The translations under genes and the position numbers were made by a program. Under the pieces are notes generated by a model, which saw only the letters and a list, made by a program, of their open reading frames with translations, did not search any database and was not told the origin of the DNA. Below, piece after piece: positions 1 to 56,717 of a DNA stretch of 56,717 nt. How positions within the stretch are numbered: the stretch's first letter is position 1; the number at the start of each line of letters is the position of its first letter. Location of the stretch: assembly GCA_014654415.1 (NCBI GenBank), contig JACWDC010000009.1, forward strand, positions 1 through 56,717. Direction: 5' to 3'. This stretch comes from Pelagibacterales bacterium SAG-MED05 (lineage in GTDB: Bacteria > Pseudomonadota > Alphaproteobacteria > Pelagibacterales > Pelagibacteraceae).

Positions 1-739
1 TAATAGTTGTTAATTTTCCATTGTCATAAAAACTTACGCTTATAGCTTTTTTTCCTAAGAAATTAATTTTTTGAACATGTGCATTAACTGTTATCTTTAG
101 GTTTGTTCTTTTCTTCACAGGATTTAAATATCCTTTAGCAGCACTACATCGTAGTTTTAATAATTTTTGACGTGTTGTAGTGAACTGGAAATAACCTATT
201 CCAAAGTTATCACCTTTATTAAAATCATTTGTTCTAGGAATACCAAATTCTTCAGCAGCATTTTGAAATTCTTCTAACATTCTTAAATTAATTTTTTTAT
301 TTGTGACACTTATTGGTCCTTGATCATTGTGAAATTCACTTTTTCCTAATTCATTATTTTCTGACTTTAAGAAATATGGAAGAACGTCATCCCAACCCCA
401 ACCAGTATTTCCTTGTTGTCTCCAGTTGTCATAATCATTGCTTTGACCTCTAATCCAAAGCAATCCATTTATAGAAGAACTCCCGCCTAGAGTTTTTCCT
501 CTAGGATAACGAATAGATCTATTATTCATGCTTTCATCTTTTTCGGTATGAAAACACCAGTCCACTTTGGGATTATGCATAGTTTTATAATACCCAACTG
601 GAATATGTATCCAGGGATAAGTATCTTTGCCTCCAGCTTCTAGTAAGAGAACTTTATTATTCTTATCCGCAGTCAATCGATTAGCTAAAACACAGCCAGC
701 TGACCCTGCTCCAATAATTATGTAATCAAATTCTTCCAT
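1..739 (-). CDS. GMC-family FAD-dependent oxidoreductase (choline dehydrogenase-like), 5' part only
   Basis: The first 246 codons are present; the gene runs off the left edge. The N-terminus carries a dinucleotide-binding motif (IIIGAGSAGCVLANRL, about residues 7-22) followed by LLLEAGG, and then the GMC signature RGKTLGGSSSINGLLWIRG near residues 83-101. These are hallmarks of glucose-methanol-choline oxidoreductases, which oxidise primary alcohols with FAD. The ATG at 739 is the only sensible start because the Rossmann motif begins seven residues later. It is divergent from the TRAP operon across a 125-base gap. Whether the substrate is choline or another alcohol cannot be told from this fragment. 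Confidence 0.9.
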   Translation of the reverse strand, partial: MEEFDYIIIGAGSAGCVLANRLTADKNNKVLLLEAGGKDTYPWIHIPVGYYKTMHNPKVDWCFHTEKDESMNNRSIRYPRGKTLGGSSSINGLLWIRGQSNDYDNWRQQGNTGWGWDDVLPYFLKSENNELGKSEFHNDQGPISVTNKKINLRMLEEFQNAAEEFGIPRTNDFNKGDNFGIGYFQFTTTRQKLLKLRCSAAKGYLNPVKKRTNLKITVNAHVQKINFLGKKAISVSFYDNGKLTTI

Positions 740-864
740 GCTTAAATATCTCTTATAGGTGAGAAACTTATTAATTGCCACCAGTATAATACAACCTGTG
801 GTTTATGGACTTTTATTTTTATAACAGGTTTAATTCTTTTTTTTATTAAACAAACGGGGGAATA

Positions 865-1959
865 ATGAAAAAATTATTAACTGTTGTTTTTAGTTTAGTT
901 GCATTTATTGGATTTTCAATATCTTCAGCAAACGCAAAAACATTAAAATGCCAAACTGTTATTAGTGCTAAGGCTGACGAAGTAAAAATGTTAAAAGACT
1001 TCGGAGCTGATGTAACGGCTTTAACAGGTGGTTCAATTAAGTTTGAAATTATGCCAGCAGGAACTGTTGTTGGAGTTAAAGAAACATTAGATGCAGTAGA
1101 TAAAGGACTGATCGATTGTGGATTTGCTTGGACGCATTACTGGTCTGGTGAACATCCAGCAGCTATGTTATTTGGTTCGCCAGTAGCAGGTGCAGGTGTA
1201 GGTATAGATAATATCGCGTTCCTATCTTGGTTCCAATATGGTGGTGGTAAACAATTATACGACCAACTATGGAAAGAAATGGGAAGAAACATAAAAGGTT
1301 TTATGCTTCAACCAGTAGGCCCAGAGGCTTTAGGTTGGTTCAAAGAGCCTATTAACAGCATGGCTGACTTTAGAAAGTATAGATTTAGAACTCCTCCAGG
1401 AATTCCAGGTCAAACTTATAAAGATATCGGTGTAGCTTCTGTTGCAATGGGTGGTGGAGATATTTTACCAGCTCTTGAAAAAGGAACTATCGATGCAGCT
1501 GAATGGTGTTGTCCAAAACCGGACAGTGTATTTGGTTTTCAAAAAGTTCTTAAGCACTACTACCTACAAGGCTTACACCAAGTAGTAGTAAATGCTGACC
1601 TTTATGTAAATGGAGACGTTTACAAAAAAATGACTAAGCTTGAGAAAAAAGCTATGGAAGTTGCAGCGAATGCATCATTAAGTAAAGCTATGAGTTATAG
1701 AATTTACGAAAATGGTAAAGCGCTAGCGGATTTAACTCAGAATCACGGTGTAATCTTACATGATACTCCTGCTGATTATTTCCCAGCTTATATGGCAGCA
1801 GCTAAGAAAAGTTTAGAAACTAATGCAGCGAAAAATAAATTCTTTGCAAAAGTTTGGAACTCTCAAAAGAAATTTGCTGATATCGCAGTACCTTTCTGGA
1901 GTGGAGCTCAAATGTCTAATGCTAAGCTAGGAATGGCTCACGCAGCGACATTAAAGTAG
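865..1959 (+). CDS. dctP: TRAP transporter substrate-binding protein (DctP family)
   Basis: Periplasmic solute receptor of a tripartite ATP-independent transporter. A signal peptide ends near residue 24 (ISSANA-K), and the 364-residue length fits the DctP family. The segment PINSMADFRKYRFRTPPG and the later GTIDAAEW correspond to the family regions around the carboxylate-binding arginine and the ligand pocket. The start has a strong Shine-Dalgarno (ACGGGGGAATAATG). It is followed by a hairpin terminator and then dctQ and dctM. The two dehydrogenase genes downstream point to an oxidisable polyol or hydroxy-sulfonate such as DHPS as substrate. That substrate is inference; the receptor type is clear. 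Confidence 0.93.
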   Translation: MKKLLTVVFSLVAFIGFSISSANAKTLKCQTVISAKADEVKMLKDFGADVTALTGGSIKFEIMPAGTVVGVKETLDAVDKGLIDCGFAWTHYWSGEHPAAMLFGSPVAGAGVGIDNIAFLSWFQYGGGKQLYDQLWKEMGRNIKGFMLQPVGPEALGWFKEPINSMADFRKYRFRTPPGIPGQTYKDIGVASVAMGGGDILPALEKGTIDAAEWCCPKPDSVFGFQKVLKHYYLQGLHQVVVNADLYVNGDVYKKMTKLEKKAMEVAANASLSKAMSYRIYENGKALADLTQNHGVILHDTPADYFPAYMAAAKKSLETNAAKNKFFAKVWNSQKKFADIAVPFWSGAQMSNAKLGMAHAATLK

Positions 1960-1979
1960 TCATAAATATAGATTATAAT

Positions 1980-2015
1980 AAAGCGGATCATTTAATTGAT
2001 CCGCTTTATTTTTTT
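1980..2015 (+). terminator. Intrinsic terminator or attenuator between dctP and dctQ
   Basis: An 11-bp perfect stem (AAAGCGGATCA at 1980-1990 with TGATCCGCTTT at 1997-2007), a 6-base loop, and a T-rich run to 2015. It lies 20 bases after the dctP stop and 18 bases before dctQ, inside the operon. It probably lets most transcripts end after the binding protein while some read into the membrane subunits. Confidence 0.88.
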
Positions 2016-2032
2016 AATTAAAAAAGGAATAG

Positions 2033-2638
2033 ATGCCTTCAAGAACGAAGTTAGATAAATCAGATGAAATGATTGCCGAGAGACGTCAGGGCACCGGCAA
2101 AATGCCAAGTGACATGCCTAAATGGATGTCATCTACGATTACAAATATTGATAAATGGAGCAAACAGATTGGTAATGTAGTTTGTTGGATTACGATGCCT
2201 TTGATGATCGCAATGGTTTACGAAGTTTTAGCAAGAAAATTATTTTTAGCTCCAACAATGTGGGCCTATGATATGAGCAGATTTCTTTATGGCGCTTTAT
2301 TTATGTTAGGCGCAGGATATGCTCTCTCTAGAGGAGTTCATATTAGAGCAGATTTTTTATACAGAAATTTTAAAGTAAGAACACAGGGTCTTATAGATTT
2401 TTGGTTGTATTTATTATTTTATTTTCCAGGACTACTTTTCTTTTTTTACATGACAACAGGATTTGTTCTGGAGTCTATTAAAAGAGGAGAAAGAGGAATG
2501 GATACAGCTTGGATGCCTTATATGTGGCCTATCAAAGCTTGTTTATGGTTTGGAATTTTATTTTTATTAATTCAAGGAATTTCAGAAGTTTTAAAAAGTT
2601 ATTATGCAGCAAAAAAAGGTAAATGGCCTGACGCATGA
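2033..2638 (+). CDS. dctQ: TRAP transporter small membrane subunit (DctQ family)
   Basis: 201 residues with four predicted membrane helices, at about 47-70, 84-104, 123-147 and 167-187, preceded by a charged cytoplasmic tail of about 45 residues. The motif GVHIRADFLYRNF between helices 2 and 3 is typical of DctQ (consensus G.HvRvD). It pairs with DctM to form the Na+-coupled translocation unit. The start at 2033 follows AAAAAGGAAT. Its stop overlaps dctM by four bases (ATGA), implying translational coupling. Confidence 0.92.
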   Translation: MPSRTKLDKSDEMIAERRQGTGKMPSDMPKWMSSTITNIDKWSKQIGNVVCWITMPLMIAMVYEVLARKLFLAPTMWAYDMSRFLYGALFMLGAGYALSRGVHIRADFLYRNFKVRTQGLIDFWLYLLFYFPGLLFFFYMTTGFVLESIKRGERGMDTAWMPYMWPIKACLWFGILFLLIQGISEVLKSYYAAKKGKWPDA

Positions 2639-3969
2639 TAGCAGAATTCATAAATCCAGCTACACTAGGTTTTGTTTTAATTGCAGTAATGTTATTTGCA
2701 ATTTTTATTGGTTTTCCAATTTCATTTACTTTAATTTTTTTAGGGTTTGTATTTGGTTATTTAGGTTTCGGTAAGCTAGTTTTTTATTTAATGACCTTAC
2801 AGTTTTCTATGGTCATGACCGAACAAGCACTGGCGGCGGTCCCGCTGTTCGTCTTTATGGGTATTATGATGGAAAACGCAGGTTTGATGGAAAGATTATT
2901 CTCATCTGTTCAATTAATGCTATCTAGAGTAAGAGGAGCTTTATTTTATGCAGTACTTTTCGTTTCAGTAATATTTGCGGCTGCAACAGGTATAGTAGGA
3001 GCGTCAGTAACTATTCTTGGAATTATGGCAGCTAAATCAATGAATAAATCTGGATATGACGTAAGATTAGCTGCAGGAACAATTACAGCTGGTGGTACTT
3101 TAGGAATATTAATCCCACCAAGCATCATGTTAGTTGTTATGGGTCCAATAATGGAAATACCTGTAACTGATTTATTTGCTGCTGCAATTATACCAGGAAT
3201 AATGTTGGCACTTTTGTACGCTGCCTACGTAACCATTAGATGTGCTTTAAATCCAAAATTAGGCCCTGTTCTTCCAGTAGAAGATAGAGCAACAAGCATG
3301 CTAGAAGTCTTTAAAGAATTTTTAATAGGTCTATTACCACCAGCACTTTTAGTTTTTGCAGCACTTGGAAGTATTTTATTTGGATATGCAACACCCACAG
3401 AAGCTGCAGGATGTGGTGCAGTCGGCTCTCTACTTTTAGCATTAGCTTATAGGAAATTAACACTACCAAAATTACAGGAAGCATTAGTAAAAACTTTAGA
3501 GATTTCAGCTTTAATTATGGTGCTTGTAGCAGCTTCAAATTTCTTTGGATCGGTATTTTCTAGACTGGGAACTCCAATGGTTTTAACTGAATTTTTATTA
3601 CAATTAGAAATGAATAGGTATATTATTTTGGGAATTGTTCTTGCTATGATATTTCTTTTAGGGTGGCCTTTAGAATGGGTTCCAATAGTACTAATCATAA
3701 TTCCAATTATTTTGCCTTTAATAGAAGAATTAGGTTTTAATTTAACTTGGTTTGCTATTTTAGTCGCAGTAAATCTTCAAACCGCCTGGCTGTCTCCTCC
3801 AGTAGCACTTTCAGCTTATTTTTTAAAAGGAGTAGTTCCTGAATGGGATTTAAAAGATATTTATATTGGAATGATGCAATTTATGGTATTACAAGTTATA
3901 GGATTAATATTAATAGTAATCTTTCCACAAATAGCATTGTGGTTACCAACGGTACTTTATGGCAATTAA
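2635..3969 (+). CDS. dctM: TRAP transporter large permease (DctM family)
   Basis: 444 residues, strongly hydrophobic throughout with around twelve membrane segments, the usual size for DctM. Family motifs are visible: AAVPLFVFMGIMM near residue 66, GIVGASVTILGIMA near 118, GTLGILIPPSIMLV near 154, YATPTEAAGCGAVG near 251 and LSPPVALSAYFLKG near 385. This is the ion-coupled transport subunit. It overlaps dctQ at the start and the HisD-like gene at the end by 11 bases, so the transporter and dehydrogenase are tightly linked. Confidence 0.94.
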   Translation: MIAEFINPATLGFVLIAVMLFAIFIGFPISFTLIFLGFVFGYLGFGKLVFYLMTLQFSMVMTEQALAAVPLFVFMGIMMENAGLMERLFSSVQLMLSRVRGALFYAVLFVSVIFAAATGIVGASVTILGIMAAKSMNKSGYDVRLAAGTITAGGTLGILIPPSIMLVVMGPIMEIPVTDLFAAAIIPGIMLALLYAAYVTIRCALNPKLGPVLPVEDRATSMLEVFKEFLIGLLPPALLVFAALGSILFGYATPTEAAGCGAVGSLLLALAYRKLTLPKLQEALVKTLEISALIMVLVAASNFFGSVFSRLGTPMVLTEFLLQLEMNRYIILGIVLAMIFLLGWPLEWVPIVLIIIPIILPLIEELGFNLTWFAILVAVNLQTAWLSPPVALSAYFLKGVVPEWDLKDIYIGMMQFMVLQVIGLILIVIFPQIALWLPTVLYGN

Positions 3970-5245
3970 ATATATAAAAAAAGCAGCTAAAACTCCGGAG
4001 ACAGACGATTATAAAACTCAGGCAGCCGTACAAGATATTCTTAATGATATCGCAAAAAGAAAAGAAGAATCCCTAAAAGAACTTAATAAAAAATTTGATA
4101 AGTATGAAGGAGAAGTAATTGTTTCTAAGGAAAAAATCGAGGAAGCAATTAAAAAAGTTGACCAAAAAACTAAAGATGATGTGAAATTTGCTCATGAAAG
4201 AATTAAAAAATTTGCTGAACATCAATTAAAAAGTATGAATAATGGATTTGAAGTTGAATTATCAAAAGGGTTATTTGCCGGACAAAGATTAATCCCAGTG
4301 GATACAGCTGGGTGCTACATTCCTGGGGGGAGATATGCTCATATTTCTTCAGCTGTAATGGCAATAACACCTGCAAAAGTAGCGGGCGTTAAAACTATAA
4401 TTTGTGCCAGCCCTCCTAAAGATAAAGATGGAGCAAATCCTGGAATAATCTTTGCTGCTAATCATTGTGGTGCTGACGTAATAATGAATTTAGGTGGTGT
4501 TGCAGCCATAGGTTCAATGGCACATGGTTGTTTTAATAATCCTCCAGTTGATTTTCTTGTTGGAGCTGGAAACCAATATGTGGCTGAAGCTAAAAGAATT
4601 GTTTATGGAAAAGTTGGAATAGATCAATTTGCAGGACCAACAGAAATTGCAATTATTGCTGACAAATCTGCAGACAAAGAAATTGTTGCAGTAGATTTAG
4701 TAGGTCAGTTAGAACATGGATATAACTCGCCAGGATGGTTATTTACAACAGATAAATCATTGGCAGATTTTACAATGAAAAGAGTTCCAGAATTAATTAA
4801 TGAATTACCTGAATTAGCAAAAGTAAATGCAACTGCAGCTTGGAAAGATTATGGTGAAGTAATATTATGTGATACTAAAGAGGAAATGGCAGAGGTAAGT
4901 GATAAATATGCATCAGAACATTTAGAGGTACAAGCAGAAAATTTAAATTGGTGGTTACAGAGATTAAGAAATTATGGATCATTATTTTTAGGAGAAGAAA
5001 CAACAGTTGCCTATGGTGATAAATGTTCTGGAACAAATCATATTTTACCAACAAAAGGTGGTGGAAGATATACAGGCGGTTTGTTTGTAGGAAAATTTAT
5101 AAAAACTCTTACTTTCCAAAGAATGACGAAAGAAGCTACAGAAGTAGTCGGAGCTACTGCTGCTCGTTTAGGAAGAGCTGAAGGAATGGAAGCTCATGCT
5201 AGGACTGCAGATGTAAGATTAAGAAAATACGGCTTTTCTAATTAA
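3959..5245 (+). CDS. HisD-family dehydrogenase, probable sulfopropanediol 3-dehydrogenase (HpsN-like)
   Basis: 428 residues covering the full histidinol dehydrogenase fold. The zinc and catalytic positions of the family are kept: Gln250 and His253 in GQLEHG, Glu320-His321 in SEHLEV, Asp354 in YGDKCSGTNH, and His413 in MEAHAR. No histidine genes are nearby; the gene overlaps a TRAP transporter gene and is followed by an alcohol dehydrogenase. A TRAP system next to a HisD paralogue is the known arrangement for DHPS (2,3-dihydroxypropane-1-sulfonate) use in marine roseobacters, where HpsN makes sulfolactate with NAD. The enzyme family is certain. DHPS as substrate is inference; other hydroxymethyl compounds are possible. 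Confidence 0.8.
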   Translation: MAIKYIKKAAKTPETDDYKTQAAVQDILNDIAKRKEESLKELNKKFDKYEGEVIVSKEKIEEAIKKVDQKTKDDVKFAHERIKKFAEHQLKSMNNGFEVELSKGLFAGQRLIPVDTAGCYIPGGRYAHISSAVMAITPAKVAGVKTIICASPPKDKDGANPGIIFAANHCGADVIMNLGGVAAIGSMAHGCFNNPPVDFLVGAGNQYVAEAKRIVYGKVGIDQFAGPTEIAIIADKSADKEIVAVDLVGQLEHGYNSPGWLFTTDKSLADFTMKRVPELINELPELAKVNATAAWKDYGEVILCDTKEEMAEVSDKYASEHLEVQAENLNWWLQRLRNYGSLFLGEETTVAYGDKCSGTNHILPTKGGGRYTGGLFVGKFIKTLTFQRMTKEATEVVGATAARLGRAEGMEAHARTADVRLRKYGFSN

Positions 5246-6249
5246 TGCATGCACTAGTTTACACTGGTACTAATAAAATAGACTTTAGAGAAGAAAAAGA
5301 CCCAATCGCTAAACCAGGCGAGTCTATAATAAAAGTTAAAGCCTCAGGTATTTGTGGTTCAGACATGCACGCTTACCATGGAAATGATGAAAGAAGAATA
5401 CCTCCACTGATCTTAGGACATGAATTTAGTGGCATAAGTTTAGATGGAAAGTTTAAAAATAAAAATGTTGTTATTAATCCTCTCATAAGCTGTGAGAAAT
5501 GTGATTATTGTAAAAACGATAGAGAACATTTATGTCCAGAAAGAACAATGATAGGTATGAGCACACCTACAAAAAGAGAGGGAGGGTTAGCAGAATTAGT
5601 ATCAGCGCCAGAAAAAAATATTTTCGAAATTCCAAAAACATTAAGTATTAAGGAAGCGGCTTTAGCTGAACCAACTGCAGTAGCGTTACATGCTGTTTTA
5701 TTAGCAGAGCAAAATTTAAAAAAAACTTTATCTGAGGCTAAGATATTAATTCAAGGAGCAGGAGCAATAGGTTTACTTTGCGGTTTAGTTTTAAATAAAG
5801 AGAAAAAAACAGAAAATATCATAATGTCTGATCCTAATAAAAAAAGATTAGATGAATGTGCAAAATATCTAAAAGCAAATTTTGTATCTCCAGATGATAA
5901 ATCTATAAAAGAAAATAATTTTGACTTAATATTAGAGTCAGTTGGACTAGAAGTTACTCGTCATCAAGCTATTAAATCAATTGCACCAGGAGGTACAATT
6001 GTACATATAGGATTAACTCAACCCTCTGGAACTTTTAATTTTAAGAAACTGACTATTCAAGAAGTTATTCTAGTTGGAACTTATTGTTATACTAATAAAG
6101 ATTTTCAAAAGACTTTAGAAATTTTGACAGAAAAAAAGTTAGGCAATTTAGGTTGGATTGAGTATAGAGATCTTAAAAATGGCTCTGAAGCATTTAATGA
6201 AATTCACAATGGAACTTGCGTAGCCCCTAAAATCATTCTTATTCCATAA
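5245..6249 (+). CDS. Zinc-dependent medium-chain alcohol dehydrogenase (sorbitol/threonine dehydrogenase-like)
   Basis: 334 residues of the MDR superfamily. The catalytic zinc ligands are Cys37 (GICGSDMHAYHG) and His59-Glu60 (LGHEFSG); the structural zinc cysteines are Cys83, Cys86, Cys89 and Cys97. The NAD-binding loop reads IQGAGAIGLL. It starts on the last base of the upstream gene's stop codon, so the two are one transcription unit. A polyol or hydroxy-sulfonate oxidation acting with the HisD-like enzyme is likely: DHPS pathways elsewhere include short- or medium-chain dehydrogenases that interconvert the enantiomers. The exact substrate is not visible. Confidence 0.85.
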   Translation: MHALVYTGTNKIDFREEKDPIAKPGESIIKVKASGICGSDMHAYHGNDERRIPPLILGHEFSGISLDGKFKNKNVVINPLISCEKCDYCKNDREHLCPERTMIGMSTPTKREGGLAELVSAPEKNIFEIPKTLSIKEAALAEPTAVALHAVLLAEQNLKKTLSEAKILIQGAGAIGLLCGLVLNKEKKTENIIMSDPNKKRLDECAKYLKANFVSPDDKSIKENNFDLILESVGLEVTRHQAIKSIAPGGTIVHIGLTQPSGTFNFKKLTIQEVILVGTYCYTNKDFQKTLEILTEKKLGNLGWIEYRDLKNGSEAFNEIHNGTCVAPKIILIP

Positions 6250-6337
6250 ATCAATTAACAGTTGTGCAACAATTTGCATACCTGAAATAAATTTATAACA
6301 TATTAATATCAAAATTATTCTAATAGAATTAAGACAT

Positions 6338-6715
6338 ATGAAAAAATTTTTTCCAATAATATTTTTTTTAGTTTTTTCCTCTGTTTATGCTGGAGGTCAC
6401 TTAAGCGCAAAAGATAAAAAAAAAACGCTCGAATGCGCTGGACTTTATTATGCTAATAGCATGATACCTCAAGGAACTTTAGAACTAGATAAAATTGTAC
6501 ATTCAATTGCATCAAAAAAATTCTTAACAACTTTTCTAATCAAAGAGGGTGTTAAAGAAGATGAGGTTAATTCAAAACTCAATAAGTCTGTGGATGAGCT
6601 TTACGGGAAATCTTATGATGAAAAAAAAACAAGCAGTTGTGATAAATTTATTAACAAATTAATACCAGAGTCTAAAAAAGAAATAGAAAAACTTGTTAGA
6701 TCTGGAATTTATTAA
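6338..6715 (+). CDS. Small secreted protein of unknown function
   Basis: 125 residues with a signal peptide (MKKFFPIIFFLVFSSVYA) and a lysine-rich mature part containing two cysteines, at about residues 33 and 100, which could form a disulfide. No family was recognised. Size, signal peptide and two-cysteine layout loosely resemble the secreted protein at 11023-11457 on the other strand, but I cannot claim homology. It starts a tight run of small genes; the next start codon lies one base after its stop. Confidence 0.7.
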   Translation: MKKFFPIIFFLVFSSVYAGGHLSAKDKKKTLECAGLYYANSMIPQGTLELDKIVHSIASKKFLTTFLIKEGVKEDEVNSKLNKSVDELYGKSYDEKKTSSCDKFINKLIPESKKEIEKLVRSGIY

Positions 6716-6716
6716 G

Positions 6717-7004
6717 ATGAGTGGTTTTGTTATAGCTAATCTCAATATAAAAAATCCCGAAGCTTATAAAGAATATGTGGGTAAAGTTGTGGCTACAATA
6801 AAAAAATTTGGAGGCGAATATTTAATTAGAGCAGGAGAGTATAAAGTTATGGAAGGTGAGTGGAAAAATCCTAGAACAGTTGTAATTAAATTTCCAAATT
6901 ACGATAAGGCTTTAGAATGGTATAATTCTGAAGAATATAAACCCGTGAAACCAATTCGTTTAGCAAACTCAGATGGTAACATGATAATAATAAAAGGAGT
7001 TTAA
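6717..7004 (+). CDS. DUF1330 family protein
   Basis: 95 residues from the ATG at 6717. A longer reading from 6693 would overlap the upstream gene and adds residues not seen in the family. The protein fits DUF1330 end to end: FVIANLNIKNPEAYKEYV, then GGEYLIRAG, MEGEW, VVIKFPNYDKALEWYNSEEY and a final RLANS. DUF1330 proteins fold as dimeric alpha+beta barrels of the ABM/EthD kind, and their activity is mostly unknown. It is the first of four such small proteins in this cluster. Confidence 0.85.
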   Translation: MSGFVIANLNIKNPEAYKEYVGKVVATIKKFGGEYLIRAGEYKVMEGEWKNPRTVVIKFPNYDKALEWYNSEEYKPVKPIRLANSDGNMIIIKGV

Positions 7005-7054
7005 TGCCAAAGTTGATTTTAAACATGGAAGTAAAGGAGAAGCATGATAGTTAA
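7004..7054 (+). other. Possible 16-codon leader ORF (MPKLILNMEVKEKHDS)
   Basis: An ATG overlaps the stop of the DUF1330 gene (TAATG) and opens a 16-codon frame that ends inside the next gene in a different frame. It contains the AAGGAG Shine-Dalgarno of that gene, so its translation could couple the two. It could equally be chance. Confidence 0.25.
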
Positions 7055-7334
7055 AATAGAGGGTCCAATTGCAACTTTTGCAAAGTGGAAAGCGATGGTT
7101 CACAGCAATTCAGAAAAGATTAAAAAATACGGTATGACATTTCTTTATGCTGGAACAGAAAAAGATAATGACTCAAAAATCACTACCATTATTAGATTTG
7201 ATACAATGGATGGTCTTAAAGCTTTTAAGGCTGATGAGGAACTTCATAAAGAAAGAGCGGCAGCTGGAGTAGTCTTAGAAAAATCCGTTACAACTCCAAT
7301 GGGTGAAGATTTGTTAGAACAATATAAAGGATAA
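7044..7334 (+). CDS. Small ABM-like (dimeric alpha+beta barrel) protein, function unknown
   Basis: 96 residues. The start is set by AAGGAG seven bases upstream of ATG. The pattern beta (MIVKIEGPI), helix (TFAKWKAMVHSNSEKIKKYG), beta (MTFLYAGTEKD), beta (ITTIIRFD), helix (MDGLKAFKADEEL) and a final strand (VVLEKSVTTP) is that of ferredoxin-like dimeric barrels. No catalytic residues can be assigned. It lies in the small-gene operon, 39 bases after the DUF1330 gene and 14 bases before the membrane protein gene. Confidence 0.75.
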   Translation: MIVKIEGPIATFAKWKAMVHSNSEKIKKYGMTFLYAGTEKDNDSKITTIIRFDTMDGLKAFKADEELHKERAAAGVVLEKSVTTPMGEDLLEQYKG

Positions 7335-7348
7335 CTAAAAGGATAAAT

Positions 7349-7765
7349 ATGATAGATAAATTTGGAAACGCTTTTTATTTAATAATTTACTTAGCTCATT
7401 TTATAATAATTGGTAGCTATGCTTACCAATTAGTTTTTGATACTAAAAAATTTCTAAAAGGTAGAGGAGTAGATAAGACAGCTACTTTAATAACTAGATT
7501 TGCTGGTTCATTCATGGTTTCAATAGTTTTAATGGCCATCTATGTAGCCTTTGTAAGATCAGGTGGATTAGTTGCTACTTGGGCGTTTTTTAACTTAGTT
7601 TTTATAATTAACGTTTCAATATTAGCTGCAAATTTTTATACATTAAAAATTGATAAGACAGGTTTAACTAAAAAAACTAGAAATGATGGAATATATGCTC
7701 CACTTGTTCTAGTAATTATTAGTGCTATTCTCTGTTATGGTTTAGCTGATAAGATTTACGTTTAG
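7349..7765 (+). CDS. Four-helix membrane protein of unknown function
   Basis: 138 residues with four predicted membrane segments, at about 8-29, 49-69, 75-97 and 117-134, and a charged loop KKFLKGRGVDKTATLITRF between the first two. No family was recognised. It is the only integral membrane product of the small-gene cluster, placed between two barrel-fold proteins with gaps of 14 bases on both sides. A membrane partner for the soluble barrels is a reasonable guess, but nothing in the sequence proves it. Confidence 0.72.
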   Translation: MIDKFGNAFYLIIYLAHFIIIGSYAYQLVFDTKKFLKGRGVDKTATLITRFAGSFMVSIVLMAIYVAFVRSGGLVATWAFFNLVFIINVSILAANFYTLKIDKTGLTKKTRNDGIYAPLVLVIISAILCYGLADKIYV

Positions 7766-7779
7766 TAAAAGGAGGAACG

Positions 7780-8073
7780 TTGGCAAAATTTATGAATATA
7801 GTTAGATGTAAAGTAAAATCATCTAGCAGAGACGAGTATTTAAAAATAATTGATGAGATACCAAAGTTTGATGGTCAAATTTCAGCAAAGTATGTTGAAA
7901 CAAAACCAAACGAATTTTTTATGATTGGCGAATGGAATTCTGAAGATGATATAGCTAAAGCAAGACCAAAAATGATAGAATTTTTGGATAAAGCTAGGCA
8001 TACTTTAGAAGAATTGTCTTCAGAGTTAGGAGTTACAGATCCTCACTCTGGAACAGTTATAGTTGAAAAATAA
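7780..8073 (+). CDS. ABM-like small protein, TTG start
   Basis: 97 residues beginning at TTG 7780, just after the near-perfect Shine-Dalgarno AAAGGAGGAACG; no nearer ATG gives the first strand. The sequence (FMNIVRCKVKSSSRDEYL, then FMIGEWNSEDDIAKARPKM and RHTLEELSSELG) looks like an antibiotic biosynthesis monooxygenase-type domain: strand-helix-strand with a central EW and a C-terminal helix. Members include haem-degrading and quinol oxygenases and many of unknown function. No haem-binding histidine can be confidently assigned. Confidence 0.75.
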   Translation: MAKFMNIVRCKVKSSSRDEYLKIIDEIPKFDGQISAKYVETKPNEFFMIGEWNSEDDIAKARPKMIEFLDKARHTLEELSSELGVTDPHSGTVIVEK

Positions 8074-8086
8074 GAAAGGGGGAACA

Positions 8087-8410
8087 ATGGCGAAATTTAT
8101 AACTTTAGGAAAGTATACTGCTAAAGGTCTTGGAGGATTTATTAGCAATCCATCTACAGATAGAAAAGCAGCAACTTCTGCACTAGCTGAATCAGTTGGA
8201 GCTAAGGTAACTAGATACGCTGGTTTAAGAGGCAAGTATGACTTTATGGCTGAGATAGAAGGTACATTTGAACAAGCTGCTGCAGCTTCAATGGTTGCAA
8301 CATCTAGTGGTGCAGTATCTGATTTTACTATTTTAGAAGATGTTGATCTTAACGAAATAGCTAAAACTGCACAAAAAATGGCTAATTCATACAAAGAGCC
8401 AGGAAAATAA
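8087..8410 (+). CDS. GYD domain protein
   Basis: 107 residues from ATG 8087, preceded by GAAAGGGGGAACA, one of the strongest ribosome-binding sites in the window; an extension to TTG 8063 would overlap the previous gene. The pattern FITLGKYTAKGLGGF, then DRKAATSALAESVGAKV, RYAGLRGKYDFMAEIEG, a central helix, and GAVSDFTILEDVD matches the GYD family. These small dimeric-barrel proteins are of unknown function. It closes the small-gene operon and abuts the convergent methyltransferase gene with no space. Confidence 0.82.
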   Translation: MAKFITLGKYTAKGLGGFISNPSTDRKAATSALAESVGAKVTRYAGLRGKYDFMAEIEGTFEQAAAASMVATSSGAVSDFTILEDVDLNEIAKTAQKMANSYKEPGK

Positions 8411-9121
8411 TTATTTTTTGTAGTTGATACAAATTAAGGTGTCGGTGAACTTTATTTGATTTTTAAAGTTAGATTTAAATTCTTCGACACCTTTTTTTAT
8501 TTCTTTTCTAGAAAGATTTAATAAACAAGAAATATATCTATTTTTTATCATTTTTATATATTTTGATTTTGATATAGAAACTTTAAAATCGAAATGACTA
8601 ATTTTGTATTTGTTGAATTTTTTTTTTACTCTTTTTATTAAATTTTCATCTTTTTTTAGACTTAAAATTAATTTAATTTTCATCCTTTTAAAACTTGGTA
8701 TTTGATTATTTTTTGTTTTAAGAGAAAAAATTAGTATATGGCCTTTTTTATTAAGTTTTTTTATAGCAATATCTAATAAAGAGTCCAATTTAGTTTTAGA
8801 AAAAAAATGAATAGTTTGTTTGATTAAAATCAAATCAAATTTTTGGTTTGATTTTTTTAGATATTTTACAGCATCAACTCTTTTAAAAATAATATTATTT
8901 TTTGTATTATCATTTTTTATTACATCTATTCCCACAGGTTTATTTCGAAACTTATATTTTTTTTGAAGGAAGCTAATTATATTTGCTCTTCCACAACCAA
9001 CATCAAGAATTCTAGTTTTTTTATCAATTTTTATTTTTTTTTTTAAAAATTTACAAAAAAATAAAATATATCTATTAGATGATAACCAGGTTTTATTATC
9101 CCAATTCTTTAATTGTTTCAT
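8411..9121 (-). CDS. Class I SAM-dependent methyltransferase
   Basis: 236 residues, very lysine-rich. SAM motif I is clear (RILDVGCGRANIISFL, about residues 38-53), the acidic end of strand 2 is GIDVI, and motif IV is FDLILIKQTIHFF. The substrate is not identifiable. It is the last gene of a five-gene minus-strand unit and overlaps the phosphotransacetylase gene by one base. Base composition is more AT-rich than the metabolic genes beside it. Confidence 0.82.
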   Translation of the reverse strand: MKQLKNWDNKTWLSSNRYILFFCKFLKKKIKIDKKTRILDVGCGRANIISFLQKKYKFRNKPVGIDVIKNDNTKNNIIFKRVDAVKYLKKSNQKFDLILIKQTIHFFSKTKLDSLLDIAIKKLNKKGHILIFSLKTKNNQIPSFKRMKIKLILSLKKDENLIKRVKKKFNKYKISHFDFKVSISKSKYIKMIKNRYISCLLNLSRKEIKKGVEEFKSNFKNQIKFTDTLICINYKK

Positions 9122-10029
9122 TAAAGAGCTACTATAGCTGCTGCTATTGAAGCTAAACGTGCCTGAGTATCATCAGCTCGGCTTGTAATAACTACAGGCA
9201 CTTTACCTCCGACAACTACCCCTGCAGCACAAGCTCCCATAAAATAAATCATCATTTTAACAAGTGCATTACCTGATTCAACATTAGGAACTAATAAAAT
9301 ATCTGTTTTACCTGCAACTGCATTTTTAATTCCTTTAATTTGTGCTGCTTTTTCTGAAACTGAATTATCAAATGCCATAGGCCCAAAAACATCAGCTTCG
9401 ATTCCTTCTTTTAAAGCTCTTGACGTAAGTTCTTTCGCTTCTTTTGAACTTGGCATGCTATCTAAAACTTCTTCTGTAGCAGATAAAACTGAAACTTTAG
9501 GTTTATTAATCCCAATTCTTTTTGCAAATTCTACTGAGTTTTTTAAGATGTGCACTTTAGTTTCTAATTTTGGTAAAACATTCAAAGCACCATCTGTAAT
9601 AATAAAAGGCTTATCATTTTTTTCTAGCGTCATATGCCAGACATGACTCAATCTTTTTTTACCTATTAAATTCAAATCCCTTTTTAAAATTGCTTTCATT
9701 AATACATCAGTGTGGATATGACCTTTAACTACTATTTTTACCTTACCATCACTTGCCATTTTAGCTGCAATTAATGCAGTGTTATTTTCTATTGGCTCAT
9801 GAGTAATTTCATATTTTGAAATGTCCCATTTAATATCTTTAGCTAATTTTTTTATGGTTAATTTGTCCCCAACGAAAACTGGATCTATTAAACCCTCATC
9901 TACAGCTTGTTTAGTGGACTCTATTGAAACAGATTTTCCAGCATTAACAATTACTACTTTTATTGGGCCTTTTGTCTTAGCAATTTTCAATAAATTTTCA
10001 GGACAGATAATTTTCTTTTTAGATAACAT
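9121..10029 (-). CDS. Phosphate acetyl/butyryltransferase family protein (Pta-like)
   Basis: 302 residues, the short form of the phosphotransacylase family, without the N-terminal DRTGG region of long Pta. The C-terminal block GACAAGVVVGGKVPVVITSRADD is diagnostic. The enzyme interconverts acyl-phosphate and acyl-CoA. In sulfonate pathways a short Pta accompanies sulfoacetaldehyde acetyltransferase and turns acetyl phosphate into acetyl-CoA. Here it overlaps a sulfolactate-type dehydrogenase gene by 11 bases, downstream of the taurine transporter, which fits that role. Phosphate butyryltransferase is the alternative. Confidence 0.85.
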   Translation of the reverse strand: MLSKKKIICPENLLKIAKTKGPIKVVIVNAGKSVSIESTKQAVDEGLIDPVFVGDKLTIKKLAKDIKWDISKYEITHEPIENNTALIAAKMASDGKVKIVVKGHIHTDVLMKAILKRDLNLIGKKRLSHVWHMTLEKNDKPFIITDGALNVLPKLETKVHILKNSVEFAKRIGINKPKVSVLSATEEVLDSMPSSKEAKELTSRALKEGIEADVFGPMAFDNSVSEKAAQIKGIKNAVAGKTDILLVPNVESGNALVKMMIYFMGACAAGVVVGGKVPVVITSRADDTQARLASIAAAIVAL

Positions 10030-11026
10030 CTAATTCATCCATTTCTTTTAAAACTTTTGAAGGTATAAATATATTTTTATTTAAATTCTTTTTATATGCT
10101 TTATTTTTTCTTTCTCCAGGGTAAAGAATTGAATCAAAACCTTTAGCTTTTGGAAGTCTTTTAACAAGACTGATGTTTCTTTTTATTTCGTTCATAAAAT
10201 TTTTTCCCACAAAAATCTTAGGATTAATTGTAATAAATAAATGTCCTACATTTTGCGGTCCAGTAAAATCGTCAAAGGGGTCTTTTGTTTTTCCGCCGTG
10301 ACTGCTTCCAGTTAAAACCCCACTCAATATATCTACCATCCAAGCCAAACCAGAACCTTTAAAGCCAGCTATAGGAAGTTGAGTTCCTAATAAAGCTTCT
10401 TTAGCATTAGTTGTAATTTTTCCAGATCTATTTAAGGCAACACCGAATGGAATTTTTTTACCAAATTTATGAGCTTGTCTTATTTTACCTCTATTAATTA
10501 TAGAAGTAGATGAATCTAAAATAAAAGGAACTTTACCGGTTGGAACACCAAAACAAATTGGGTTAGTTCCAAATAGGGATTTTTTCGATCCATATGGAGC
10601 TAAAGCAGGCGGAGCATTTGTGAAACAAAAAACCATCAAGTTTTTTTTTACTGCTTGTTCTGCATAAAAACTAGATAATCCATAATGACCACTTTTTTTC
10701 ACTGCAACTAAACCAATACCAGTTTTTTGTGCATTTTTTATTGCTTGATTAATAGCAATATCCGCTGAGACAAACCCAATACTATTATCTGCATTAATAT
10801 GAGATATGGATGAGCTTATTTTTTTAATTTTTATTTTGGGCCTAGGGTTAATTAATTTTTTTTTGAGTCGATCACAATACATTTTTAATCTTAATATGCC
10901 ATGAGATTTTGCCTCAACAAGCTCAGCCTTAATTAAATAATCAGCACAAACTTCAGCATGTTTTTTAGATAATTTGTGATTATTAAAAATTTTCGTAATT
11001 TTTTTTCTTAATATATCTTTCTTCAC
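10019..11026 (-). CDS. Malate/L-lactate/sulfolactate dehydrogenase family (Ldh2/ComC-like)
   Basis: 335 residues. Family landmarks are the N-terminal helical part ending in HGILRL, the catalytic-site segment KSGHYGLSSFYAEQA, then PYGSKKSLFGTNPICFGVP, FILDSSTS, and KGSGLAWMVDILSGVLTGSSHG. These NAD(P)-dependent 2-hydroxyacid dehydrogenases include malate, ureidoglycolate and (R)-sulfolactate dehydrogenase. Given HpsN-like and taurine genes nearby, oxidation of sulfolactate to sulfopyruvate is attractive but unproven. It overlaps both neighbouring genes (4 and 11 bases). Confidence 0.85.
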   Translation of the reverse strand: MKKDILRKKITKIFNNHKLSKKHAEVCADYLIKAELVEAKSHGILRLKMYCDRLKKKLINPRPKIKIKKISSSISHINADNSIGFVSADIAINQAIKNAQKTGIGLVAVKKSGHYGLSSFYAEQAVKKNLMVFCFTNAPPALAPYGSKKSLFGTNPICFGVPTGKVPFILDSSTSIINRGKIRQAHKFGKKIPFGVALNRSGKITTNAKEALLGTQLPIAGFKGSGLAWMVDILSGVLTGSSHGGKTKDPFDDFTGPQNVGHLFITINPKIFVGKNFMNEIKRNISLVKRLPKAKGFDSILYPGERKNKAYKKNLNKNIFIPSKVLKEMDELDVI

Positions 11027-11457
11027 TTAATTTTTTTGTTTCCTTTTTTTTCCCAATAATTAATTCTTTGTTTTTGATTTTCCACTAAATTCTTACATAA
11101 AAGACCATATTTTTTAGCCAAAGATGAAAAATCTTTTTTTCCAATTTTAGTAAATTTTTTTACTTCCTCTCTAGTAATTCTAGCCATTGTTTCAGGTTTT
11201 AAGCCTAACACTTCACCTAAATCATAATTAAATTTTAGTGTAACGTCGGCACTTTTTTCTAAACCCTCTATGATTTGTCTTTCCATTCCAGCTTCTTTAA
11301 AACTTTCTGCTCCTACTTTATAAAAACTATAGCAAGTGACATAATCTTTTTGAATATTTTCAATGATGTATTTTGCTACTTTCTCCTCTTTAGTTTTTTC
11401 TACCGCCAGTAGATTTAAAGGGAATATTAATAAACTTAATAAAAATAATTTTTTCAT
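11023..11457 (-). CDS. Small secreted protein of unknown function
   Basis: 144 residues with a signal peptide (MKKLFLLSLLIFPLNLLAV) and a mostly helical, charged mature domain carrying two cysteines (VTCYSFYKVG and LLCKNL). No known domain was recognised. It overlaps the racemase and dehydrogenase genes by four bases each, so it is co-translated with metabolic enzymes even though it is exported. A periplasmic role next to the taurine-type transporter is possible but speculative. Confidence 0.7.
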   Translation of the reverse strand: MKKLFLLSLLIFPLNLLAVEKTKEEKVAKYIIENIQKDYVTCYSFYKVGAESFKEAGMERQIIEGLEKSADVTLKFNYDLGEVLGLKPETMARITREEVKKFTKIGKKDFSSLAKKYGLLCKNLVENQKQRINYWEKKGNKKIK

Positions 11458-12146
11458 TTATATTTTTTCATAGAAGCTTCGGCTAAAATTAAATTTGGGT
11501 CTAAAAATATTTTTGATAGCTTAGCTTTTCTAAAAGATTTATATGCAAATATTGCTATTGGCAACTCTGTACATCCTAAAATAATCTTTTTACATTTCTT
11601 TTTAATAAGATAATTGACTGCTGATTTAATTGACTTTTCTGCTTCTTTAGTTTTTCCCATTTTAATGAGCTTAATAGATTTATTGACACTTTTTATTTGT
11701 AAATTTTTTGGAGGTGAAATTAAATCAAATTTTTTATTAAAGTATTGGCTATAAATACCTACTTTAATTGTTGCATCAGTCGCAAGTAAACCAATTTTAG
11801 TATTTTTTTTACACTTATTTTTAATGTTCAAATAAACAATTTCTGGCATATTTAAAATTGGAATTTTAATTTTTTTTTTTAAATCTTTATACCAATGATG
11901 TGCTGTATTACATGGTATCGAAATAAACTTACAATTATTTTTTTGCAAGAATTTACAACCTTTAATTAAACTATTTAGAACATTTTTATATCTACTTAAG
12001 TTTTGCTTTCTATCAGGAACATTGGCTTTATTATAAAGCAAAAACAAAGGATATTTTTGATCAGTCTTTCCTCTATTTAGTTTTGCAAGTTTAGAGCAAA
12101 AGTCTAAACCAGCCTGTGTGCCCATACCACCAAGTATTCCAATCAT
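11454..12146 (-). CDS. Aspartate/glutamate racemase family protein
   Basis: 230 residues of the cofactor-independent Asp/Glu racemase fold. It starts with GILGGMGTQAGLDF and has the paired catalytic cysteines in IPCNTAHHWY (near residue 80) and LGCTELPI (near residue 192). The family includes amino acid and hydroxyacid racemases. It lies 30 bases after tauC and leads the unit racemase-secreted protein-Ldh2-Pta-methyltransferase. A link to the stereochemistry of the hydroxy- or amino-sulfonate handled by the next gene is conceivable. Confidence 0.85.
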   Translation of the reverse strand: MIGILGGMGTQAGLDFCSKLAKLNRGKTDQKYPLFLLYNKANVPDRKQNLSRYKNVLNSLIKGCKFLQKNNCKFISIPCNTAHHWYKDLKKKIKIPILNMPEIVYLNIKNKCKKNTKIGLLATDATIKVGIYSQYFNKKFDLISPPKNLQIKSVNKSIKLIKMGKTKEAEKSIKSAVNYLIKKKCKKIILGCTELPIAIFAYKSFRKAKLSKIFLDPNLILAEASMKKYK

Positions 12147-12176
12147 AAGTATTAATATTCTATTTAAAAAGTTTTA

Positions 12177-14087
12177 TTAACCTTTACCTCTCCAAGGTAT
12201 AGTTTTATCGATTATTTTTCTTATCGTCACGTCAAATAGTAAACCAAGCATACCCATAATAAATATTGTGATCCATATCACCTCATATTGAAAGTATTTT
12301 TTAGCTACATTTTCTACAAATCCAACCCCTGTTGTTCCTGCCAAAAATTCTGCAGCAACTAAAGTTCCCCAGCACATTCCAGTAGCAACTCTTATTCCAG
12401 TAAGTATTTCAGGTAATGAGTTTGGAAAAATAACATGTCTTAAAATTTGCCATTTAGATGCTCCGAGAGAATGTGCAGCATGTATTTTTGATAATTGCGT
12501 ACCAGATGCACCTGCTCTTGCTGAAATTATCATTATAGAAAGTGAAACCATGAATAGTAGAAAAACTTTACCAAAATTGTCTATACCTAAAACAGAAATA
12601 ACTAAAGGCGCCCAAGCTAAAGGAGGAACTGGTCTATATAATTCAATTAAAGGATCAAAAAATCCTTTAGCAAATCTATTTAAGCCCATATATAATCCTA
12701 ATGGAACCCCAACTATTATTCCCGCTACCAATCCAAGAAAAACTCTTAAAAATGAATCCCATATGTGACCAGTTGGAATAGGTATTTTAAATAATTCAAA
12801 ATCACCTGATACAATATTTAAGACTTTACTTTTGAAATTAGGTTTAATTTCTCCTTTTTCATTATGAACCGGATATTCACCTGGTAAAATATCTGCAATC
12901 CAATCTGGAAGAACAAATCCAATAATTTTACCTACATCCATCATTTCATACCAAATTAATGGAATCTGTTTAAAACCTACATTTGGGTTTAACATTAAAG
13001 CAAATTTATTAAGTGTATCTGAAGGTTTTGGAAGCCATCTACCTGAGCCTTGCTCTGTACAACTTGGACCACTAGACAAAATTGTTCCAGATGGAAACAA
13101 GAAAAAATCTACCCATTTAAGATTACCTTGTTCCTGTTTTTGTAATCTATCAAAATTTACAATTGAAGCCTGCATTTCTATTAAGGTTTGAGGTGGAAAT
13201 ATACTTGCATATTCTATTCTTCTTGCAATTTTAAGAACATCTTTTGCAAAAGAAGATGTAATTTCATTTGAATCGTCAAATTTAGATCTAAACTTTTTAA
13301 TTTCATTTTTAAGATTTTCTAATGTTGAAGCATATTGCTTATTATGATTTCTTAGTTCAAAAAATTCATCACTTATTAAATTTAATTCTGCTGCTGCTGC
13401 TTGAAATTTTAAACCTTTTTTGGTTTTTGGAATTGATGGTATTTCAACTGCGTTATCTAAGGATGTACTAGAAGCACCCCAATTTCCTTCCTGTTTTGCA
13501 AGCTCAATTCTCTTAGTTTCATCCTCAGGTTTTTCATAAGGATAATTCTTTTTAATAAAATTATTGGATAAATTATTAATTTTTTTTGTGATTGAATTTA
13601 TTTGTTCTTTAGTTTGATTTTCTAAAAGATTTTCATCTGTGAGTAATGGAATTGTATTTTTTGTTTGAGAAACAAAATCTAATAACTTGTTTTTGTTTTG
13701 ATCTTCTACATCATTTGATTTTTCTATTAAAAGAATGATTTTATCTAGGTTTTTTGTCTCAGTCTCAATTACTGAAGTGCTTTTTAGCTGCCTTTCTTCA
13801 ATTGGAAATAAATATTTAAGTGAAAGAAGTGACTCATCAACTTTTCCTACCTGACAAAGTTCGTTGGCAGATTTTGGAAAAAATGATTTAGCTATATCCC
13901 ATGAATAATAAAGCCATACTAATAATAAAAAACTACTTCCAACTATAACCCAGTGAATTCCACCTTGTGCTCTTTCGGGATTACCAAAAACAGCATCAAC
14001 CTTTTCAGTTCTGATTAATCGCCTTCCATATAAAACACATCCAACGATAGCAAAGAAAAATACAAATGTTAAAAAAGCTGTGATCAT
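12177..14087 (-). CDS. tauC: Taurine/sulfonate-type ABC transporter permease with large N-terminal extension (TauC-like)
   Basis: 636 residues, more than twice the usual 250-280. The last 200 or so residues are a normal SsuC/TauC permease, with the EAA loop AAHSLGASKWQILRHVIFPN at about 537-556. Ahead of it lie two membrane helices (about 3-21 and 45-63), a charged, largely helical and coiled-coil-like region of about 250 residues, and a linker. The extension probably sits outside the membrane. It abuts the ATPase gene at one shared base. The substrate is assigned from the binding protein and the aminotransferase nearby; another sulfonate or an amine is possible. Confidence 0.85.
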   Translation of the reverse strand: MITAFLTFVFFFAIVGCVLYGRRLIRTEKVDAVFGNPERAQGGIHWVIVGSSFLLLVWLYYSWDIAKSFFPKSANELCQVGKVDESLLSLKYLFPIEERQLKSTSVIETETKNLDKIILLIEKSNDVEDQNKNKLLDFVSQTKNTIPLLTDENLLENQTKEQINSITKKINNLSNNFIKKNYPYEKPEDETKRIELAKQEGNWGASSTSLDNAVEIPSIPKTKKGLKFQAAAAELNLISDEFFELRNHNKQYASTLENLKNEIKKFRSKFDDSNEITSSFAKDVLKIARRIEYASIFPPQTLIEMQASIVNFDRLQKQEQGNLKWVDFFLFPSGTILSSGPSCTEQGSGRWLPKPSDTLNKFALMLNPNVGFKQIPLIWYEMMDVGKIIGFVLPDWIADILPGEYPVHNEKGEIKPNFKSKVLNIVSGDFELFKIPIPTGHIWDSFLRVFLGLVAGIIVGVPLGLYMGLNRFAKGFFDPLIELYRPVPPLAWAPLVISVLGIDNFGKVFLLFMVSLSIMIISARAGASGTQLSKIHAAHSLGASKWQILRHVIFPNSLPEILTGIRVATGMCWGTLVAAEFLAGTTGVGFVENVAKKYFQYEVIWITIFIMGMLGLLFDVTIRKIIDKTIPWRGKG

Positions 14088-14884
14088 TAACTGTCTTTAC
14101 CCATTATTTCTTCTTCCATATCCCATATCATTGAGAGAATTTCTTCTCTCTTTGAAACGAATTCTTTATTATTTTTGATTTCTCTTAAATCACCTTTAAG
14201 ACCCATTGACGCGAAAGGTAACTCATACTCTTTATGAATTCTTCCAGGTCTTGGAGCCATAACATAAACTTTTTCTCCAAGTAACAGTGCTTCCTCAACT
14301 GAGTGTGTTATTAAAATAATTGTTTTTCCTGTTTCTTTCCAAATTTTTAGAACCAATGACTGCATTTTTTCTCTCGTCAATGCATCTAAAGCTCCTAAAG
14401 GCTCATCCATTAAAATTAAATCAGGATCATTTATCAAACATCTAGCTAACGCTACTCTTTGCTGCATACCTCCTGATAATTGATAAGTGGGAGTGTTGCC
14501 AAAACCTTTTAATCCAACTATCTCTAACCATTCATCAACTTTTTTTTGAGTTTGAGTAGCATCCTCTTTTTTCATCCTCAGACCAAAATTTACATTCTCA
14601 GAAACAGTTAACCATTCAAATAATGCACCTTGCTGAAAAACCATTCCTCTATCTACACCTGGTCCATTGATTTCTTTATTATTAAGAGTAATTTTTCCTG
14701 AAGTTGGTCTTATAAATCCTGCAGTAATATTTAGTAAAGTTGTCTTTCCACATCCTGAGGGACCAAGTACGGTTAGCAATTCTCCTTTTTTTATTGTAAA
14801 ATTTAAATCTTTTAGTGCATGAACCGTTTCTCCTTTTGGAGTTTTAAATATCATATTTAAGTTTTGAGAAATTAAGTCGCTCAT
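14087..14884 (-). CDS. tauB: Taurine/sulfonate-type ABC transporter ATP-binding protein
   Basis: 265 residues. Walker A GPSGCGKTT at residues 41-49, Q-loop MVFQQGALFEW, signature LSGGMQQRVALAR, Walker B LILMDEPLGALD and the H-loop LITHSVEEA are all intact. This is the nitrate/sulfonate/taurine subgroup, and the protein energises the permease encoded by the overlapping next gene. It lies downstream of tauA, separated from it by a hairpin terminator. Confidence 0.92.
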   Translation of the reverse strand: MSDLISQNLNMIFKTPKGETVHALKDLNFTIKKGELLTVLGPSGCGKTTLLNITAGFIRPTSGKITLNNKEINGPGVDRGMVFQQGALFEWLTVSENVNFGLRMKKEDATQTQKKVDEWLEIVGLKGFGNTPTYQLSGGMQQRVALARCLINDPDLILMDEPLGALDALTREKMQSLVLKIWKETGKTIILITHSVEEALLLGEKVYVMAPRPGRIHKEYELPFASMGLKGDLREIKNNKEFVSKREEILSMIWDMEEEIMGKDS

Positions 14885-14915
14885 AAGATAATTATATTAG
14901 AAATTTTAATAAAAA

Positions 14916-14948
14916 AATAGGCACCAATTATGTTAATTGGCGCCTATT
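14916..14948 (-). terminator. Terminator or attenuator between tauA and tauB
   Basis: Arms of 15 bases (14916-14930 and 14934-14948) pair completely in the minus-strand RNA with one G-U wobble and a 3-base loop, followed by a run of seven T on that strand. The wobble pairs only in minus-strand RNA, which fixes its direction. It is placed after the binding-protein gene, as in the other three transporters. Confidence 0.88.
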
Positions 14949-14964
14949 AATTTGATTTCTTAAA

Positions 14965-15903
14965 CTACGGTAAAAACTTAGTAGTTACTGTTCCACCAGG
15001 AGTGTCTAAACCTTTTAAAAATTTTGCAAGATTTCCACTCTTCATAGATTTTTTTGTCTCTTTTGGTGTTAAGAATTTGAAGCCACCTAAAGTATCTTTC
15101 ATATCAGCAACTTTCATTTCTGACTCTTTAGACATAGCTTTCATATCGCTTTTACCATTTCTGTATCTCTCGTTAGCTTCATGAGTTAACTCAACGAATG
15201 ATTTTAACATTCCTGGGTTTTCTTTCATGAATTTGTTTGTAACCGAAACGATATCAATACCCATAATTCCACCAGCTTTAGCTTCATCTACAGTTAAAAG
15301 TCTAGTTCCCACAGATGTTGCTGATTTGATAGAATTACCACCAAATAAACAAGCCATAACAACGTCACCACTAACTAAAGCAGCTGCACCTTCTTCAGGA
15401 TCCATTGCAATTATGTTCATTTTTTTTCTATCAGCACCAACTATTTTCATACTTTCAGTAAAAACATATTCAGCCATAGTTCCTAAAGGAACTGCAACTT
15501 TTTTACCTTCAAGCTCTGAAGCATTAGCTTTTGTAATACCAGATTTTTTCGATGTAACACATGTTGTTCCACCCATACCGTATTCCATAGCTACATCTAC
15601 TAATTTAATAGGAGCTTTAGCTTTAACAGCATTAATGTAAGGCATTAACCCTTGTGAGTAAGAGATATCAATATCTCCAGCTAACATAGCATCAGTCATC
15701 GCTACACCATTGCTAAAGTTAGTCCATTTAACTGGTACTCCTAATGCTTTTGAGTATGCTTTTTTATTCATATCTTCAAGGTTTGGTGATGGCCATTCTA
15801 AAAAGTACGCAACTCTTACTTCTTTAGCAGCTGCATTAGCTACTGAAGCGTTAAGAGAGAAAGCAATCATCATACCAAGTATTGTGCTTATTATTTTTTT
15901 CAT
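14965..15903 (-). CDS. tauA: Taurine/sulfonate-type ABC transporter substrate-binding protein
   Basis: 312 residues with a signal peptide ending at VANA-A (near residue 25). The mature domain has the NMT1/TauA-type pattern: VRVAYFLEWPSPN, VKWTNFSNGVAMTDAMLAGDIDI, GTTCVTSKKSGI, LEGKKVAVPLGTMAEY. This is the periplasmic receptor for the transporter. The start follows AGAGGAAAT. It is divergent from the aminotransferase gene across 200 bases. Taurine as ligand rests mainly on that neighbour plus family resemblance. Confidence 0.87.
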   Translation of the reverse strand: MKKIISTILGMMIAFSLNASVANAAAKEVRVAYFLEWPSPNLEDMNKKAYSKALGVPVKWTNFSNGVAMTDAMLAGDIDISYSQGLMPYINAVKAKAPIKLVDVAMEYGMGGTTCVTSKKSGITKANASELEGKKVAVPLGTMAEYVFTESMKIVGADRKKMNIIAMDPEEGAAALVSGDVVMACLFGGNSIKSATSVGTRLLTVDEAKAGGIMGIDIVSVTNKFMKENPGMLKSFVELTHEANERYRNGKSDMKAMSKESEMKVADMKDTLGGFKFLTPKETKKSMKSGNLAKFLKGLDTPGGTVTTKFLP

Positions 15904-16051
15904 ATTTCCTCTATGTAGTTTGTTATTTAATAAGATTTAAAATGAATTTTAGTCGTAAGTAAACAAGAACCATTAAGTATTTGTTGGGTCTATTCATCTC
16001 TTAAAACCATACTTTTAACTGAAAGCCGTTCTTTTTGAGTTCAATTCAAGG

Positions 16052-16061
16052 TTGTATACAA
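16052..16061. promoter_or_regulatory. Perfect palindrome TTGTATACAA, possible GntR/FadR-type operator
   Basis: A 10-bp perfect palindrome 42 bases before the aminotransferase start, within the divergent tauA/aminotransferase intergenic region. TTGTATACAA-like sites are typical of GntR-family FCD regulators. No regulator gene is in the window, and a match of this length could be chance in AT-rich DNA. Confidence 0.4.
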
Positions 16062-16103
16062 TATTTCTTGATTTAATTTAGCAATTGTCTACTAATTTAT
16101 TTA

Positions 16104-17447
16104 ATGAGCTCACAAAATAGAACTAATATTCCAAATTCTTTAAACGAGCACTGGATGCCGTTTACAGACAATAAAAGCTATAAAAAAAATCCAAGATTAA
16201 TTACTGATGCAAAAGGTGTTTACCTAACAAACCATGAAGGTAAAAAAATGATTGATGCTAGTTCAGGATTATTCTGTAATCCTTTAGGTCATGGTAGAAA
16301 AGAAATTACTGAAGCTGTTTCAAAACAACTAGATAAATTAGATTATTGCCAACCTTTTAATCAAGGCTTTGGAGGTTCATTTGAGCTTGCTACTAGAATA
16401 GCAAAAAAAACACCAGGTGATTTGAATAAGATTTTTTACACTATTTGTGGTTCGACAGCAGTTGAAACTGCTATTAAAATAGCAATCGCCTACCATAAAG
16501 CTAAGGGTCATGGACATAGATTTAGATTTGTAGGACGAGAAAGAGGATATCACGGAATGAATATCGGGGCTACGACTGTTGGAGGAATGATTAATAACGT
16601 CAAGACATTTGCAAGTGTTTTAATGCCAGGAGTTCAACATATGAGACACACACATTTACCGGAACATAAGTTTGTAAAAGGTCAACCAGAAACTGGTGTA
16701 GAAATGGCTGAAGACCTAGAGAGAATAGCAATGAATTTTGGAGGAGAAAATATTGCAGCTTGTATTGTTGAACCGATTGCTGGATCTACTGGGACTCTAG
16801 TTCCGCCAAAGGGTTATTTAAAACGTTTAAGAGAAATTTGTGATAAACACGGAATACTTCTTATCTTCGACGAGGTCATTACTGGATGGGGAAGAACTGG
16901 ATCTGCTTTTGGCGCACAAGAATTCGGAGTTACACCTGATATGATGACAATGGCAAAAGCAACAACCAATGGAGTAGTACCTATGGGTATAGTTGCTGTT
17001 AAAGATGGAATTTATGATACTGTAACTGATGCTTCATCTGCACCTGAAGGAGCTCCTGAATTATTTCATGGTTATACATATTCAGGAATTCCAGTGGCTG
17101 TTGCTGCCGCGTTAGCAGTTCAAGATATATTTGATAAAGAAGATATTTTTAAAAGAGCTAAAGAAATGTCACCTTATTTTCAAGATGGATTACATTCATT
17201 AAAAGATCTTGATGTAATAACAGGTATTAGAGGTTATGGAATGATGGGTGGAATAGATATAGAAACAAAAGATAAACCAGGTAAAGCTGGTTTTCAAACC
17301 TTTAAACATTGCTATGATGCAGGTGTTAACTTTAAGTCTACAGGTGATACTTTGATTATAGCACCACAATTTATATGTGAAAAAAAACATATAGATGAAA
17401 TAATAGAAAAATTAAGGACAGGTATTTCTAATTACTCAAAGTCATAA
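16104..17447 (+). CDS. tpa: Class III aminotransferase, probable taurine:pyruvate (or beta-alanine:pyruvate) aminotransferase
   Basis: 447 residues, full length for omega-aminotransferases. EHWMPFTDNKSYKKNPR at the N-terminus and GRERGYHGMNIGATTVGG are shared with omega-amino acid:pyruvate aminotransferases. PLP-site elements are GSTAVE (116-121), FDEVITGWGRTG with Asp256, and the Schiff-base lysine at about 285 (MTMAKATTNG). It stands next to tauABC and directly before alanine dehydrogenase, the classical Tpa-Ald pair that converts taurine to sulfoacetaldehyde and regenerates pyruvate. Taurine is therefore the preferred substrate; beta-alanine or GABA cannot be excluded. Confidence 0.82.
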   Translation: MSSQNRTNIPNSLNEHWMPFTDNKSYKKNPRLITDAKGVYLTNHEGKKMIDASSGLFCNPLGHGRKEITEAVSKQLDKLDYCQPFNQGFGGSFELATRIAKKTPGDLNKIFYTICGSTAVETAIKIAIAYHKAKGHGHRFRFVGRERGYHGMNIGATTVGGMINNVKTFASVLMPGVQHMRHTHLPEHKFVKGQPETGVEMAEDLERIAMNFGGENIAACIVEPIAGSTGTLVPPKGYLKRLREICDKHGILLIFDEVITGWGRTGSAFGAQEFGVTPDMMTMAKATTNGVVPMGIVAVKDGIYDTVTDASSAPEGAPELFHGYTYSGIPVAVAAALAVQDIFDKEDIFKRAKEMSPYFQDGLHSLKDLDVITGIRGYGMMGGIDIETKDKPGKAGFQTFKHCYDAGVNFKSTGDTLIIAPQFICEKKHIDEIIEKLRTGISNYSKS

Positions 17448-18572
17448 ATGATTATCGGAGTTCCAAAGGAGATCAAGCTTCAAGAGCATAGAGTCGGCTT
17501 AACTCCAGACAGTGTTAAGCTTCTTACTAAAAAAGGTCATGAAGTTTTAGTCGAAAATAACGGAGGCTTTGAAGCAGGTTTCACTAATGATAATTATAAA
17601 GTTGCCGGAGCAAAAATAATTGATACAGCTGAGGAGATATTTATAAAAGCTGAAATAATTGTAAAAGTAAAAGAACCTCAAGCTAATGAGGTAAAAATGA
17701 TAAGAGAAAATCAAATTATTTATACTTATCTTCATTTAGCTGCTGCAAAAGAACTTACAGAGGGTTTAATTAAAACTAAGTCTATTTGTATAGCTTATGA
17801 AACAGTGACAGATGATAATGGTCGCTTACCTCTATTAGCACCTATGAGCGCTGTAGCTGGAAGAATGTCTATACAAGCAGGAGCACATTCACTTGAAAAA
17901 AATCAAAAAGGAAGAGGCTTGTTATTAGGTGGAGCCCCAGGTGTTGAACCAGCAAATGTAGTGATCTTAGGAGGAGGTGTCGTTGGGGAAAATGCAGCCA
18001 TCATAGCTACTGGTATGCAAGGAAAAGTTTATATTGTGGATAAATCTAAAGAAAGATTGAAACAATTACATGAAATCTTTGGTGATAAAATTATACCAAC
18101 AGAAAGCAACAATACTGATCTTAAAAAATTAATTACTGAATGTGATCTTTTAGTTGGAGGTGTATTAATACCTGGCGCGGAGGCTCCAAAACTAGTTACA
18201 AGAGACATGGTTAAAAGTATGAAGAGAGGATCAGTAGTTGTAGACGTTGCTATTGATCAAGGAGGATGTGTTGAAACAAGCAAACCAACTACTCACGCAA
18301 ATCCAACTTATTTAGTAGACGATGTAGTTCATTATTGTGTAGCTAATATGCCTGGTGGAGTGCCGAGAACTTCTACAATGGCTTTAAATAAAGCAACTCT
18401 ACCATTGTTAATTAAACTAGCGGATCAGGGTTATAAGAAAACCCTAGAAGAAAATAAGAATTATTTAGCAGGTTTAAATGTATATAAAGGCAAAATTACC
18501 TTTAAAGGAGTGGCGGACGCATTTAATTTAAATTACACACCTGCTGAAAAAGCCTTGATAGAACAAGCTTAA
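17448..18572 (+). CDS. ald: Alanine dehydrogenase
   Basis: 374 residues, the usual length. It begins MIIGVPKEIKLQEHRVGLTP, keeping the substrate-binding arginine, has YLHLAAA with the catalytic histidine near residue 96, the Rossmann loop VVILGGGVVGENAA near residue 172, and VVDVAIDQGGCVETS with the catalytic aspartate. It oxidises L-alanine to pyruvate and ammonium with NAD. The start codon follows the aminotransferase stop directly, so the pair is co-translated and pyruvate can cycle between them. Confidence 0.94.
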   Translation: MIIGVPKEIKLQEHRVGLTPDSVKLLTKKGHEVLVENNGGFEAGFTNDNYKVAGAKIIDTAEEIFIKAEIIVKVKEPQANEVKMIRENQIIYTYLHLAAAKELTEGLIKTKSICIAYETVTDDNGRLPLLAPMSAVAGRMSIQAGAHSLEKNQKGRGLLLGGAPGVEPANVVILGGGVVGENAAIIATGMQGKVYIVDKSKERLKQLHEIFGDKIIPTESNNTDLKKLITECDLLVGGVLIPGAEAPKLVTRDMVKSMKRGSVVVDVAIDQGGCVETSKPTTHANPTYLVDDVVHYCVANMPGGVPRTSTMALNKATLPLLIKLADQGYKKTLEENKNYLAGLNVYKGKITFKGVADAFNLNYTPAEKALIEQA

Positions 18573-18672
18573 CTCCAAGAAGTCTCATTTTGAACTAACA
18601 AATTATATTTTAACCCATTATGCACCTTAAATAAGTTTCATTAAGAACTAATATATGGTGATATGGATTTAT

Positions 18673-18861
18673 ATGAGTTCAGAAATTAAGTTTGAAAACC
18701 ATAAAATACCCGAAGAAATTAAGAACACAGGCAAAGTTAAACTAACTGATTTAGTGTCAAGGTTGAATGAAGAAAAAAAGAGAGAAAAAAATAGCAATAT
18801 AGCTCTCTCTGTCGCTGCTATCTCTGCAGTCACTGTTTTTGGAATAATACTCTCAATATAA
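18673..18861 (+). CDS. Short membrane-anchored protein of unknown function
   Basis: 62 residues from ATG 18673 (68 if the upstream ATG at 18655 is used; neither has a clear Shine-Dalgarno). It has a soluble, charged N-terminal part (EIKFENHKIPEEIKN, then VKLTDLVSRLNEEKKREK) and one C-terminal membrane helix (IALSVAAISAVTVFGIILSI). The clean tail-anchor layout and absence of a better frame suggest a real gene, but no family was recognised. Confidence 0.6.
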   Translation: MSSEIKFENHKIPEEIKNTGKVKLTDLVSRLNEEKKREKNSNIALSVAAISAVTVFGIILSI

Positions 18862-18898
18862 AAACCTTTAAGACAAAATTTCAACAATTTAAGCTAAT

Positions 18899-18914
18899 TT
18901 TAGCAAAAGCTAAA
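18899..18914 (+). terminator. Weak hairpin after the short membrane protein gene
   Basis: A 6-bp stem (TTTAGC with GCTAAA) around an AAAA loop, followed by an AT-rich run that is not a pure T tract. It lies 38 bases past the stop, at the boundary of the polysaccharide island. Confidence 0.3.
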
Positions 18915-18980
18915 TTATTAGTATTATTATATAACATCAATATATTTTAAGTCACAATATTAAAAAACAAAGAAGATTTG

Positions 18981-19760
18981 ATGATTTATAAAAAAAATAT
19001 ATTCGATGTTGGCGCTTACAATGGGGTTGATGGATTGGCTTTAGCAGAGAAAAATCCAGATACGTTAGTTAACGCTTTTGAAGCTAACAAAGATTTAATC
19101 AAAATAATAATTAAATTAAAAAAAAAAATTGAATGCAGAATAGGAAGAAAAATTAAAAATTATAGAATACACAATGTTGCAGTATCAAATAAAACTAAAT
19201 TATCTTATTTTTATATTGCAAAGAATCCAACTGTTTCTTCTTTACATAAATTTTCAAAAAATTTAGATAAGTTTTGGCCTGGATATAAGGAGGCTCATTG
19301 TCATACCGTAAAAAAGGTCAAAGTTAAAACCGTAACACTTAAGCAGTTTTGCAATAAAAATAAGATTAAAAATATTAATTACCTTCATATAGATGCCCAA
19401 GGTAACGATTTAAATATTTTAAAAGGACTTGGAGATTTAATTAAAATAGTTAAACGTGGAGTTATTGAATCTTCATTATCAAAAAAAAAATCATTGTATC
19501 AAAACAATCATACTTTAAATGAAACAAAAAAATTCTTTAAAAAATATGATTTTTTAATTAAAAAAACAGAGGCTATTGAAAGTTCAGCAGGTAATGAGAT
19601 TAACATTTATTATCAAAAAAAAAGTTTAAGTAATTTTGAAGATCTTAATCTAAATTATAATCATAGATATTATAATAGATTATTAGATAATAGAACTCAG
19701 CTAAAAGATGATTTAAAAGACTCAATTTTAAGAATATTCAATTTTTTTAAGAGAGTTTAA
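18981..19760 (+). CDS. FkbM family methyltransferase
   Basis: 259 residues from ATG 18981 (a TTG three bases earlier is less likely). NIFDVGAYNGVDGLALAEKNP at the N-terminus is the SAM-binding motif, and YLHIDAQGNDLNILKGL in the middle is the FkbM signature (D..G.D...L.G). These enzymes O-methylate sugars or small molecules, often in surface glycan clusters. It is the first gene of the polysaccharide island and is extremely Lys/Asn-rich. Confidence 0.85.
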   Translation: MIYKKNIFDVGAYNGVDGLALAEKNPDTLVNAFEANKDLIKIIIKLKKKIECRIGRKIKNYRIHNVAVSNKTKLSYFYIAKNPTVSSLHKFSKNLDKFWPGYKEAHCHTVKKVKVKTVTLKQFCNKNKIKNINYLHIDAQGNDLNILKGLGDLIKIVKRGVIESSLSKKKSLYQNNHTLNETKKFFKKYDFLIKKTEAIESSAGNEINIYYQKKSLSNFEDLNLNYNHRYYNRLLDNRTQLKDDLKDSILRIFNFFKRV

Positions 19761-19777
19761 TTACAAAATTAAATATA

Positions 19778-20884
19778 ATGATATTTTTAAAAGATTATTT
19801 AAAAAAAAAATACAAAGAACTTATTCAAAATTTTTTTAAATTATTTTATGGATTAATTGAAGTTGCATCTAAAAATGAAATAAAAAAATTTTTGATAATT
19901 AAAGAAATCAAAATAGAACAAATAACTTATAATATTTTTAATACAAAAAAGTGTAGACTTTATACCACTTCAATACATGATCAGTCAGTAATAGTTAACA
20001 ATAAACTAATAGCTGGGCCCTCATTTCAATTGAGAGTTAAAGAAGATGATAAACTTTTCGCAAGAAACAACGAGAGTATAGATAAGAATGTTACTTTAAA
20101 AATTGGAACACCAAGAATTTTAAAAAAAATTAAAGGCAAAGTTTTTTCTTTACTATCAGGAGGAGCAGCTAAAACTAATTATTTTCATTGGTTATTTGAA
20201 GTTTTGCCTAAACTAGAAATATTAAGTAGAAGTGAAAAAATTAAAAACATAGATTATTTTTTATTACCAAGTATTAAAATGGATCATCAACTTGAAACTT
20301 TGAATTTATTAAACATACCGCGTAAAAAATTACTAGACAGCAATACTTATAAACATATTTTTTGCGATGATCTATATGTCGTCGATCATCCATTTCGCGT
20401 AACTAACAATACTGTTTACGATACCCAAAATATACCTTTTTGGATATTCGATTGGGTGAGAAAAAAATTTCTTAAATTCAAGTCATCAAAATCTTTTCCT
20501 GAAAAAATATTTATTGAGAGATCTAAATCTATTTCTACCCATAGAGACTTAAAAAATAAGGATGAGGTTTATAGAATTCTTAAAGATAAGAATTTTCACT
20601 TTGTAAAACCTGAAAATTTTCAAATCAAGGATCAAATACAAATGTTTTATTCAGCAAAAAAAATAGTTGGTTTACACGGTGCCGGTTTTGCTAATATTTG
20701 TTTTTGCAATCCAAAAGCCGAAATAATTGAGTTTAAAACGATTACTACAGGCATGAATTCCGGTAATATTGCATTAAAAAATGATCTTGATTATAAGGGT
20801 ATTATTTGTGAAGCAATTGGAAAATCTGTTGGACAACAAGGACAGTTAGTTGTTCCATTAGAAGAGCTAAAAAATAAGATTTAA
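19778..20884 (+). CDS. Glycosyltransferase family 61 (DUF563) protein
   Basis: 368 residues. The C-terminal signature IVGLHGAGFANICFCNP with the following IIEFK is diagnostic of the DUF563/GT61 family, and NYFHWLFEVLPKL in the middle is also typical. It probably transfers a sugar to a surface glycan. It lies 17 bases after the FkbM gene and just before the tRNA. Acceptor and donor are unknown. Confidence 0.85.
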   Translation: MIFLKDYLKKKYKELIQNFFKLFYGLIEVASKNEIKKFLIIKEIKIEQITYNIFNTKKCRLYTTSIHDQSVIVNNKLIAGPSFQLRVKEDDKLFARNNESIDKNVTLKIGTPRILKKIKGKVFSLLSGGAAKTNYFHWLFEVLPKLEILSRSEKIKNIDYFLLPSIKMDHQLETLNLLNIPRKKLLDSNTYKHIFCDDLYVVDHPFRVTNNTVYDTQNIPFWIFDWVRKKFLKFKSSKSFPEKIFIERSKSISTHRDLKNKDEVYRILKDKNFHFVKPENFQIKDQIQMFYSAKKIVGLHGAGFANICFCNPKAEIIEFKTITTGMNSGNIALKNDLDYKGIICEAIGKSVGQQGQLVVPLEELKNKI

Positions 20885-20925
20885 CAGTGGTTAATGTTGT
20901 TTTTTATAAGTATATGAAAATTAAT

Positions 20926-21002
20926 GGCGAGGTAGCTCAGTTGGTTAGAGCACAGGACTCATAAGCCTGGGGTCGGCGGTTCGAATCCGCCCCTCGCTAC
21001 CA
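20926..21002 (+). tRNA. tRNA-Met (CAT), elongator type
   Basis: 77 bases including an encoded CCA. Acceptor stem GGCGAGG/CCTCGCT has a G1-U72 wobble; the D arm is GCTC...GAGC; the anticodon loop is CTCATAA with anticodon CAT; the T arm is GGCGG-TTCGAAT-CCGCC. The D-loop and stem layout match elongator tRNA-Met; initiator features (three G-C pairs before the loop, unpaired position 1) are missing. tRNA-Ile2 with lysidine cannot be fully ruled out. Position 31-39 at the top of the anticodon stem is an A-G apposition. The next gene starts six bases after the CCA. Confidence 0.93.
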
Positions 21003-21008
21003 AAATAC

Positions 21009-21692
21009 ATGAAAGAAAAATATAAATTTTTTATTAAAAGGCTGTTTTACTATTTTTATGGTGAAAAATTTTTTAAAAGATTAAATTACGATTGGAGTAT
21101 TTACCCATCTAGAATTGAGATTATACAAAAAGTAATTTTTAAAGAAAAATACAAAAATTATTTAGAAATAGGGTGTGATAATGATGAGAATTTTTCTAAA
21201 ATTAATATAGAAAATAAAGTAGGCGTTGATCCCCTTAAAGGGGGCACCTTAAGAATGACAAGTGATGAATTTTTTAAGAACAATAAAAGAAAATTTGACA
21301 TCATATTTTTAGATGGATTACATACTTATGAACAAACAATTAAAGATATAAACAATTCTCTTAAATTTATTAAAGATAAGGGAGTTATCTTAATACATGA
21401 TTGTTTGCCAAAAAAGATCTGGAATCAAGTTGTCCCACGAATTTATGGACATTGGAACGGAGATGTTTGGAAGGCAATAGTTCATTCGAGAACTTATGAT
21501 CATGCTGATACTTATACATGTATAGCTGATCATGGATTAGGTATTATTTTCAAAAGAAAAAATAGAGATCGATTGGAGCTCAAAGAAAAAAATTTTAAAG
21601 ATTTGAAATTTGGTGATTATTATAAAAACCATAATAAATATATGAATTTAGTTAATAGCGGAGAATTAGATAAAATTTTTAATACTAATTAA
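21009..21692 (+). CDS. Class I SAM-dependent methyltransferase (Methyltransf_24-like)
   Basis: 227 residues. NYLEIGCDNDENFSKI is a motif I variant, and DIIFLDGLHTYEQTIKDINN followed by GVILIHDC is the pattern of the Methyltransf_24 group found in glycan clusters. The ATG is six bases past the tRNA CCA end, and no other in-frame Met occurs for about 80 codons, so its mRNA may be leaderless after tRNA processing. The substrate is unknown; a sugar or lipid carrier glycan is likely from context. Confidence 0.82.
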   Translation: MKEKYKFFIKRLFYYFYGEKFFKRLNYDWSIYPSRIEIIQKVIFKEKYKNYLEIGCDNDENFSKINIENKVGVDPLKGGTLRMTSDEFFKNNKRKFDIIFLDGLHTYEQTIKDINNSLKFIKDKGVILIHDCLPKKIWNQVVPRIYGHWNGDVWKAIVHSRTYDHADTYTCIADHGLGIIFKRKNRDRLELKEKNFKDLKFGDYYKNHNKYMNLVNSGELDKIFNTN

Positions 21693-21704
21693 AAAAAAGT
21701 AAAT

Positions 21705-22523
21705 ATGAATAATTTAAAAATATTTTGTTTATCGTTGAATCCCAATCATCTAGATTTAATAAAAAAATTAAATTATATACCTGTAGGACTAGGAGAAGCA
21801 CACTTTGGTGATGATTGGATACAAGATAAAAAAGGAAATAATATTGCAAATAAAAACAAGTATTATGGTGAGTACACTTTTCACTATTGGATATGGAAAA
21901 ATTATTTAGACCAAATAGATGCTGACTGGGTTGGTTTTTGTCAATATAGAAAATTTTTTTTACAAAAAAATATTGATCAAAAACATATTTCATTTGATTT
22001 GTTAAAACAGAATGTAATTAAAAATATTCCACCAGAATTAAATACTTATGATTGTATTTTAGGAGAAAAATCTTTTGTAGATAAATATAGATTTAAATTT
22101 TTTAAAAAAAATCTTATCAAAATAGCTCTATCACCATCTGTAATCTTTTTTAAAAAAAAAAGAAGCATAAAGTTTCATTTTGATGTTTTTCACGGTGAAG
22201 GAAACTTAGATTTAGCCATTGATTTGCTTGAAAAAGAAAATAGAGATTCATTTAGAGATTTTGTGAATTTGCAAACATCATTTAATCCTCATAATATGTT
22301 TATATGCAAAAAAAAACTTCTTAAGGAATATTATGAGTCTGTTTTTCCTTGGATGAAAAAATGTGAGAACATTTTTGGATTTTCAAAATTAAAAGGTTAT
22401 GGGATGATAAGAATTTATGGTTTTCTTGCAGAGCGTTATTTGTCTTATTGGTTTCAAAAAAATACTAATGTTACGGAATATCCAATTCTTTTTAAAGATT
22501 TATCAGATTATAAAAATTTTTGA
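21705..22523 (+). CDS. DUF4422 family glycosyltransferase-like protein
   Basis: 272 residues. The block EYTFHYWIWKNYLDQIDADWVGFCQYRKFF (residues 46-75) is the DUF4422 hallmark (Y.W.WKN, then GF.hYRR.F), and a C-terminal GYGMIRIYGFLAERYLSYWF fits too. DUF4422 proteins occur in capsule and LPS loci and are thought to be glycosyltransferases. Its last 16 bases overlap the convergent rmlC gene. Confidence 0.8.
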   Translation: MNNLKIFCLSLNPNHLDLIKKLNYIPVGLGEAHFGDDWIQDKKGNNIANKNKYYGEYTFHYWIWKNYLDQIDADWVGFCQYRKFFLQKNIDQKHISFDLLKQNVIKNIPPELNTYDCILGEKSFVDKYRFKFFKKNLIKIALSPSVIFFKKKRSIKFHFDVFHGEGNLDLAIDLLEKENRDSFRDFVNLQTSFNPHNMFICKKKLLKEYYESVFPWMKKCENIFGFSKLKGYGMIRIYGFLAERYLSYWFQKNTNVTEYPILFKDLSDYKNF

Positions 22524-23044
22524 GATTTACAAAATTGTTTAAAAGTCATTAAGGTTTTATCTTTTTTCGATAAAAAAATTTTTTTTTTAGGCCATTTAAT
22601 TTTAAGATCTTTGTCCATTACATTAATTCCATTTTCAAATTGAGGCTTATAGTAATTACTAAGTTTGTAATAAATAATGTTTACTTTATCAAAACTATAG
22701 TAAGCATGTCCAAAGCCTTCTGGGATATATAAACTAGTTGCATTCTTAGCGGACAAAATAATTTTAAAAGATTTACCAAAAGTTTTTGATTTTTTTCTTA
22801 AATCTACGACGACATCAAGAATTTTTCCTTTTAAAACATTAACATATTTTGCTTGTTGAAATTTTGTTTGAAAATGAAACCCTCTAGCAACATTACTTTT
22901 AGATGTAGTGCAATATTCAAATATAAATTTTTTATTATTAAAAATTCTTTTATTATAGGTTTCTCTTAAAGAACCTCTTTTATCTATATTATTTTTTTGC
23001 TTTATAATTAATAAATCTTTTATATTTGTTTTATAAATTTTCAT
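22508..23044 (-). CDS. rmlC: dTDP-4-dehydrorhamnose 3,5-epimerase
   Basis: 178 residues, normal length. The cupin carries RGFHFQ with the catalytic His, VVDLRKKSKTFGK, and IPEGFGHAYYSF. It acts after RmlB in making dTDP-L-rhamnose or a related 6-deoxyhexose. The gene overlaps rmlD by four bases; transcription order is rmlB, rmlD, rmlC. Confidence 0.88.
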   Translation of the reverse strand: MKIYKTNIKDLLIIKQKNNIDKRGSLRETYNKRIFNNKKFIFEYCTTSKSNVARGFHFQTKFQQAKYVNVLKGKILDVVVDLRKKSKTFGKSFKIILSAKNATSLYIPEGFGHAYYSFDKVNIIYYKLSNYYKPQFENGINVMDKDLKIKWPKKKIFLSKKDKTLMTFKQFCKSQKFL

Positions 23045-23736
23045 TTTAAGTATTTAGAAATTTTTTTTAAACTCATATCCATTCTTAATGGAAGCTCACC
23101 TTTTGAAAATATTTTTTTTACACTTTTATTTTCAGTTTTTGCAAATTGATATACTGTTTGTGTTTTTCCCCCAATATTAAATATGCCTTTTTTATTCAAA
23201 ACCTTTAAAAAAATTTTAATAAAATCATCATGATAAATAAAATTAGTTTTAACATTTGCAAATGCAGATTTATGAACAAAAGGTTTTTCTGTCATACAAG
23301 TTCTTAAAATCAGAGAATTTTTATACATTTGCACAGCACATTCAGCACCAAGTTTCGACCATCCATAATTGTTCCAAGGTAAAAGAGGATCAGACTCTTC
23401 GTATTTCCCCTTCTTTCCTGAATACACATAACTTGTTGAAAAATGAATAATCTTTAAATTTTTTTCAATACATGCATTAATAATATTTGCTGTACCAATT
23501 ATATTTAGACTGATACTTTTTTTTATGTTTTTTTCATGAATTCTCATCGGCCTGGATAATCCTGCTAAATGCAAGAGATAGTTCGGTTTAAATCTTTTTA
23601 TATTATTTTTTATAGAAGTTTCGCTTAAAATATTGAGTTGTTTTTTGTTTCTAAAAATAAATTTAAATCTACTTTTTTTATTTTTTAAAACTTTTGCAAA
23701 TCTACCTTCACCACCAGTAACTAAAATTTTTTTCAT
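23041..23736 (-). CDS. Short RmlD-like nucleotide-sugar reductase (SDR)
   Basis: 231 residues against roughly 290 for typical RmlD. It has the nucleotide-binding start ILVTGGEGRFAKVL and the catalytic pair in YGWSKLGAE (Y...K), with STSYVYSGKKG before it. The C-terminal third is shortened, so it may be a compact dTDP-4-dehydrorhamnose reductase or another 4-ketosugar reductase. It overlaps rmlB by 29 bases. Confidence 0.75.
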   Translation of the reverse strand: MKKILVTGGEGRFAKVLKNKKSRFKFIFRNKKQLNILSETSIKNNIKRFKPNYLLHLAGLSRPMRIHEKNIKKSISLNIIGTANIINACIEKNLKIIHFSTSYVYSGKKGKYEESDPLLPWNNYGWSKLGAECAVQMYKNSLILRTCMTEKPFVHKSAFANVKTNFIYHDDFIKIFLKVLNKKGIFNIGGKTQTVYQFAKTENKSVKKIFSKGELPLRMDMSLKKISKYLK

Positions 23737-24712
23737 TTAATTTTTTAAAATATTTTTGATTTTTAATATACCAATCTACCGTTTTAGATATACCTCGATT
23801 TAGGTTTATTTTAGGCTTCCATTTTAACTTTTTTTTAATTTTATTACTATTAAGGGCATATCTAAAGTCATGGCCGGGTCTATCTTTTACAAATATAATT
23901 TTAACTTTTTTTCCTATTTTAATTCTTCTATCTGTAAATGATTTTAAAATTTTTTTAACAAGAAAAATATTGCTACAATTAATACCAGAACCTATATTAT
24001 ATTTTTCTCCTGAACGACCTTTAAAAAATAATTTTATAAGAGCATCACAATGGTCATTAACATAAATCCATTCTCTTAAATTTTTACCTTTTGAGTATAT
24101 CGGAAGAGGCTTATTGTTTAAAATATTGTAAATCATTTTAGGAATTAGTTTTTCTGGAAACTGTCTAGGTCCGTAATTGTTAGAGCAATTAGAAATAACA
24201 GCATCGATCTTATGAGTCCTAACATAAGCATTAACTAAATGATCAGATGATGCTTTTGAAGCAGAGTAAGGAGAGCTTGGTGTATAGGGAAAATTTTCAC
24301 TTGATCTTTTTGACCCTAAAATGTCCCCATAAACCTCATCTGTAGATACATGAATTAATCTAATTTTTTTATCATAATTTTTAATAGCTTCTAACAAATT
24401 ATAAACACCTAGAATATTATTTTTAATAAAGTTAGAAGAGTCATTTATAGATCTGTCAACGTGAGTATCTGCAGCAAGATTAAAAATTCCATGTGGCTTG
24501 TATTTCCTTAGAATCTTTATAATTGCTTTTTTGTTGTTTATATCAACTTTTTTAAAAAAATAATTTTTACTCTTAACACCTCTCAAATTATATTTTTGTG
24601 CAGAATATGATAATTTATCGATGTTAAAAACTTTAAAATTTTTTTTTAATAATAGCTTTATTAAGTTGCTACCAATAAAGCCATATCCCCCAGTTACAAT
24701 AAACCTTTTCAT
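23708..24712 (-). CDS. rmlB: dTDP-glucose 4,6-dehydratase
   Basis: 334 residues. Landmarks are FIVTGGYGFIGSNLI, NLAADTHVDRSI, HVSTDEVYGD, and the catalytic SPYSASKASSDHLV (Y...K), followed by SNNYGPRQFPEKLIP. It converts dTDP-glucose to the 4-keto-6-deoxy intermediate, the first committed step to rhamnose. The thymidylyltransferase RmlA is not in the window. Confidence 0.93.
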   Translation of the reverse strand: MKRFIVTGGYGFIGSNLIKLLLKKNFKVFNIDKLSYSAQKYNLRGVKSKNYFFKKVDINNKKAIIKILRKYKPHGIFNLAADTHVDRSINDSSNFIKNNILGVYNLLEAIKNYDKKIRLIHVSTDEVYGDILGSKRSSENFPYTPSSPYSASKASSDHLVNAYVRTHKIDAVISNCSNNYGPRQFPEKLIPKMIYNILNNKPLPIYSKGKNLREWIYVNDHCDALIKLFFKGRSGEKYNIGSGINCSNIFLVKKILKSFTDRRIKIGKKVKIIFVKDRPGHDFRYALNSNKIKKKLKWKPKINLNRGISKTVDWYIKNQKYFKKLNEKNFSYWW

Positions 24713-24777
24713 TTGCTATTATTTATATTATTTATGTGTGTAAGTACACTTTCTATCATAATGAAGGCATTTTTTTG

Positions 24778-25644
24778 ATGCAAATATTAAAAGAAAATTT
24801 AACAATAATTATAGTTACAATAAAAAGTCAAAATATTATTGACGATTGTTTAAAATCAATTGATCCAGATATCAAAAAAATTATTGTAGAAAACTCTTCT
24901 GATCAAAAATTTATAGATTCTTTAAAAGCAAAATATAGAAATATAGAATGTTATTTAACTGGTAAAAATTTAGGTATGGGCTCGGGAAATAATTTTGGAA
25001 TAAAAAAATCAAAAACTAGATATGTGATGATTTTAAATCCAGATACAATTTTAAGGTCTAATACTTTAAGTCAAATTTTTACAATATCAAAAAATCTAGA
25101 GTTTGCCATTTTAAGTCCACTCAGTGATAATAAAGATTATCCAAATTACAAGATAAACAAAGAATTAAGTAATGATAAAAGTAAAGAAGCTTTATTTGAA
25201 GTTGATCAAATTGATGGTTATTCAATGATTCTAGACACAGAACAATTTAATGATAATTTTTTTGATGAAAAAATATTTATGTATTTAGAAAATGATGATC
25301 TTTGTTTGAGAGTTAAAAAAAATAAGAAAAAAATTTATATTTACAACAAATCTTTAATTTCACATCTGGGCGCAAAAGCTGTTGATGGCAAATATTCTGA
25401 TGAATTAGAATTTTCAAGAAATTGGCATTGGAATTGGTCAAAATTTTATTATAGAAAAAAACATTATGGATTTATAAAAGCTTTCACTTTTGGATTTTTA
25501 ATATTCTTTAAATCAATCTTCAAAAGTTTGTATTTCTTCATACTTAATAATAAATTTAAAAGCAAAATGTATTATTGTAGAGCGTCTGGATTCATTAACG
25601 CAGCATCAAACAAAAGTTCATGGTTTAGACCCAAATTAGATTGA
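24778..25644 (+). CDS. Glycosyltransferase family 2 protein
   Basis: 288 residues from ATG 24778; a reading from 24736 adds 14 residues unlike the family start and runs into the divergent promoter region. LTIIIVTIKSQNIIDDCL opens the GT-A fold, with NLGMGSGNNFGIKKSK and MILNPDT carrying the DXD-like donor site, then KIFMYLENDDLCLRVKKN. It resembles rhamnosyltransferase-type GT2 enzymes, which suits the rml genes beside it. Confidence 0.86.
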   Translation: MQILKENLTIIIVTIKSQNIIDDCLKSIDPDIKKIIVENSSDQKFIDSLKAKYRNIECYLTGKNLGMGSGNNFGIKKSKTRYVMILNPDTILRSNTLSQIFTISKNLEFAILSPLSDNKDYPNYKINKELSNDKSKEALFEVDQIDGYSMILDTEQFNDNFFDEKIFMYLENDDLCLRVKKNKKKIYIYNKSLISHLGAKAVDGKYSDELEFSRNWHWNWSKFYYRKKHYGFIKAFTFGFLIFFKSIFKSLYFFILNNKFKSKMYYCRASGFINAASNKSSWFRPKLD

Positions 25645-25675
25645 TTTAATTAATTCTAGGATATATTTAGTGCTA

Positions 25676-26566
25676 ATGCCAAATAATAGAAAAAAAATAT
25701 TAGTCACAGGTGGTGCAGGATTTGTTGGAACAAACTTAATTAAATTTTTTCTTAAAAAAACAAAATTTAATATAATTAGTTTAGACAACTATTCATCTGG
25801 AAGTAAAAAGAATCATATAAAAAGCAATAGAATCAAATATATAAAAGGCCATACAAAAAATATTATTGATTTAGTTAAAGATCCTAAAAATATTCATTCG
25901 GTTTTTCATTTTGGTGAATTTGCAAGAATTTATCAAAGTTTTATTAAGATGAACGACTGTGTTGAGTCTAACTTTATTGGTTCTAATGAAGTTTTTAATT
26001 TTTGTTTAAAATATAATATCAAGCTTGTTTATTCAGCCACATCAGCTTCACTAGGTAATAAAGGAAGTGATAAAAATTTATCCCCTTATGCTTTTTCTAA
26101 AGCTACAAATCTTGAACAGTTAGAAAATTTTAAAAAATGTTTTAAATTTAAATATGAGGTAATATATTTTTATAATGTTTATGGCCCTCATCAAATATCT
26201 AAAGGAACCATGTCGACAGTAATAGGTATTTTCGAAGATCATTATTTAAGAAAAAAACCTTTACCGGTTGTTATGCCCGGCACACAAACAAGAAGGTTCA
26301 CGCATATAGATGATACAATTGAAACATGTTACTTAGCTTGGAAAAAAAAATTAAATAGACATTACATAATTGCAAATACGCAATCATACTCAATAAGTGA
26401 GGTCGCTAAAATGTTTAAGTCAAAAATTAGATATTTACCTAGAAGAAGTGGAGAAAGGTATTCTTCCGCATTAGTAAACAAAAATTTATCTAATAAAATC
26501 TATAAATTTTATGGAAAAATAAGTTTAAAAAACTACATTAGTGAATTTATTGAAAACCACAGTTAA
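25676..26566 (+). CDS. NAD-dependent sugar epimerase/dehydratase (UDP-glucose 4-epimerase-like)
   Basis: 296 residues from ATG 25676 (a GTG two codons earlier is possible). ILVTGGAGFVGTNLI binds NAD, SATSASLG supplies the catalytic Ser, and YAFSK is the Y...K pair; FYNVYGPHQ and RRFTHIDDTIE are typical of extended SDR sugar epimerases. The exact nucleotide sugar is not clear. It is the last gene of the polysaccharide island and overlaps apt by four bases, tail to tail. Confidence 0.85.
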   Translation: MPNNRKKILVTGGAGFVGTNLIKFFLKKTKFNIISLDNYSSGSKKNHIKSNRIKYIKGHTKNIIDLVKDPKNIHSVFHFGEFARIYQSFIKMNDCVESNFIGSNEVFNFCLKYNIKLVYSATSASLGNKGSDKNLSPYAFSKATNLEQLENFKKCFKFKYEVIYFYNVYGPHQISKGTMSTVIGIFEDHYLRKKPLPVVMPGTQTRRFTHIDDTIETCYLAWKKKLNRHYIIANTQSYSISEVAKMFKSKIRYLPRRSGERYSSALVNKNLSNKIYKFYGKISLKNYISEFIENHS

Positions 26567-27090
26567 TGACCAGGAAATTCGATTAAACACTCGGTATTAT
26601 AACCTTTTTTTTTAAGAAGATTATTGCCAGGTAAATCAAATAAGTTAATAACAAAAATAAATCCCGCAACTACGCCACCAGAAATTTCAATTAGTTTTGC
26701 TGCAGCTTCCGCTGTACCCCCTGTTGCAATCAAATCATCAATAACTAGTATCCTTTCTCCTTTTGAAATAGAGTCTTTGTGGACCTCTATAGTCGCTTCA
26801 CCATATTCAAGTTTAAAATCAACGGAGTGAGTTTCTGCTGGGAGTTTGTTTTTTTTTCTAAGCAAAATAAACGGTTTATTTAAAGCATATGATACTGTTG
26901 ATGCAAAAACAAAACCTCTTGACTCTATAGCTGAAACTTTATCAAAATCTAATTTTTTTGATAGTTCTATTATTTTATCATTGGTAAATTTAAATGCATC
27001 AGGATTCTTAATTAAAGTAGTGATATCTCGAAATAATATACCTTTTTTTGGATAGTCAGGAATAGATCTTATATGTTTTTTTAAATCCAT
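26563..27090 (-). CDS. apt: Adenine phosphoribosyltransferase
   Basis: 175 residues from ATG 27090 (an upstream TTG at 27102 adds four atypical residues). DLKKHIRSIPDYPKKGILFRD is the classical Apt start, and ILVIDDLIATGGTAEAA is the PRPP-binding motif. It salvages adenine to AMP. It is divergent from mtnP, whose product releases adenine from methylthioadenosine, so the two are a natural functional pair across 40 bases. Confidence 0.94.
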   Translation of the reverse strand: MDLKKHIRSIPDYPKKGILFRDITTLIKNPDAFKFTNDKIIELSKKLDFDKVSAIESRGFVFASTVSYALNKPFILLRKKNKLPAETHSVDFKLEYGEATIEVHKDSISKGERILVIDDLIATGGTAEAAAKLIEISGGVVAGFIFVINLFDLPGNNLLKKKGYNTECLIEFPGH

Positions 27091-27130
27091 ATTTAGCTTC
27101 AAGTTCTAACAAAAAAGCATTAATAATAAA

Positions 27131-28009
27131 ATGATGAAAAAAAGAAAGCTTGGGATAATTGGTGGTAGTGGTCTTTACAAAATGGATGGTTTTGAGAGGA
27201 CTAAATGGAAAAAAATTAAAACTGCCTGGGGAAAACCATCTGATGAAATTTTAATAGCAAAGTTAGGCAAGGAAGAAATTTGTTTTATACCAAGACACTC
27301 TAGAGGTCATAAAATTAACCCAACTAATATAAATTTTAGAGCAAATATAGATGCAATGAAACAATTAGGAGTGACCGACATTATTTCTGTGTCTGCAGTG
27401 GGATCCTTAAAAGAAGATTTAAATCCAGGAAAATTTGTAATAGTAGATCAATTTATAGATAGAACTTTTTCAAGATCAAAAACTTTTTTTGATGAAGAAA
27501 TTGTAGCCCATGTTTCAATGGCTAAACCAACTAGTTCTGGGCTTTCTAAATGTTGTGAATCAGCATTAAAAAAATTAAATATTAATCATCAATTTGGAGG
27601 CACTTATGTTGTCATGGAAGGCCCTCAATTTTCTACTTTAGCAGAGTCTAATCTTTATAGATCATGGAAAGCAGATGTGATTGGAATGACAAATATGCCA
27701 GAAGCAAAATTAGCTAGAGAAGCAGAAATTAGATATTGCACAGTTGCTATGGTGACTGATTATGATTGCTGGCATCCAGACCATGATGAAGTTGATGTAG
27801 CAATGGTAATCCAAACATTACAGAAAAATGCATCAAACGCTCAAAATATGATTAAAGAAATTATTAAAACATTTAAAGATTTCTCAATTGACAAAGATCC
27901 AGCTAATAATTGTTTAGACATGGCAATTATAACAGATCCAAAATTAAGAACTAAAAAAACCATAAAAAAATTAAAATATATCGCAGGTAGAACACTCAGT
28001 AAAAAGTAA
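27131..28009 (+). CDS. mtnP: S-methyl-5'-thioadenosine phosphorylase
   Basis: 292 residues. LGIIGGSGLYKMDGF, CFIPRHSRGHKINPTNINFRAN, VVMEGPQFSTLAES and IGMTNMPEAKLAREAEI are MTAP signatures, and TDYDCW near residue 218 marks the 6-aminopurine (MTA) specificity type. It cleaves MTA to adenine and methylthioribose-1-phosphate. It heads a run of five overlapping or closely spaced genes that ends in spermidine synthase. Confidence 0.92.
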   Translation: MMKKRKLGIIGGSGLYKMDGFERTKWKKIKTAWGKPSDEILIAKLGKEEICFIPRHSRGHKINPTNINFRANIDAMKQLGVTDIISVSAVGSLKEDLNPGKFVIVDQFIDRTFSRSKTFFDEEIVAHVSMAKPTSSGLSKCCESALKKLNINHQFGGTYVVMEGPQFSTLAESNLYRSWKADVIGMTNMPEAKLAREAEIRYCTVAMVTDYDCWHPDHDEVDVAMVIQTLQKNASNAQNMIKEIIKTFKDFSIDKDPANNCLDMAIITDPKLRTKKTIKKLKYIAGRTLSKK

Positions 28010-29079
28010 TGCAAGTTAACAGTAAAGCTTATAGAACAATTTGGTTTGAAAATAATATTGTAAAAATTATTGATCAAACAAAACTTCCTCATCAATTTAT
28101 TATTAAAGATTTAAATACAGTCAAAGATACAATTAATTCAATTAAAACAATGGAAGTAAGAGGCGCTCCTTTAATTGGGGCTACGGCCGCATATGGACTA
28201 GTTTTATCTATTATTGAAAAGAACGATCAATCTTTCCTAAAAAGATCCAGTGAAGATCTAATAGCTTCTAGACCTACAGCCATTAATTTAAAATGGGCAG
28301 TAGATAGAATGATGAAAAAACTATCAGGCTTAAACAGCAATGAAGCTTTAAAGATAGCATTAGAGGAAGCTAAAGCGATCGTAGAAGAGGACGTTACGTT
28401 TTGTAAAAATATAGGTGTAAATGGTCTTAATATAATTCAAGAAATAGCTAATAAAAAAAAAGATACAGTAAATATTTTAACCCATTGTAATGCTGGTTGG
28501 CTTGCAACAATTGATTGGGGCACAGCAACTTCTCCTATCTATCATGCGCATCAAAAAGGAATTAAAGTTCATGTTTGGGTGGATGAAACTAGACCGAGAA
28601 ATCAAGGTGCTAATTTAACTTCTTATGAACTAAATGAAGAGGGAATACCAAATACAATCATTACTGACAACGCTGGTGGAATTTTAATGCAAAGAGGGCA
28701 GGTTGATATGTGCATTGTAGGAACTGACAGAACTTTATCTAATGGCGATGTTTGTAATAAAATTGGAACTTATCTGAAGGCTTTATCAGCAAAAGATAAT
28801 AATGTTCCGTTTTATGTTGCTTTACCTAGCTCAACAATTGATTGGACCATTAAAGACCATAAACAAATTCCAATTGAAGAGCGAAATTCAGAAGAGTTAT
28901 CCCATGTTGAAGGAGTTGATGAAAATAATGAAATTAAAAAGGTGAGAATTTACCCACAAAAAAGTAAGTCATTAAACTTAGCCTTTGACGTTACTCCTGC
29001 TAAACTGATAACAGGATTAATTACAGAAAAAGGAATTTGTGAAGCATCAGAAAAAGGATTGAAAGGATTATTTAAATGA
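28009..29079 (+). CDS. mtnA: S-methyl-5-thioribose-1-phosphate isomerase
   Basis: 356 residues, full length. RGAPLIGATAAYG, the catalytic cysteine in LTHCNAGWLAT and the catalytic aspartate in GTDRTLSNGDVCNKIGTY are present. It converts methylthioribose-1-P to methylthioribulose-1-P. The start overlaps the mtnP stop by one base, and the end overlaps the secreted-protein gene by four bases. Confidence 0.94.
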   Translation: MQVNSKAYRTIWFENNIVKIIDQTKLPHQFIIKDLNTVKDTINSIKTMEVRGAPLIGATAAYGLVLSIIEKNDQSFLKRSSEDLIASRPTAINLKWAVDRMMKKLSGLNSNEALKIALEEAKAIVEEDVTFCKNIGVNGLNIIQEIANKKKDTVNILTHCNAGWLATIDWGTATSPIYHAHQKGIKVHVWVDETRPRNQGANLTSYELNEEGIPNTIITDNAGGILMQRGQVDMCIVGTDRTLSNGDVCNKIGTYLKALSAKDNNVPFYVALPSSTIDWTIKDHKQIPIEERNSEELSHVEGVDENNEIKKVRIYPQKSKSLNLAFDVTPAKLITGLITEKGICEASEKGLKGLFK

Positions 29080-29942
29080 AAAAAATATTATTAATATTAT
29101 TAACAACTTTTTTTAATTTTTCCTTATTAGCAGATGAGAAACCAGGAAGATTTTTTAAAGATCAACCAGATATTACAACTAAACCTCAAATTCATTTTAT
29201 TTATTTACTCAATGAAGACAGCAAAGATAGGGAGTGGGATATAAATGGAAAAATGGAGTCTGAACTTATGGAGGCTAATGAAAAAGTTTTTAAAATGACT
29301 AAGGGTAAACAAAAATTAAGATATGATATGAGAAAAGATGGAAAATTAGATATCTCTTTTGTTCGTTTTGATAAAAAATATAAAGGTAATTACGGAATGA
29401 ATTATCCTGATGCGTTTTTAACAAAAAATGGATTTAATGATCCAAACAAAACTTATTTTTCCTGGGTTGATGTAAGCCATAGAGATGGTGGTCAAGCAAG
29501 TGTTCATCATGGATATATTTTTTTAAAAAGTAAATATAATCAAAGTAAAAATAAACGAATACTAATATCTCTGCATGAATTAATGCATACGCAAGGTTTT
29601 GCATTTTCATGCAATAAGGGTTACTACGGATCAAGCCACATAAGAAATACTATAGTTGGTGGACCAGAAAGCGGTGATAAATTTACATTTGGTTCAATAT
29701 ATGACCATGGGGATAAAACGTGTCCCGATTTAAAAAACTCAGTCTTCTTAGAGCCCATGTCTGAAAAATCATTTAATCCAGTAGAGTTAAAATGTGCTAT
29801 GGCTGCTGAAGTTGGAAGAGGTTTAGCTCCAAAACCAAACTACAAATGGAGAGAAAGATATTCTCATAAAAAAATAACAAAAGTAAATAAAAAAAGAACT
29901 TGGTGTACTTATAATAGATATAAAGATTATAAGAATCATTGA
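29076..29942 (+). CDS. Secreted protein with zinc metallopeptidase motif (HExxH)
   Basis: 288 residues with a signal peptide (MKKILLILLTTFFNFSLLA). The segment ISLHELMHTQGFAF holds HELMH at residues 167-171, a zincin motif, preceded by a likely central domain and followed by cysteines near 179, 216, 240 and 277. No MEROPS family could be named. It is wedged between mtnA and the class II aldolase with four-base overlaps on both sides, an odd setting for an exported protein. Confidence 0.72.
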   Translation: MKKILLILLTTFFNFSLLADEKPGRFFKDQPDITTKPQIHFIYLLNEDSKDREWDINGKMESELMEANEKVFKMTKGKQKLRYDMRKDGKLDISFVRFDKKYKGNYGMNYPDAFLTKNGFNDPNKTYFSWVDVSHRDGGQASVHHGYIFLKSKYNQSKNKRILISLHELMHTQGFAFSCNKGYYGSSHIRNTIVGGPESGDKFTFGSIYDHGDKTCPDLKNSVFLEPMSEKSFNPVELKCAMAAEVGRGLAPKPNYKWRERYSHKKITKVNKKRTWCTYNRYKDYKNH

Positions 29943-30598
29943 AAAACAAATTAATTCAAGTGAAGAAATCTCAAGTTATAAAATTTTCAAAAAAATTAAA
30001 CACAACTAATTTATCAGCTTTAAGATCAGGAAATATTTCAGTAAGAGCAAAGGAAAAAGGTGTAGATGGTTTTTATATAACTCCATCAGGAATGAAATAC
30101 TCCTCATTGAAAACTCAAGATATAGTTTTTGTTTCTCTAAAAGGAATCTTTGATAGAAAAAGAGGAAAACCTTCCTCAGAATGGAGATTTCACCAAGATA
30201 TATATGTGAATAAAAAAGAGGCTAAAGCTATTGTTCACGCTCACTCAACATGCGCAACAGCTATCTCAACTCACCAAAAAAGTATTCCAGCTTTTCACTA
30301 CATGGTTGCAGTTGCTGGAGGAGAAGACATAAAATGTAGTAAATACGCTACATTTGGAACTAAAAATTTATCAAGAAATATTATTAAAGCACTTAAAAAA
30401 AGAACTGCATGTCTAATAGCAAATCATGGTCAAGTTGCTTTTGGAAATAACTTAGAGGAAGCTTTTGAGCTTGCTCAAGAGATCGAAAATATTTGCCATC
30501 AATACATTAATGCCCTAAGAGTTGGAATACCTAAGATTCTTTCAAAAAAAGAAATGAAAATAGTTTTAGGTAAGTTTAAAAATTATAAAAAAAGGTAA
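29939..30598 (+). CDS. Class II aldolase family protein (fuculose-phosphate aldolase/MtnB-like), TTG start
   Basis: 219 residues from TTG 29939 (TTGA overlap with the previous stop; no ATG nearby). Landmarks: SGNISVRA, PSSEWRFHQDIY with the catalytic Glu, IVHAHST with two zinc His, and LIANHGQVAFG with the third His. Members split between aldolases and methylthioribulose-1-P dehydratase (MtnB). As no MtnCD/MtnE genes follow, an Ald2-type aldolase that cleaves methylthioribulose-1-P to DHAP and methylthioacetaldehyde (DHAP shunt) is the better guess, but MtnB cannot be excluded from sequence alone. Confidence 0.82.
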   Translation: MKNKLIQVKKSQVIKFSKKLNTTNLSALRSGNISVRAKEKGVDGFYITPSGMKYSSLKTQDIVFVSLKGIFDRKRGKPSSEWRFHQDIYVNKKEAKAIVHAHSTCATAISTHQKSIPAFHYMVAVAGGEDIKCSKYATFGTKNLSRNIIKALKKRTACLIANHGQVAFGNNLEEAFELAQEIENICHQYINALRVGIPKILSKKEMKIVLGKFKNYKKR

Positions 30599-30604
30599 TT
30601 TTTA

Positions 30605-31645
30605 ATGATAAAAGTTGGCGAACATATCACAATAGATTTTTTAGGTGTAAAGAAAGACTATTCATCTTCTTTTTATGAAAAAGTAATCTATAAAATTGCT
30701 AAAGCTGCTAAGGTTGAAATCCTTAATGTTAGTAGTCATAAGTTTGAACCTCAAGGTTTTACATTGGTTGCATTACTTGCCGAGAGTCATTTTAGTTTTC
30801 ATACCTTTCCAGAGAAGAATGTAATTAGTTTTGATTTTTTTACATGTGGTAAAGTTCATCCTAAAATTGCTTTAAAGATATTAAAAAAAGAAATACAACA
30901 CGAAAGAGTTGTAACAAATAGTTTTGATAGAAGTAGCGTAGCTCTTTATGATGATATTTATAGTACTTCTGGACAAAAAAAATATTACGTCGTTAACGAT
31001 GTTCTTGAAACTTTTACATCAAAAGTAGGTCAGTTCGTTGAAATCATGAAGCTTGAGGAATTTGGAAATGCTTTATTTATTGATCATGAAATTCAAGTAG
31101 CTGAGAAAGATGAAAAAATTTATAGTTCTAATTTTTTTAAATCAAGTTTTGATCTAAGCAAAAAGAATTCAAATGTTGCTATTATTGGTGGAGGAGATGG
31201 CGGTGTAGCTAGAGAATGTTTAGAAAATAATGCTAATTATATAGATTGGTATGAATTGGACCCTGAAATTGTTGAAACTTGTTTTAAACACCTACCAAGA
31301 GTTTGCTCTAAGGTTAAAAAAAGCAATAAAGTCAAAACTTTTTGGGGAGATGCATTTGAGAGTATTAAATCAATAGAAGATTCAAAATATGATAAAATTT
31401 TTGTAGATTTGAATGATGATCAATATTGCATTGATCTAGCTAGAAAAAATATGAAAGGTCTTCAAAGAATTCTTAAAAAAGGTGGCGTTATCACTGCACA
31501 AGTAGGTAGCAAAGACAAAAAACCAAAGCAAGTAGAAAATTGGTGCAAGGTGCTAGACAAAAGTTTTGGTAACGTAAAAGTTTCAGGAGCTTACATACCA
31601 AGTTTTGACTGTAATTGGAATTTTGCCTCTTCTATCATGAAATAA
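30605..31645 (+). CDS. AdoMet decarboxylase-spermidine synthase fusion
   Basis: 346 residues with two domains. Residues 1-118 are a prokaryotic AdoMet decarboxylase: LLAESHFSFHTFPE holds the pyruvoyl-forming Ser61 and His66, and FFTCG holds Cys81. Residues about 125-346 are an aminopropyltransferase: IIGGGDGGVARE at 193-204, an acidic WYELDPEIVE, and VDLNDDQ with the D..D catalytic pair. Both active sites appear intact, so one protein can make decarboxylated AdoMet and transfer its aminopropyl group to putrescine, releasing MTA. It follows the MTA salvage genes by six bases. Such fusions are known in some bacteria. Confidence 0.9.
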   Translation: MIKVGEHITIDFLGVKKDYSSSFYEKVIYKIAKAAKVEILNVSSHKFEPQGFTLVALLAESHFSFHTFPEKNVISFDFFTCGKVHPKIALKILKKEIQHERVVTNSFDRSSVALYDDIYSTSGQKKYYVVNDVLETFTSKVGQFVEIMKLEEFGNALFIDHEIQVAEKDEKIYSSNFFKSSFDLSKKNSNVAIIGGGDGGVARECLENNANYIDWYELDPEIVETCFKHLPRVCSKVKKSNKVKTFWGDAFESIKSIEDSKYDKIFVDLNDDQYCIDLARKNMKGLQRILKKGGVITAQVGSKDKKPKQVENWCKVLDKSFGNVKVSGAYIPSFDCNWNFASSIMK

Positions 31646-31723
31646 CCTTAGATCTAATTGATTAATTAATCTCTAGTAAATCTTTTCATTTTATTTACAA
31701 TAGTAAAAAAAAAAGGGGGACAC

Positions 31724-32578
31724 ATGAGTAAATTAAACAAACTATTTATCTCTTTTGTTACTATATTTTTTCTATTAGTTGGAAATGCATATTCCGACAA
31801 AGTTAGAATTGGTACAGAGGGAGCTTACCCACCATGGAACGCAAAAGATTCTTCAGGTAACTTAATCGGATTTGAAGTAGATTTAGCTAAAGAGCTTTGT
31901 GCTATTTTAAAGCATGAATGTACTATAGTGGAGCAAGATTGGGACGGAATGATACCAGCGTTATTAATGAGAAAATTCGATTTAATTATGGCTGGAATGT
32001 CTATTACAGAAGAAAGATTAAAAACGATTAATTTTTCACAAGGTTATGCAGACGAAGTAGCATCATTAGCGGTAATGAAAGGTTCTGATCTTGAAAGTTT
32101 AAAAACAGTAGAATCTCTTAGTTTATCTAAAAAGAGTGCAGCTAAAAAAACTCTAGATCAACTAACTAAAGCTTTAGCTGGTAAAACTATTGGTGTTCAA
32201 ACAGGAACAATTCACCAAAACTTTTTAGAGTCAGGTGATGTTGGAAATGTGAATGTAAGAAAATACAAAACTCAGGATGAAGTTAATTTAGACTTAGCAG
32301 CAGGAAGAATTGATGCCGCATTAGCCGCAGCAGTTGCTTTCACAGACTATGCAGCTAAATCTAAAAAACCTGTAGTGCTAGTTGGACCTACTTTTTCTGG
32401 AGGTGCTTTTGGGAATGGAGTTGGAATTGGAATAAGAAAAGGTGACAATTCTAGTGCTGTAAGCAAAAGAGATGCAAAACTATTAAAAGATTTTAATAGA
32501 GCTATTAATACTGCTAGAAAAAAAGGAATAATTAGTGAACTTGCTATTAAACATTTTGGCTTTGACGCCTCTATGTAG
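31724..32578 (+). CDS. Polar amino acid ABC transporter substrate-binding protein (HisJ/octopine type)
   Basis: 284 residues with a signal peptide (to about residue 24). VRIGTEGAYPPWNAKDSSGNL, GFEVDLAKEL, QDWDGMIPALLMRKFDLIMAGMSITEER and the later KTIGVQTGTIHQNFL are typical of lysine/arginine/ornithine and octopine receptors. The Shine-Dalgarno AAAAGGGGGACAC is strong. A terminator separates it from the permease genes. Ligand class: a cationic amino acid or opine-like compound; the exact ligand is not determinable. Confidence 0.88.
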   Translation: MSKLNKLFISFVTIFFLLVGNAYSDKVRIGTEGAYPPWNAKDSSGNLIGFEVDLAKELCAILKHECTIVEQDWDGMIPALLMRKFDLIMAGMSITEERLKTINFSQGYADEVASLAVMKGSDLESLKTVESLSLSKKSAAKKTLDQLTKALAGKTIGVQTGTIHQNFLESGDVGNVNVRKYKTQDEVNLDLAAGRIDAALAAAVAFTDYAAKSKKPVVLVGPTFSGGAFGNGVGIGIRKGDNSSAVSKRDAKLLKDFNRAINTARKKGIISELAIKHFGFDASM

Positions 32579-32593
32579 CTAATGATTTGAAAT

Positions 32594-32618
32594 GGCGGTT
32601 ATTTTATAACCGCCTTTT
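32594..32618 (+). terminator. Terminator or attenuator after the amino-acid binding protein gene
   Basis: A 9-bp perfect GC-rich stem (GGCGGTTAT 32594-32602 with ATAACCGCC 32606-32614), loop TTT, then TTTT. It overlaps the region that a longer permease reading (from 32587) would have to use, so that longer reading is wrong. Confidence 0.9.
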
Positions 32619-32622
32619 CTTT

Positions 32623-33315
32623 ATGGAACTTCTTTATTTTGGATCTAAAGGTTGGGGTGACGAACTATTTGCAGCATTTCTAATGACGATAGCTGTTTCA
32701 ATAACAGCTATGTTGATTGGAATATTATTTTCAATAATTTTTACTCCTTTAAAATTATCTAATAAAAAAATATTTAATTTTATCGCAAATTGCTACACCA
32801 CTGTTATTAGAGGTGTTCCTGAATTATTAGTAATTTATTTATTTTTTTTTGGAGGCACGGGTGCCGTTATGTTTGTTGCAAGCATATTCGGATACAATGA
32901 TTATATAGAGATCAATGCTTTTATTACAGGTTCATTTGCAATTGGTATAATTTCTGGAGCTTATTCAACAGAAGTCTTTAGAGGTGCCATTCAATCAATA
33001 GATAGAGGGCAATTTGAAGCTTGTAAAGCTTTAGGATTTAAAAAATATGTTTATTTTTTTAAAGTCATAATTCCCCAAATGTTAAGATTAGCAATACCAA
33101 ACCTAAGCAATGTTTGGCAGATTACGTTAAAAGACACTTCTCTTATTTCAGTAACTGGCTTGGTTGAGATAATGAGACAATCTTATATTGCGGCTGGATC
33201 TACAAGAGATCCTTTGTTTTTTTATTCTTTTGCTGCACTTTTATATTTAATTTTAACTTTTCTGAGCATGAAAATACTTAATAAATTAGAAAAAAATTAT
33301 AACAGAGGTTTTTGA
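32623..33315 (+). CDS. Polar amino acid ABC transporter permease (HisQ-like)
   Basis: 230 residues from ATG 32623, five bases after the terminator T run. It has about five membrane helices. The EAA loop is EACKALGFKKYVYFFKVIIP near residues 139-158, and GAYSTEVFRGAI precedes it, as usual in HisQ/OccQ permeases. Its stop overlaps the next permease start (TGATG). The partner ATPase is not encoded here. Confidence 0.9.
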   Translation: MELLYFGSKGWGDELFAAFLMTIAVSITAMLIGILFSIIFTPLKLSNKKIFNFIANCYTTVIRGVPELLVIYLFFFGGTGAVMFVASIFGYNDYIEINAFITGSFAIGIISGAYSTEVFRGAIQSIDRGQFEACKALGFKKYVYFFKVIIPQMLRLAIPNLSNVWQITLKDTSLISVTGLVEIMRQSYIAAGSTRDPLFFYSFAALLYLILTFLSMKILNKLEKNYNRGF

Positions 33316-33989
33316 TGGACTTAGATTTAATGATTAATAGTTTACCAAAGTTATTGAGCGCTACTTTAACAACTTTGAAACTTTTGTCACTATCACTAGT
33401 TTTTGGTTTAATCATTGGTTTGATTTTTGCTATTATGAGATTAAACAAGAATAAATTTATTAGTAATTTTTCATACACTTTTTCTTATATATTTAGAGGA
33501 ACACCACTTTTGGTTCAGATATTTATTATTTATTTTGGATTAGGGCAGATTGAATATTTGAGATCAACTATCTTATGGTCTGTATTAAAAGAACCATATT
33601 GGTGTGCTATCATAGCCTTTTCGCTTAATACTGGCGCCTACACATCTGAAATTTTAAGATCAGCTTTTCAAACGATTAAACCTGGTTTGATAGAGGCAGG
33701 AAAAAGCCTTGGGATTTCAAGTAAGATAATATTCTATAAAATACAAATACCAATTGCCATCAAGCAATCTTTAGCAGCTTACGGTAATGAGATTATTTTA
33801 ATGTTAAAAGGTACTTCATTAGCAAGCACAGTTACATTGATGGACTTAACAGGGGTGGCAAAATATATCATTTCGACTACTTTCAAGCCTATTGAAGTTT
33901 TTATTGTTGCAGGAAGTATATATTTATTTTTGACTTTCCTCGTACATAACTTTATTAAATTTACAGAAAAAAAAATGGGAACAAATTAA
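33315..33989 (+). CDS. Polar amino acid ABC transporter permease (HisM-like)
   Basis: 224 residues from ATG 33315, coupled to the first permease by TGATG. The motif GAYTSEILRSAFQTIKPG leads into the EAA loop (EAGKSLGISSKIIFYKIQIP). FRGTPLLVQIFIIYFGL is the usual HisM/OccM periplasmic-side signature. It is followed directly by the nitrilase-family gene, whose start codon abuts its stop. Confidence 0.9.
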   Translation: MDLDLMINSLPKLLSATLTTLKLLSLSLVFGLIIGLIFAIMRLNKNKFISNFSYTFSYIFRGTPLLVQIFIIYFGLGQIEYLRSTILWSVLKEPYWCAIIAFSLNTGAYTSEILRSAFQTIKPGLIEAGKSLGISSKIIFYKIQIPIAIKQSLAAYGNEIILMLKGTSLASTVTLMDLTGVAKYIISTTFKPIEVFIVAGSIYLFLTFLVHNFIKFTEKKMGTN

Positions 33990-34787
33990 ATGTTTAGAGT
34001 TTCATGTATTCAATTAAAATCTAATAATAGCATTCAAAGCAATCTTATTAAGACAGAAAAATTAATTAAGAAAGCTATTAGTCAGAAAGGAGATTTTATA
34101 TTAACTCCAGAAGTTTCTTCTTTATTTACATTAAATAAAAAACAACTCTTACAACAATGCACTTCAATGAATAAAGATGAATATTTAAGAGGCATTAAGA
34201 AATTGGCTAAAAGATACAAAAAATGGATACTAATAGGTTCATTAGTAATTAAAACTGGAAAGAAAAAATTAGTTAATAGATCGGTTTTAATTAATTCAAA
34301 AGGAAAGATCCATTCTTACTATGATAAAATTCATATGTATGATGTAATTTTAAGTAAAAAAGAAAAATATCTTGAATCTGGAACTTTTGTAGCAGGAAAA
34401 AAATATCAAATTTCTAAGCTCCCATGGGGTAAACTTGGAATGTCAGTATGCTACGATTTAAGATTTCCAAATTTATATCGCAATTTAGCTAAAAAAGGCT
34501 CTTTATTTTTATCTATTCCTTCAGCATTTACTAAAACAACAGGCAAAAGACATTGGCATTCTTTATTAAAAGCTAGAGCAATTGAAAATTTTTGTTATAT
34601 TTTTGCACCTGCACAAAGTGGAACACACTATAATGGAAGAAAAACTTTTGGACATTCATTAATTATTTCGCCAGATGGAAAAATTATAAAAGAATTGAAT
34701 AAAAAAGAAGGAGTTATCACAGCTTCTATTGATCCTAAAATGGCAAAAAAATTAAGATTAATTATACCAAGTCTTAAAGCAGATTAA
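33990..34787 (+). CDS. Carbon-nitrogen hydrolase (nitrilase superfamily, Nit1/Nit2-like)
   Basis: 265 residues with the Glu-Lys-Cys triad: Glu in LTPEVSS, Lys in YYDKIHMYD, Cys in SVCYDLRFPNLYR. The CYDLRFP context is typical of Nit1/omega-amidase-type enzymes that hydrolyse deaminated glutathione or alpha-ketoglutaramate. It begins on the base after the permease stop, so it may share that transcript, although a housekeeping repair role independent of transport is likely. It ends against the convergent DUF6165 gene. Confidence 0.88.
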   Translation: MFRVSCIQLKSNNSIQSNLIKTEKLIKKAISQKGDFILTPEVSSLFTLNKKQLLQQCTSMNKDEYLRGIKKLAKRYKKWILIGSLVIKTGKKKLVNRSVLINSKGKIHSYYDKIHMYDVILSKKEKYLESGTFVAGKKYQISKLPWGKLGMSVCYDLRFPNLYRNLAKKGSLFLSIPSAFTKTTGKRHWHSLLKARAIENFCYIFAPAQSGTHYNGRKTFGHSLIISPDGKIIKELNKKEGVITASIDPKMAKKLRLIIPSLKAD

Positions 34788-35183
34788 TCATTCGTAAGAT
34801 TTAACTTCTTTAATGTTTGATCCTAGAGCATTATTGATGTCTAGTTTAATTTTAGCTCTTTTATCATTAAATTTATAAACTTTTCTAGCAAGTTCAATAA
34901 ACTTTTCCCCGAAGTCATTATTTTTTTCGGCAGATCTTTTGCCATCTTCAATATCCCAGAGTTTTAGATTGATCTCTTTAAGGTTATTTTTAAATTTTGA
35001 AATTTCAGAATTATTAGGGATAAATTTTTTCATTGTTTCATTTAAAGAGAATATTTCTTTTTCAATTTCTACCAATTTATCTTTATTTGTTATTTTTTCT
35101 TTTTTTATTTCTAAGATAGTTATCTTATCTATTAATTCACCTGCTGAAATTTCTGCCAATATTTTACTTAATTTAGTATTCAT
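34788..35183 (-). CDS. DUF6165 family protein
   Basis: 131 residues. SAGELIDKITILEIKKEKI at residues 13-31 is the family signature, followed by helical segments rich in charged residues and LKEINLKLWDIEDGKR. Proteins of this type are often encoded next to glycosyltransferase family 9 genes, as here (divergent, 50 bases apart). The function is unknown; a scaffold or modifier in surface glycan assembly would fit. Confidence 0.75.
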   Translation of the reverse strand: MNTKLSKILAEISAGELIDKITILEIKKEKITNKDKLVEIEKEIFSLNETMKKFIPNNSEISKFKNNLKEINLKLWDIEDGKRSAEKNNDFGEKFIELARKVYKFNDKRAKIKLDINNALGSNIKEVKSYE

Positions 35184-35233
35184 ATTAATTTTTTTTGACT
35201 ATACTAGAATAATGAATATACGCAGATTTAATA

Positions 35234-36166
35234 ATGTCAAATATATTAATCATTAAGCACGGTTCTCTTGGAGACTTAATACAAGCTAATGGTGCCATTA
35301 AAGATATTAAAGAATTTTATGGGAATAGAAAAGTTTTCTTGTTAACTTCAGCTCCATATTCAATCTTTATGTCAGAGTGTCCTTATATTGACGGAGTGAT
35401 TATTGATAAAAGATTACCACGTTGGAATTTATTTTTTTTATACAAATTAAAAAAATTATTATCTAAATATAATTTTAGTAAAATATTTGATTTACAAAAT
35501 TCTCGTAGAACAAGATTTTATAGAAACTTCGTTTTAAAAGATTTAGAATGGTCTTCTTCATCAGATACATTGGAATCTGGACAAAGTAAGAAAGATTTTG
35601 ATAAGCACCCTGTTTTGGATCGGATGGAGTTACAACTAAATAAAAATAATATTCCTACAAAATATATTAAAAATATTGATCTAACCTGGGCTTTAGAAGA
35701 TCTATCAAAACTTACTCAGCAATACACAAATAGGGATTATATTTTAATTTTTCCATTTTGTTCAAAAAAACATCAAAATAAAAAGTGGCCTTTCTTCAAA
35801 GATTTGACTGCAAGTATAAGACGAGAATATAAAAATAACTATTCCGTTCTTGTCGCTCCTGGACCAGGTGAATTTAAAGAAGCCAGTGATCTAAACGCAA
35901 AGGTTATTATGAATGGCAGAGAACCGGTTAATATAAAAATGTTAATTTCATTAATAAGCGGTGCAAAATTTATTATTGCTAATGACACGGGCCCAGCACA
36001 TATTGCTTCTCATTTAAAAAAAAATGGTTTAGTGCTCTTTGGCAGTCATACTTCGGCAAGAAAAGTTAGTATTGAAAATTCTAATTTTAAAGCATTAAGT
36101 GTAAAAAATTTAGCTGATTTGGATGTAAATACAGTTATGGAAGAGATAAAAAGTAAATTAAATTAA
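35234..36166 (+). CDS. Glycosyltransferase family 9 (heptosyltransferase-like)
   Basis: 310 residues. ILIIKHGSLGDLIQANGAIKDI at the N-terminus and FIIANDTGPAHIASHL in the C-terminal domain are the GT9 signature pair, and NGREPVNIKMLISLISGA precedes the latter. It probably adds heptose or another sugar to the LPS core or a similar glycan. Its tail overlaps the convergent GT4 gene by nine bases. Confidence 0.87.
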   Translation: MSNILIIKHGSLGDLIQANGAIKDIKEFYGNRKVFLLTSAPYSIFMSECPYIDGVIIDKRLPRWNLFFLYKLKKLLSKYNFSKIFDLQNSRRTRFYRNFVLKDLEWSSSSDTLESGQSKKDFDKHPVLDRMELQLNKNNIPTKYIKNIDLTWALEDLSKLTQQYTNRDYILIFPFCSKKHQNKKWPFFKDLTASIRREYKNNYSVLVAPGPGEFKEASDLNAKVIMNGREPVNIKMLISLISGAKFIIANDTGPAHIASHLKKNGLVLFGSHTSARKVSIENSNFKALSVKNLADLDVNTVMEEIKSKLN

Positions 36167-37249
36167 TTCTATATATTTTTTAACAATTTTATCCCAATTA
36201 AAATTTTTTGAAAATTCTAAAGCATTAGCACCTAATTTTTTATAATGTTCATTATTTAAAATTTTTAATAATGTTTCATAAAGGGCATTTAAATCATTAC
36301 CATCACATAGAAAACCAGTTTTTCCTTCAAGCACAGCATCAGCTTCACCACCGAATATTCCAGCAATCGAAGGTTTTCCATAGGATGCAGCTTCAATAAA
36401 AGTAATTCCAAATCCTTCTACTGATTTTTTATAAACAACAGAAGGCATTACAAAAATATCTGATTTTTCAAGCAAGCTTACTTTCTCTTGTTCAGTAGAT
36501 TTATAAATAAAACTTACTTCATTAATTAAACCAAGTTCTTTTTTTAGTTTTTCTAAATTATTTTTTTCATCTCCATCACCAATTGATATATATTTAAGTT
36601 TTGGAAATTTAGGTAAAAGATTTTTAATAGTCATTAAAATATTCTTATGACTTTTTCTTCCATCCAATCTTGAAATTGTAATCAATTTTGGAAAAGCATC
36701 ACCATAAATTGTTTTTGCAAATTTTTTTGATTCCTCATTGACTTTAATAGGATAATTGCAACCAGGATTAATAACTTTGATACTATTATCTTTAAAACCT
36801 AATTTAATAACTAAATTTTTTGTAAACTCTGAATTTGCAATTACAAAATCTGCTTTAGTTAATGAATTAAGCATCCTTTTATTTAAAGCAGATCCAAGAG
36901 GATGATTTATTTCTTTAGAATGTATTAAACAAAAAGTTTTTGTCTTTTTTAAAATAAGCGTGTCTATATTTTCTATGCTCTTCCAATGATCAAAAAAAGC
37001 TGCTCTTAAATTGTTTTCTTTTATAAATTCCTTAACAAGATTAGCTTTTCTATATTTTTTAAAAATCTTAAAACCAGAAATTCTTTGTATACTTAATTTA
37101 GAGTCTTTATCGTAAATTTCAGAATTTTCAAAACTATCAGCAAAAACTTTTACAGGACCATGGTTGAGAAGCGCAGTTGATAGACCTTCCATTAAGTTTT
37201 GAATTCCACCAATATCAGGAGGAAAATTTCTAGTTGAAACTAAAAACAT
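36158..37249 (-). CDS. Glycosyltransferase family 4 (GT-B)
   Basis: 363 residues. VSTRNFPPDIGGIQNLMEGL is the usual N-terminal acceptor-side loop; TISRLDGRKSHKNIL and SVEGFGITFIEAASYGKP provide the donor-side E(x7)E motif; GGEADAVLEGKTGFL completes the fold. It transfers a nucleotide-activated hexose to a surface glycan or lipid. It shares one base with the upstream redoxin gene. Confidence 0.87.
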   Translation of the reverse strand: MFLVSTRNFPPDIGGIQNLMEGLSTALLNHGPVKVFADSFENSEIYDKDSKLSIQRISGFKIFKKYRKANLVKEFIKENNLRAAFFDHWKSIENIDTLILKKTKTFCLIHSKEINHPLGSALNKRMLNSLTKADFVIANSEFTKNLVIKLGFKDNSIKVINPGCNYPIKVNEESKKFAKTIYGDAFPKLITISRLDGRKSHKNILMTIKNLLPKFPKLKYISIGDGDEKNNLEKLKKELGLINEVSFIYKSTEQEKVSLLEKSDIFVMPSVVYKKSVEGFGITFIEAASYGKPSIAGIFGGEADAVLEGKTGFLCDGNDLNALYETLLKILNNEHYKKLGANALEFSKNFNWDKIVKKYIELI

Positions 37250-37806
37250 TAATTAAACCATTTAATATTACAGCCCATACTTGGAATTTGCTCCTCTGGG
37301 CCTTTTTGAGTTTTTGCAATTATTTTCATAGCTGTTTTTAAATCACTGTCACCATCTCTTACAGGCTTTAAATTTTTAAGTTCTCTAATTCTACCTCTGT
37401 ATTGAAGTTCTAAATTTTTATTGTAGCCAAAGAAATCTGGCGTACATACGGCTTCATATTTTTTTGCAACTTCTTGAGTTTCATCAATTAGATAATTTAA
37501 ATCATCAAATTTATTATCTTTTGCAAATTTAATCATTTTATCGAAAGAGTCTTCTGGATAGTTCTTTGTATCATTTGACATAATAGCTACAGAATTTATT
37601 CCTTCATTTTTCAGATCTTTGCAATCTTCGACTAAATCTTTAATAATTGCTTTTACATAGGGGCAATGATTGCAAATAAACATTATCAAGGTTCCATTTT
37701 TGCCTTTGATCTCTTCTAAAGAGACTAATTTGTTATTAATAGACTGGAGTTTAAAATCTTCAGCTTTTTTACCGAAGTCGCAGATTGGTGTTTTTGTTAA
37801 AGCCAT
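37249..37806 (-). CDS. Thioredoxin-like/AhpC-TSA family redoxin
   Basis: 185 residues. FICNHCPYVKAI holds the CxxC active site on the expected thioredoxin strand-helix turn, VCTPDFFGYN has the cis-Pro loop, and SMGCNIKW closes the protein, all characteristic of a widespread subfamily of thiol oxidoreductases. There is no signal peptide, so it is cytoplasmic. Substrate unknown. Confidence 0.85.
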   Translation of the reverse strand: MALTKTPICDFGKKAEDFKLQSINNKLVSLEEIKGKNGTLIMFICNHCPYVKAIIKDLVEDCKDLKNEGINSVAIMSNDTKNYPEDSFDKMIKFAKDNKFDDLNYLIDETQEVAKKYEAVCTPDFFGYNKNLELQYRGRIRELKNLKPVRDGDSDLKTAMKIIAKTQKGPEEQIPSMGCNIKWFN

Positions 37807-37847
37807 AATATATTATAAGAGTTATAAACTAATTATACAGCAATTTT

Positions 37848-38357
37848 ATGATTTACGATTTTGAAGGCAACACACCAAAAATGGATCCAAATAGTTGGGC
37901 TGCATCTAATGCTGTGCTTATTGGCAAGGTAGAATTAAAAAAGGATTCGAATATTTGGTTTAATGTTACATTACGAGGAGACGTAGAACCTATTACTATT
38001 GGGGAAGGCTCAAACGTCCAAGATGGTAGTGTAATACATACAGACCCAGGTTGCCCCGCTATTATCGGAAAGAACGTTACAATCGGTCATTTAGTAATGC
38101 TACATGGATGCGTTATTGAAGATGATTGCTTAATTGGAATAGGAAGCACAATTTTAAATAAAGCTAAGATTGGAAAAAATTCTATTATAGGAGCAAATGC
38201 TCTTATAACTGAGAATAAAGTAATTCCAGAAAGATCTTTAGTGCTCGGGAGTCCTGGAAAGATTATTAGGCAAGTTACAGATGAAGAAATTAAAAGTATA
38301 AAAGAAAATGCTGATCATTATGTTGCAAATTATAAAAAGTATAAAAAGTCAATCTAG
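37848..38357 (+). CDS. Gamma-class carbonic anhydrase family protein
   Basis: 169 residues of left-handed beta-helix repeats (hexapeptides such as VILIGKV, IGEGSNVQDGSVIH, IGKNVTIGHLVMLHGC). The three zinc histidines are in VIHTD, IGHLV and LHGC, as in YrdA/CamH-type proteins. Whether it hydrates CO2 or serves another role is not known for most members. It is divergent from the redoxin gene with 41 bases between starts. Confidence 0.88.
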   Translation: MIYDFEGNTPKMDPNSWAASNAVLIGKVELKKDSNIWFNVTLRGDVEPITIGEGSNVQDGSVIHTDPGCPAIIGKNVTIGHLVMLHGCVIEDDCLIGIGSTILNKAKIGKNSIIGANALITENKVIPERSLVLGSPGKIIRQVTDEEIKSIKENADHYVANYKKYKKSI

Positions 38358-38953
38358 GGAACTAACCAATTATTCTTTTTATTTTCAAAATCAAATATAG
38401 CTCTACGGTGACCTTTTGCAGCTAAGTATAACCATTCAATAGATTTAATTTTACATTTGATTACTGTAAAATTTTCATAACCTTTTTCACTTTGCTCCAT
38501 TGTATAGTCAAAATCTTCTAATTTAGAAATCATGCCCGATGTTGGATTCTCTGATAAAGATCCAGGTCCACTATCTGTAAGATAGCAACGTCTACTTATG
38601 TGTTGAGTTTTTTTCCAGGATTCTTCAGCTATTGAATTTTTATTATTAATTTTACAAGTTACTTTAACTCGTAATTGAATTTTTTCTTCTTTGTCGTAAA
38701 AAACTAAAGATGCATTATTATTTTTCTTTAGGATATCTACTTTTGAAGACCTAAGATCAGTGTGAAATTGCAAAACATTATTTTCTTTATCTGACTTTCT
38801 TAAAACTACTATTCTTCCATCGATATCATTTTGATCAGTACAAATGAAAACTGGTATCCTAAAAGGCGAATTTCTGTTAACTACAGCATCATCCAACATT
38901 GACCACAACTTTTTTTGAATTTCTTTTAAATTTTCATAGTATGCTGGCTGCAT
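38354..38953 (-). CDS. Pyridoxamine 5'-phosphate oxidase-like FMN-binding protein
   Basis: 199 residues with the split-barrel pattern: FICTDQNDIDGRIVVLRK, LQFHTDLRSSKVDILKKN, SLVFYDKEEKIQLRVK, then the C-terminal KIKSIEWLYLAAKGHRRAIF. These are FMN-contact regions of the PNPOx superfamily. It may be a true PdxH-like oxidase or a relative of the Alr4036 group. It lies three bases after the dehydrogenase gene on the same strand. Confidence 0.8.
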   Translation of the reverse strand: MQPAYYENLKEIQKKLWSMLDDAVVNRNSPFRIPVFICTDQNDIDGRIVVLRKSDKENNVLQFHTDLRSSKVDILKKNNNASLVFYDKEEKIQLRVKVTCKINNKNSIAEESWKKTQHISRRCYLTDSGPGSLSENPTSGMISKLEDFDYTMEQSEKGYENFTVIKCKIKSIEWLYLAAKGHRRAIFDFENKKNNWLVP

Positions 38954-38956
38954 ACT

Positions 38957-39826
38957 TTATTTCCTAAATCTTTTAATTAAGCTCGATGTATCCCATCTTT
39001 GACCGCCCATCTTCTGAACTTCACCGTAGTACTCATCTATTAATTTTGTAATCGGTAAGGGTGAGTTATTTTTTTTAGCTTCATCCATTGCTATTTTTAA
39101 ATCTTTTCTCATCCAATCTACCGCAAAACCATAATCAAATTTATCTTCTATCATTGTCTTATGTCTATTATCCATTTGCCAAGATTGAGCAGCTCCCTTT
39201 GATATTACTTCGATAACATCATGCATATTTAATCCAGCATTCATCCCAAAATTTATTGCTTCAGATAAGCCTTGAACTAAACCAGCAATACAAATTTGAT
39301 TAACCATCTTAGTTAATTGTCCACTACCAGAAGGCCCAAGTAATTTAATTTTTTTACTATAGCAATCAATTACTGGTTCAGCTTTTTTAAATGGAGCTTC
39401 ATCTCCACCAACCATAACTGTCAATGCTCCACCTTCAGCACCAGCTTGTCCACCAGAAATTGGCGCATCTAAAAAATCAAAACTTTTTGATTTTGCTTCT
39501 TTATATAATTCTCTAGCAATGTTTGCTGAGGCAGTTGTATTATCGATATATATTGAAGCTTTTTTTGCAGACTTGAATAAACCTTTATCTCCTAAAGTTA
39601 CTTCTCTTAGATCATTATCGTTTCCAACGCATGTGAAAATGAAATCACAATCTTTAGCAGCATCCATAGGTGTTTCAGCCAACTTACCTTTATATTCTTT
39701 AGTCCATTTCTCAGCTTTAGCTTTTGTTCTATTATAAACGGTTACATTGTGCCCAGCTTTTGATATATAACCTGCCATAGGGTAACCCATGACACCTAAG
39801 CCTATGAAAGCAACTTTACAACTCAT
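38957..39826 (-). CDS. 3-hydroxyisobutyrate/tartronate-semialdehyde dehydrogenase family
   Basis: 289 residues. VAFIGLGVMGYPMAGYI binds NAD(P), DAPISGGQAGAEGGALTVM is the substrate-site motif, and GSGQLTKMVNQI contains the catalytic lysine. It belongs to the beta-hydroxyacid dehydrogenases, which include MmsB, GarR and succinic semialdehyde reductases. The substrate cannot be fixed. Its start codon lies two bases from that of the divergent MFS gene. Confidence 0.88.
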   Translation of the reverse strand: MSCKVAFIGLGVMGYPMAGYISKAGHNVTVYNRTKAKAEKWTKEYKGKLAETPMDAAKDCDFIFTCVGNDNDLREVTLGDKGLFKSAKKASIYIDNTTASANIARELYKEAKSKSFDFLDAPISGGQAGAEGGALTVMVGGDEAPFKKAEPVIDCYSKKIKLLGPSGSGQLTKMVNQICIAGLVQGLSEAINFGMNAGLNMHDVIEVISKGAAQSWQMDNRHKTMIEDKFDYGFAVDWMRKDLKIAMDEAKKNNSPLPITKLIDEYYGEVQKMGGQRWDTSSLIKRFRK

Positions 39827-39828
39827 AA

Positions 39829-41043
39829 ATGATTAACCTCTCCTTAAACAAAAAAGTAATTTTATTTGGATTTATATTTACATTTTTTTCTAGTTTTGGA
39901 CAGAGTTTTTTTTTGGGATTGTTTAACGCACCAATTAGAAATGAGCTAGGTATCACTCACGGTCAATTTGGAAATATTTATGCCATTGCGACAATTTTTT
40001 CTAGTATTTTATTAATTTGGGTCGGCAAGAAAATAGATGAGTATCAAATAATTTATTATTCCTTTTTCGTTATCTTGTTATTATTTTTATCATCTTTGTT
40101 TTTCTCTTTAATAGATAGTATTTATTTTTTAGCAGTTGGAATATTTTTGATGAGGTTTGCCGGGCAAGGCTTAATGAGTCATACTGCTACAACTACAACC
40201 TCAAGATTTTTTGAAAGATCAAGAGGAAAGGCTCTCAGTTCTATCTGGTTTGGATTATCATTTGCAGAATTTATATTACCTGTTTTAGTAACATATTTAT
40301 TCATAATTTACTCTTGGAGGACAGTTTGGCAAGTAATTGCGATATTAATAATTTTATTTTTGCCTTTTATAGTTTTAAAAACAATTAAAAATATTAGATT
40401 AAATTCCAGAGAAAAAAATTATAACTTTTCTAAAGGCATAAAAATAAAAAACTGGAAAAGAAGAGAGGTAATTAAGGATTATAGATTTTATATTATTTCA
40501 CTAAACATGCTAGCAATGCCTTGGATAGCTACTGGAGTGTTTGTATATCAATCTTTTATTTCTGACTCAAAAATGTGGAGTATATACACCATACCTAAAG
40601 CTTTTATGGTTTATTCGATAACTTCTATTATAACCTTGTTTTTTTCAGGTTTTTTAGTTGATAAATTTACGAGTAGAAAATTAATTCCATTAATGAACAT
40701 TCCTTTGTTTTTAGCCATGTTTGTGCTGTTCTATTATCAAAATGAAATTTCTGCTTTTATTTTTTTAGGTTTAATAGGGATTTCTAACGGATTGGCAAAC
40801 GTTCTTGGATCTTCTACTTGGGCTGAAATATACGGGGTAAAGTTTATTGGCTCTATTAAAGCTTTAACGACTGCTTTTATGGTTTTCTCAACAGCTTTTG
40901 GAACAGCAGTTTTTGGACTATTAATTGATAACGGTTTTTCTCTTGAAAATATTGCTTTAATTTCTGGTGTATACGTAGTTATTTCCTTAACTCTTTTAAT
41001 GGCAATAAGAAAAAAATTAGAACCAATTAGGCTTAAAAAATAA
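39829..41043 (+). CDS. Major facilitator superfamily transporter
   Basis: 404 residues with about 12 membrane helices. APIRNELGITHGQFGNIYAI and LIWVGKKIDEYQ form the loop 2-3 signature, and RFAGQGLMSHTATTTTSRFF lies in helix 4. The organic-acid or drug:proton antiport subtype is not resolved. The ATG at 39829 leaves only two bases to the divergent neighbour's start, so the promoter must lie within that coding sequence or the mRNA is leaderless. Confidence 0.85.
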   Translation: MINLSLNKKVILFGFIFTFFSSFGQSFFLGLFNAPIRNELGITHGQFGNIYAIATIFSSILLIWVGKKIDEYQIIYYSFFVILLLFLSSLFFSLIDSIYFLAVGIFLMRFAGQGLMSHTATTTTSRFFERSRGKALSSIWFGLSFAEFILPVLVTYLFIIYSWRTVWQVIAILIILFLPFIVLKTIKNIRLNSREKNYNFSKGIKIKNWKRREVIKDYRFYIISLNMLAMPWIATGVFVYQSFISDSKMWSIYTIPKAFMVYSITSIITLFFSGFLVDKFTSRKLIPLMNIPLFLAMFVLFYYQNEISAFIFLGLIGISNGLANVLGSSTWAEIYGVKFIGSIKALTTAFMVFSTAFGTAVFGLLIDNGFSLENIALISGVYVVISLTLLMAIRKKLEPIRLKK

Positions 41044-41081
41044 TTGATTTATTTAGATTATTTCAATATACACTCATCATC

Positions 41082-41591
41082 ATGGCTAGAATTACCGTCG
41101 AAGACTGCTTAGAAAAAGTTGATAATCAATATGATCTAGTATTATTAGCAAAAGAGAGAACTGTTCAACTAAATTCAGGGTCACCTATTTTAGTTGAAGA
41201 AGACAATGATAAAAGAACAATTATCTCTTTAAGAGAAATAGGTGATGGCAAAATTTCTGTAGAAGAATTAGAGCAAAATGCAATAAAAAGACTTCGAAAA
41301 GAACCTGATGAAAGTGAACAACAAGAAGATGTAGAAGAAGAGACTAATGATGATTTTGAGAATTTATACAAAGGACAAATTTCTAAAAGCGGCGTAGCTA
41401 TCTTACCCTCAAAAAGAACACGAAGAGTTCCAGAAATAAAAAAACCTGGATCAAGTAATCTAGCCAAAGAAGCCCTTTCAGAATTAAAAGCAGATCAACC
41501 AGAGATTAAAGAAGAAAATTTAGAAACAGAAGAAGCACCTCTTGAATTAAAAGAAGAGGCTGCAGTAGAAGAAGAAAATAAATCAGAATAA
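41082..41591 (+). CDS. rpoZ: DNA-directed RNA polymerase omega subunit with acidic C-terminal tail
   Basis: 169 residues. The first 72 or so are RpoZ: MARITVEDCLEKVDNQYDLV, LLAKERTVQL, then the helix ELEQNAIKRL. The remaining 95 or so residues are Glu/Lys-rich and probably disordered, longer than in most alphaproteobacteria. Omega helps assemble RNA polymerase and takes part in ppGpp binding. It is followed three bases later by dusA. Confidence 0.9.
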   Translation: MARITVEDCLEKVDNQYDLVLLAKERTVQLNSGSPILVEEDNDKRTIISLREIGDGKISVEELEQNAIKRLRKEPDESEQQEDVEEETNDDFENLYKGQISKSGVAILPSKRTRRVPEIKKPGSSNLAKEALSELKADQPEIKEENLETEEAPLELKEEAAVEEENKSE

Positions 41592-41594
41592 ATT

Positions 41595-42578
41595 ATGACT
41601 AAGACCATCTCAGTTGCACCCATGATGGATTGCACTGATAAGCACGAGATATATTTTCTAAGTTTAATAAGCAAAAATGTTCACCTTTATACGGAGATGA
41701 TAGTAGCGAATGCAATTATTAGAGGAGATCGCAAAAAACTTTTATCATTTAAGAATGTAACTAATCCAGTAATCTTACAAATTGGAGGTTCAAATCCTGA
41801 TGAATTGGCAGAAGCATGTAAAATTTCTGAAGATTATGGTTACAAAGAAATAAATTTAAATCTTGGCTGTCCAAGCAAAAAAGTTCAAAAAAATAAATTT
41901 GGAGCTTGCTTAATGCAGGAGCCACATCTTGTGGGAAGGTGCATAGAAGCAATGGCTAAAGCAACAAAGCTTCCTATAACAATTAAAACAAGAATTGGAT
42001 ACAATGACATAGAAAATTTTGAATTTTTGAAATCCTTTATAAAAACCACCAAAGATGCTGGTTCAAAAAAATTTATTATTCATGCAAGAAAAGCATTGCT
42101 TAAAAAATTAAGCCCTAAAGAAAATTTAAATATCCCACCTTTAAAGTATGAATTTGTTTATAAATTAAAAGAATATTTTAAAGATGATGAAATTATTATT
42201 AATGGGGGAATTAAAACAACTGAAGATATTAAAAAACACCTATCTAAAGTAGATGGGGCAATGATTGGAAGAGCCATATATCATTCACCATATTTCTTAG
42301 CAAACATCGAAAGAGATATTTTTAATAACAAAAATATTCCTACAAGAACTGAAGTTATGGAAAAATTAATACCATATATTCAAGAAGAAACCTCTAAAGG
42401 AGTTCAATTAAATCATATTATGAGACACACGGTTGGTTTGTTTCATGGACAAAATGGCTCAAAAACTTGGAAACAATATCTATCAAAAAATATGTGTATA
42501 AGAAATGCTGACCTTCAAAAGGTAAATCATATAATGGATCAGGTTAAAGAAAAAAATCCAGTATCGTTAGAAAGATAA
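41595..42578 (+). CDS. dusA: tRNA-dihydrouridine synthase A
   Basis: 327 residues. SVAPMMDCTDKHEIYFL, ILQIGGSNPDELAEA, NLNLGCPSKKVQKNKFGACLM with the catalytic cysteine in FGACLM, IHARKALLKKLSPKENLNIP, and GAMIGRAIYHSPY are DusA-specific. It reduces uridines 20 and 20a in tRNA using FMN and NADPH. Confidence 0.94.
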   Translation: MTKTISVAPMMDCTDKHEIYFLSLISKNVHLYTEMIVANAIIRGDRKKLLSFKNVTNPVILQIGGSNPDELAEACKISEDYGYKEINLNLGCPSKKVQKNKFGACLMQEPHLVGRCIEAMAKATKLPITIKTRIGYNDIENFEFLKSFIKTTKDAGSKKFIIHARKALLKKLSPKENLNIPPLKYEFVYKLKEYFKDDEIIINGGIKTTEDIKKHLSKVDGAMIGRAIYHSPYFLANIERDIFNNKNIPTRTEVMEKLIPYIQEETSKGVQLNHIMRHTVGLFHGQNGSKTWKQYLSKNMCIRNADLQKVNHIMDQVKEKNPVSLER

Positions 42579-42580
42579 TC

Positions 42581-43411
42581 TTGGATATTCTTTCTCAACA
42601 AGAAACTATTTATTTGATTTTGATAATGGTAGCTACAGCAATACCAGCTGGATTCGCCGCAGGATTGTTTGGTATAGGTGGAGGATTAATTACTGTACCA
42701 ATTTTATTTTACACTTTTGGAGCAGCAGGAATTGCACCTGATTATTTAATGCACCTTGCAGTTGGAACTTCTTTTGCAATAATTATTCCAACTTCAATAG
42801 TTTCAGTTTTAACTCATCATCAGCATAAAGCAGTAGACTTTAATATTGTTAAAAGTTACGGAATTTTTGTTATTATTGGAGTGATTCTAGGAACAATTTT
42901 AGCTGCTGGATTAGAAACTAAACCCTTAATATTATTTTTCACTTTAGTTGTTTACATTTTAGCTTTTTATTTATTATATCTGAAAGAGAAAGAGTCAAAA
43001 ATCTCAGTTAAGATGGGGTTAATAGCTAAAATTATATCAGGCGTTCTTACTGGTTTTATATCAGCACCAATGGGTATTGGTGGAGCAGTAATGAATGTTC
43101 CTATCTTAAAGTTTTTTGGTTATCCGATTAACAAAGCGATTGGAAGCGCAGCTGCAATAGGATTTGTCATAGCTCTTTTTGGTGCAATAGGATTTTTTAT
43201 TTCAGGCAACTATTTAAGTGCAAATTTACCTTTTAGCATTGGATTTTTAAATATTCCAGCGTTCTTAGTTTTTTTTCCAATAACAGCTTTCATGGCAAGA
43301 TTGGGTGCAAAAGCAAGCCATAGAATAGATAAAAAAAAGATGACCAAGTATTTTGGCCTATTTTTAATTATTATTGGAACGAAGTTTTTGTATGAATACT
43401 TTAAACTTTAA
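42581..43411 (+). CDS. TauE/SafE family anion permease (sulfite exporter-like), TTG start
   Basis: 276 residues from TTG 42581, seven or so membrane helices in two related halves, each with the family loop: GLFGIGGGLITVPILF and SAPMGIGGAVMNVPIL. TauE-type proteins export sulfite or sulfoacetate during sulfonate use; others move different organosulfur anions. It lies far from the taurine genes (about 24 kb), directly after dusA, so a role in removing sulfite from their pathway is only suggestive. It overlaps the convergent phosphomannomutase gene by four bases. Confidence 0.85.
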   Translation: MDILSQQETIYLILIMVATAIPAGFAAGLFGIGGGLITVPILFYTFGAAGIAPDYLMHLAVGTSFAIIIPTSIVSVLTHHQHKAVDFNIVKSYGIFVIIGVILGTILAAGLETKPLILFFTLVVYILAFYLLYLKEKESKISVKMGLIAKIISGVLTGFISAPMGIGGAVMNVPILKFFGYPINKAIGSAAAIGFVIALFGAIGFFISGNYLSANLPFSIGFLNIPAFLVFFPITAFMARLGAKASHRIDKKKMTKYFGLFLIIIGTKFLYEYFKL

Positions 43412-44851
43412 ATTTTCTGATCGTATTCACCTATTTTTTTAGTTTCTTGAAGTAAGGCATCAATAAAATCAAAAATATTTTTTTTTCTAATATCTGATGT
43501 AGGACTTTCTACAACAACAACTAGCGAAGGTTTATTTGATGAAGCTCTAATCAGGCCCCAAGAACCATCCTCAAGAGAAAATCTAATCCCATTAACTGTT
43601 AACAACTCTGTAATCGACTGGGTATCAATTTTAATCTTTTCTTTTTTAAGTTGTTGAATCTTTTTTACAATTTCATCTACAACTATGTATTTTTCTTCAT
43701 CTTTACAAAAAGGAGCCATTGTTGGTGTTTGGAAAGTTTTCGGTAATTCACCAATGATTTCACTAATTTTTTTACTTTGATTATCCAATAAATTGCAAAT
43801 TTGTATTGCTGAATTTATGCCATCATCATAACCATAGCCCAAAGGCTGATTAAAAAAGAAATGCCCACTTTTCTCGAAACCTGCTAAAGCTTTTTCTAAG
43901 TTCACTTTTCTTTTAATATGAGAATGACCTGTTTTCCAATAAATCGTTTTGCATTGATTTTTTAAAAGAATCTTATCTTTTGAGTAAAGACCTGTTGATT
44001 TAACATCTACAATAAATTTAGATTTTTCATGTTTATTAGATAAATTTCTAGCAATTAACAAGCCAATTTTATCTGAATAAATTTCATTACCTTTATCATC
44101 AATTACACCACATCTATCACCATCTCCATCAAAACCAAAACCAATATCAGCATTATTATCTTTTACAACTTTAGCTATAGCATTAAGCATTTTAAGATCT
44201 TCAGGGTTTGGATTATATTTTGGAAACGACCAATCTAGCTTACAATCTAGCTCTACAACATCACAACCTATGCCTTTTAATATTTCAGGAGCAAAAATCC
44301 CTGCTGTACCATTTCCACAGGCAACTACTGCTTTTATTTTTTTTTTAATTTTGTTGTTTTTGATCAGATCTTCCGTATAAATTTTTTTGAAATTATCAAT
44401 ATTTTTACTAGCTCCTTCTCCTTTAATAAATTTTTTATTAAGTGTTATATCTTTTAATTCTTTCATTTCCTCAGGGCCATGCGTTAGACCTTTTTTGATT
44501 CCCATTTTTACACCTGTCCAGCCATTCTCGTTATGGCTGGCAGTGACCATAGCTATAGCATCTGAATTTGTATTAAATTGAGCGAAATAAACAGTAGGCG
44601 ATAGAGAAAGTCCTATATCTTCAACATTGCATCCAGTAGATATCAGTCCTTTGCTTAATGCTTTTTTAATATTCTCACTGTAAGAACGATAGTCATGACC
44701 CACTATTACTCTTGGGTTTGTTTTTTTTAGTGTGATTGATTATTTGAGTTCCAAAACCTTTTCCTAATTCATTGATTCCCTCTAAATCGATGTCTTTCTC
44801 AAACAACCATCTAGCATCGTACTCTCTAAAACCGTTTGGATTGATTTTCAT
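43408..44851 (-). pseudogene. Phosphomannomutase/phosphoglucomutase, frameshifted in an A8 run
   Basis: The main frame covers 43408-44703 (431 residues), beginning at a GTG within VGHDYRSYS. It contains the phosphoserine loop TASHNENGWTG, the metal loop GFGFDGDGDRCGV, and the sugar-binding GFEKSGHFFF. The missing first 45 or so residues lie upstream in another frame: ATG 44851 opens MKINPNGFREYDARWLFEKD, the normal family start. The two frames join if one A is removed from the A8 run (complement of T8 at 44721-44728), restoring NPRVIVGHDYR and a protein of about 480 residues, the usual length. A sequencing error, a true mutation, or repair by polymerase slippage are all possible. Confidence 0.85.
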
Positions 44852-44956
44852 TATTTATAAATACTAGAGAATATAATGATTTGTTATTAAATGTTTATTA
44901 ACAAAACTTTCCACTTGCTAATTTTATCAAATGTTCTTATAATGTTCTATTGATTT

Positions 44957-45003
44957 CGATGTTATATAGTATATTAAAGTATATGAAACACAACATGTAG
45001 TTG
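44957..45003. promoter_or_regulatory. Probable pair of NrdR boxes upstream of nrdA
   Basis: ACACAACATGTAGTTG at 44988-45003 matches 12 of 16 positions of the NrdR consensus (acaCwAtATaTwGtgt); a poorer copy at 44957-44972 (10 of 16) begins 31 bases earlier, about three helical turns, the usual spacing for paired NrdR boxes. They lie 34-80 bases before the nrdA start, in the 185-base divergent region with the phosphomannomutase gene. Confidence 0.5.
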
Positions 45004-45036
45004 TTTTGTTAATAAGTCGTCAAAAATAAGGATAAT

Positions 45037-46986
45037 ATGAATAAAAACGTATCATTGGCAATAGAGAAAGCTGTCGGCAGCATCAACCAAAAGAACCACA
45101 ATGAACCAAAAAATAACGGTCCAAAAAAACCAGATTTATTTTCTTTATCAGGAGAAACTGAGCTTTTTCAAAATGAGCGAGGGATAACAATTAAAATTGA
45201 TAGATCTAGAGATATTAACTTAACTGATTTTGGTAAAGCAACACTTAAAGATAGATATTTAGGGCATAGCGAAGGTTTCCAAGATTTATTTGCTAGGGTG
45301 GCAAGTGTTTATGCTGATGATAATCTTCATGCTCAAAGAATTTATAATTACATAAGCAATCTTTGGTTTATGCCAGCAACACCTGTCTTATCAAACGGTG
45401 GAACTGAAAGAGGTTTGCCGATTTCTTGTTTTTTAAATGAGGCAAATGACAGCTTAGAGGGAATCACAGACTTGTGGGAAGAAAATGTTTGGTTAGCTGC
45501 AAGAGGTGGAGGAATTGGAAGCTATTGGGGTAATTTAAGATCTATAGGAGAAAAAATAGGTAAAGTTGGTAAAACATCGGGTATAATTCCATTTATTAAA
45601 GTTATGGATTCCTTAACATTGGCTATAAGCCAAGGTTCTTTAAGAAGAGGATCAGCAGCTTGTTATTTACAAATTGACCATCCTGAAATAGAAGAATTTA
45701 TTGAAATGAGAAGGCCGACAGGCGGAGATGTTAATAGAAGGTCTTTAAATTTACATCATGGTGTTTTAGTAACAGATGATTTTATGAGAGCTGTTGAAAC
45801 TGACGGCCAATGGGCGCTTCGTAGTCCCTATGACGGAACTGTCCAATCAACTCTTTCAGCTAGAAACTTATGGATAAGACTTTTAACAGCGAGAATTGAA
45901 ACAGGTGAACCCTATATTGTATACATTGATACTGTTAACAGACAAATACCTCAACATCATAAGCTTGCAGGTTTAAAAGTTAAAACATCTAATCTTTGTA
46001 GTGAAATTACTCTTCCAACAGGAATGGATAACGACGGCAAACAAAGAACGGCAGTTTGCTGTTTATCATCTTTGAATATCGATACATACGATCAGTGGAA
46101 AGATGATTCTCAATTTATAGAAGATGTAATGAGATTTTTAGATAATGTTATGACAGATTTTATTAATAGAGCTCCAGATGAATTTGCTCACGCAAAATAT
46201 TCTGCTATGAGAGAAAGAAGTGTTGGCCTTGGGGTTATGGGCTTACATTCTTTTTTTCAACAAAAAAACATTCCTTTTGGCTCTGTTATGAGTAAAGTTT
46301 GGAATAAAAAGATATTTAAAAATATTCAAGAAAAAGCGGACGCTGCTTCAGTTTCTCTAGCAGAAGAAAGAGGAGCTTGTCCAGATGCAGAAGAATATGG
46401 AATTAAAGAAAGATTTTCTAATAAAACAGCAATAGCGCCAACAGCATCTATTTCGATTATTTGTGGGGGATCTTCTCCAGGAATCGAACCAATTGCTGCT
46501 AATAGTTTTACACATAAAACTTTATCAGGCTCTTTTAATGTAAGAAATAAATATTTAAAAAAAATTCTTCAAAAATATAAAAAAGATACAGATGAGGTTT
46601 GGTCCAGCATTACTACAAATCAAGGCTCAGTTTCTCATTTAAATTTTTTAACAGCAGAGGAAAAAGATACTTTTAAAACAGCTTTTGAGATAGATCAAAG
46701 ATGGATTGTTGAGTTAGGTGCAGATAGAACTCCCCACATTTCACAAGCTCAGTCTATAAACGTTTTCGTGCCTGCTGATATACATAAGAAAGAACTTCAC
46801 GACATTCATTTTCAAGCATGGAAAAAAGGCCTTAAAAGCCTTTACTACTGTAGATCTAAATCTATTCAAAGAGCGGAAAATGTACAATCAGGATCATCAA
46901 CAGATGTGACTAAAAATGTATATTCTAAAGAACAAGAATCAAATAATAAAGACAACAACTATGAGGAGTGCTTATCATGTCAGTAG
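45037..46986 (+). CDS. nrdA: Class Ia ribonucleotide reductase, alpha subunit
   Basis: 649 residues. Catalytic residues are visible: first cysteine in LPISCFLNEA, the N-C-E set in TSNLCSEITLP, second redox cysteine in TAVCCLSSLN, the Tyr pair in SLYYCRSKS, and the C-terminal shuttle pair ECLSCQ. The N-terminus has only about 60 residues before the conserved domain and no ATP-cone, so it probably lacks the classic dATP overall-activity site. It reduces ribonucleoside diphosphates. It overlaps nrdB by ten bases. Confidence 0.94.
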   Translation: MNKNVSLAIEKAVGSINQKNHNEPKNNGPKKPDLFSLSGETELFQNERGITIKIDRSRDINLTDFGKATLKDRYLGHSEGFQDLFARVASVYADDNLHAQRIYNYISNLWFMPATPVLSNGGTERGLPISCFLNEANDSLEGITDLWEENVWLAARGGGIGSYWGNLRSIGEKIGKVGKTSGIIPFIKVMDSLTLAISQGSLRRGSAACYLQIDHPEIEEFIEMRRPTGGDVNRRSLNLHHGVLVTDDFMRAVETDGQWALRSPYDGTVQSTLSARNLWIRLLTARIETGEPYIVYIDTVNRQIPQHHKLAGLKVKTSNLCSEITLPTGMDNDGKQRTAVCCLSSLNIDTYDQWKDDSQFIEDVMRFLDNVMTDFINRAPDEFAHAKYSAMRERSVGLGVMGLHSFFQQKNIPFGSVMSKVWNKKIFKNIQEKADAASVSLAEERGACPDAEEYGIKERFSNKTAIAPTASISIICGGSSPGIEPIAANSFTHKTLSGSFNVRNKYLKKILQKYKKDTDEVWSSITTNQGSVSHLNFLTAEEKDTFKTAFEIDQRWIVELGADRTPHISQAQSINVFVPADIHKKELHDIHFQAWKKGLKSLYYCRSKSIQRAENVQSGSSTDVTKNVYSKEQESNNKDNNYEECLSCQ

Positions 46987-47984
46987 CAAAAGAAATTAAA
47001 CCAGGAATTATTCAGCCAAAAAAAATGGGTTTGCTAGTAGAAAACCCAGTTTATAAACCGTTTAGATACCCATGGTGTTATGATGCATGGTTAACACAAC
47101 AAAGAATTCACTGGTTGCCAGAAGAAGTTCCTTTAGGAGATGATGTTAAAGATTGGCAAAAAAACTTAACGCCAGAAGAAAAAAATCTCTTAACACATAT
47201 ATTTAGATTTTTTACTCAAGCTGATGTGGAAGTTAATAATTGTTATTTAAGACATTACACAACTGTTTTTAAACCAACTGAAGTTTTAATGATGATGACA
47301 GCATTTGCTGCAATGGAAACAGTTCATATAGCTGCTTATTCTCATTTATTAGACACAATTGGAATGCCTGAAACGGAGTATTCAGCATTTTTACAATACA
47401 AAGAAATGAAAGATAAATATGATTACATGCAAGGCTTTGATGTTAAATCAAAACACAATATTGCAATGACAATGGCTGTGTTCTCTGCTTTTACTGAAGG
47501 GCTACAACTATTTGCCAGTTTTGCAATACTTTTAAATTTTCCAAGATTTAATAAAATGAAAGGTATGGGCCAAATAGTAACATGGTCGGTAAGAGATGAA
47601 ACCTTACATTGCAATTCTATGATTAGATTATTTAAAGATTTTATTAAAGAAGAACCACAAATCTGGAATGATAAACTGAAAAAAGAAATAGTTGATGCGT
47701 GCAAAACTATTGTAACACATGAAGATGCATTCATTGATTTAGCTTTTCAAATGGGTCCTCTGGAAGGTTTAACAGCAGACGAAATCAAACAGTACATTAG
47801 ATTTATAGGAAACAGAAGACTTGAACAGCTAGGTCTTGATCCAATTTATGATGTTAAGAAAAATCCTTTAACATGGCTAGACACAATGTTAAATGGAGTA
47901 GAACACATGAACTTCTTTGAAGGTAGAGCAACGGAATATTCTAAAGCTTCTACAAGAGGTACGTGGGGTGAAGTTTTTGCTTAA
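46977..47984 (+). CDS. nrdB: Class Ia ribonucleotide reductase, beta subunit
   Basis: 335 residues from ATG 46977, preceded by GAGGAG. Diiron ligands are seen in TQADVEV, METVHIAAY, TEGLQLF and RDETLHCNSM; the Tyr of HIAAY is at the radical position, so this is a tyrosyl-radical type rather than a Tyr-less variant. No ATP-cone is present at its N-terminus either. It supplies the radical to NrdA. Confidence 0.94.
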   Translation: MSVAKEIKPGIIQPKKMGLLVENPVYKPFRYPWCYDAWLTQQRIHWLPEEVPLGDDVKDWQKNLTPEEKNLLTHIFRFFTQADVEVNNCYLRHYTTVFKPTEVLMMMTAFAAMETVHIAAYSHLLDTIGMPETEYSAFLQYKEMKDKYDYMQGFDVKSKHNIAMTMAVFSAFTEGLQLFASFAILLNFPRFNKMKGMGQIVTWSVRDETLHCNSMIRLFKDFIKEEPQIWNDKLKKEIVDACKTIVTHEDAFIDLAFQMGPLEGLTADEIKQYIRFIGNRRLEQLGLDPIYDVKKNPLTWLDTMLNGVEHMNFFEGRATEYSKASTRGTWGEVFA

Positions 47985-48043
47985 TCAAAAAATCTAAAAA
48001 TTAGTTTTACTTTTCCTAATTAAATAAAGTATCATGATGCTTA

Positions 48044-48793
48044 ATGGACATGGTTATCAAGCACTATGATGCAAAATTCAAAAAAGAATTGAATCCTAAA
48101 GTCGGTTTAATAGCTTTATCGACAGACCAAACTATTGAAAATGATTTTCAAAATATTTGTAATAATTTACCAGTAGATATTTTTATAAATCGTATTCATA
48201 ATAAAAATCCTTTAACAAAAGAAAATCTTTTAAAAATGGGAGAAGATTTATCTTCTGTAACAAAGAAAATACTTCCTGATGAAAAATTAAATACGATCGC
48301 ATATGGTTGCACATCTGGAACTATAGCTATTGGAGAAGATAGTGTAAAAGAAAAGATATTATCAGCCAAACCCGGCAGTTATGTTACAACTCCAGTAACT
48401 TCCGCAATTAAAGCTTTTAAATTAATGAATATTAAAAAAATTGCTTTATTTACTCCATATCCAGATGCGGTAAACAAAACAATTCTAGAATATTTTATTA
48501 AAAAGAATATTGAAGTTTCATCATTTGCTAGTTTAAATTTAAATTTAGACTCGGAGTTTGCTAATGTTGATCCAAATTATATTTTAGAAATATCATCAAA
48601 ATTAGAAACAAAAAATGCAGACGCATTATTTATTTCTTGTACGGCTTTACCAGTTTTAAATATTCTTGATAAATTAGAACAAATGATAAAAAAACCGGTA
48701 TTATCAAGTAATCAAACTTTAATTTGGGATACGATAAGATCCATTGGGTATAAGTCTCCAATAAAGGGATATGGAAAACTTTTAGAAAACTAA
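48044..48793 (+). CDS. Asp/Glu racemase-fold protein (EutA/maleate isomerase-like)
   Basis: 249 residues. The two catalytic cysteine loops are AYGCTSGTIAIGED (near residue 87) and ISCTALPVLN (near residue 198), with VTTPVTSAIKAFK and IALFTPYPDAVNKTI between. This is the arylmalonate decarboxylase/maleate isomerase/EutA branch of the racemase superfamily. EutA is a partner of the ectoine hydrolase in ectoine-degradation clusters, and here the very next codon starts an ectoine-hydrolase-like gene. An equivalent role is likely, though its reaction is unclear in the known systems too. Confidence 0.8.
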   Translation: MDMVIKHYDAKFKKELNPKVGLIALSTDQTIENDFQNICNNLPVDIFINRIHNKNPLTKENLLKMGEDLSSVTKKILPDEKLNTIAYGCTSGTIAIGEDSVKEKILSAKPGSYVTTPVTSAIKAFKLMNIKKIALFTPYPDAVNKTILEYFIKKNIEVSSFASLNLNLDSEFANVDPNYILEISSKLETKNADALFISCTALPVLNILDKLEQMIKKPVLSSNQTLIWDTIRSIGYKSPIKGYGKLLEN

Positions 48794-49960
48794 ATGCTTT
48801 TTGAAAAACAAGAATATGAAGATCGCTTAAAAAAAGTAAAGATCATTATGCAAAAAAAGGGCATTGATCTATTAGTTTCTCATGACCCAGCAAACATGAA
48901 CTATCTAACTGGTTATGATGCTTGGTCTTTTTATTATGCTCAATGTGTTTTAGTTCATGTTAATGAAGACGAGCCTATTTGTTTTGTTAGAGCACAAGAT
49001 GGAGGAGGCGCTTATATAAAGACATATCTAAAAGATAAAAATATCATTGAGTATGATGAAAAGTACATCCACACTTGGCCACTACACCCTTATCAATATT
49101 TAGTAGAAATAATAAAAAAAAGAAAATGGGATAATCTTAATATTGGTTTAGAAATGGACAGCCATTACTTCACAGCATTTTGTTACGAAACAATAAAAAA
49201 AGGCTTACCAGATGCAAAACTTAAGGATGCTGAACGATTAGTGAATTGGGTAAGAGTTGTTAAATCAAATGCAGAAATTAAATTAATGCAATCAGCAGCT
49301 CGTATAGTTGAGAGTGGAATGAAAATGGCTTTAAAAAGTATTAATCCCGGTGTAAGACAATGTGATGCTGTGGCGGATATTCAAAAGGCTTTATTTAACG
49401 GTACAAAAGAATTTGGTGGGGATTACCCAAGTATTGCAACTTTATTACCGACAGGTAAGGGAACTTCAGCATCCCACTTAACAGCAACAGATGAGAAATT
49501 TGTTTCAGGCGAGGCAACAATTATTGAAATTGCTGGTGCTTACAAAAGATACCACTGTCCAATGGCTCGTACAGTTTTATTGGGTAAAAAAGATCAAAAA
49601 AAGATTGATACAATGAAAGCGACTAACGAAGCATTAGATGCAGGTATTGCAGCAACTAAATCTGGCAACACTGTTGATGATATAGCTCAAAAATTTTGGG
49701 GAGTATTAGACAAATATAAGATTAAAAAAGACTCTAGAACAGGATATTCAATAGGGATTGGCTATCCACCAGATTGGGGAGAACAAACTTTTAATATATT
49801 AAAAGGCGATCAAACTATTTTACAACCCAACGTTACTTTTCATATGATCGCAGTTATGCAATTTGGTGATTGGGGTGTAGAAGCTAGTGAAGCAGTCAGA
49901 GTAACTGAAAATGGTTCAGAATTATTCTGCAATTTATCTAGAGAATTACATATAAAATAA
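48794..49960 (+). CDS. M24-fold hydrolase, ectoine hydrolase (EutD/DoeA)-like
   Basis: 388 residues with a creatinase N-terminal domain (LVSHDPANMNYLTGYDAWSFYY) and a pita-bread C-terminal domain. The block RTGYSIGIGYPPDWGEQTFNI and VTFHMIAVMQFGDWGVEASEA match EutD/DoeA. Most M24 metal ligands are replaced: the Asp pair reads IIEIAGAYKRYHCPMART and the His loop reads GYSIGIGYPP, as expected for the metal-free ectoine-hydrolase branch. It follows the EutA-like gene without a gap and precedes a PotABCD-type transporter. A cyclic amidine or amide such as ectoine is the likely substrate; a related amide is possible. Confidence 0.78.
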   Translation: MLFEKQEYEDRLKKVKIIMQKKGIDLLVSHDPANMNYLTGYDAWSFYYAQCVLVHVNEDEPICFVRAQDGGGAYIKTYLKDKNIIEYDEKYIHTWPLHPYQYLVEIIKKRKWDNLNIGLEMDSHYFTAFCYETIKKGLPDAKLKDAERLVNWVRVVKSNAEIKLMQSAARIVESGMKMALKSINPGVRQCDAVADIQKALFNGTKEFGGDYPSIATLLPTGKGTSASHLTATDEKFVSGEATIIEIAGAYKRYHCPMARTVLLGKKDQKKIDTMKATNEALDAGIAATKSGNTVDDIAQKFWGVLDKYKIKKDSRTGYSIGIGYPPDWGEQTFNILKGDQTILQPNVTFHMIAVMQFGDWGVEASEAVRVTENGSELFCNLSRELHIK

Positions 49961-50007
49961 TAAAAACCTTGAAATAAATTTTCTTAAATGCTTTAAATAA
50001 TCATTAT

Positions 50008-51102
50008 ATGACGTCTTCAAAAAGCTTTGTAAAATTTGATAAAGTAGACAAAAGTTATGATGGGAAGGTTTTAGTTGTCAAAGACTTAAATCTTGATATC
50101 AACGAAGGTGAATTTATTACAATGCTGGGACCATCTGGCTCAGGAAAAACAACTTGCTTAATGATGTTAGCAGGTTTTGAAACACCAACTAACGGTGAAA
50201 TATATTTAAACTCAAAACCTATTTCTAGAATTCCTCCACACAAAAGAGGTATAGGAATGGTGTTTCAAAATTATGCCTTGTTTCCTCATTTAACAGTTTA
50301 TGAAAATTTAGCTTTTCCATTGAAAGTAAGAAAACTTTCAAAAGATGATATTGATAAAAAAGTAGATAAAGCTTTATCTATGGTTTCATTATCTGGATTT
50401 GAAAAAAGAATGCCCAATCAATTATCAGGAGGTCAACAACAAAGAGTTGCTGTAGCTAGATCTCTAGTATTTGACCCACAATTAGTTTTAATGGATGAAC
50501 CTCTAGGGGCTCTAGATAAAAATTTAAGAGAAAGCATGCAATACGAGATAAAACATATTCATGAAAGCATTGGAGTTACAGTTGTATATGTAACTCATGA
50601 TCAAAGTGAAGCCTTAACAATGTCTAGCAGAATAGCAGTTTTCAATGATGGAAAAGTTCAACAACTCTCTACGCCTGATAAGTTATATGAAGAACCAGTT
50701 AACTCATTCGTAGCAGAATTTATTGGAGAAAATAATACCTTTGCAGGAGAAGTTACTGATATCTCAGGCGGAAAATGTAAAGTCAAACTAGATACAGGTG
50801 GTGAAATAATTTCAAATCCAATTAGCGTTAATTCAAAAGGAGAAAAAACTAAAGTTTCTCTAAGACCTGAAAGAGCAATTATAGATCCTGAAGAAAAAAT
50901 GGACAACAAACACAAAGGAAAAATTGAAGAAATTATTTACCACGGTGATCACGCTAGAGTGAGATTAAATTTATTGGGCAATAAAGAATTTATTCTTAAA
51001 GTTCCAAATAGTTCCGCTAGAATGGACATAAAAAGGGGAAATGAGATTAAAGTTGGCTGGAATAGCCACGATGCAAGAGCTTTAGATCCAAAATCAATCT
51101 GA
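50008..51102 (+). CDS. potA: ABC transporter ATP-binding protein (PotA type)
   Basis: 364 residues: Walker A GPSGSGKTT (41-49), Q-loop MVFQNYALFPH, signature LSGGQQQRVAVAR, Walker B VLMDEPLGALD, H-loop VTHDQSEALT, and a C-terminal TOBE domain of about 100 residues. This is the spermidine/putrescine class that also serves compatible solutes. It begins 47 bases after the EutD-like gene and is separated from the binding-protein gene by its own promoter region. Confidence 0.9.
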   Translation: MTSSKSFVKFDKVDKSYDGKVLVVKDLNLDINEGEFITMLGPSGSGKTTCLMMLAGFETPTNGEIYLNSKPISRIPPHKRGIGMVFQNYALFPHLTVYENLAFPLKVRKLSKDDIDKKVDKALSMVSLSGFEKRMPNQLSGGQQQRVAVARSLVFDPQLVLMDEPLGALDKNLRESMQYEIKHIHESIGVTVVYVTHDQSEALTMSSRIAVFNDGKVQQLSTPDKLYEEPVNSFVAEFIGENNTFAGEVTDISGGKCKVKLDTGGEIISNPISVNSKGEKTKVSLRPERAIIDPEEKMDNKHKGKIEEIIYHGDHARVRLNLLGNKEFILKVPNSSARMDIKRGNEIKVGWNSHDARALDPKSI

Positions 51103-51157
51103 GATTGATTCAATCAAAAAATCCTAATTTTAAACAATAATTAGCTTAAATCAGAGG

Positions 51158-51186
51158 TTGACTTAATTTTTGTTAATTGTTGTAAT
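51158..51186 (+). promoter_or_regulatory. Sigma-70-type promoter for potD
   Basis: TTGACT at 51158-51163, exactly 17 bases, then TGTAAT at 51181-51186. The -35 matches five of six and the -10 five of six consensus positions. It lies 35 bases before the start, giving the binding-protein gene a promoter of its own behind potA. Confidence 0.6.
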
Positions 51187-51200
51187 AAAAAAATAATAAA

Positions 51201-51210
51201 CGTTTAAACG
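51201..51210. promoter_or_regulatory. Perfect palindrome CGTTTAAACG before the potD ribosome-binding site
   Basis: A 10-bp perfect palindrome just downstream of the promoter -10 and immediately before GAGGGG. The position would suit a repressor site or a short mRNA hairpin, but there is no second copy in the window to support it. Confidence 0.3.
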
Positions 51211-51221
51211 GAGGGGAACAA

Positions 51222-52340
51222 ATGAGAAAATTAAGTAAACTATTACTTACTTTAGTTTTTGCACTTTCAATTTCTTCAACTTCATATGCAGTTACAGTTG
51301 CATCATGGGGTGGAGCTTACACTGAAAGTCAAAAATTAGGTTATGGTGATCCATCTGCAAAAAAATTAGGTATACCTATTAACTGGGTAGACTATTCAGG
51401 CGGATTATCTGAAGTTAAAGCTCAAAAAGCAGCAGGAAAAATTACTTGGGACATAATGGATGTTTTCGCTATGGACACTATCAATGGATGTGACGAAGGT
51501 TTATTTGTTAAATTTAATTTTGACAAAGACTTTCCAGCAGCTCCAGATGGAACTAAAGCGAGTAAAGATTTCTTTACGTCAATGCCTAGTAAATGTGCTG
51601 TAGGAAATATTTTATATTCTTGGACATATGCTTACCATGATGCAAAGATTGGTAGCAAAAAACCAAAAACTATAAAAGATTTCTTTGACACTAAAACATG
51701 GCCAGGTAAAAGAGGTGTTTACAAAAGTGCTATGCACAATCTAGAGATGGCATTAGCAGCTTCTGGTACTAAACCAGGTAAAGGTGGAAAGAAAATTTAC
51801 AAACAACTTTCTAAGGAAAAAGGTCTTAAAAAAGCAATGGATAAGATGGAAGCTCTTTGCAAGGACCCTAACGGTGGATGCGTATTTTGGTCAGCTGGTG
51901 CTAAACCACCTGAACTACTTATGCAGGGTGAAGTTGTAATGGCAACAGGTTGGAATGGTAGATTCTTTAACGCAGAAGTTGGAGAAGGCGCACCATTAAA
52001 ACAAGTTTGGGATGCTCAAGGTTTAGATTACCAATACATGGTAGTTGTTAAAGGTGGACCAAATGAATCTGATGCTATGAAAGCAATTGCAGAAATGACT
52101 AGCACAGAAGGTTTAGCTGGTTCAGCAAAATATATTGCTTACGCACCTTGGAGAAAATCTTCTCTAAAAATTATTGAAGCAGGTGAGCCTTGGTACAAAG
52201 ACGGTAAAACAAACATGATGTCTCAAATGCCAACTCATCCAAACAATACAAAAAGCTATATCCTAATCGATGCATTATTCTGGGCTGACAACGGTACAGA
52301 AATCGGCGAAAAATGGGAAGCTATGAAATCTGGTCTTTAA
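51222..52340 (+). CDS. potD: ABC transporter substrate-binding protein (PotD/extracellular family 1-like)
   Basis: 372 residues with a signal peptide cleaved near residue 23 (STSYA-V). VTVASWGGAYTESQKLGY is the usual start of this family; SGGLSEVKAQKAAGKITWDIMDV, KTIKDFFDTKTWPGKRGVY and ATGWNGRFFNAEVG follow. It has a strong Shine-Dalgarno (CGGAGGGGAACAA). The ligand could be a polyamine or, given the eut-like genes, a compatible solute. A terminator follows the gene. Confidence 0.87.
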   Translation: MRKLSKLLLTLVFALSISSTSYAVTVASWGGAYTESQKLGYGDPSAKKLGIPINWVDYSGGLSEVKAQKAAGKITWDIMDVFAMDTINGCDEGLFVKFNFDKDFPAAPDGTKASKDFFTSMPSKCAVGNILYSWTYAYHDAKIGSKKPKTIKDFFDTKTWPGKRGVYKSAMHNLEMALAASGTKPGKGGKKIYKQLSKEKGLKKAMDKMEALCKDPNGGCVFWSAGAKPPELLMQGEVVMATGWNGRFFNAEVGEGAPLKQVWDAQGLDYQYMVVVKGGPNESDAMKAIAEMTSTEGLAGSAKYIAYAPWRKSSLKIIEAGEPWYKDGKTNMMSQMPTHPNNTKSYILIDALFWADNGTEIGEKWEAMKSGL

Positions 52341-52374
52341 TTAATTTTTAAAGATTTAGATGATATATTATATT

Positions 52375-52403
52375 AGGGCGGTTATTAATTAACCGCCCTT
52401 TTT
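52375..52403 (+). terminator. Terminator or attenuator between potD and potB
   Basis: A 10-bp perfect stem (AGGGCGGTTA 52375-52384 with TAACCGCCCT 52390-52399), loop TTAAT, then a T run. The stem core GGCGGTTA/TAACCGCC is the same as in the hairpin at 32594-32614. It ends four bases before potB. Confidence 0.9.
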
Positions 52404-52407
52404 ATTT

Positions 52408-53661
52408 ATGAGCAGTGAAACACAAAAAATTTTAACTACTGACGGTATACCTCTAGAGGTGAGTCTTAAGAAAGTTGAGAGAAGAAATAAATTTAAAGCA
52501 TTTCTTCTTGTTGCACCTTTATTATTTTTTTTATTAATAGTTTATATTTCTCCTATTTTTGGAATGTTATTTAACAGCGTTGATGATCGTATGGTTACTA
52601 ACGCTCTTCCCAAAACATATATTGCTATGGAGAAATGGGATGGAAAAGAACTTCCATCAGAGGAAGTATTTGAAGCTTTTTATATTGATTTTCAAAAATT
52701 AATGGATGAAGAAAGAGATGGAAAATTATCAACTCAACTTAATTATACTAAAAATGGTTTTAAAAGTATTATTAAAAAATTAAGACGAAAATCAAAATCT
52801 TTTGAAGAAGGGAATTATAAAGAACAAATTATGGCCGTTCATGAAAGATGGGCAAATGTTGAATATTGGAGAGCAATTCAAAGACGCGCACCAGCTTATT
52901 CTTATTCTAAATATTTAAAAGGTGTAGACATGTATGAAAATGAAGATGGCAAATTTGTTCAAGTAGAAGAAGATCGAAGAATTTATAAAAAATTATGGGT
53001 TAGAACTCTAAAAATAGCTTTTTATGTAACTCTTTTCTGTTTTTTAATGGCTTACCCTATTGCTCATTTGCTTGCTACACTTCCAATGAAATACAGTAAT
53101 TTATTGATGATTTGTGTTCTTTTACCTTTTTGGACTTCATTACTAGTCAGAACTGCAAGTTGGATGATTTTACTTCAACAGCAAGGAGTAGTTAATGATT
53201 TTTTAGTTTGGATTGGTTTTGTGGCAGACGATAAAAGATTAGAGATGATGTACAACGAAACAGGTACTTATATTGCTATGACACAAATTTTATTACCATT
53301 TATGGTTTTACCTCTATACAGTGTAATGAAAACTATTTCACCAAGTCTAGTCCGAGCAGGAAAATCTTTAGGAGGAACTCCATTTATTACATTTTGGAAG
53401 GTATATTTTCCATTAACAATTCCAGGTATAGGAGCTGGCTCACTTTTAGTTTTTATTCTTGCAATTGGTTACTACATTACTCCTGAGTTGGTGGGCGGTG
53501 CTTCTGGAACATTAATTAGTAATCAGATTGCATATCATATGAAATATACTTTGGACTGGAGTTTTGCTTCAGCAATGGGATTAATGTTGTTAGTAGGAGT
53601 TTTGGCTGTCTACTGGGTTTATAACAAATTAGTTGGAATAGATAATATTAAATTAGGATAA
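52408..53661 (+). CDS. potB: ABC transporter permease (PotB type) with large periplasmic insertion
   Basis: 417 residues against about 280-300 for typical PotB. Helix 1 is at about 31-51; residues 52-197 are a soluble, charged region (with KWDGKELPSEE and KSIIKKLRRKSKSFEEG); five more helices follow from about 200. The EAA loop is RAGKSLGGTPFITFWKVYFP. Core and loop positions are normal, so it should be active. The inserted domain may contact the binding protein. It is 2 bases from potC. Confidence 0.88.
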   Translation: MSSETQKILTTDGIPLEVSLKKVERRNKFKAFLLVAPLLFFLLIVYISPIFGMLFNSVDDRMVTNALPKTYIAMEKWDGKELPSEEVFEAFYIDFQKLMDEERDGKLSTQLNYTKNGFKSIIKKLRRKSKSFEEGNYKEQIMAVHERWANVEYWRAIQRRAPAYSYSKYLKGVDMYENEDGKFVQVEEDRRIYKKLWVRTLKIAFYVTLFCFLMAYPIAHLLATLPMKYSNLLMICVLLPFWTSLLVRTASWMILLQQQGVVNDFLVWIGFVADDKRLEMMYNETGTYIAMTQILLPFMVLPLYSVMKTISPSLVRAGKSLGGTPFITFWKVYFPLTIPGIGAGSLLVFILAIGYYITPELVGGASGTLISNQIAYHMKYTLDWSFASAMGLMLLVGVLAVYWVYNKLVGIDNIKLG

Positions 53662-53663
53662 TT

Positions 53664-54518
53664 ATGGCTTTACCAAAATATACAGAACCACATTATAGAA
53701 TATGGCACTATACTTATTTATTTATTTGTGGATGTGTATTCTTTTTTTTAATTGCTCCTCTGTTTGTAATTTTTCCATTATCCTTTAATGCAGAAGAATT
53801 TTTAGTCATAACAGATGGAATGAAGAGGTTAGACCCAGATGCTTTCTCTTTAAGATGGTACAAGGATATGGTTTATGGAACAAAGAATCCTTGGGGATTA
53901 GCAGCAAAAAATAGTTTTTTCATAGCAATATTTGCTACAATTGGAGCAGTCATTCTTGGAACAGTTGCAGCTTTAGGATTAAGCAGTAGATATATGCCAT
54001 ACAAAGGTATTATCATGGCGACTTTAATCTCTCCTATGATTGTTCCCTTAATTATTTCAGGAGTAGCAATTTTCTTTTTTATGGCTAAAGCAGGTTTAGC
54101 GGCTACACATACAGGAATAATTTTAGCACATATAATATTAGGAACTCCATTCGTAGTAATTACAGTTACGGCTACATTGTCAGGATTTGATCATAGTGTT
54201 ACAAGAGCTGCAGCAAGTCTTGGAAGCAATCCTGTAAATACTTTTATGAAAATAACTCTACCTCTAATTTTACCAGGAGTTATTTCAGGAGCTTTATTTG
54301 CATTTGTTACATCTTTCGATGAAGTTGTGATTGTTTTATTCTTAGCCGGTTTAGATAACACAACAATCCCAATTCAAATGTGGACTGGATTAAGAGAGCA
54401 ACTAAGTCCAACAATATTATCTGTTGCAACTTGTTTAATTCTTTTATCAACTTTAGTTTTAGTTGCAGCAGAACTTTTAAGAAGAAGGTCTGAGAGAATA
54501 AGAGGAATTAATCGATAA
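53664..54518 (+). CDS. potC: ABC transporter permease (PotC type)
   Basis: 284 residues, six membrane helices. NSFFIAIFATIGAVILGTVAALGLS and the EAA loop RAAASLGSNPVNTFMKITLPLILPG are normal for the spermidine/putrescine class. It starts two bases after the potB stop. Its last 11 bases overlap the convergent cyclophilin gene. Confidence 0.9.
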   Translation: MALPKYTEPHYRIWHYTYLFICGCVFFFLIAPLFVIFPLSFNAEEFLVITDGMKRLDPDAFSLRWYKDMVYGTKNPWGLAAKNSFFIAIFATIGAVILGTVAALGLSSRYMPYKGIIMATLISPMIVPLIISGVAIFFFMAKAGLAATHTGIILAHIILGTPFVVITVTATLSGFDHSVTRAAASLGSNPVNTFMKITLPLILPGVISGALFAFVTSFDEVVIVLFLAGLDNTTIPIQMWTGLREQLSPTILSVATCLILLSTLVLVAAELLRRRSERIRGINR

Positions 54519-55155
54519 GTAATTTAAAGCTTTTAATAAAATCAGGTCGAAGGACATATTCTCTTCTGTGATCATCTGTAATTGTATCTAAAATTTCTAA
54601 ACCATAAACTACTTGACCAATAGGAGTATATTCTCCTTTAAATAAAGGGGCATCTTCAAGAAGAATAAAAAACTGACTATCTTCTGTATTTAGTTTATTT
54701 GTTCTCGCCATTCCAACTGTTCCAGCTTTAAATTCAGTATCATCATTGAGTTCCGATTTAATAGTTCCAAATCCAGACTTTCCTTTTCCTATATAAAGAT
54801 AATTAACATTATCTTTTTTTCCAAATTCAAGATCACCAGATTGAACAAGAACATTTTTTATCACTCTATGAAAAGCAATATTGTCATATTTACCTGAAGC
54901 TACTAACATCTTAAATCTTTCAACTGATTTAGGGGAGATATTTGGATAAAGTTTAATAATAATATTTCCACAATTTATATTTAAAACTGCGATATTTTCT
55001 GGATTTTTAAAAAAAATTTTTTTTGGGTCATAATTTTTAACAAACAAACATTTTTGTGGCAATACTACAAATATATAAAATGTAATAATGCCTAAAATAA
55101 TAAAAAGAACTAACAATAGTTTTTCGGAAGTTGTTTGTTTAACTTTTTCAATCAT
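54508..55155 (-). CDS. Membrane-anchored cyclophilin-type peptidyl-prolyl isomerase
   Basis: 215 residues. One membrane helix (about 13-33) anchors a cyclophilin domain: FHRVIKNVLVQSGD, GFGTIKSELNDDTEFKAGTVGMAR, SQFFILLEDAPLF and PIGQVVYGLEILDTI. FHRVI and SQFFI are the catalytic-groove motifs. It probably aids folding of exported proteins at the inner membrane. It directly follows the secreted HExxH protein gene on the same strand. Confidence 0.87.
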   Translation of the reverse strand: MIEKVKQTTSEKLLLVLFIILGIITFYIFVVLPQKCLFVKNYDPKKIFFKNPENIAVLNINCGNIIIKLYPNISPKSVERFKMLVASGKYDNIAFHRVIKNVLVQSGDLEFGKKDNVNYLYIGKGKSGFGTIKSELNDDTEFKAGTVGMARTNKLNTEDSQFFILLEDAPLFKGEYTPIGQVVYGLEILDTITDDHRREYVLRPDFIKSFKLLID

Positions 55156-55896
55156 CTAATTAAATTTGAAATTATTATCAATTTTTAAAATTGCACTTTT
55201 TAAAAATATAGTTTTTTTATTAAGCACAGAGTCACTCAGCGCAATATCCTCCAATTTTTTCTTTCCGACCATCAAAAATGAAAATATTTCAGCCATATCT
55301 TCTGATGCAGTTGTCATTGAATATTCCGTTAGAAATCCCTTAGTATCATTAATTAAAGATAAATCTAATTTATTTGTGCATGTAGAACATTTAGCATATT
55401 TAAATCCTGGGCTATTAAATTTTTCCCATTCTTTGTATGAGAATAAATCTTTATAACTGTCTTCAACTATATGAAATAATTCATGATGCATTGATCTTTC
55501 AAAATATCTTTCATCAAATTTGATATTCACAATTAATGTTTTCATATCATGATTTGGAACTCCTGCAGTTTTAATTTCTGCTACTTTTAAATTTTTACAA
55601 AGCACAACATATCTGAGGTTAATTTTCTTTAAAAATTTTTTATCATATTTGTCAAAATTTTTTTTAATGATATCAAATTTATTTTTAATATCATTCTCAT
55701 TGACATTTTTACACTGAACATTATTTTCTCTAAAACCTACCTTGAAAGATTTTTCAGCCTTAAGATATTTAATGCCATTTGAAGCTGTAAGATCGTGTAT
55801 TTCTAGATTTGGTATTTTTGTTAAATAGTAGATTGTATTAGCGTAAGCTGGTGAAAAAATTTTAAGAAATAAAAATGTAATAATGAATAATCTCAT
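55156..55896 (-). CDS. Secreted putative zinc metallopeptidase (HExxH)
   Basis: 246 residues with a signal peptide (to about residue 19, SPAYA-N). ERSMHHELFHIVEDSY has HELFH at residues 138-142, and a CSTCTNK pair of cysteines lies near 196-199. A Glu-rich LTEYSMTTASEDMAEIF segment downstream could hold the third zinc ligand (ASEDMAE, as in gluzincin-like proteins). No family was recognised. It lies head to tail with the cyclophilin gene, a plausible envelope pair. Confidence 0.75.
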   Translation of the reverse strand: MRLFIITFLFLKIFSPAYANTIYYLTKIPNLEIHDLTASNGIKYLKAEKSFKVGFRENNVQCKNVNENDIKNKFDIIKKNFDKYDKKFLKKINLRYVVLCKNLKVAEIKTAGVPNHDMKTLIVNIKFDERYFERSMHHELFHIVEDSYKDLFSYKEWEKFNSPGFKYAKCSTCTNKLDLSLINDTKGFLTEYSMTTASEDMAEIFSFLMVGKKKLEDIALSDSVLNKKTIFLKSAILKIDNNFKFN

Positions 55897-55920
55897 ATGA
55901 ATACTTTAAAAATGTTAAAT

Positions 55921-56717
55921 TTAATTAACCATTTTTTCTTGTAAAGAGATAAGCATTTTAAGACACTTTTTAAGTTGATCAAAGGTGATATATTCGTCCA
56001 CCGTGTGAGCTTGTTCAATAGATCCCGGCCCACAAATAACAGTGCTTATTCCAGAATTTTGAAATAGACCTGCTTCAGTACCAAATGACATTGTATTTTT
56101 TGCATTATCACCAGTTATATTACAAACAAGATTTGCTGCTTCTGATGTTTCCTCTTTATTAAAACCAACTACCTCACCAATTATTTCCTTCTTGATATTT
56201 CCTTTTGGATTGTTTTTTTTTATTTCTGGTAACAAAATATCTTTAGCAAAAGCATCAATATTCTTACTAACAAAATATCCGTCATCTTTATTGACAGGCC
56301 TCACTTCCCATTCAAGAAAACATTGATCTGCAATTACATTTGCACCTATTCCTCCGGAAATTTTTCCTATCTGAAGAGTTGAATAAGAAGGAGAAAAAGA
56401 TGTTTTTGTTGAGTTTCTTTTTTTTAGTTCATCTCTTAATTCCATAAGTTTGTTACTATATCGAATGGCATACTCAATGGCACTAACACCACTTCCAGGA
56501 TTTGATGCGTGCCCAGATAATCCGGTAAAGTGAGTTATATACTCATTGTATCCTTTGTGTGCAGTTATAGCTTTCATACTTGTTGGTTCACCAATTATAC
56601 AAGCAGAAAAATTAATATTTCTTTTTTTTAAGTCAGCTAAAACCAATGGTGCTCCTAAACAACCAGTCTCTTCATCAAAAGTATAAGAAAAATGTATTGG
56701 TGCTTTTAAACTCTTAG
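55921..56717 (-). CDS. argE: M20 family deacetylase (acetylornithine deacetylase-like), partial at window edge
   Basis: 265 residues are visible; the start lies beyond the right edge, and the apparent TTG start at 56646 is not real because the frame stays open, reading SYTFDEETGCLGAP upstream, a typical ArgE metal-ligand region. GEPTSMKAITAHKGYNEY, SGHASNPGSGVSAIEYA, KISGGIGANVIADQC, FGTEAGLFQNSGISTVICGPGSIEQAHTVDEYI (split over residues) are M20A landmarks. It removes an acetyl group from N-acetylornithine or a similar compound such as acetyl-diaminobutyrate. Confidence 0.87.
   Translation of the reverse strand, partial: KSLKAPIHFSYTFDEETGCLGAPLVLADLKKRNINFSACIIGEPTSMKAITAHKGYNEYITHFTGLSGHASNPGSGVSAIEYAIRYSNKLMELRDELKKRNSTKTSFSPSYSTLQIGKISGGIGANVIADQCFLEWEVRPVNKDDGYFVSKNIDAFAKDILLPEIKKNNPKGNIKKEIIGEVVGFNKEETSEAANLVCNITGDNAKNTMSFGTEAGLFQNSGISTVICGPGSIEQAHTVDEYITFDQLKKCLKMLISLQEKMVN

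Follow-up and report, generated by a model that had tools for sequence, protein, structure and literature searches.

The small genes at positions 6338–8410 of the window, the whole stretch of 56,717 nucleotides of Pelagibacterales DNA, represent one state of a modular array in SAR11 (Pelagibacteraceae) and not a fixed operon. The reading favored here, to which a probability of about 0.7 is assigned, is that of a modular array in a chromosomal slot whose one-gene modules are gained, lost, and replaced singly. In this reading the slot is filled by a row of modules of one gene each, many of them encoding proteins of 90–130 residues from families that are ferredoxin-like (ABM, DUF1330, GYD, and DUF3764-like) or SnoaL/NTF2-like. 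Only a few bases separate the modules, which all point the same way; a secreted protein usually comes first, a small membrane protein stands within the row or next to it, and individual lineages gain, lose, or replace single modules.

In the window the row consists of six genes on the forward strand, separated in order by gaps of 1, 39, 14, 14, and 13 nt. It begins with a secreted small protein of 125 residues and two cysteines (sec; 6338..6715), which has a signal-peptide-like N-terminus by eye and usually stands at the array front. A DUF1330 module of 95 residues (6717..7004) and a DUF3764-like module of 96 residues (ABM1; 7044..7334) follow, succeeded by a 138-residue membrane protein (TM; 7349..7765) with four helices in a poor AlphaFold model (pLDDT 55.1). 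The row is completed by ABM2 (97 residues; 7780..8073), which starts with TTG in the window and with ATG or GTG at the same place in relatives, and by a GYD module of 107 residues (8087..8410). A convergent methyltransferase-like gene (MT; 8411..9121, reverse strand), recognized from Pfam and from comparison with relatives, flanks the array at this site. The initial annotation had described a compact six-gene row of small barrel-type, membrane, and secreted proteins, and its coordinates, lengths, and gaps are all correct. Promoter matches are no more numerous than in shuffled sequence (11 versus 12.1); terminator-like sites number two, against 0.8 in shuffles.

The family labels proposed at the outset hold in part. 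The DUF1330 protein passes PF07045 with 110.3 bits against a cut-off of 23 (residues 2–95; E 6e-32) and the GYD protein passes PF08734 with 44 bits against 31.4 (E 2e-11), whereas both proteins called ABM-like fall below Pfam cut-offs. ABM1 narrowly misses DUF3764 (PF12594; 23.3 versus 24 bits, E 7e-5) and ABM2 misses ABM (PF03992; 17.3 versus 23.1 bits, E 0.0056), although the predicted fold of ABM2 is indeed of the ABM type. Its model (mean pLDDT 80.8) has the order beta-alpha-beta-beta-alpha-beta of a ferredoxin-like, ABM-type protein; the best match in the PDB is 2pd1 (Z 11.2), and ABM-type proteins head both PDB comparisons, at identities of roughly 9–21% to the solved ABM-type chains among the matches listed. 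In predicted fold and size, ABM2 is thus like members of the ABM, or dimeric alpha+beta-barrel, superfamily (2pd1, 3e8o, IsdG/IsdI, LsrG, SnoaB, and PA0709). By sequence, DUF1330 has solved relatives in 2fiu (E 3.6e-15) and 3lo3 (E 1.2e-11). None was found for GYD at E≤10 or for X96, X103, X95, X123, and ABM1 at E≤0.1; ABM2 gave chance-level matches only, TM gave no relative and two matches of that kind, and sec belongs to no Pfam family.

Profile comparison of 18 module families joined only near relatives, namely DUF1330/DUFb/DUFc, GYD/GYDb/GYDc, X96/X94, X95/X93, and ABM1/X90 (91.7%), and gave no link of X95, X96, X103, or X123 to known barrels, so that the comparison does not unite all modules in one ancestry or one fold. 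The secreted proteins sec, secB, and secC are homologous variants (hhalign 99.6–99.95%). For X90, the best Pfam match by E-value is DAHP_synth_1 (0.00029) and the second DUF3764 (0.00062), both below cut-off. Fold assignment of X95, X96, X103, and X123 is based on size and on weak or no family matches; X95 weakly resembles in sequence (E 0.0066, below the Pfam cut-off) the nickel-binding ferredoxin-like dimer SCO4226, as presented in the accessible part of PMC4186839.

Modularity is seen in the variation of content among relatives. In 91 arrays with both flanks, homologous labels being merged, 35 ordered sets of barrel genes occur, ranging from ABM2-GYD alone (4 arrays) to nine barrel genes; locus L226 was left out of this count as a repeat of L175, as were six of the remaining 97 arrays for a missing flank. 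The unmerged count is 50 arrangements in 98 arrays, a figure that takes in one duplicate, homologous labels kept apart, and edge-truncated arrays. TM is present in all 98, having been the search query, followed by ABM2 in 67, GYD in 65, and DUF1330 in 63; as loci were picked by the presence of TM, arrays lacking it are under-counted and these counts are not population frequencies. Co-occurrence of the row genes exceeds chance, and the row is, as had been supposed, a recurring unit whose order is largely conserved in relatives. Across 303 same-strand gaps between neighboring barrel genes or between a barrel gene and TM, the median is 13 nt and the maximum 53 nt.

An alternative explanation is a fixed operon whose barrel proteins assemble into one hetero-oligomeric enzyme, for instance an oxygenase. 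Tight packing, a dimeric fold class, and the common core TM-ABM2-GYD in the window's genus would all suit such an enzyme, yet a multi-subunit oxygenase as a fixed complex, one of the possibilities raised originally, does not agree with a barrel set that varies 35 ways. Moreover, ABM2 occurs with no other modules nearby in members of the same order and in genome G058, and neither ABM2 nor GYD is found in any of the 31 arrays at the second site described below. This explanation is accordingly regarded as very unlikely.

The array occurs in two settings, beside the MT gene and, in another genus, behind cysE-cysK. Modules common to both are TM, X95, X96, DUFb, GYDc, ABM1, X90, X123, X103, and DUF1330; modularity and a module pool partly common to the two settings are both shown. 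Median likeness between loci of the two settings is 90% for X96, 82% for X95, and 57% for DUF1330; as HpsN-like genes are themselves 85% alike, cross-setting likeness is not special to the modules. Larger arrays also hold DsbA-family, Small Multidrug Resistance, SnoaL-like, and cupin-like genes (the cupin match being below cut-off), from which a detoxification theme is faintly suggested. TM is nearly always single-copy per genome and occupies several chromosomal places, in some genomes alone beside rho/LON or MetF/DmdA-like genes, as might a gene that is mobile in its own right. TM was also found in nine genomes of the class outside the family (ten matches), with no run of barrel genes by eye in the surrounding stretches of up to 3.4 kb (L208–L217).

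These features bear on the proposal that the locus is an ordinary flexible island with no common theme, where short unrelated genes gather because recombination is easy. Islands and recombination are known in SAR11 (PMC2217521 and PMC4033161, in their accessible parts), other SAR11 islands are full of hypothetical proteins according to the accessible text of PMC7318151, and TM and ABM2 are each found alone. The uniform size and family labels of the modules (three DUF1330, three GYD, two DUF3764-like, and two SnoaL-like, some below cut-off) argue against it, as does the fact that two settings draw on a partly common pool, and the proposal is judged rather improbable.

Exchange of a single module is visible for ABM1. 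Between the window and ten other holders, its synonymous difference is 0.07–0.55, with nine of the ten within 0.07–0.29, as compared with 0.34–0.70 for the flanking genes tctA, hisD, ADH, sec, MT, PTA, and slcC of the window. Over 55 pairs the ABM1 median is 0.16, while the same genomes give 0.51–0.69 for tctA, hisD, ADH, sec, GYD, MT, PTA, slcC, and racem. Codon adaptation of ABM1 is low (0.654), so that codon bias offers no explanation for its small synonymous difference, and the sequence comparisons indicate that this module has been exchanged recently. DUFb likewise differs by 0.07 (10 pairs); X95 and X96 give a weak signal of exchange.

A trace of module loss appears between DUF1330 and ABM1. 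There, positions 7004..7043 carry what corresponds to the first 11–12 codons of module X90, MPKLILNMEVKE, on the forward strand; a pattern search of 169 genus genomes found this pattern in two, the window's own and G323, both with no mismatch. In G323 an intact 90-residue ORF behind DUF1330 starts where the window remnant starts, and in the window the AAAGGAG of the remnant sits at the position expected for the ABM1 ribosome site. The segment is recognizable, as judged from these comparisons, as an in-place remnant of a lost X90 module.

Integron integrases over the 265-bit cut-off of TIGR02249 are found in none of the 169 genus genomes, the weak matches in 107 of them (29.4 bits at most) being paralleled in all 14 control genomes. 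attC sites measure about 57 nt or more, and every one of the 303 gaps between modules is 53 nt or shorter. In one genome, G010, an ORF resembling phage-type integrases is found some 3 kb further on, past the methyltransferase gene. The array shares with integron cassettes (PMC3548836, PMC1382264) short one-gene modules in one direction and small alpha+beta proteins with no assigned function, but differs from them in its short gaps, its largely kept order, and its lack of an integrase over cut-off. Another parallel is provided by replacement flexible genomic islands (PMC4033161) and the SAR11 regions HVR1–4 (PMC2217521), both as described in the accessible text: the array, too, has different content at the same place in relatives. 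The islands of those accounts are mostly surface-polysaccharide, transport/secretion, or unknown clusters, whereas the unit of the array is a single gene of approximately 100 codons from a few barrel families. Homologous recombination at the flanks has been proposed for them, and exchange of array modules may similarly proceed by homologous recombination through common neighboring modules and flanks.

None of the titles and abstract openings listed in the literature searches gives a description of the array. The HVR1–4 gene tables in the accessible part of PMC2217521 name no such array, HVR3 being listed there with seven plain “unknown” genes beside OsmC-like and betaine-homocysteine methyltransferase genes. 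The island of PMC12421898, from Arctic SAR11 and comprising 17 genes, among them one for an SMR protein, is a different one. Most SAR11 islands hold hypothetical proteins according to PMC7318151, so the array may be present in such plots without a name.

High turnover of content in a slot is also seen in defence islands, and some modules are secreted or membrane-bound, as might be expected of a defence or counter-defence locus whose small variable genes evolve under phage pressure. None of ten proteins matched PADLOC at E≤1, however, narrow peptide-pattern scans of a viral collection gave no relatives of TM, X95, or DUF1330, and the module families are metabolic barrel types, all of which makes such a locus highly improbable.

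Detoxification or catabolic help for neighboring sulfonate pathways (DHPS and taurine), suggested in the initial annotation, finds mixed evidence. In its favor, 40 of 98 arrays directly adjoin DHPS-type genes (tctA-hisD-ADH), an HpsN-like gene occurs in 11 of the 31 cysK-site stretches, and in the other genus such a gene lies within 20 kb of TM in 25 of 27 genomes and within 8 kb in 17. The G010 array, which lacks HpsN, is followed on the methyltransferase side by a gene that by eye resembles the window's taurine-pyruvate aminotransferase, and PA0709, a structural neighbor of ABM2, has PDB entries with a glyoxal modification. Against it, 27 of the 98 arrays adjoin an enoyl-CoA-hydratase-like (ECH) gene instead, and all ten ECH-type array genomes tested (completeness 77–98%) lack a close HpsN, with a HisD-like match of 33–37% or none. 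HpsN is absent from array genome G167 as well and lies 317 kb away in G043. HpsN is therefore not required for the array, and sulfonate help is considered unlikely.

The claim of several strong ribosome-binding sites is borne out for three of the six window genes. Among 44 window genes scored, ABM2 (AAAGGAGGA; −10.0 kcal/mol) ties for first place, GYD (AAAGGGGGA; −9.1) for third, and ABM1 (−7.1) for sixth; TM (−3.8), DUF1330 (−3.3), and sec (0 kcal/mol) have weak sites or none. Across arrays, module-family medians are stronger than those of 12 true neighbor families, the membrane modules SMR111 and DUF2798 being left out of that set (p = 0.011 one-sided, 0.023 two-sided), with weak sites for DUF1330, TM, and X96 and strong ones for three neighbors, CMD130, VOC136, and tctA. 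The strong sites suggest abundant synthesis of many of the soluble modules. Codon adaptation, measured against eight ORFs that lie on the same strand in a ribosomal-protein stretch, gives no sign of high expression, and by this measure the array does not stand out from other genes. The last codons of DUF1330 in the window, AAAGGAGTTTAA, place a Shine-Dalgarno-like GGAG ahead of the next module, and across arrays, by a count of tails, this 3′ end is often AAAGGAGTNTAA.

Within the modular-array reading, two more specific suggestions can be offered. The first, put forward tentatively, is a cassette library lacking an integron, in which about fifteen barrel families, together with further small genes, would make up a common pool. 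Populations would shuffle its genes singly by homologous recombination into lineage-specific combinations for small-molecule handling. The 3′ end of DUF1330 could then double as the ribosome site for whichever module follows, and the X90 remnant of the window would stand where its successor's ribosome site is needed. The second, somewhat more doubtful, is that every module might form a homodimeric barrel and bind or transform one kind of small, perhaps toxic, metabolite, making the array a locally adjustable kit for small-molecule handling.

The array exhibits cassette-like turnover at the grain of single genes with no integron. SAR11 bacteria have very small genomes among free-living cells and are very abundant in the sea. 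They nevertheless give room to a kit of small barrel proteins that varies in content and has several members with strong ribosome sites and no assigned role. If the modules do form a swappable metabolite-handling set, the array would give context to several domains, namely DUF1330, GYD, and DUF3764, and would connect local chemistry with the structure of SAR11 populations in a compact and testable way.

The row of six genes at 6338-8410, running from a secreted protein (sec) through DUF1330, ABM1 (7044-7334), a 138-residue membrane protein (TM, 7349-7765) and ABM2 (7780-8073) to GYD, is present as the initial annotation described. Of its family calls, DUF1330 and GYD clearly belong to their Pfam families, but the two ABM-like barrels fall below the Pfam cut-offs (ABM1 best matches DUF3764, at 23.3 bits versus a cut-off of 24; ABM2 matches ABM, at 17.3 versus 23.1). 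The structural model of ABM2 (mean pLDDT 80.8) has the ABM-type β-α-β-β-α-β arrangement, its PDB comparison is led by ABM-type proteins (2pd1, Z 11.2, rmsd 2.0 over 90 residues; second match 3e8o, Z 11.0), and its Foldseek matches begin at E = 3.5e-5; an ABM-type fold is predicted for it with fair confidence. The assembly comprises 969 kb in 35 contigs, and a further small secreted protein with two cysteines is encoded on the reverse strand at 11023-11457, inside the sulfonate region.

Across relatives, the order of the genes is largely kept but their content is not. The layout in the window's genus is a flank, sec, often DUF1330, a variable slot, TM, ABM2, sometimes GYDb, GYD, and usually a convergent methyltransferase-like (MT) gene, where the slot either has no gene or contains ABM1, DUFb, X95, X96+X95, ABM1+X95 or X90-X123-X95 (labels of other module families). 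At 98 of the 121 loci sampled (80 from named genomes, one from genome G323 and 40 chosen from genera g6, g8 and g9), two or more barrel genes make 50 arrangements (one locus repeats another). Merging homologous labels and requiring both flanks leaves 91 arrays, which hold 35 distinct ordered barrel sets. Because all loci except that of G323 were found via TM, arrays without TM are under-counted; genome G158 carries a sec-ABM2-GYD array with TM elsewhere (L096, L189).

Arrays of g6 contain many of the same modules behind cysE-cysK, together with X103, GYDc, two kinds of SnoaL-like protein, and cupin-like, DsbA-family, Small Multidrug Resistance and DUF2798 proteins; none of the 31 cysK-site arrays includes ABM2 or GYD. 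Many end with a DUF2798 membrane protein of 73 residues plus one or two Small Multidrug Resistance genes (L114, L190, L225-L230, L240-L250 and other cysK-site loci). Two kinds of secreted protein of 157-162 residues, Sec160 and Sec162b, are further modules (L220, L230, L233, L240, L241, L244, L246, L251, L252), and the one Sec160 protein tested matched no Pfam family above cut-off. TM lies on the opposite strand in ten of the 31 arrays, as though a single gene had been flipped; it was seen inverted between array and cysK at L220, L222, L224, L233, L240, L241, L244, L246, L250, L252 and L257.

The best 80 of at least 570 TM relatives, in named genomes, all belong to Pelagibacteraceae, which marks the window's lineage as SAR11; we infer an ocean single-cell origin for these genomes and take g6 to be Pelagibacter. 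A TM relative occurs in 113 of the 143 family genomes searched (at least 90% complete, plus the window's own), in single copy except in G147; among 337 genomes sampled from the class, 12 have one, and three of the 12 belong to the family. TM is found within arrays, but in some genomes it stands by itself next to rho/LON or MetF/DmdA-like genes (named by eye), and it may therefore be a mobile gene in its own right, not tied to the barrels as a partner. At L046, in the order-mate G026, a barrel-sized ORF of 102 residues is convergent with TM.

Exchange of modules shows in synonymous differences. Among 11 holders of ABM1 the median is 0.16 (55 pairs), whereas in the same genomes tctA, hisD, ADH, sec, GYD, MT, PTA, slcC and racem stand at 0.51-0.69 and secB at 0.38 (three pairs); the core modules TM (0.33) and ABM2 (0.46) are intermediate in the ABM1 pairs. 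The window's ABM1 differs by 0.07-0.29 from nine of its ten partners and by 0.55 from that of L111. DUFb shows the same contrast (0.07, 10 pairs), GYDb a less sharp one (0.20, 120 pairs), and X96 and X95 a weaker one, with several neighbours differing no more than they do in a considerable fraction of pairs. Between the MT-site and cysK-site settings, median identity is 0.90 for X96 and 0.82 for X95, with X123 at 0.93 (one pair), DUFb reaching 0.96 and DUF1330 low at 0.57, and synonymous medians are 0.42-0.74; yet the non-module HpsN-like and PTA genes reach 0.85 and 0.72, so that module likeness alone does not show transfer. Just before ABM1, the stretch at 7004-7043 (MPKLILNMEVKE...) reads, in the window's ORF list, like the beginning of a module since lost. 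Two of 169 genus genomes match a degenerate pattern for these opening codons: the window's, and G323, in which a complete ORF of 90 residues begins with them at the equivalent position and overlaps the stop of DUF1330. The AAAGGAG left by the remnant is now upstream of ABM1 in the window.

An integron cassette array was considered and rejected. Neighbouring barrel/barrel or barrel/TM genes stand close together in all 307 pairs, the 303 on the same strand having a median gap of 13 and a maximum of 53 nt, into which an attC site is too long to fit, and no integron integrase exceeded the cut-off in the 169 genus genomes. Weak matches (up to 29.4 bits) occur in 107 of these and in all 14 controls; one is a phage-type tyrosine-integrase-like ORF of 327 residues (L031, 13696-14679, genome G010), near the array, about 3 kb past MT and behind a taurine-pyruvate-aminotransferase-like gene. 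For the hypervariable regions of SAR11, Wilhelm et al. likewise report no attC sites (PMC2217521). Homologous recombination through shared neighbours, by which modules would be exchanged, is the simplest candidate means and matches what another study proposes for other flexible islands (PMC4033161).

The suggested link to sulfonate genes holds as a frequently shared neighbourhood, but HpsN is probably not needed. DHPS-type genes adjoin 40 of the 98 arrays and an enoyl-CoA-hydratase-like (ECH) gene adjoins 27, while 31 stand behind cysE-cysK, with an HpsN-like gene also in 11 of these 31 stretches. Of the 27 g6 genomes tested, 25 have HpsN no more than 20 kb from TM, one has it at a distance of 317 kb and one lacks it. 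All ten ECH-type genomes tested keep the array without HpsN, which makes dependence on it unlikely. The window's hisD/HpsN-like gene (3959-5245) is mosaic, with about 95% identity to some same-genus relatives and about 72% to others, and given this mosaic the sulfonate genes, too, may have been exchanged.

The strong ribosome-binding sites proposed initially are borne out for ABM2, GYD and ABM1, but DUF1330 and TM have weak ones. A Shine-Dalgarno match is absent from 21 of the 44 window genes scored, and ABM2 and GYD rank at the top with two periplasmic-binding-protein-like genes and a TRAP solute receptor, ABM1 standing just below. Over all loci, module families have stronger median sites than 12 neighbour families do (one-sided p = 0.011), although some modules (DUF1330, DUFc, TM, the DsbA-family gene) have weak sites and the neighbours CMD130, VOC136 and tctA have strong ones. 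GGAG lies inside the 3' end of DUF1330 (42/70) and DUFc (8/8), and the module behind either often starts 0-5 nt past the stop. By codon adaptation, the array could not be told apart from other genes.

SAR11 flexible islands as such are already known. The openly accessible literature searched yielded no description of this array, and the HVR1-4 gene tables (PMC2217521) name none, although HVR3 has "unknown" entries. None of ten proteins searched against PADLOC matched a defence family at E ≤ 1. Small-molecule handling is favored by the kinds of family that occur, by the strong ribosome sites and by the efflux, DsbA-family and SnoaL-like proteins found alongside, and the modules may tentatively be regarded, with a probability of about 0.3, as a putative set of small-molecule-handling proteins.
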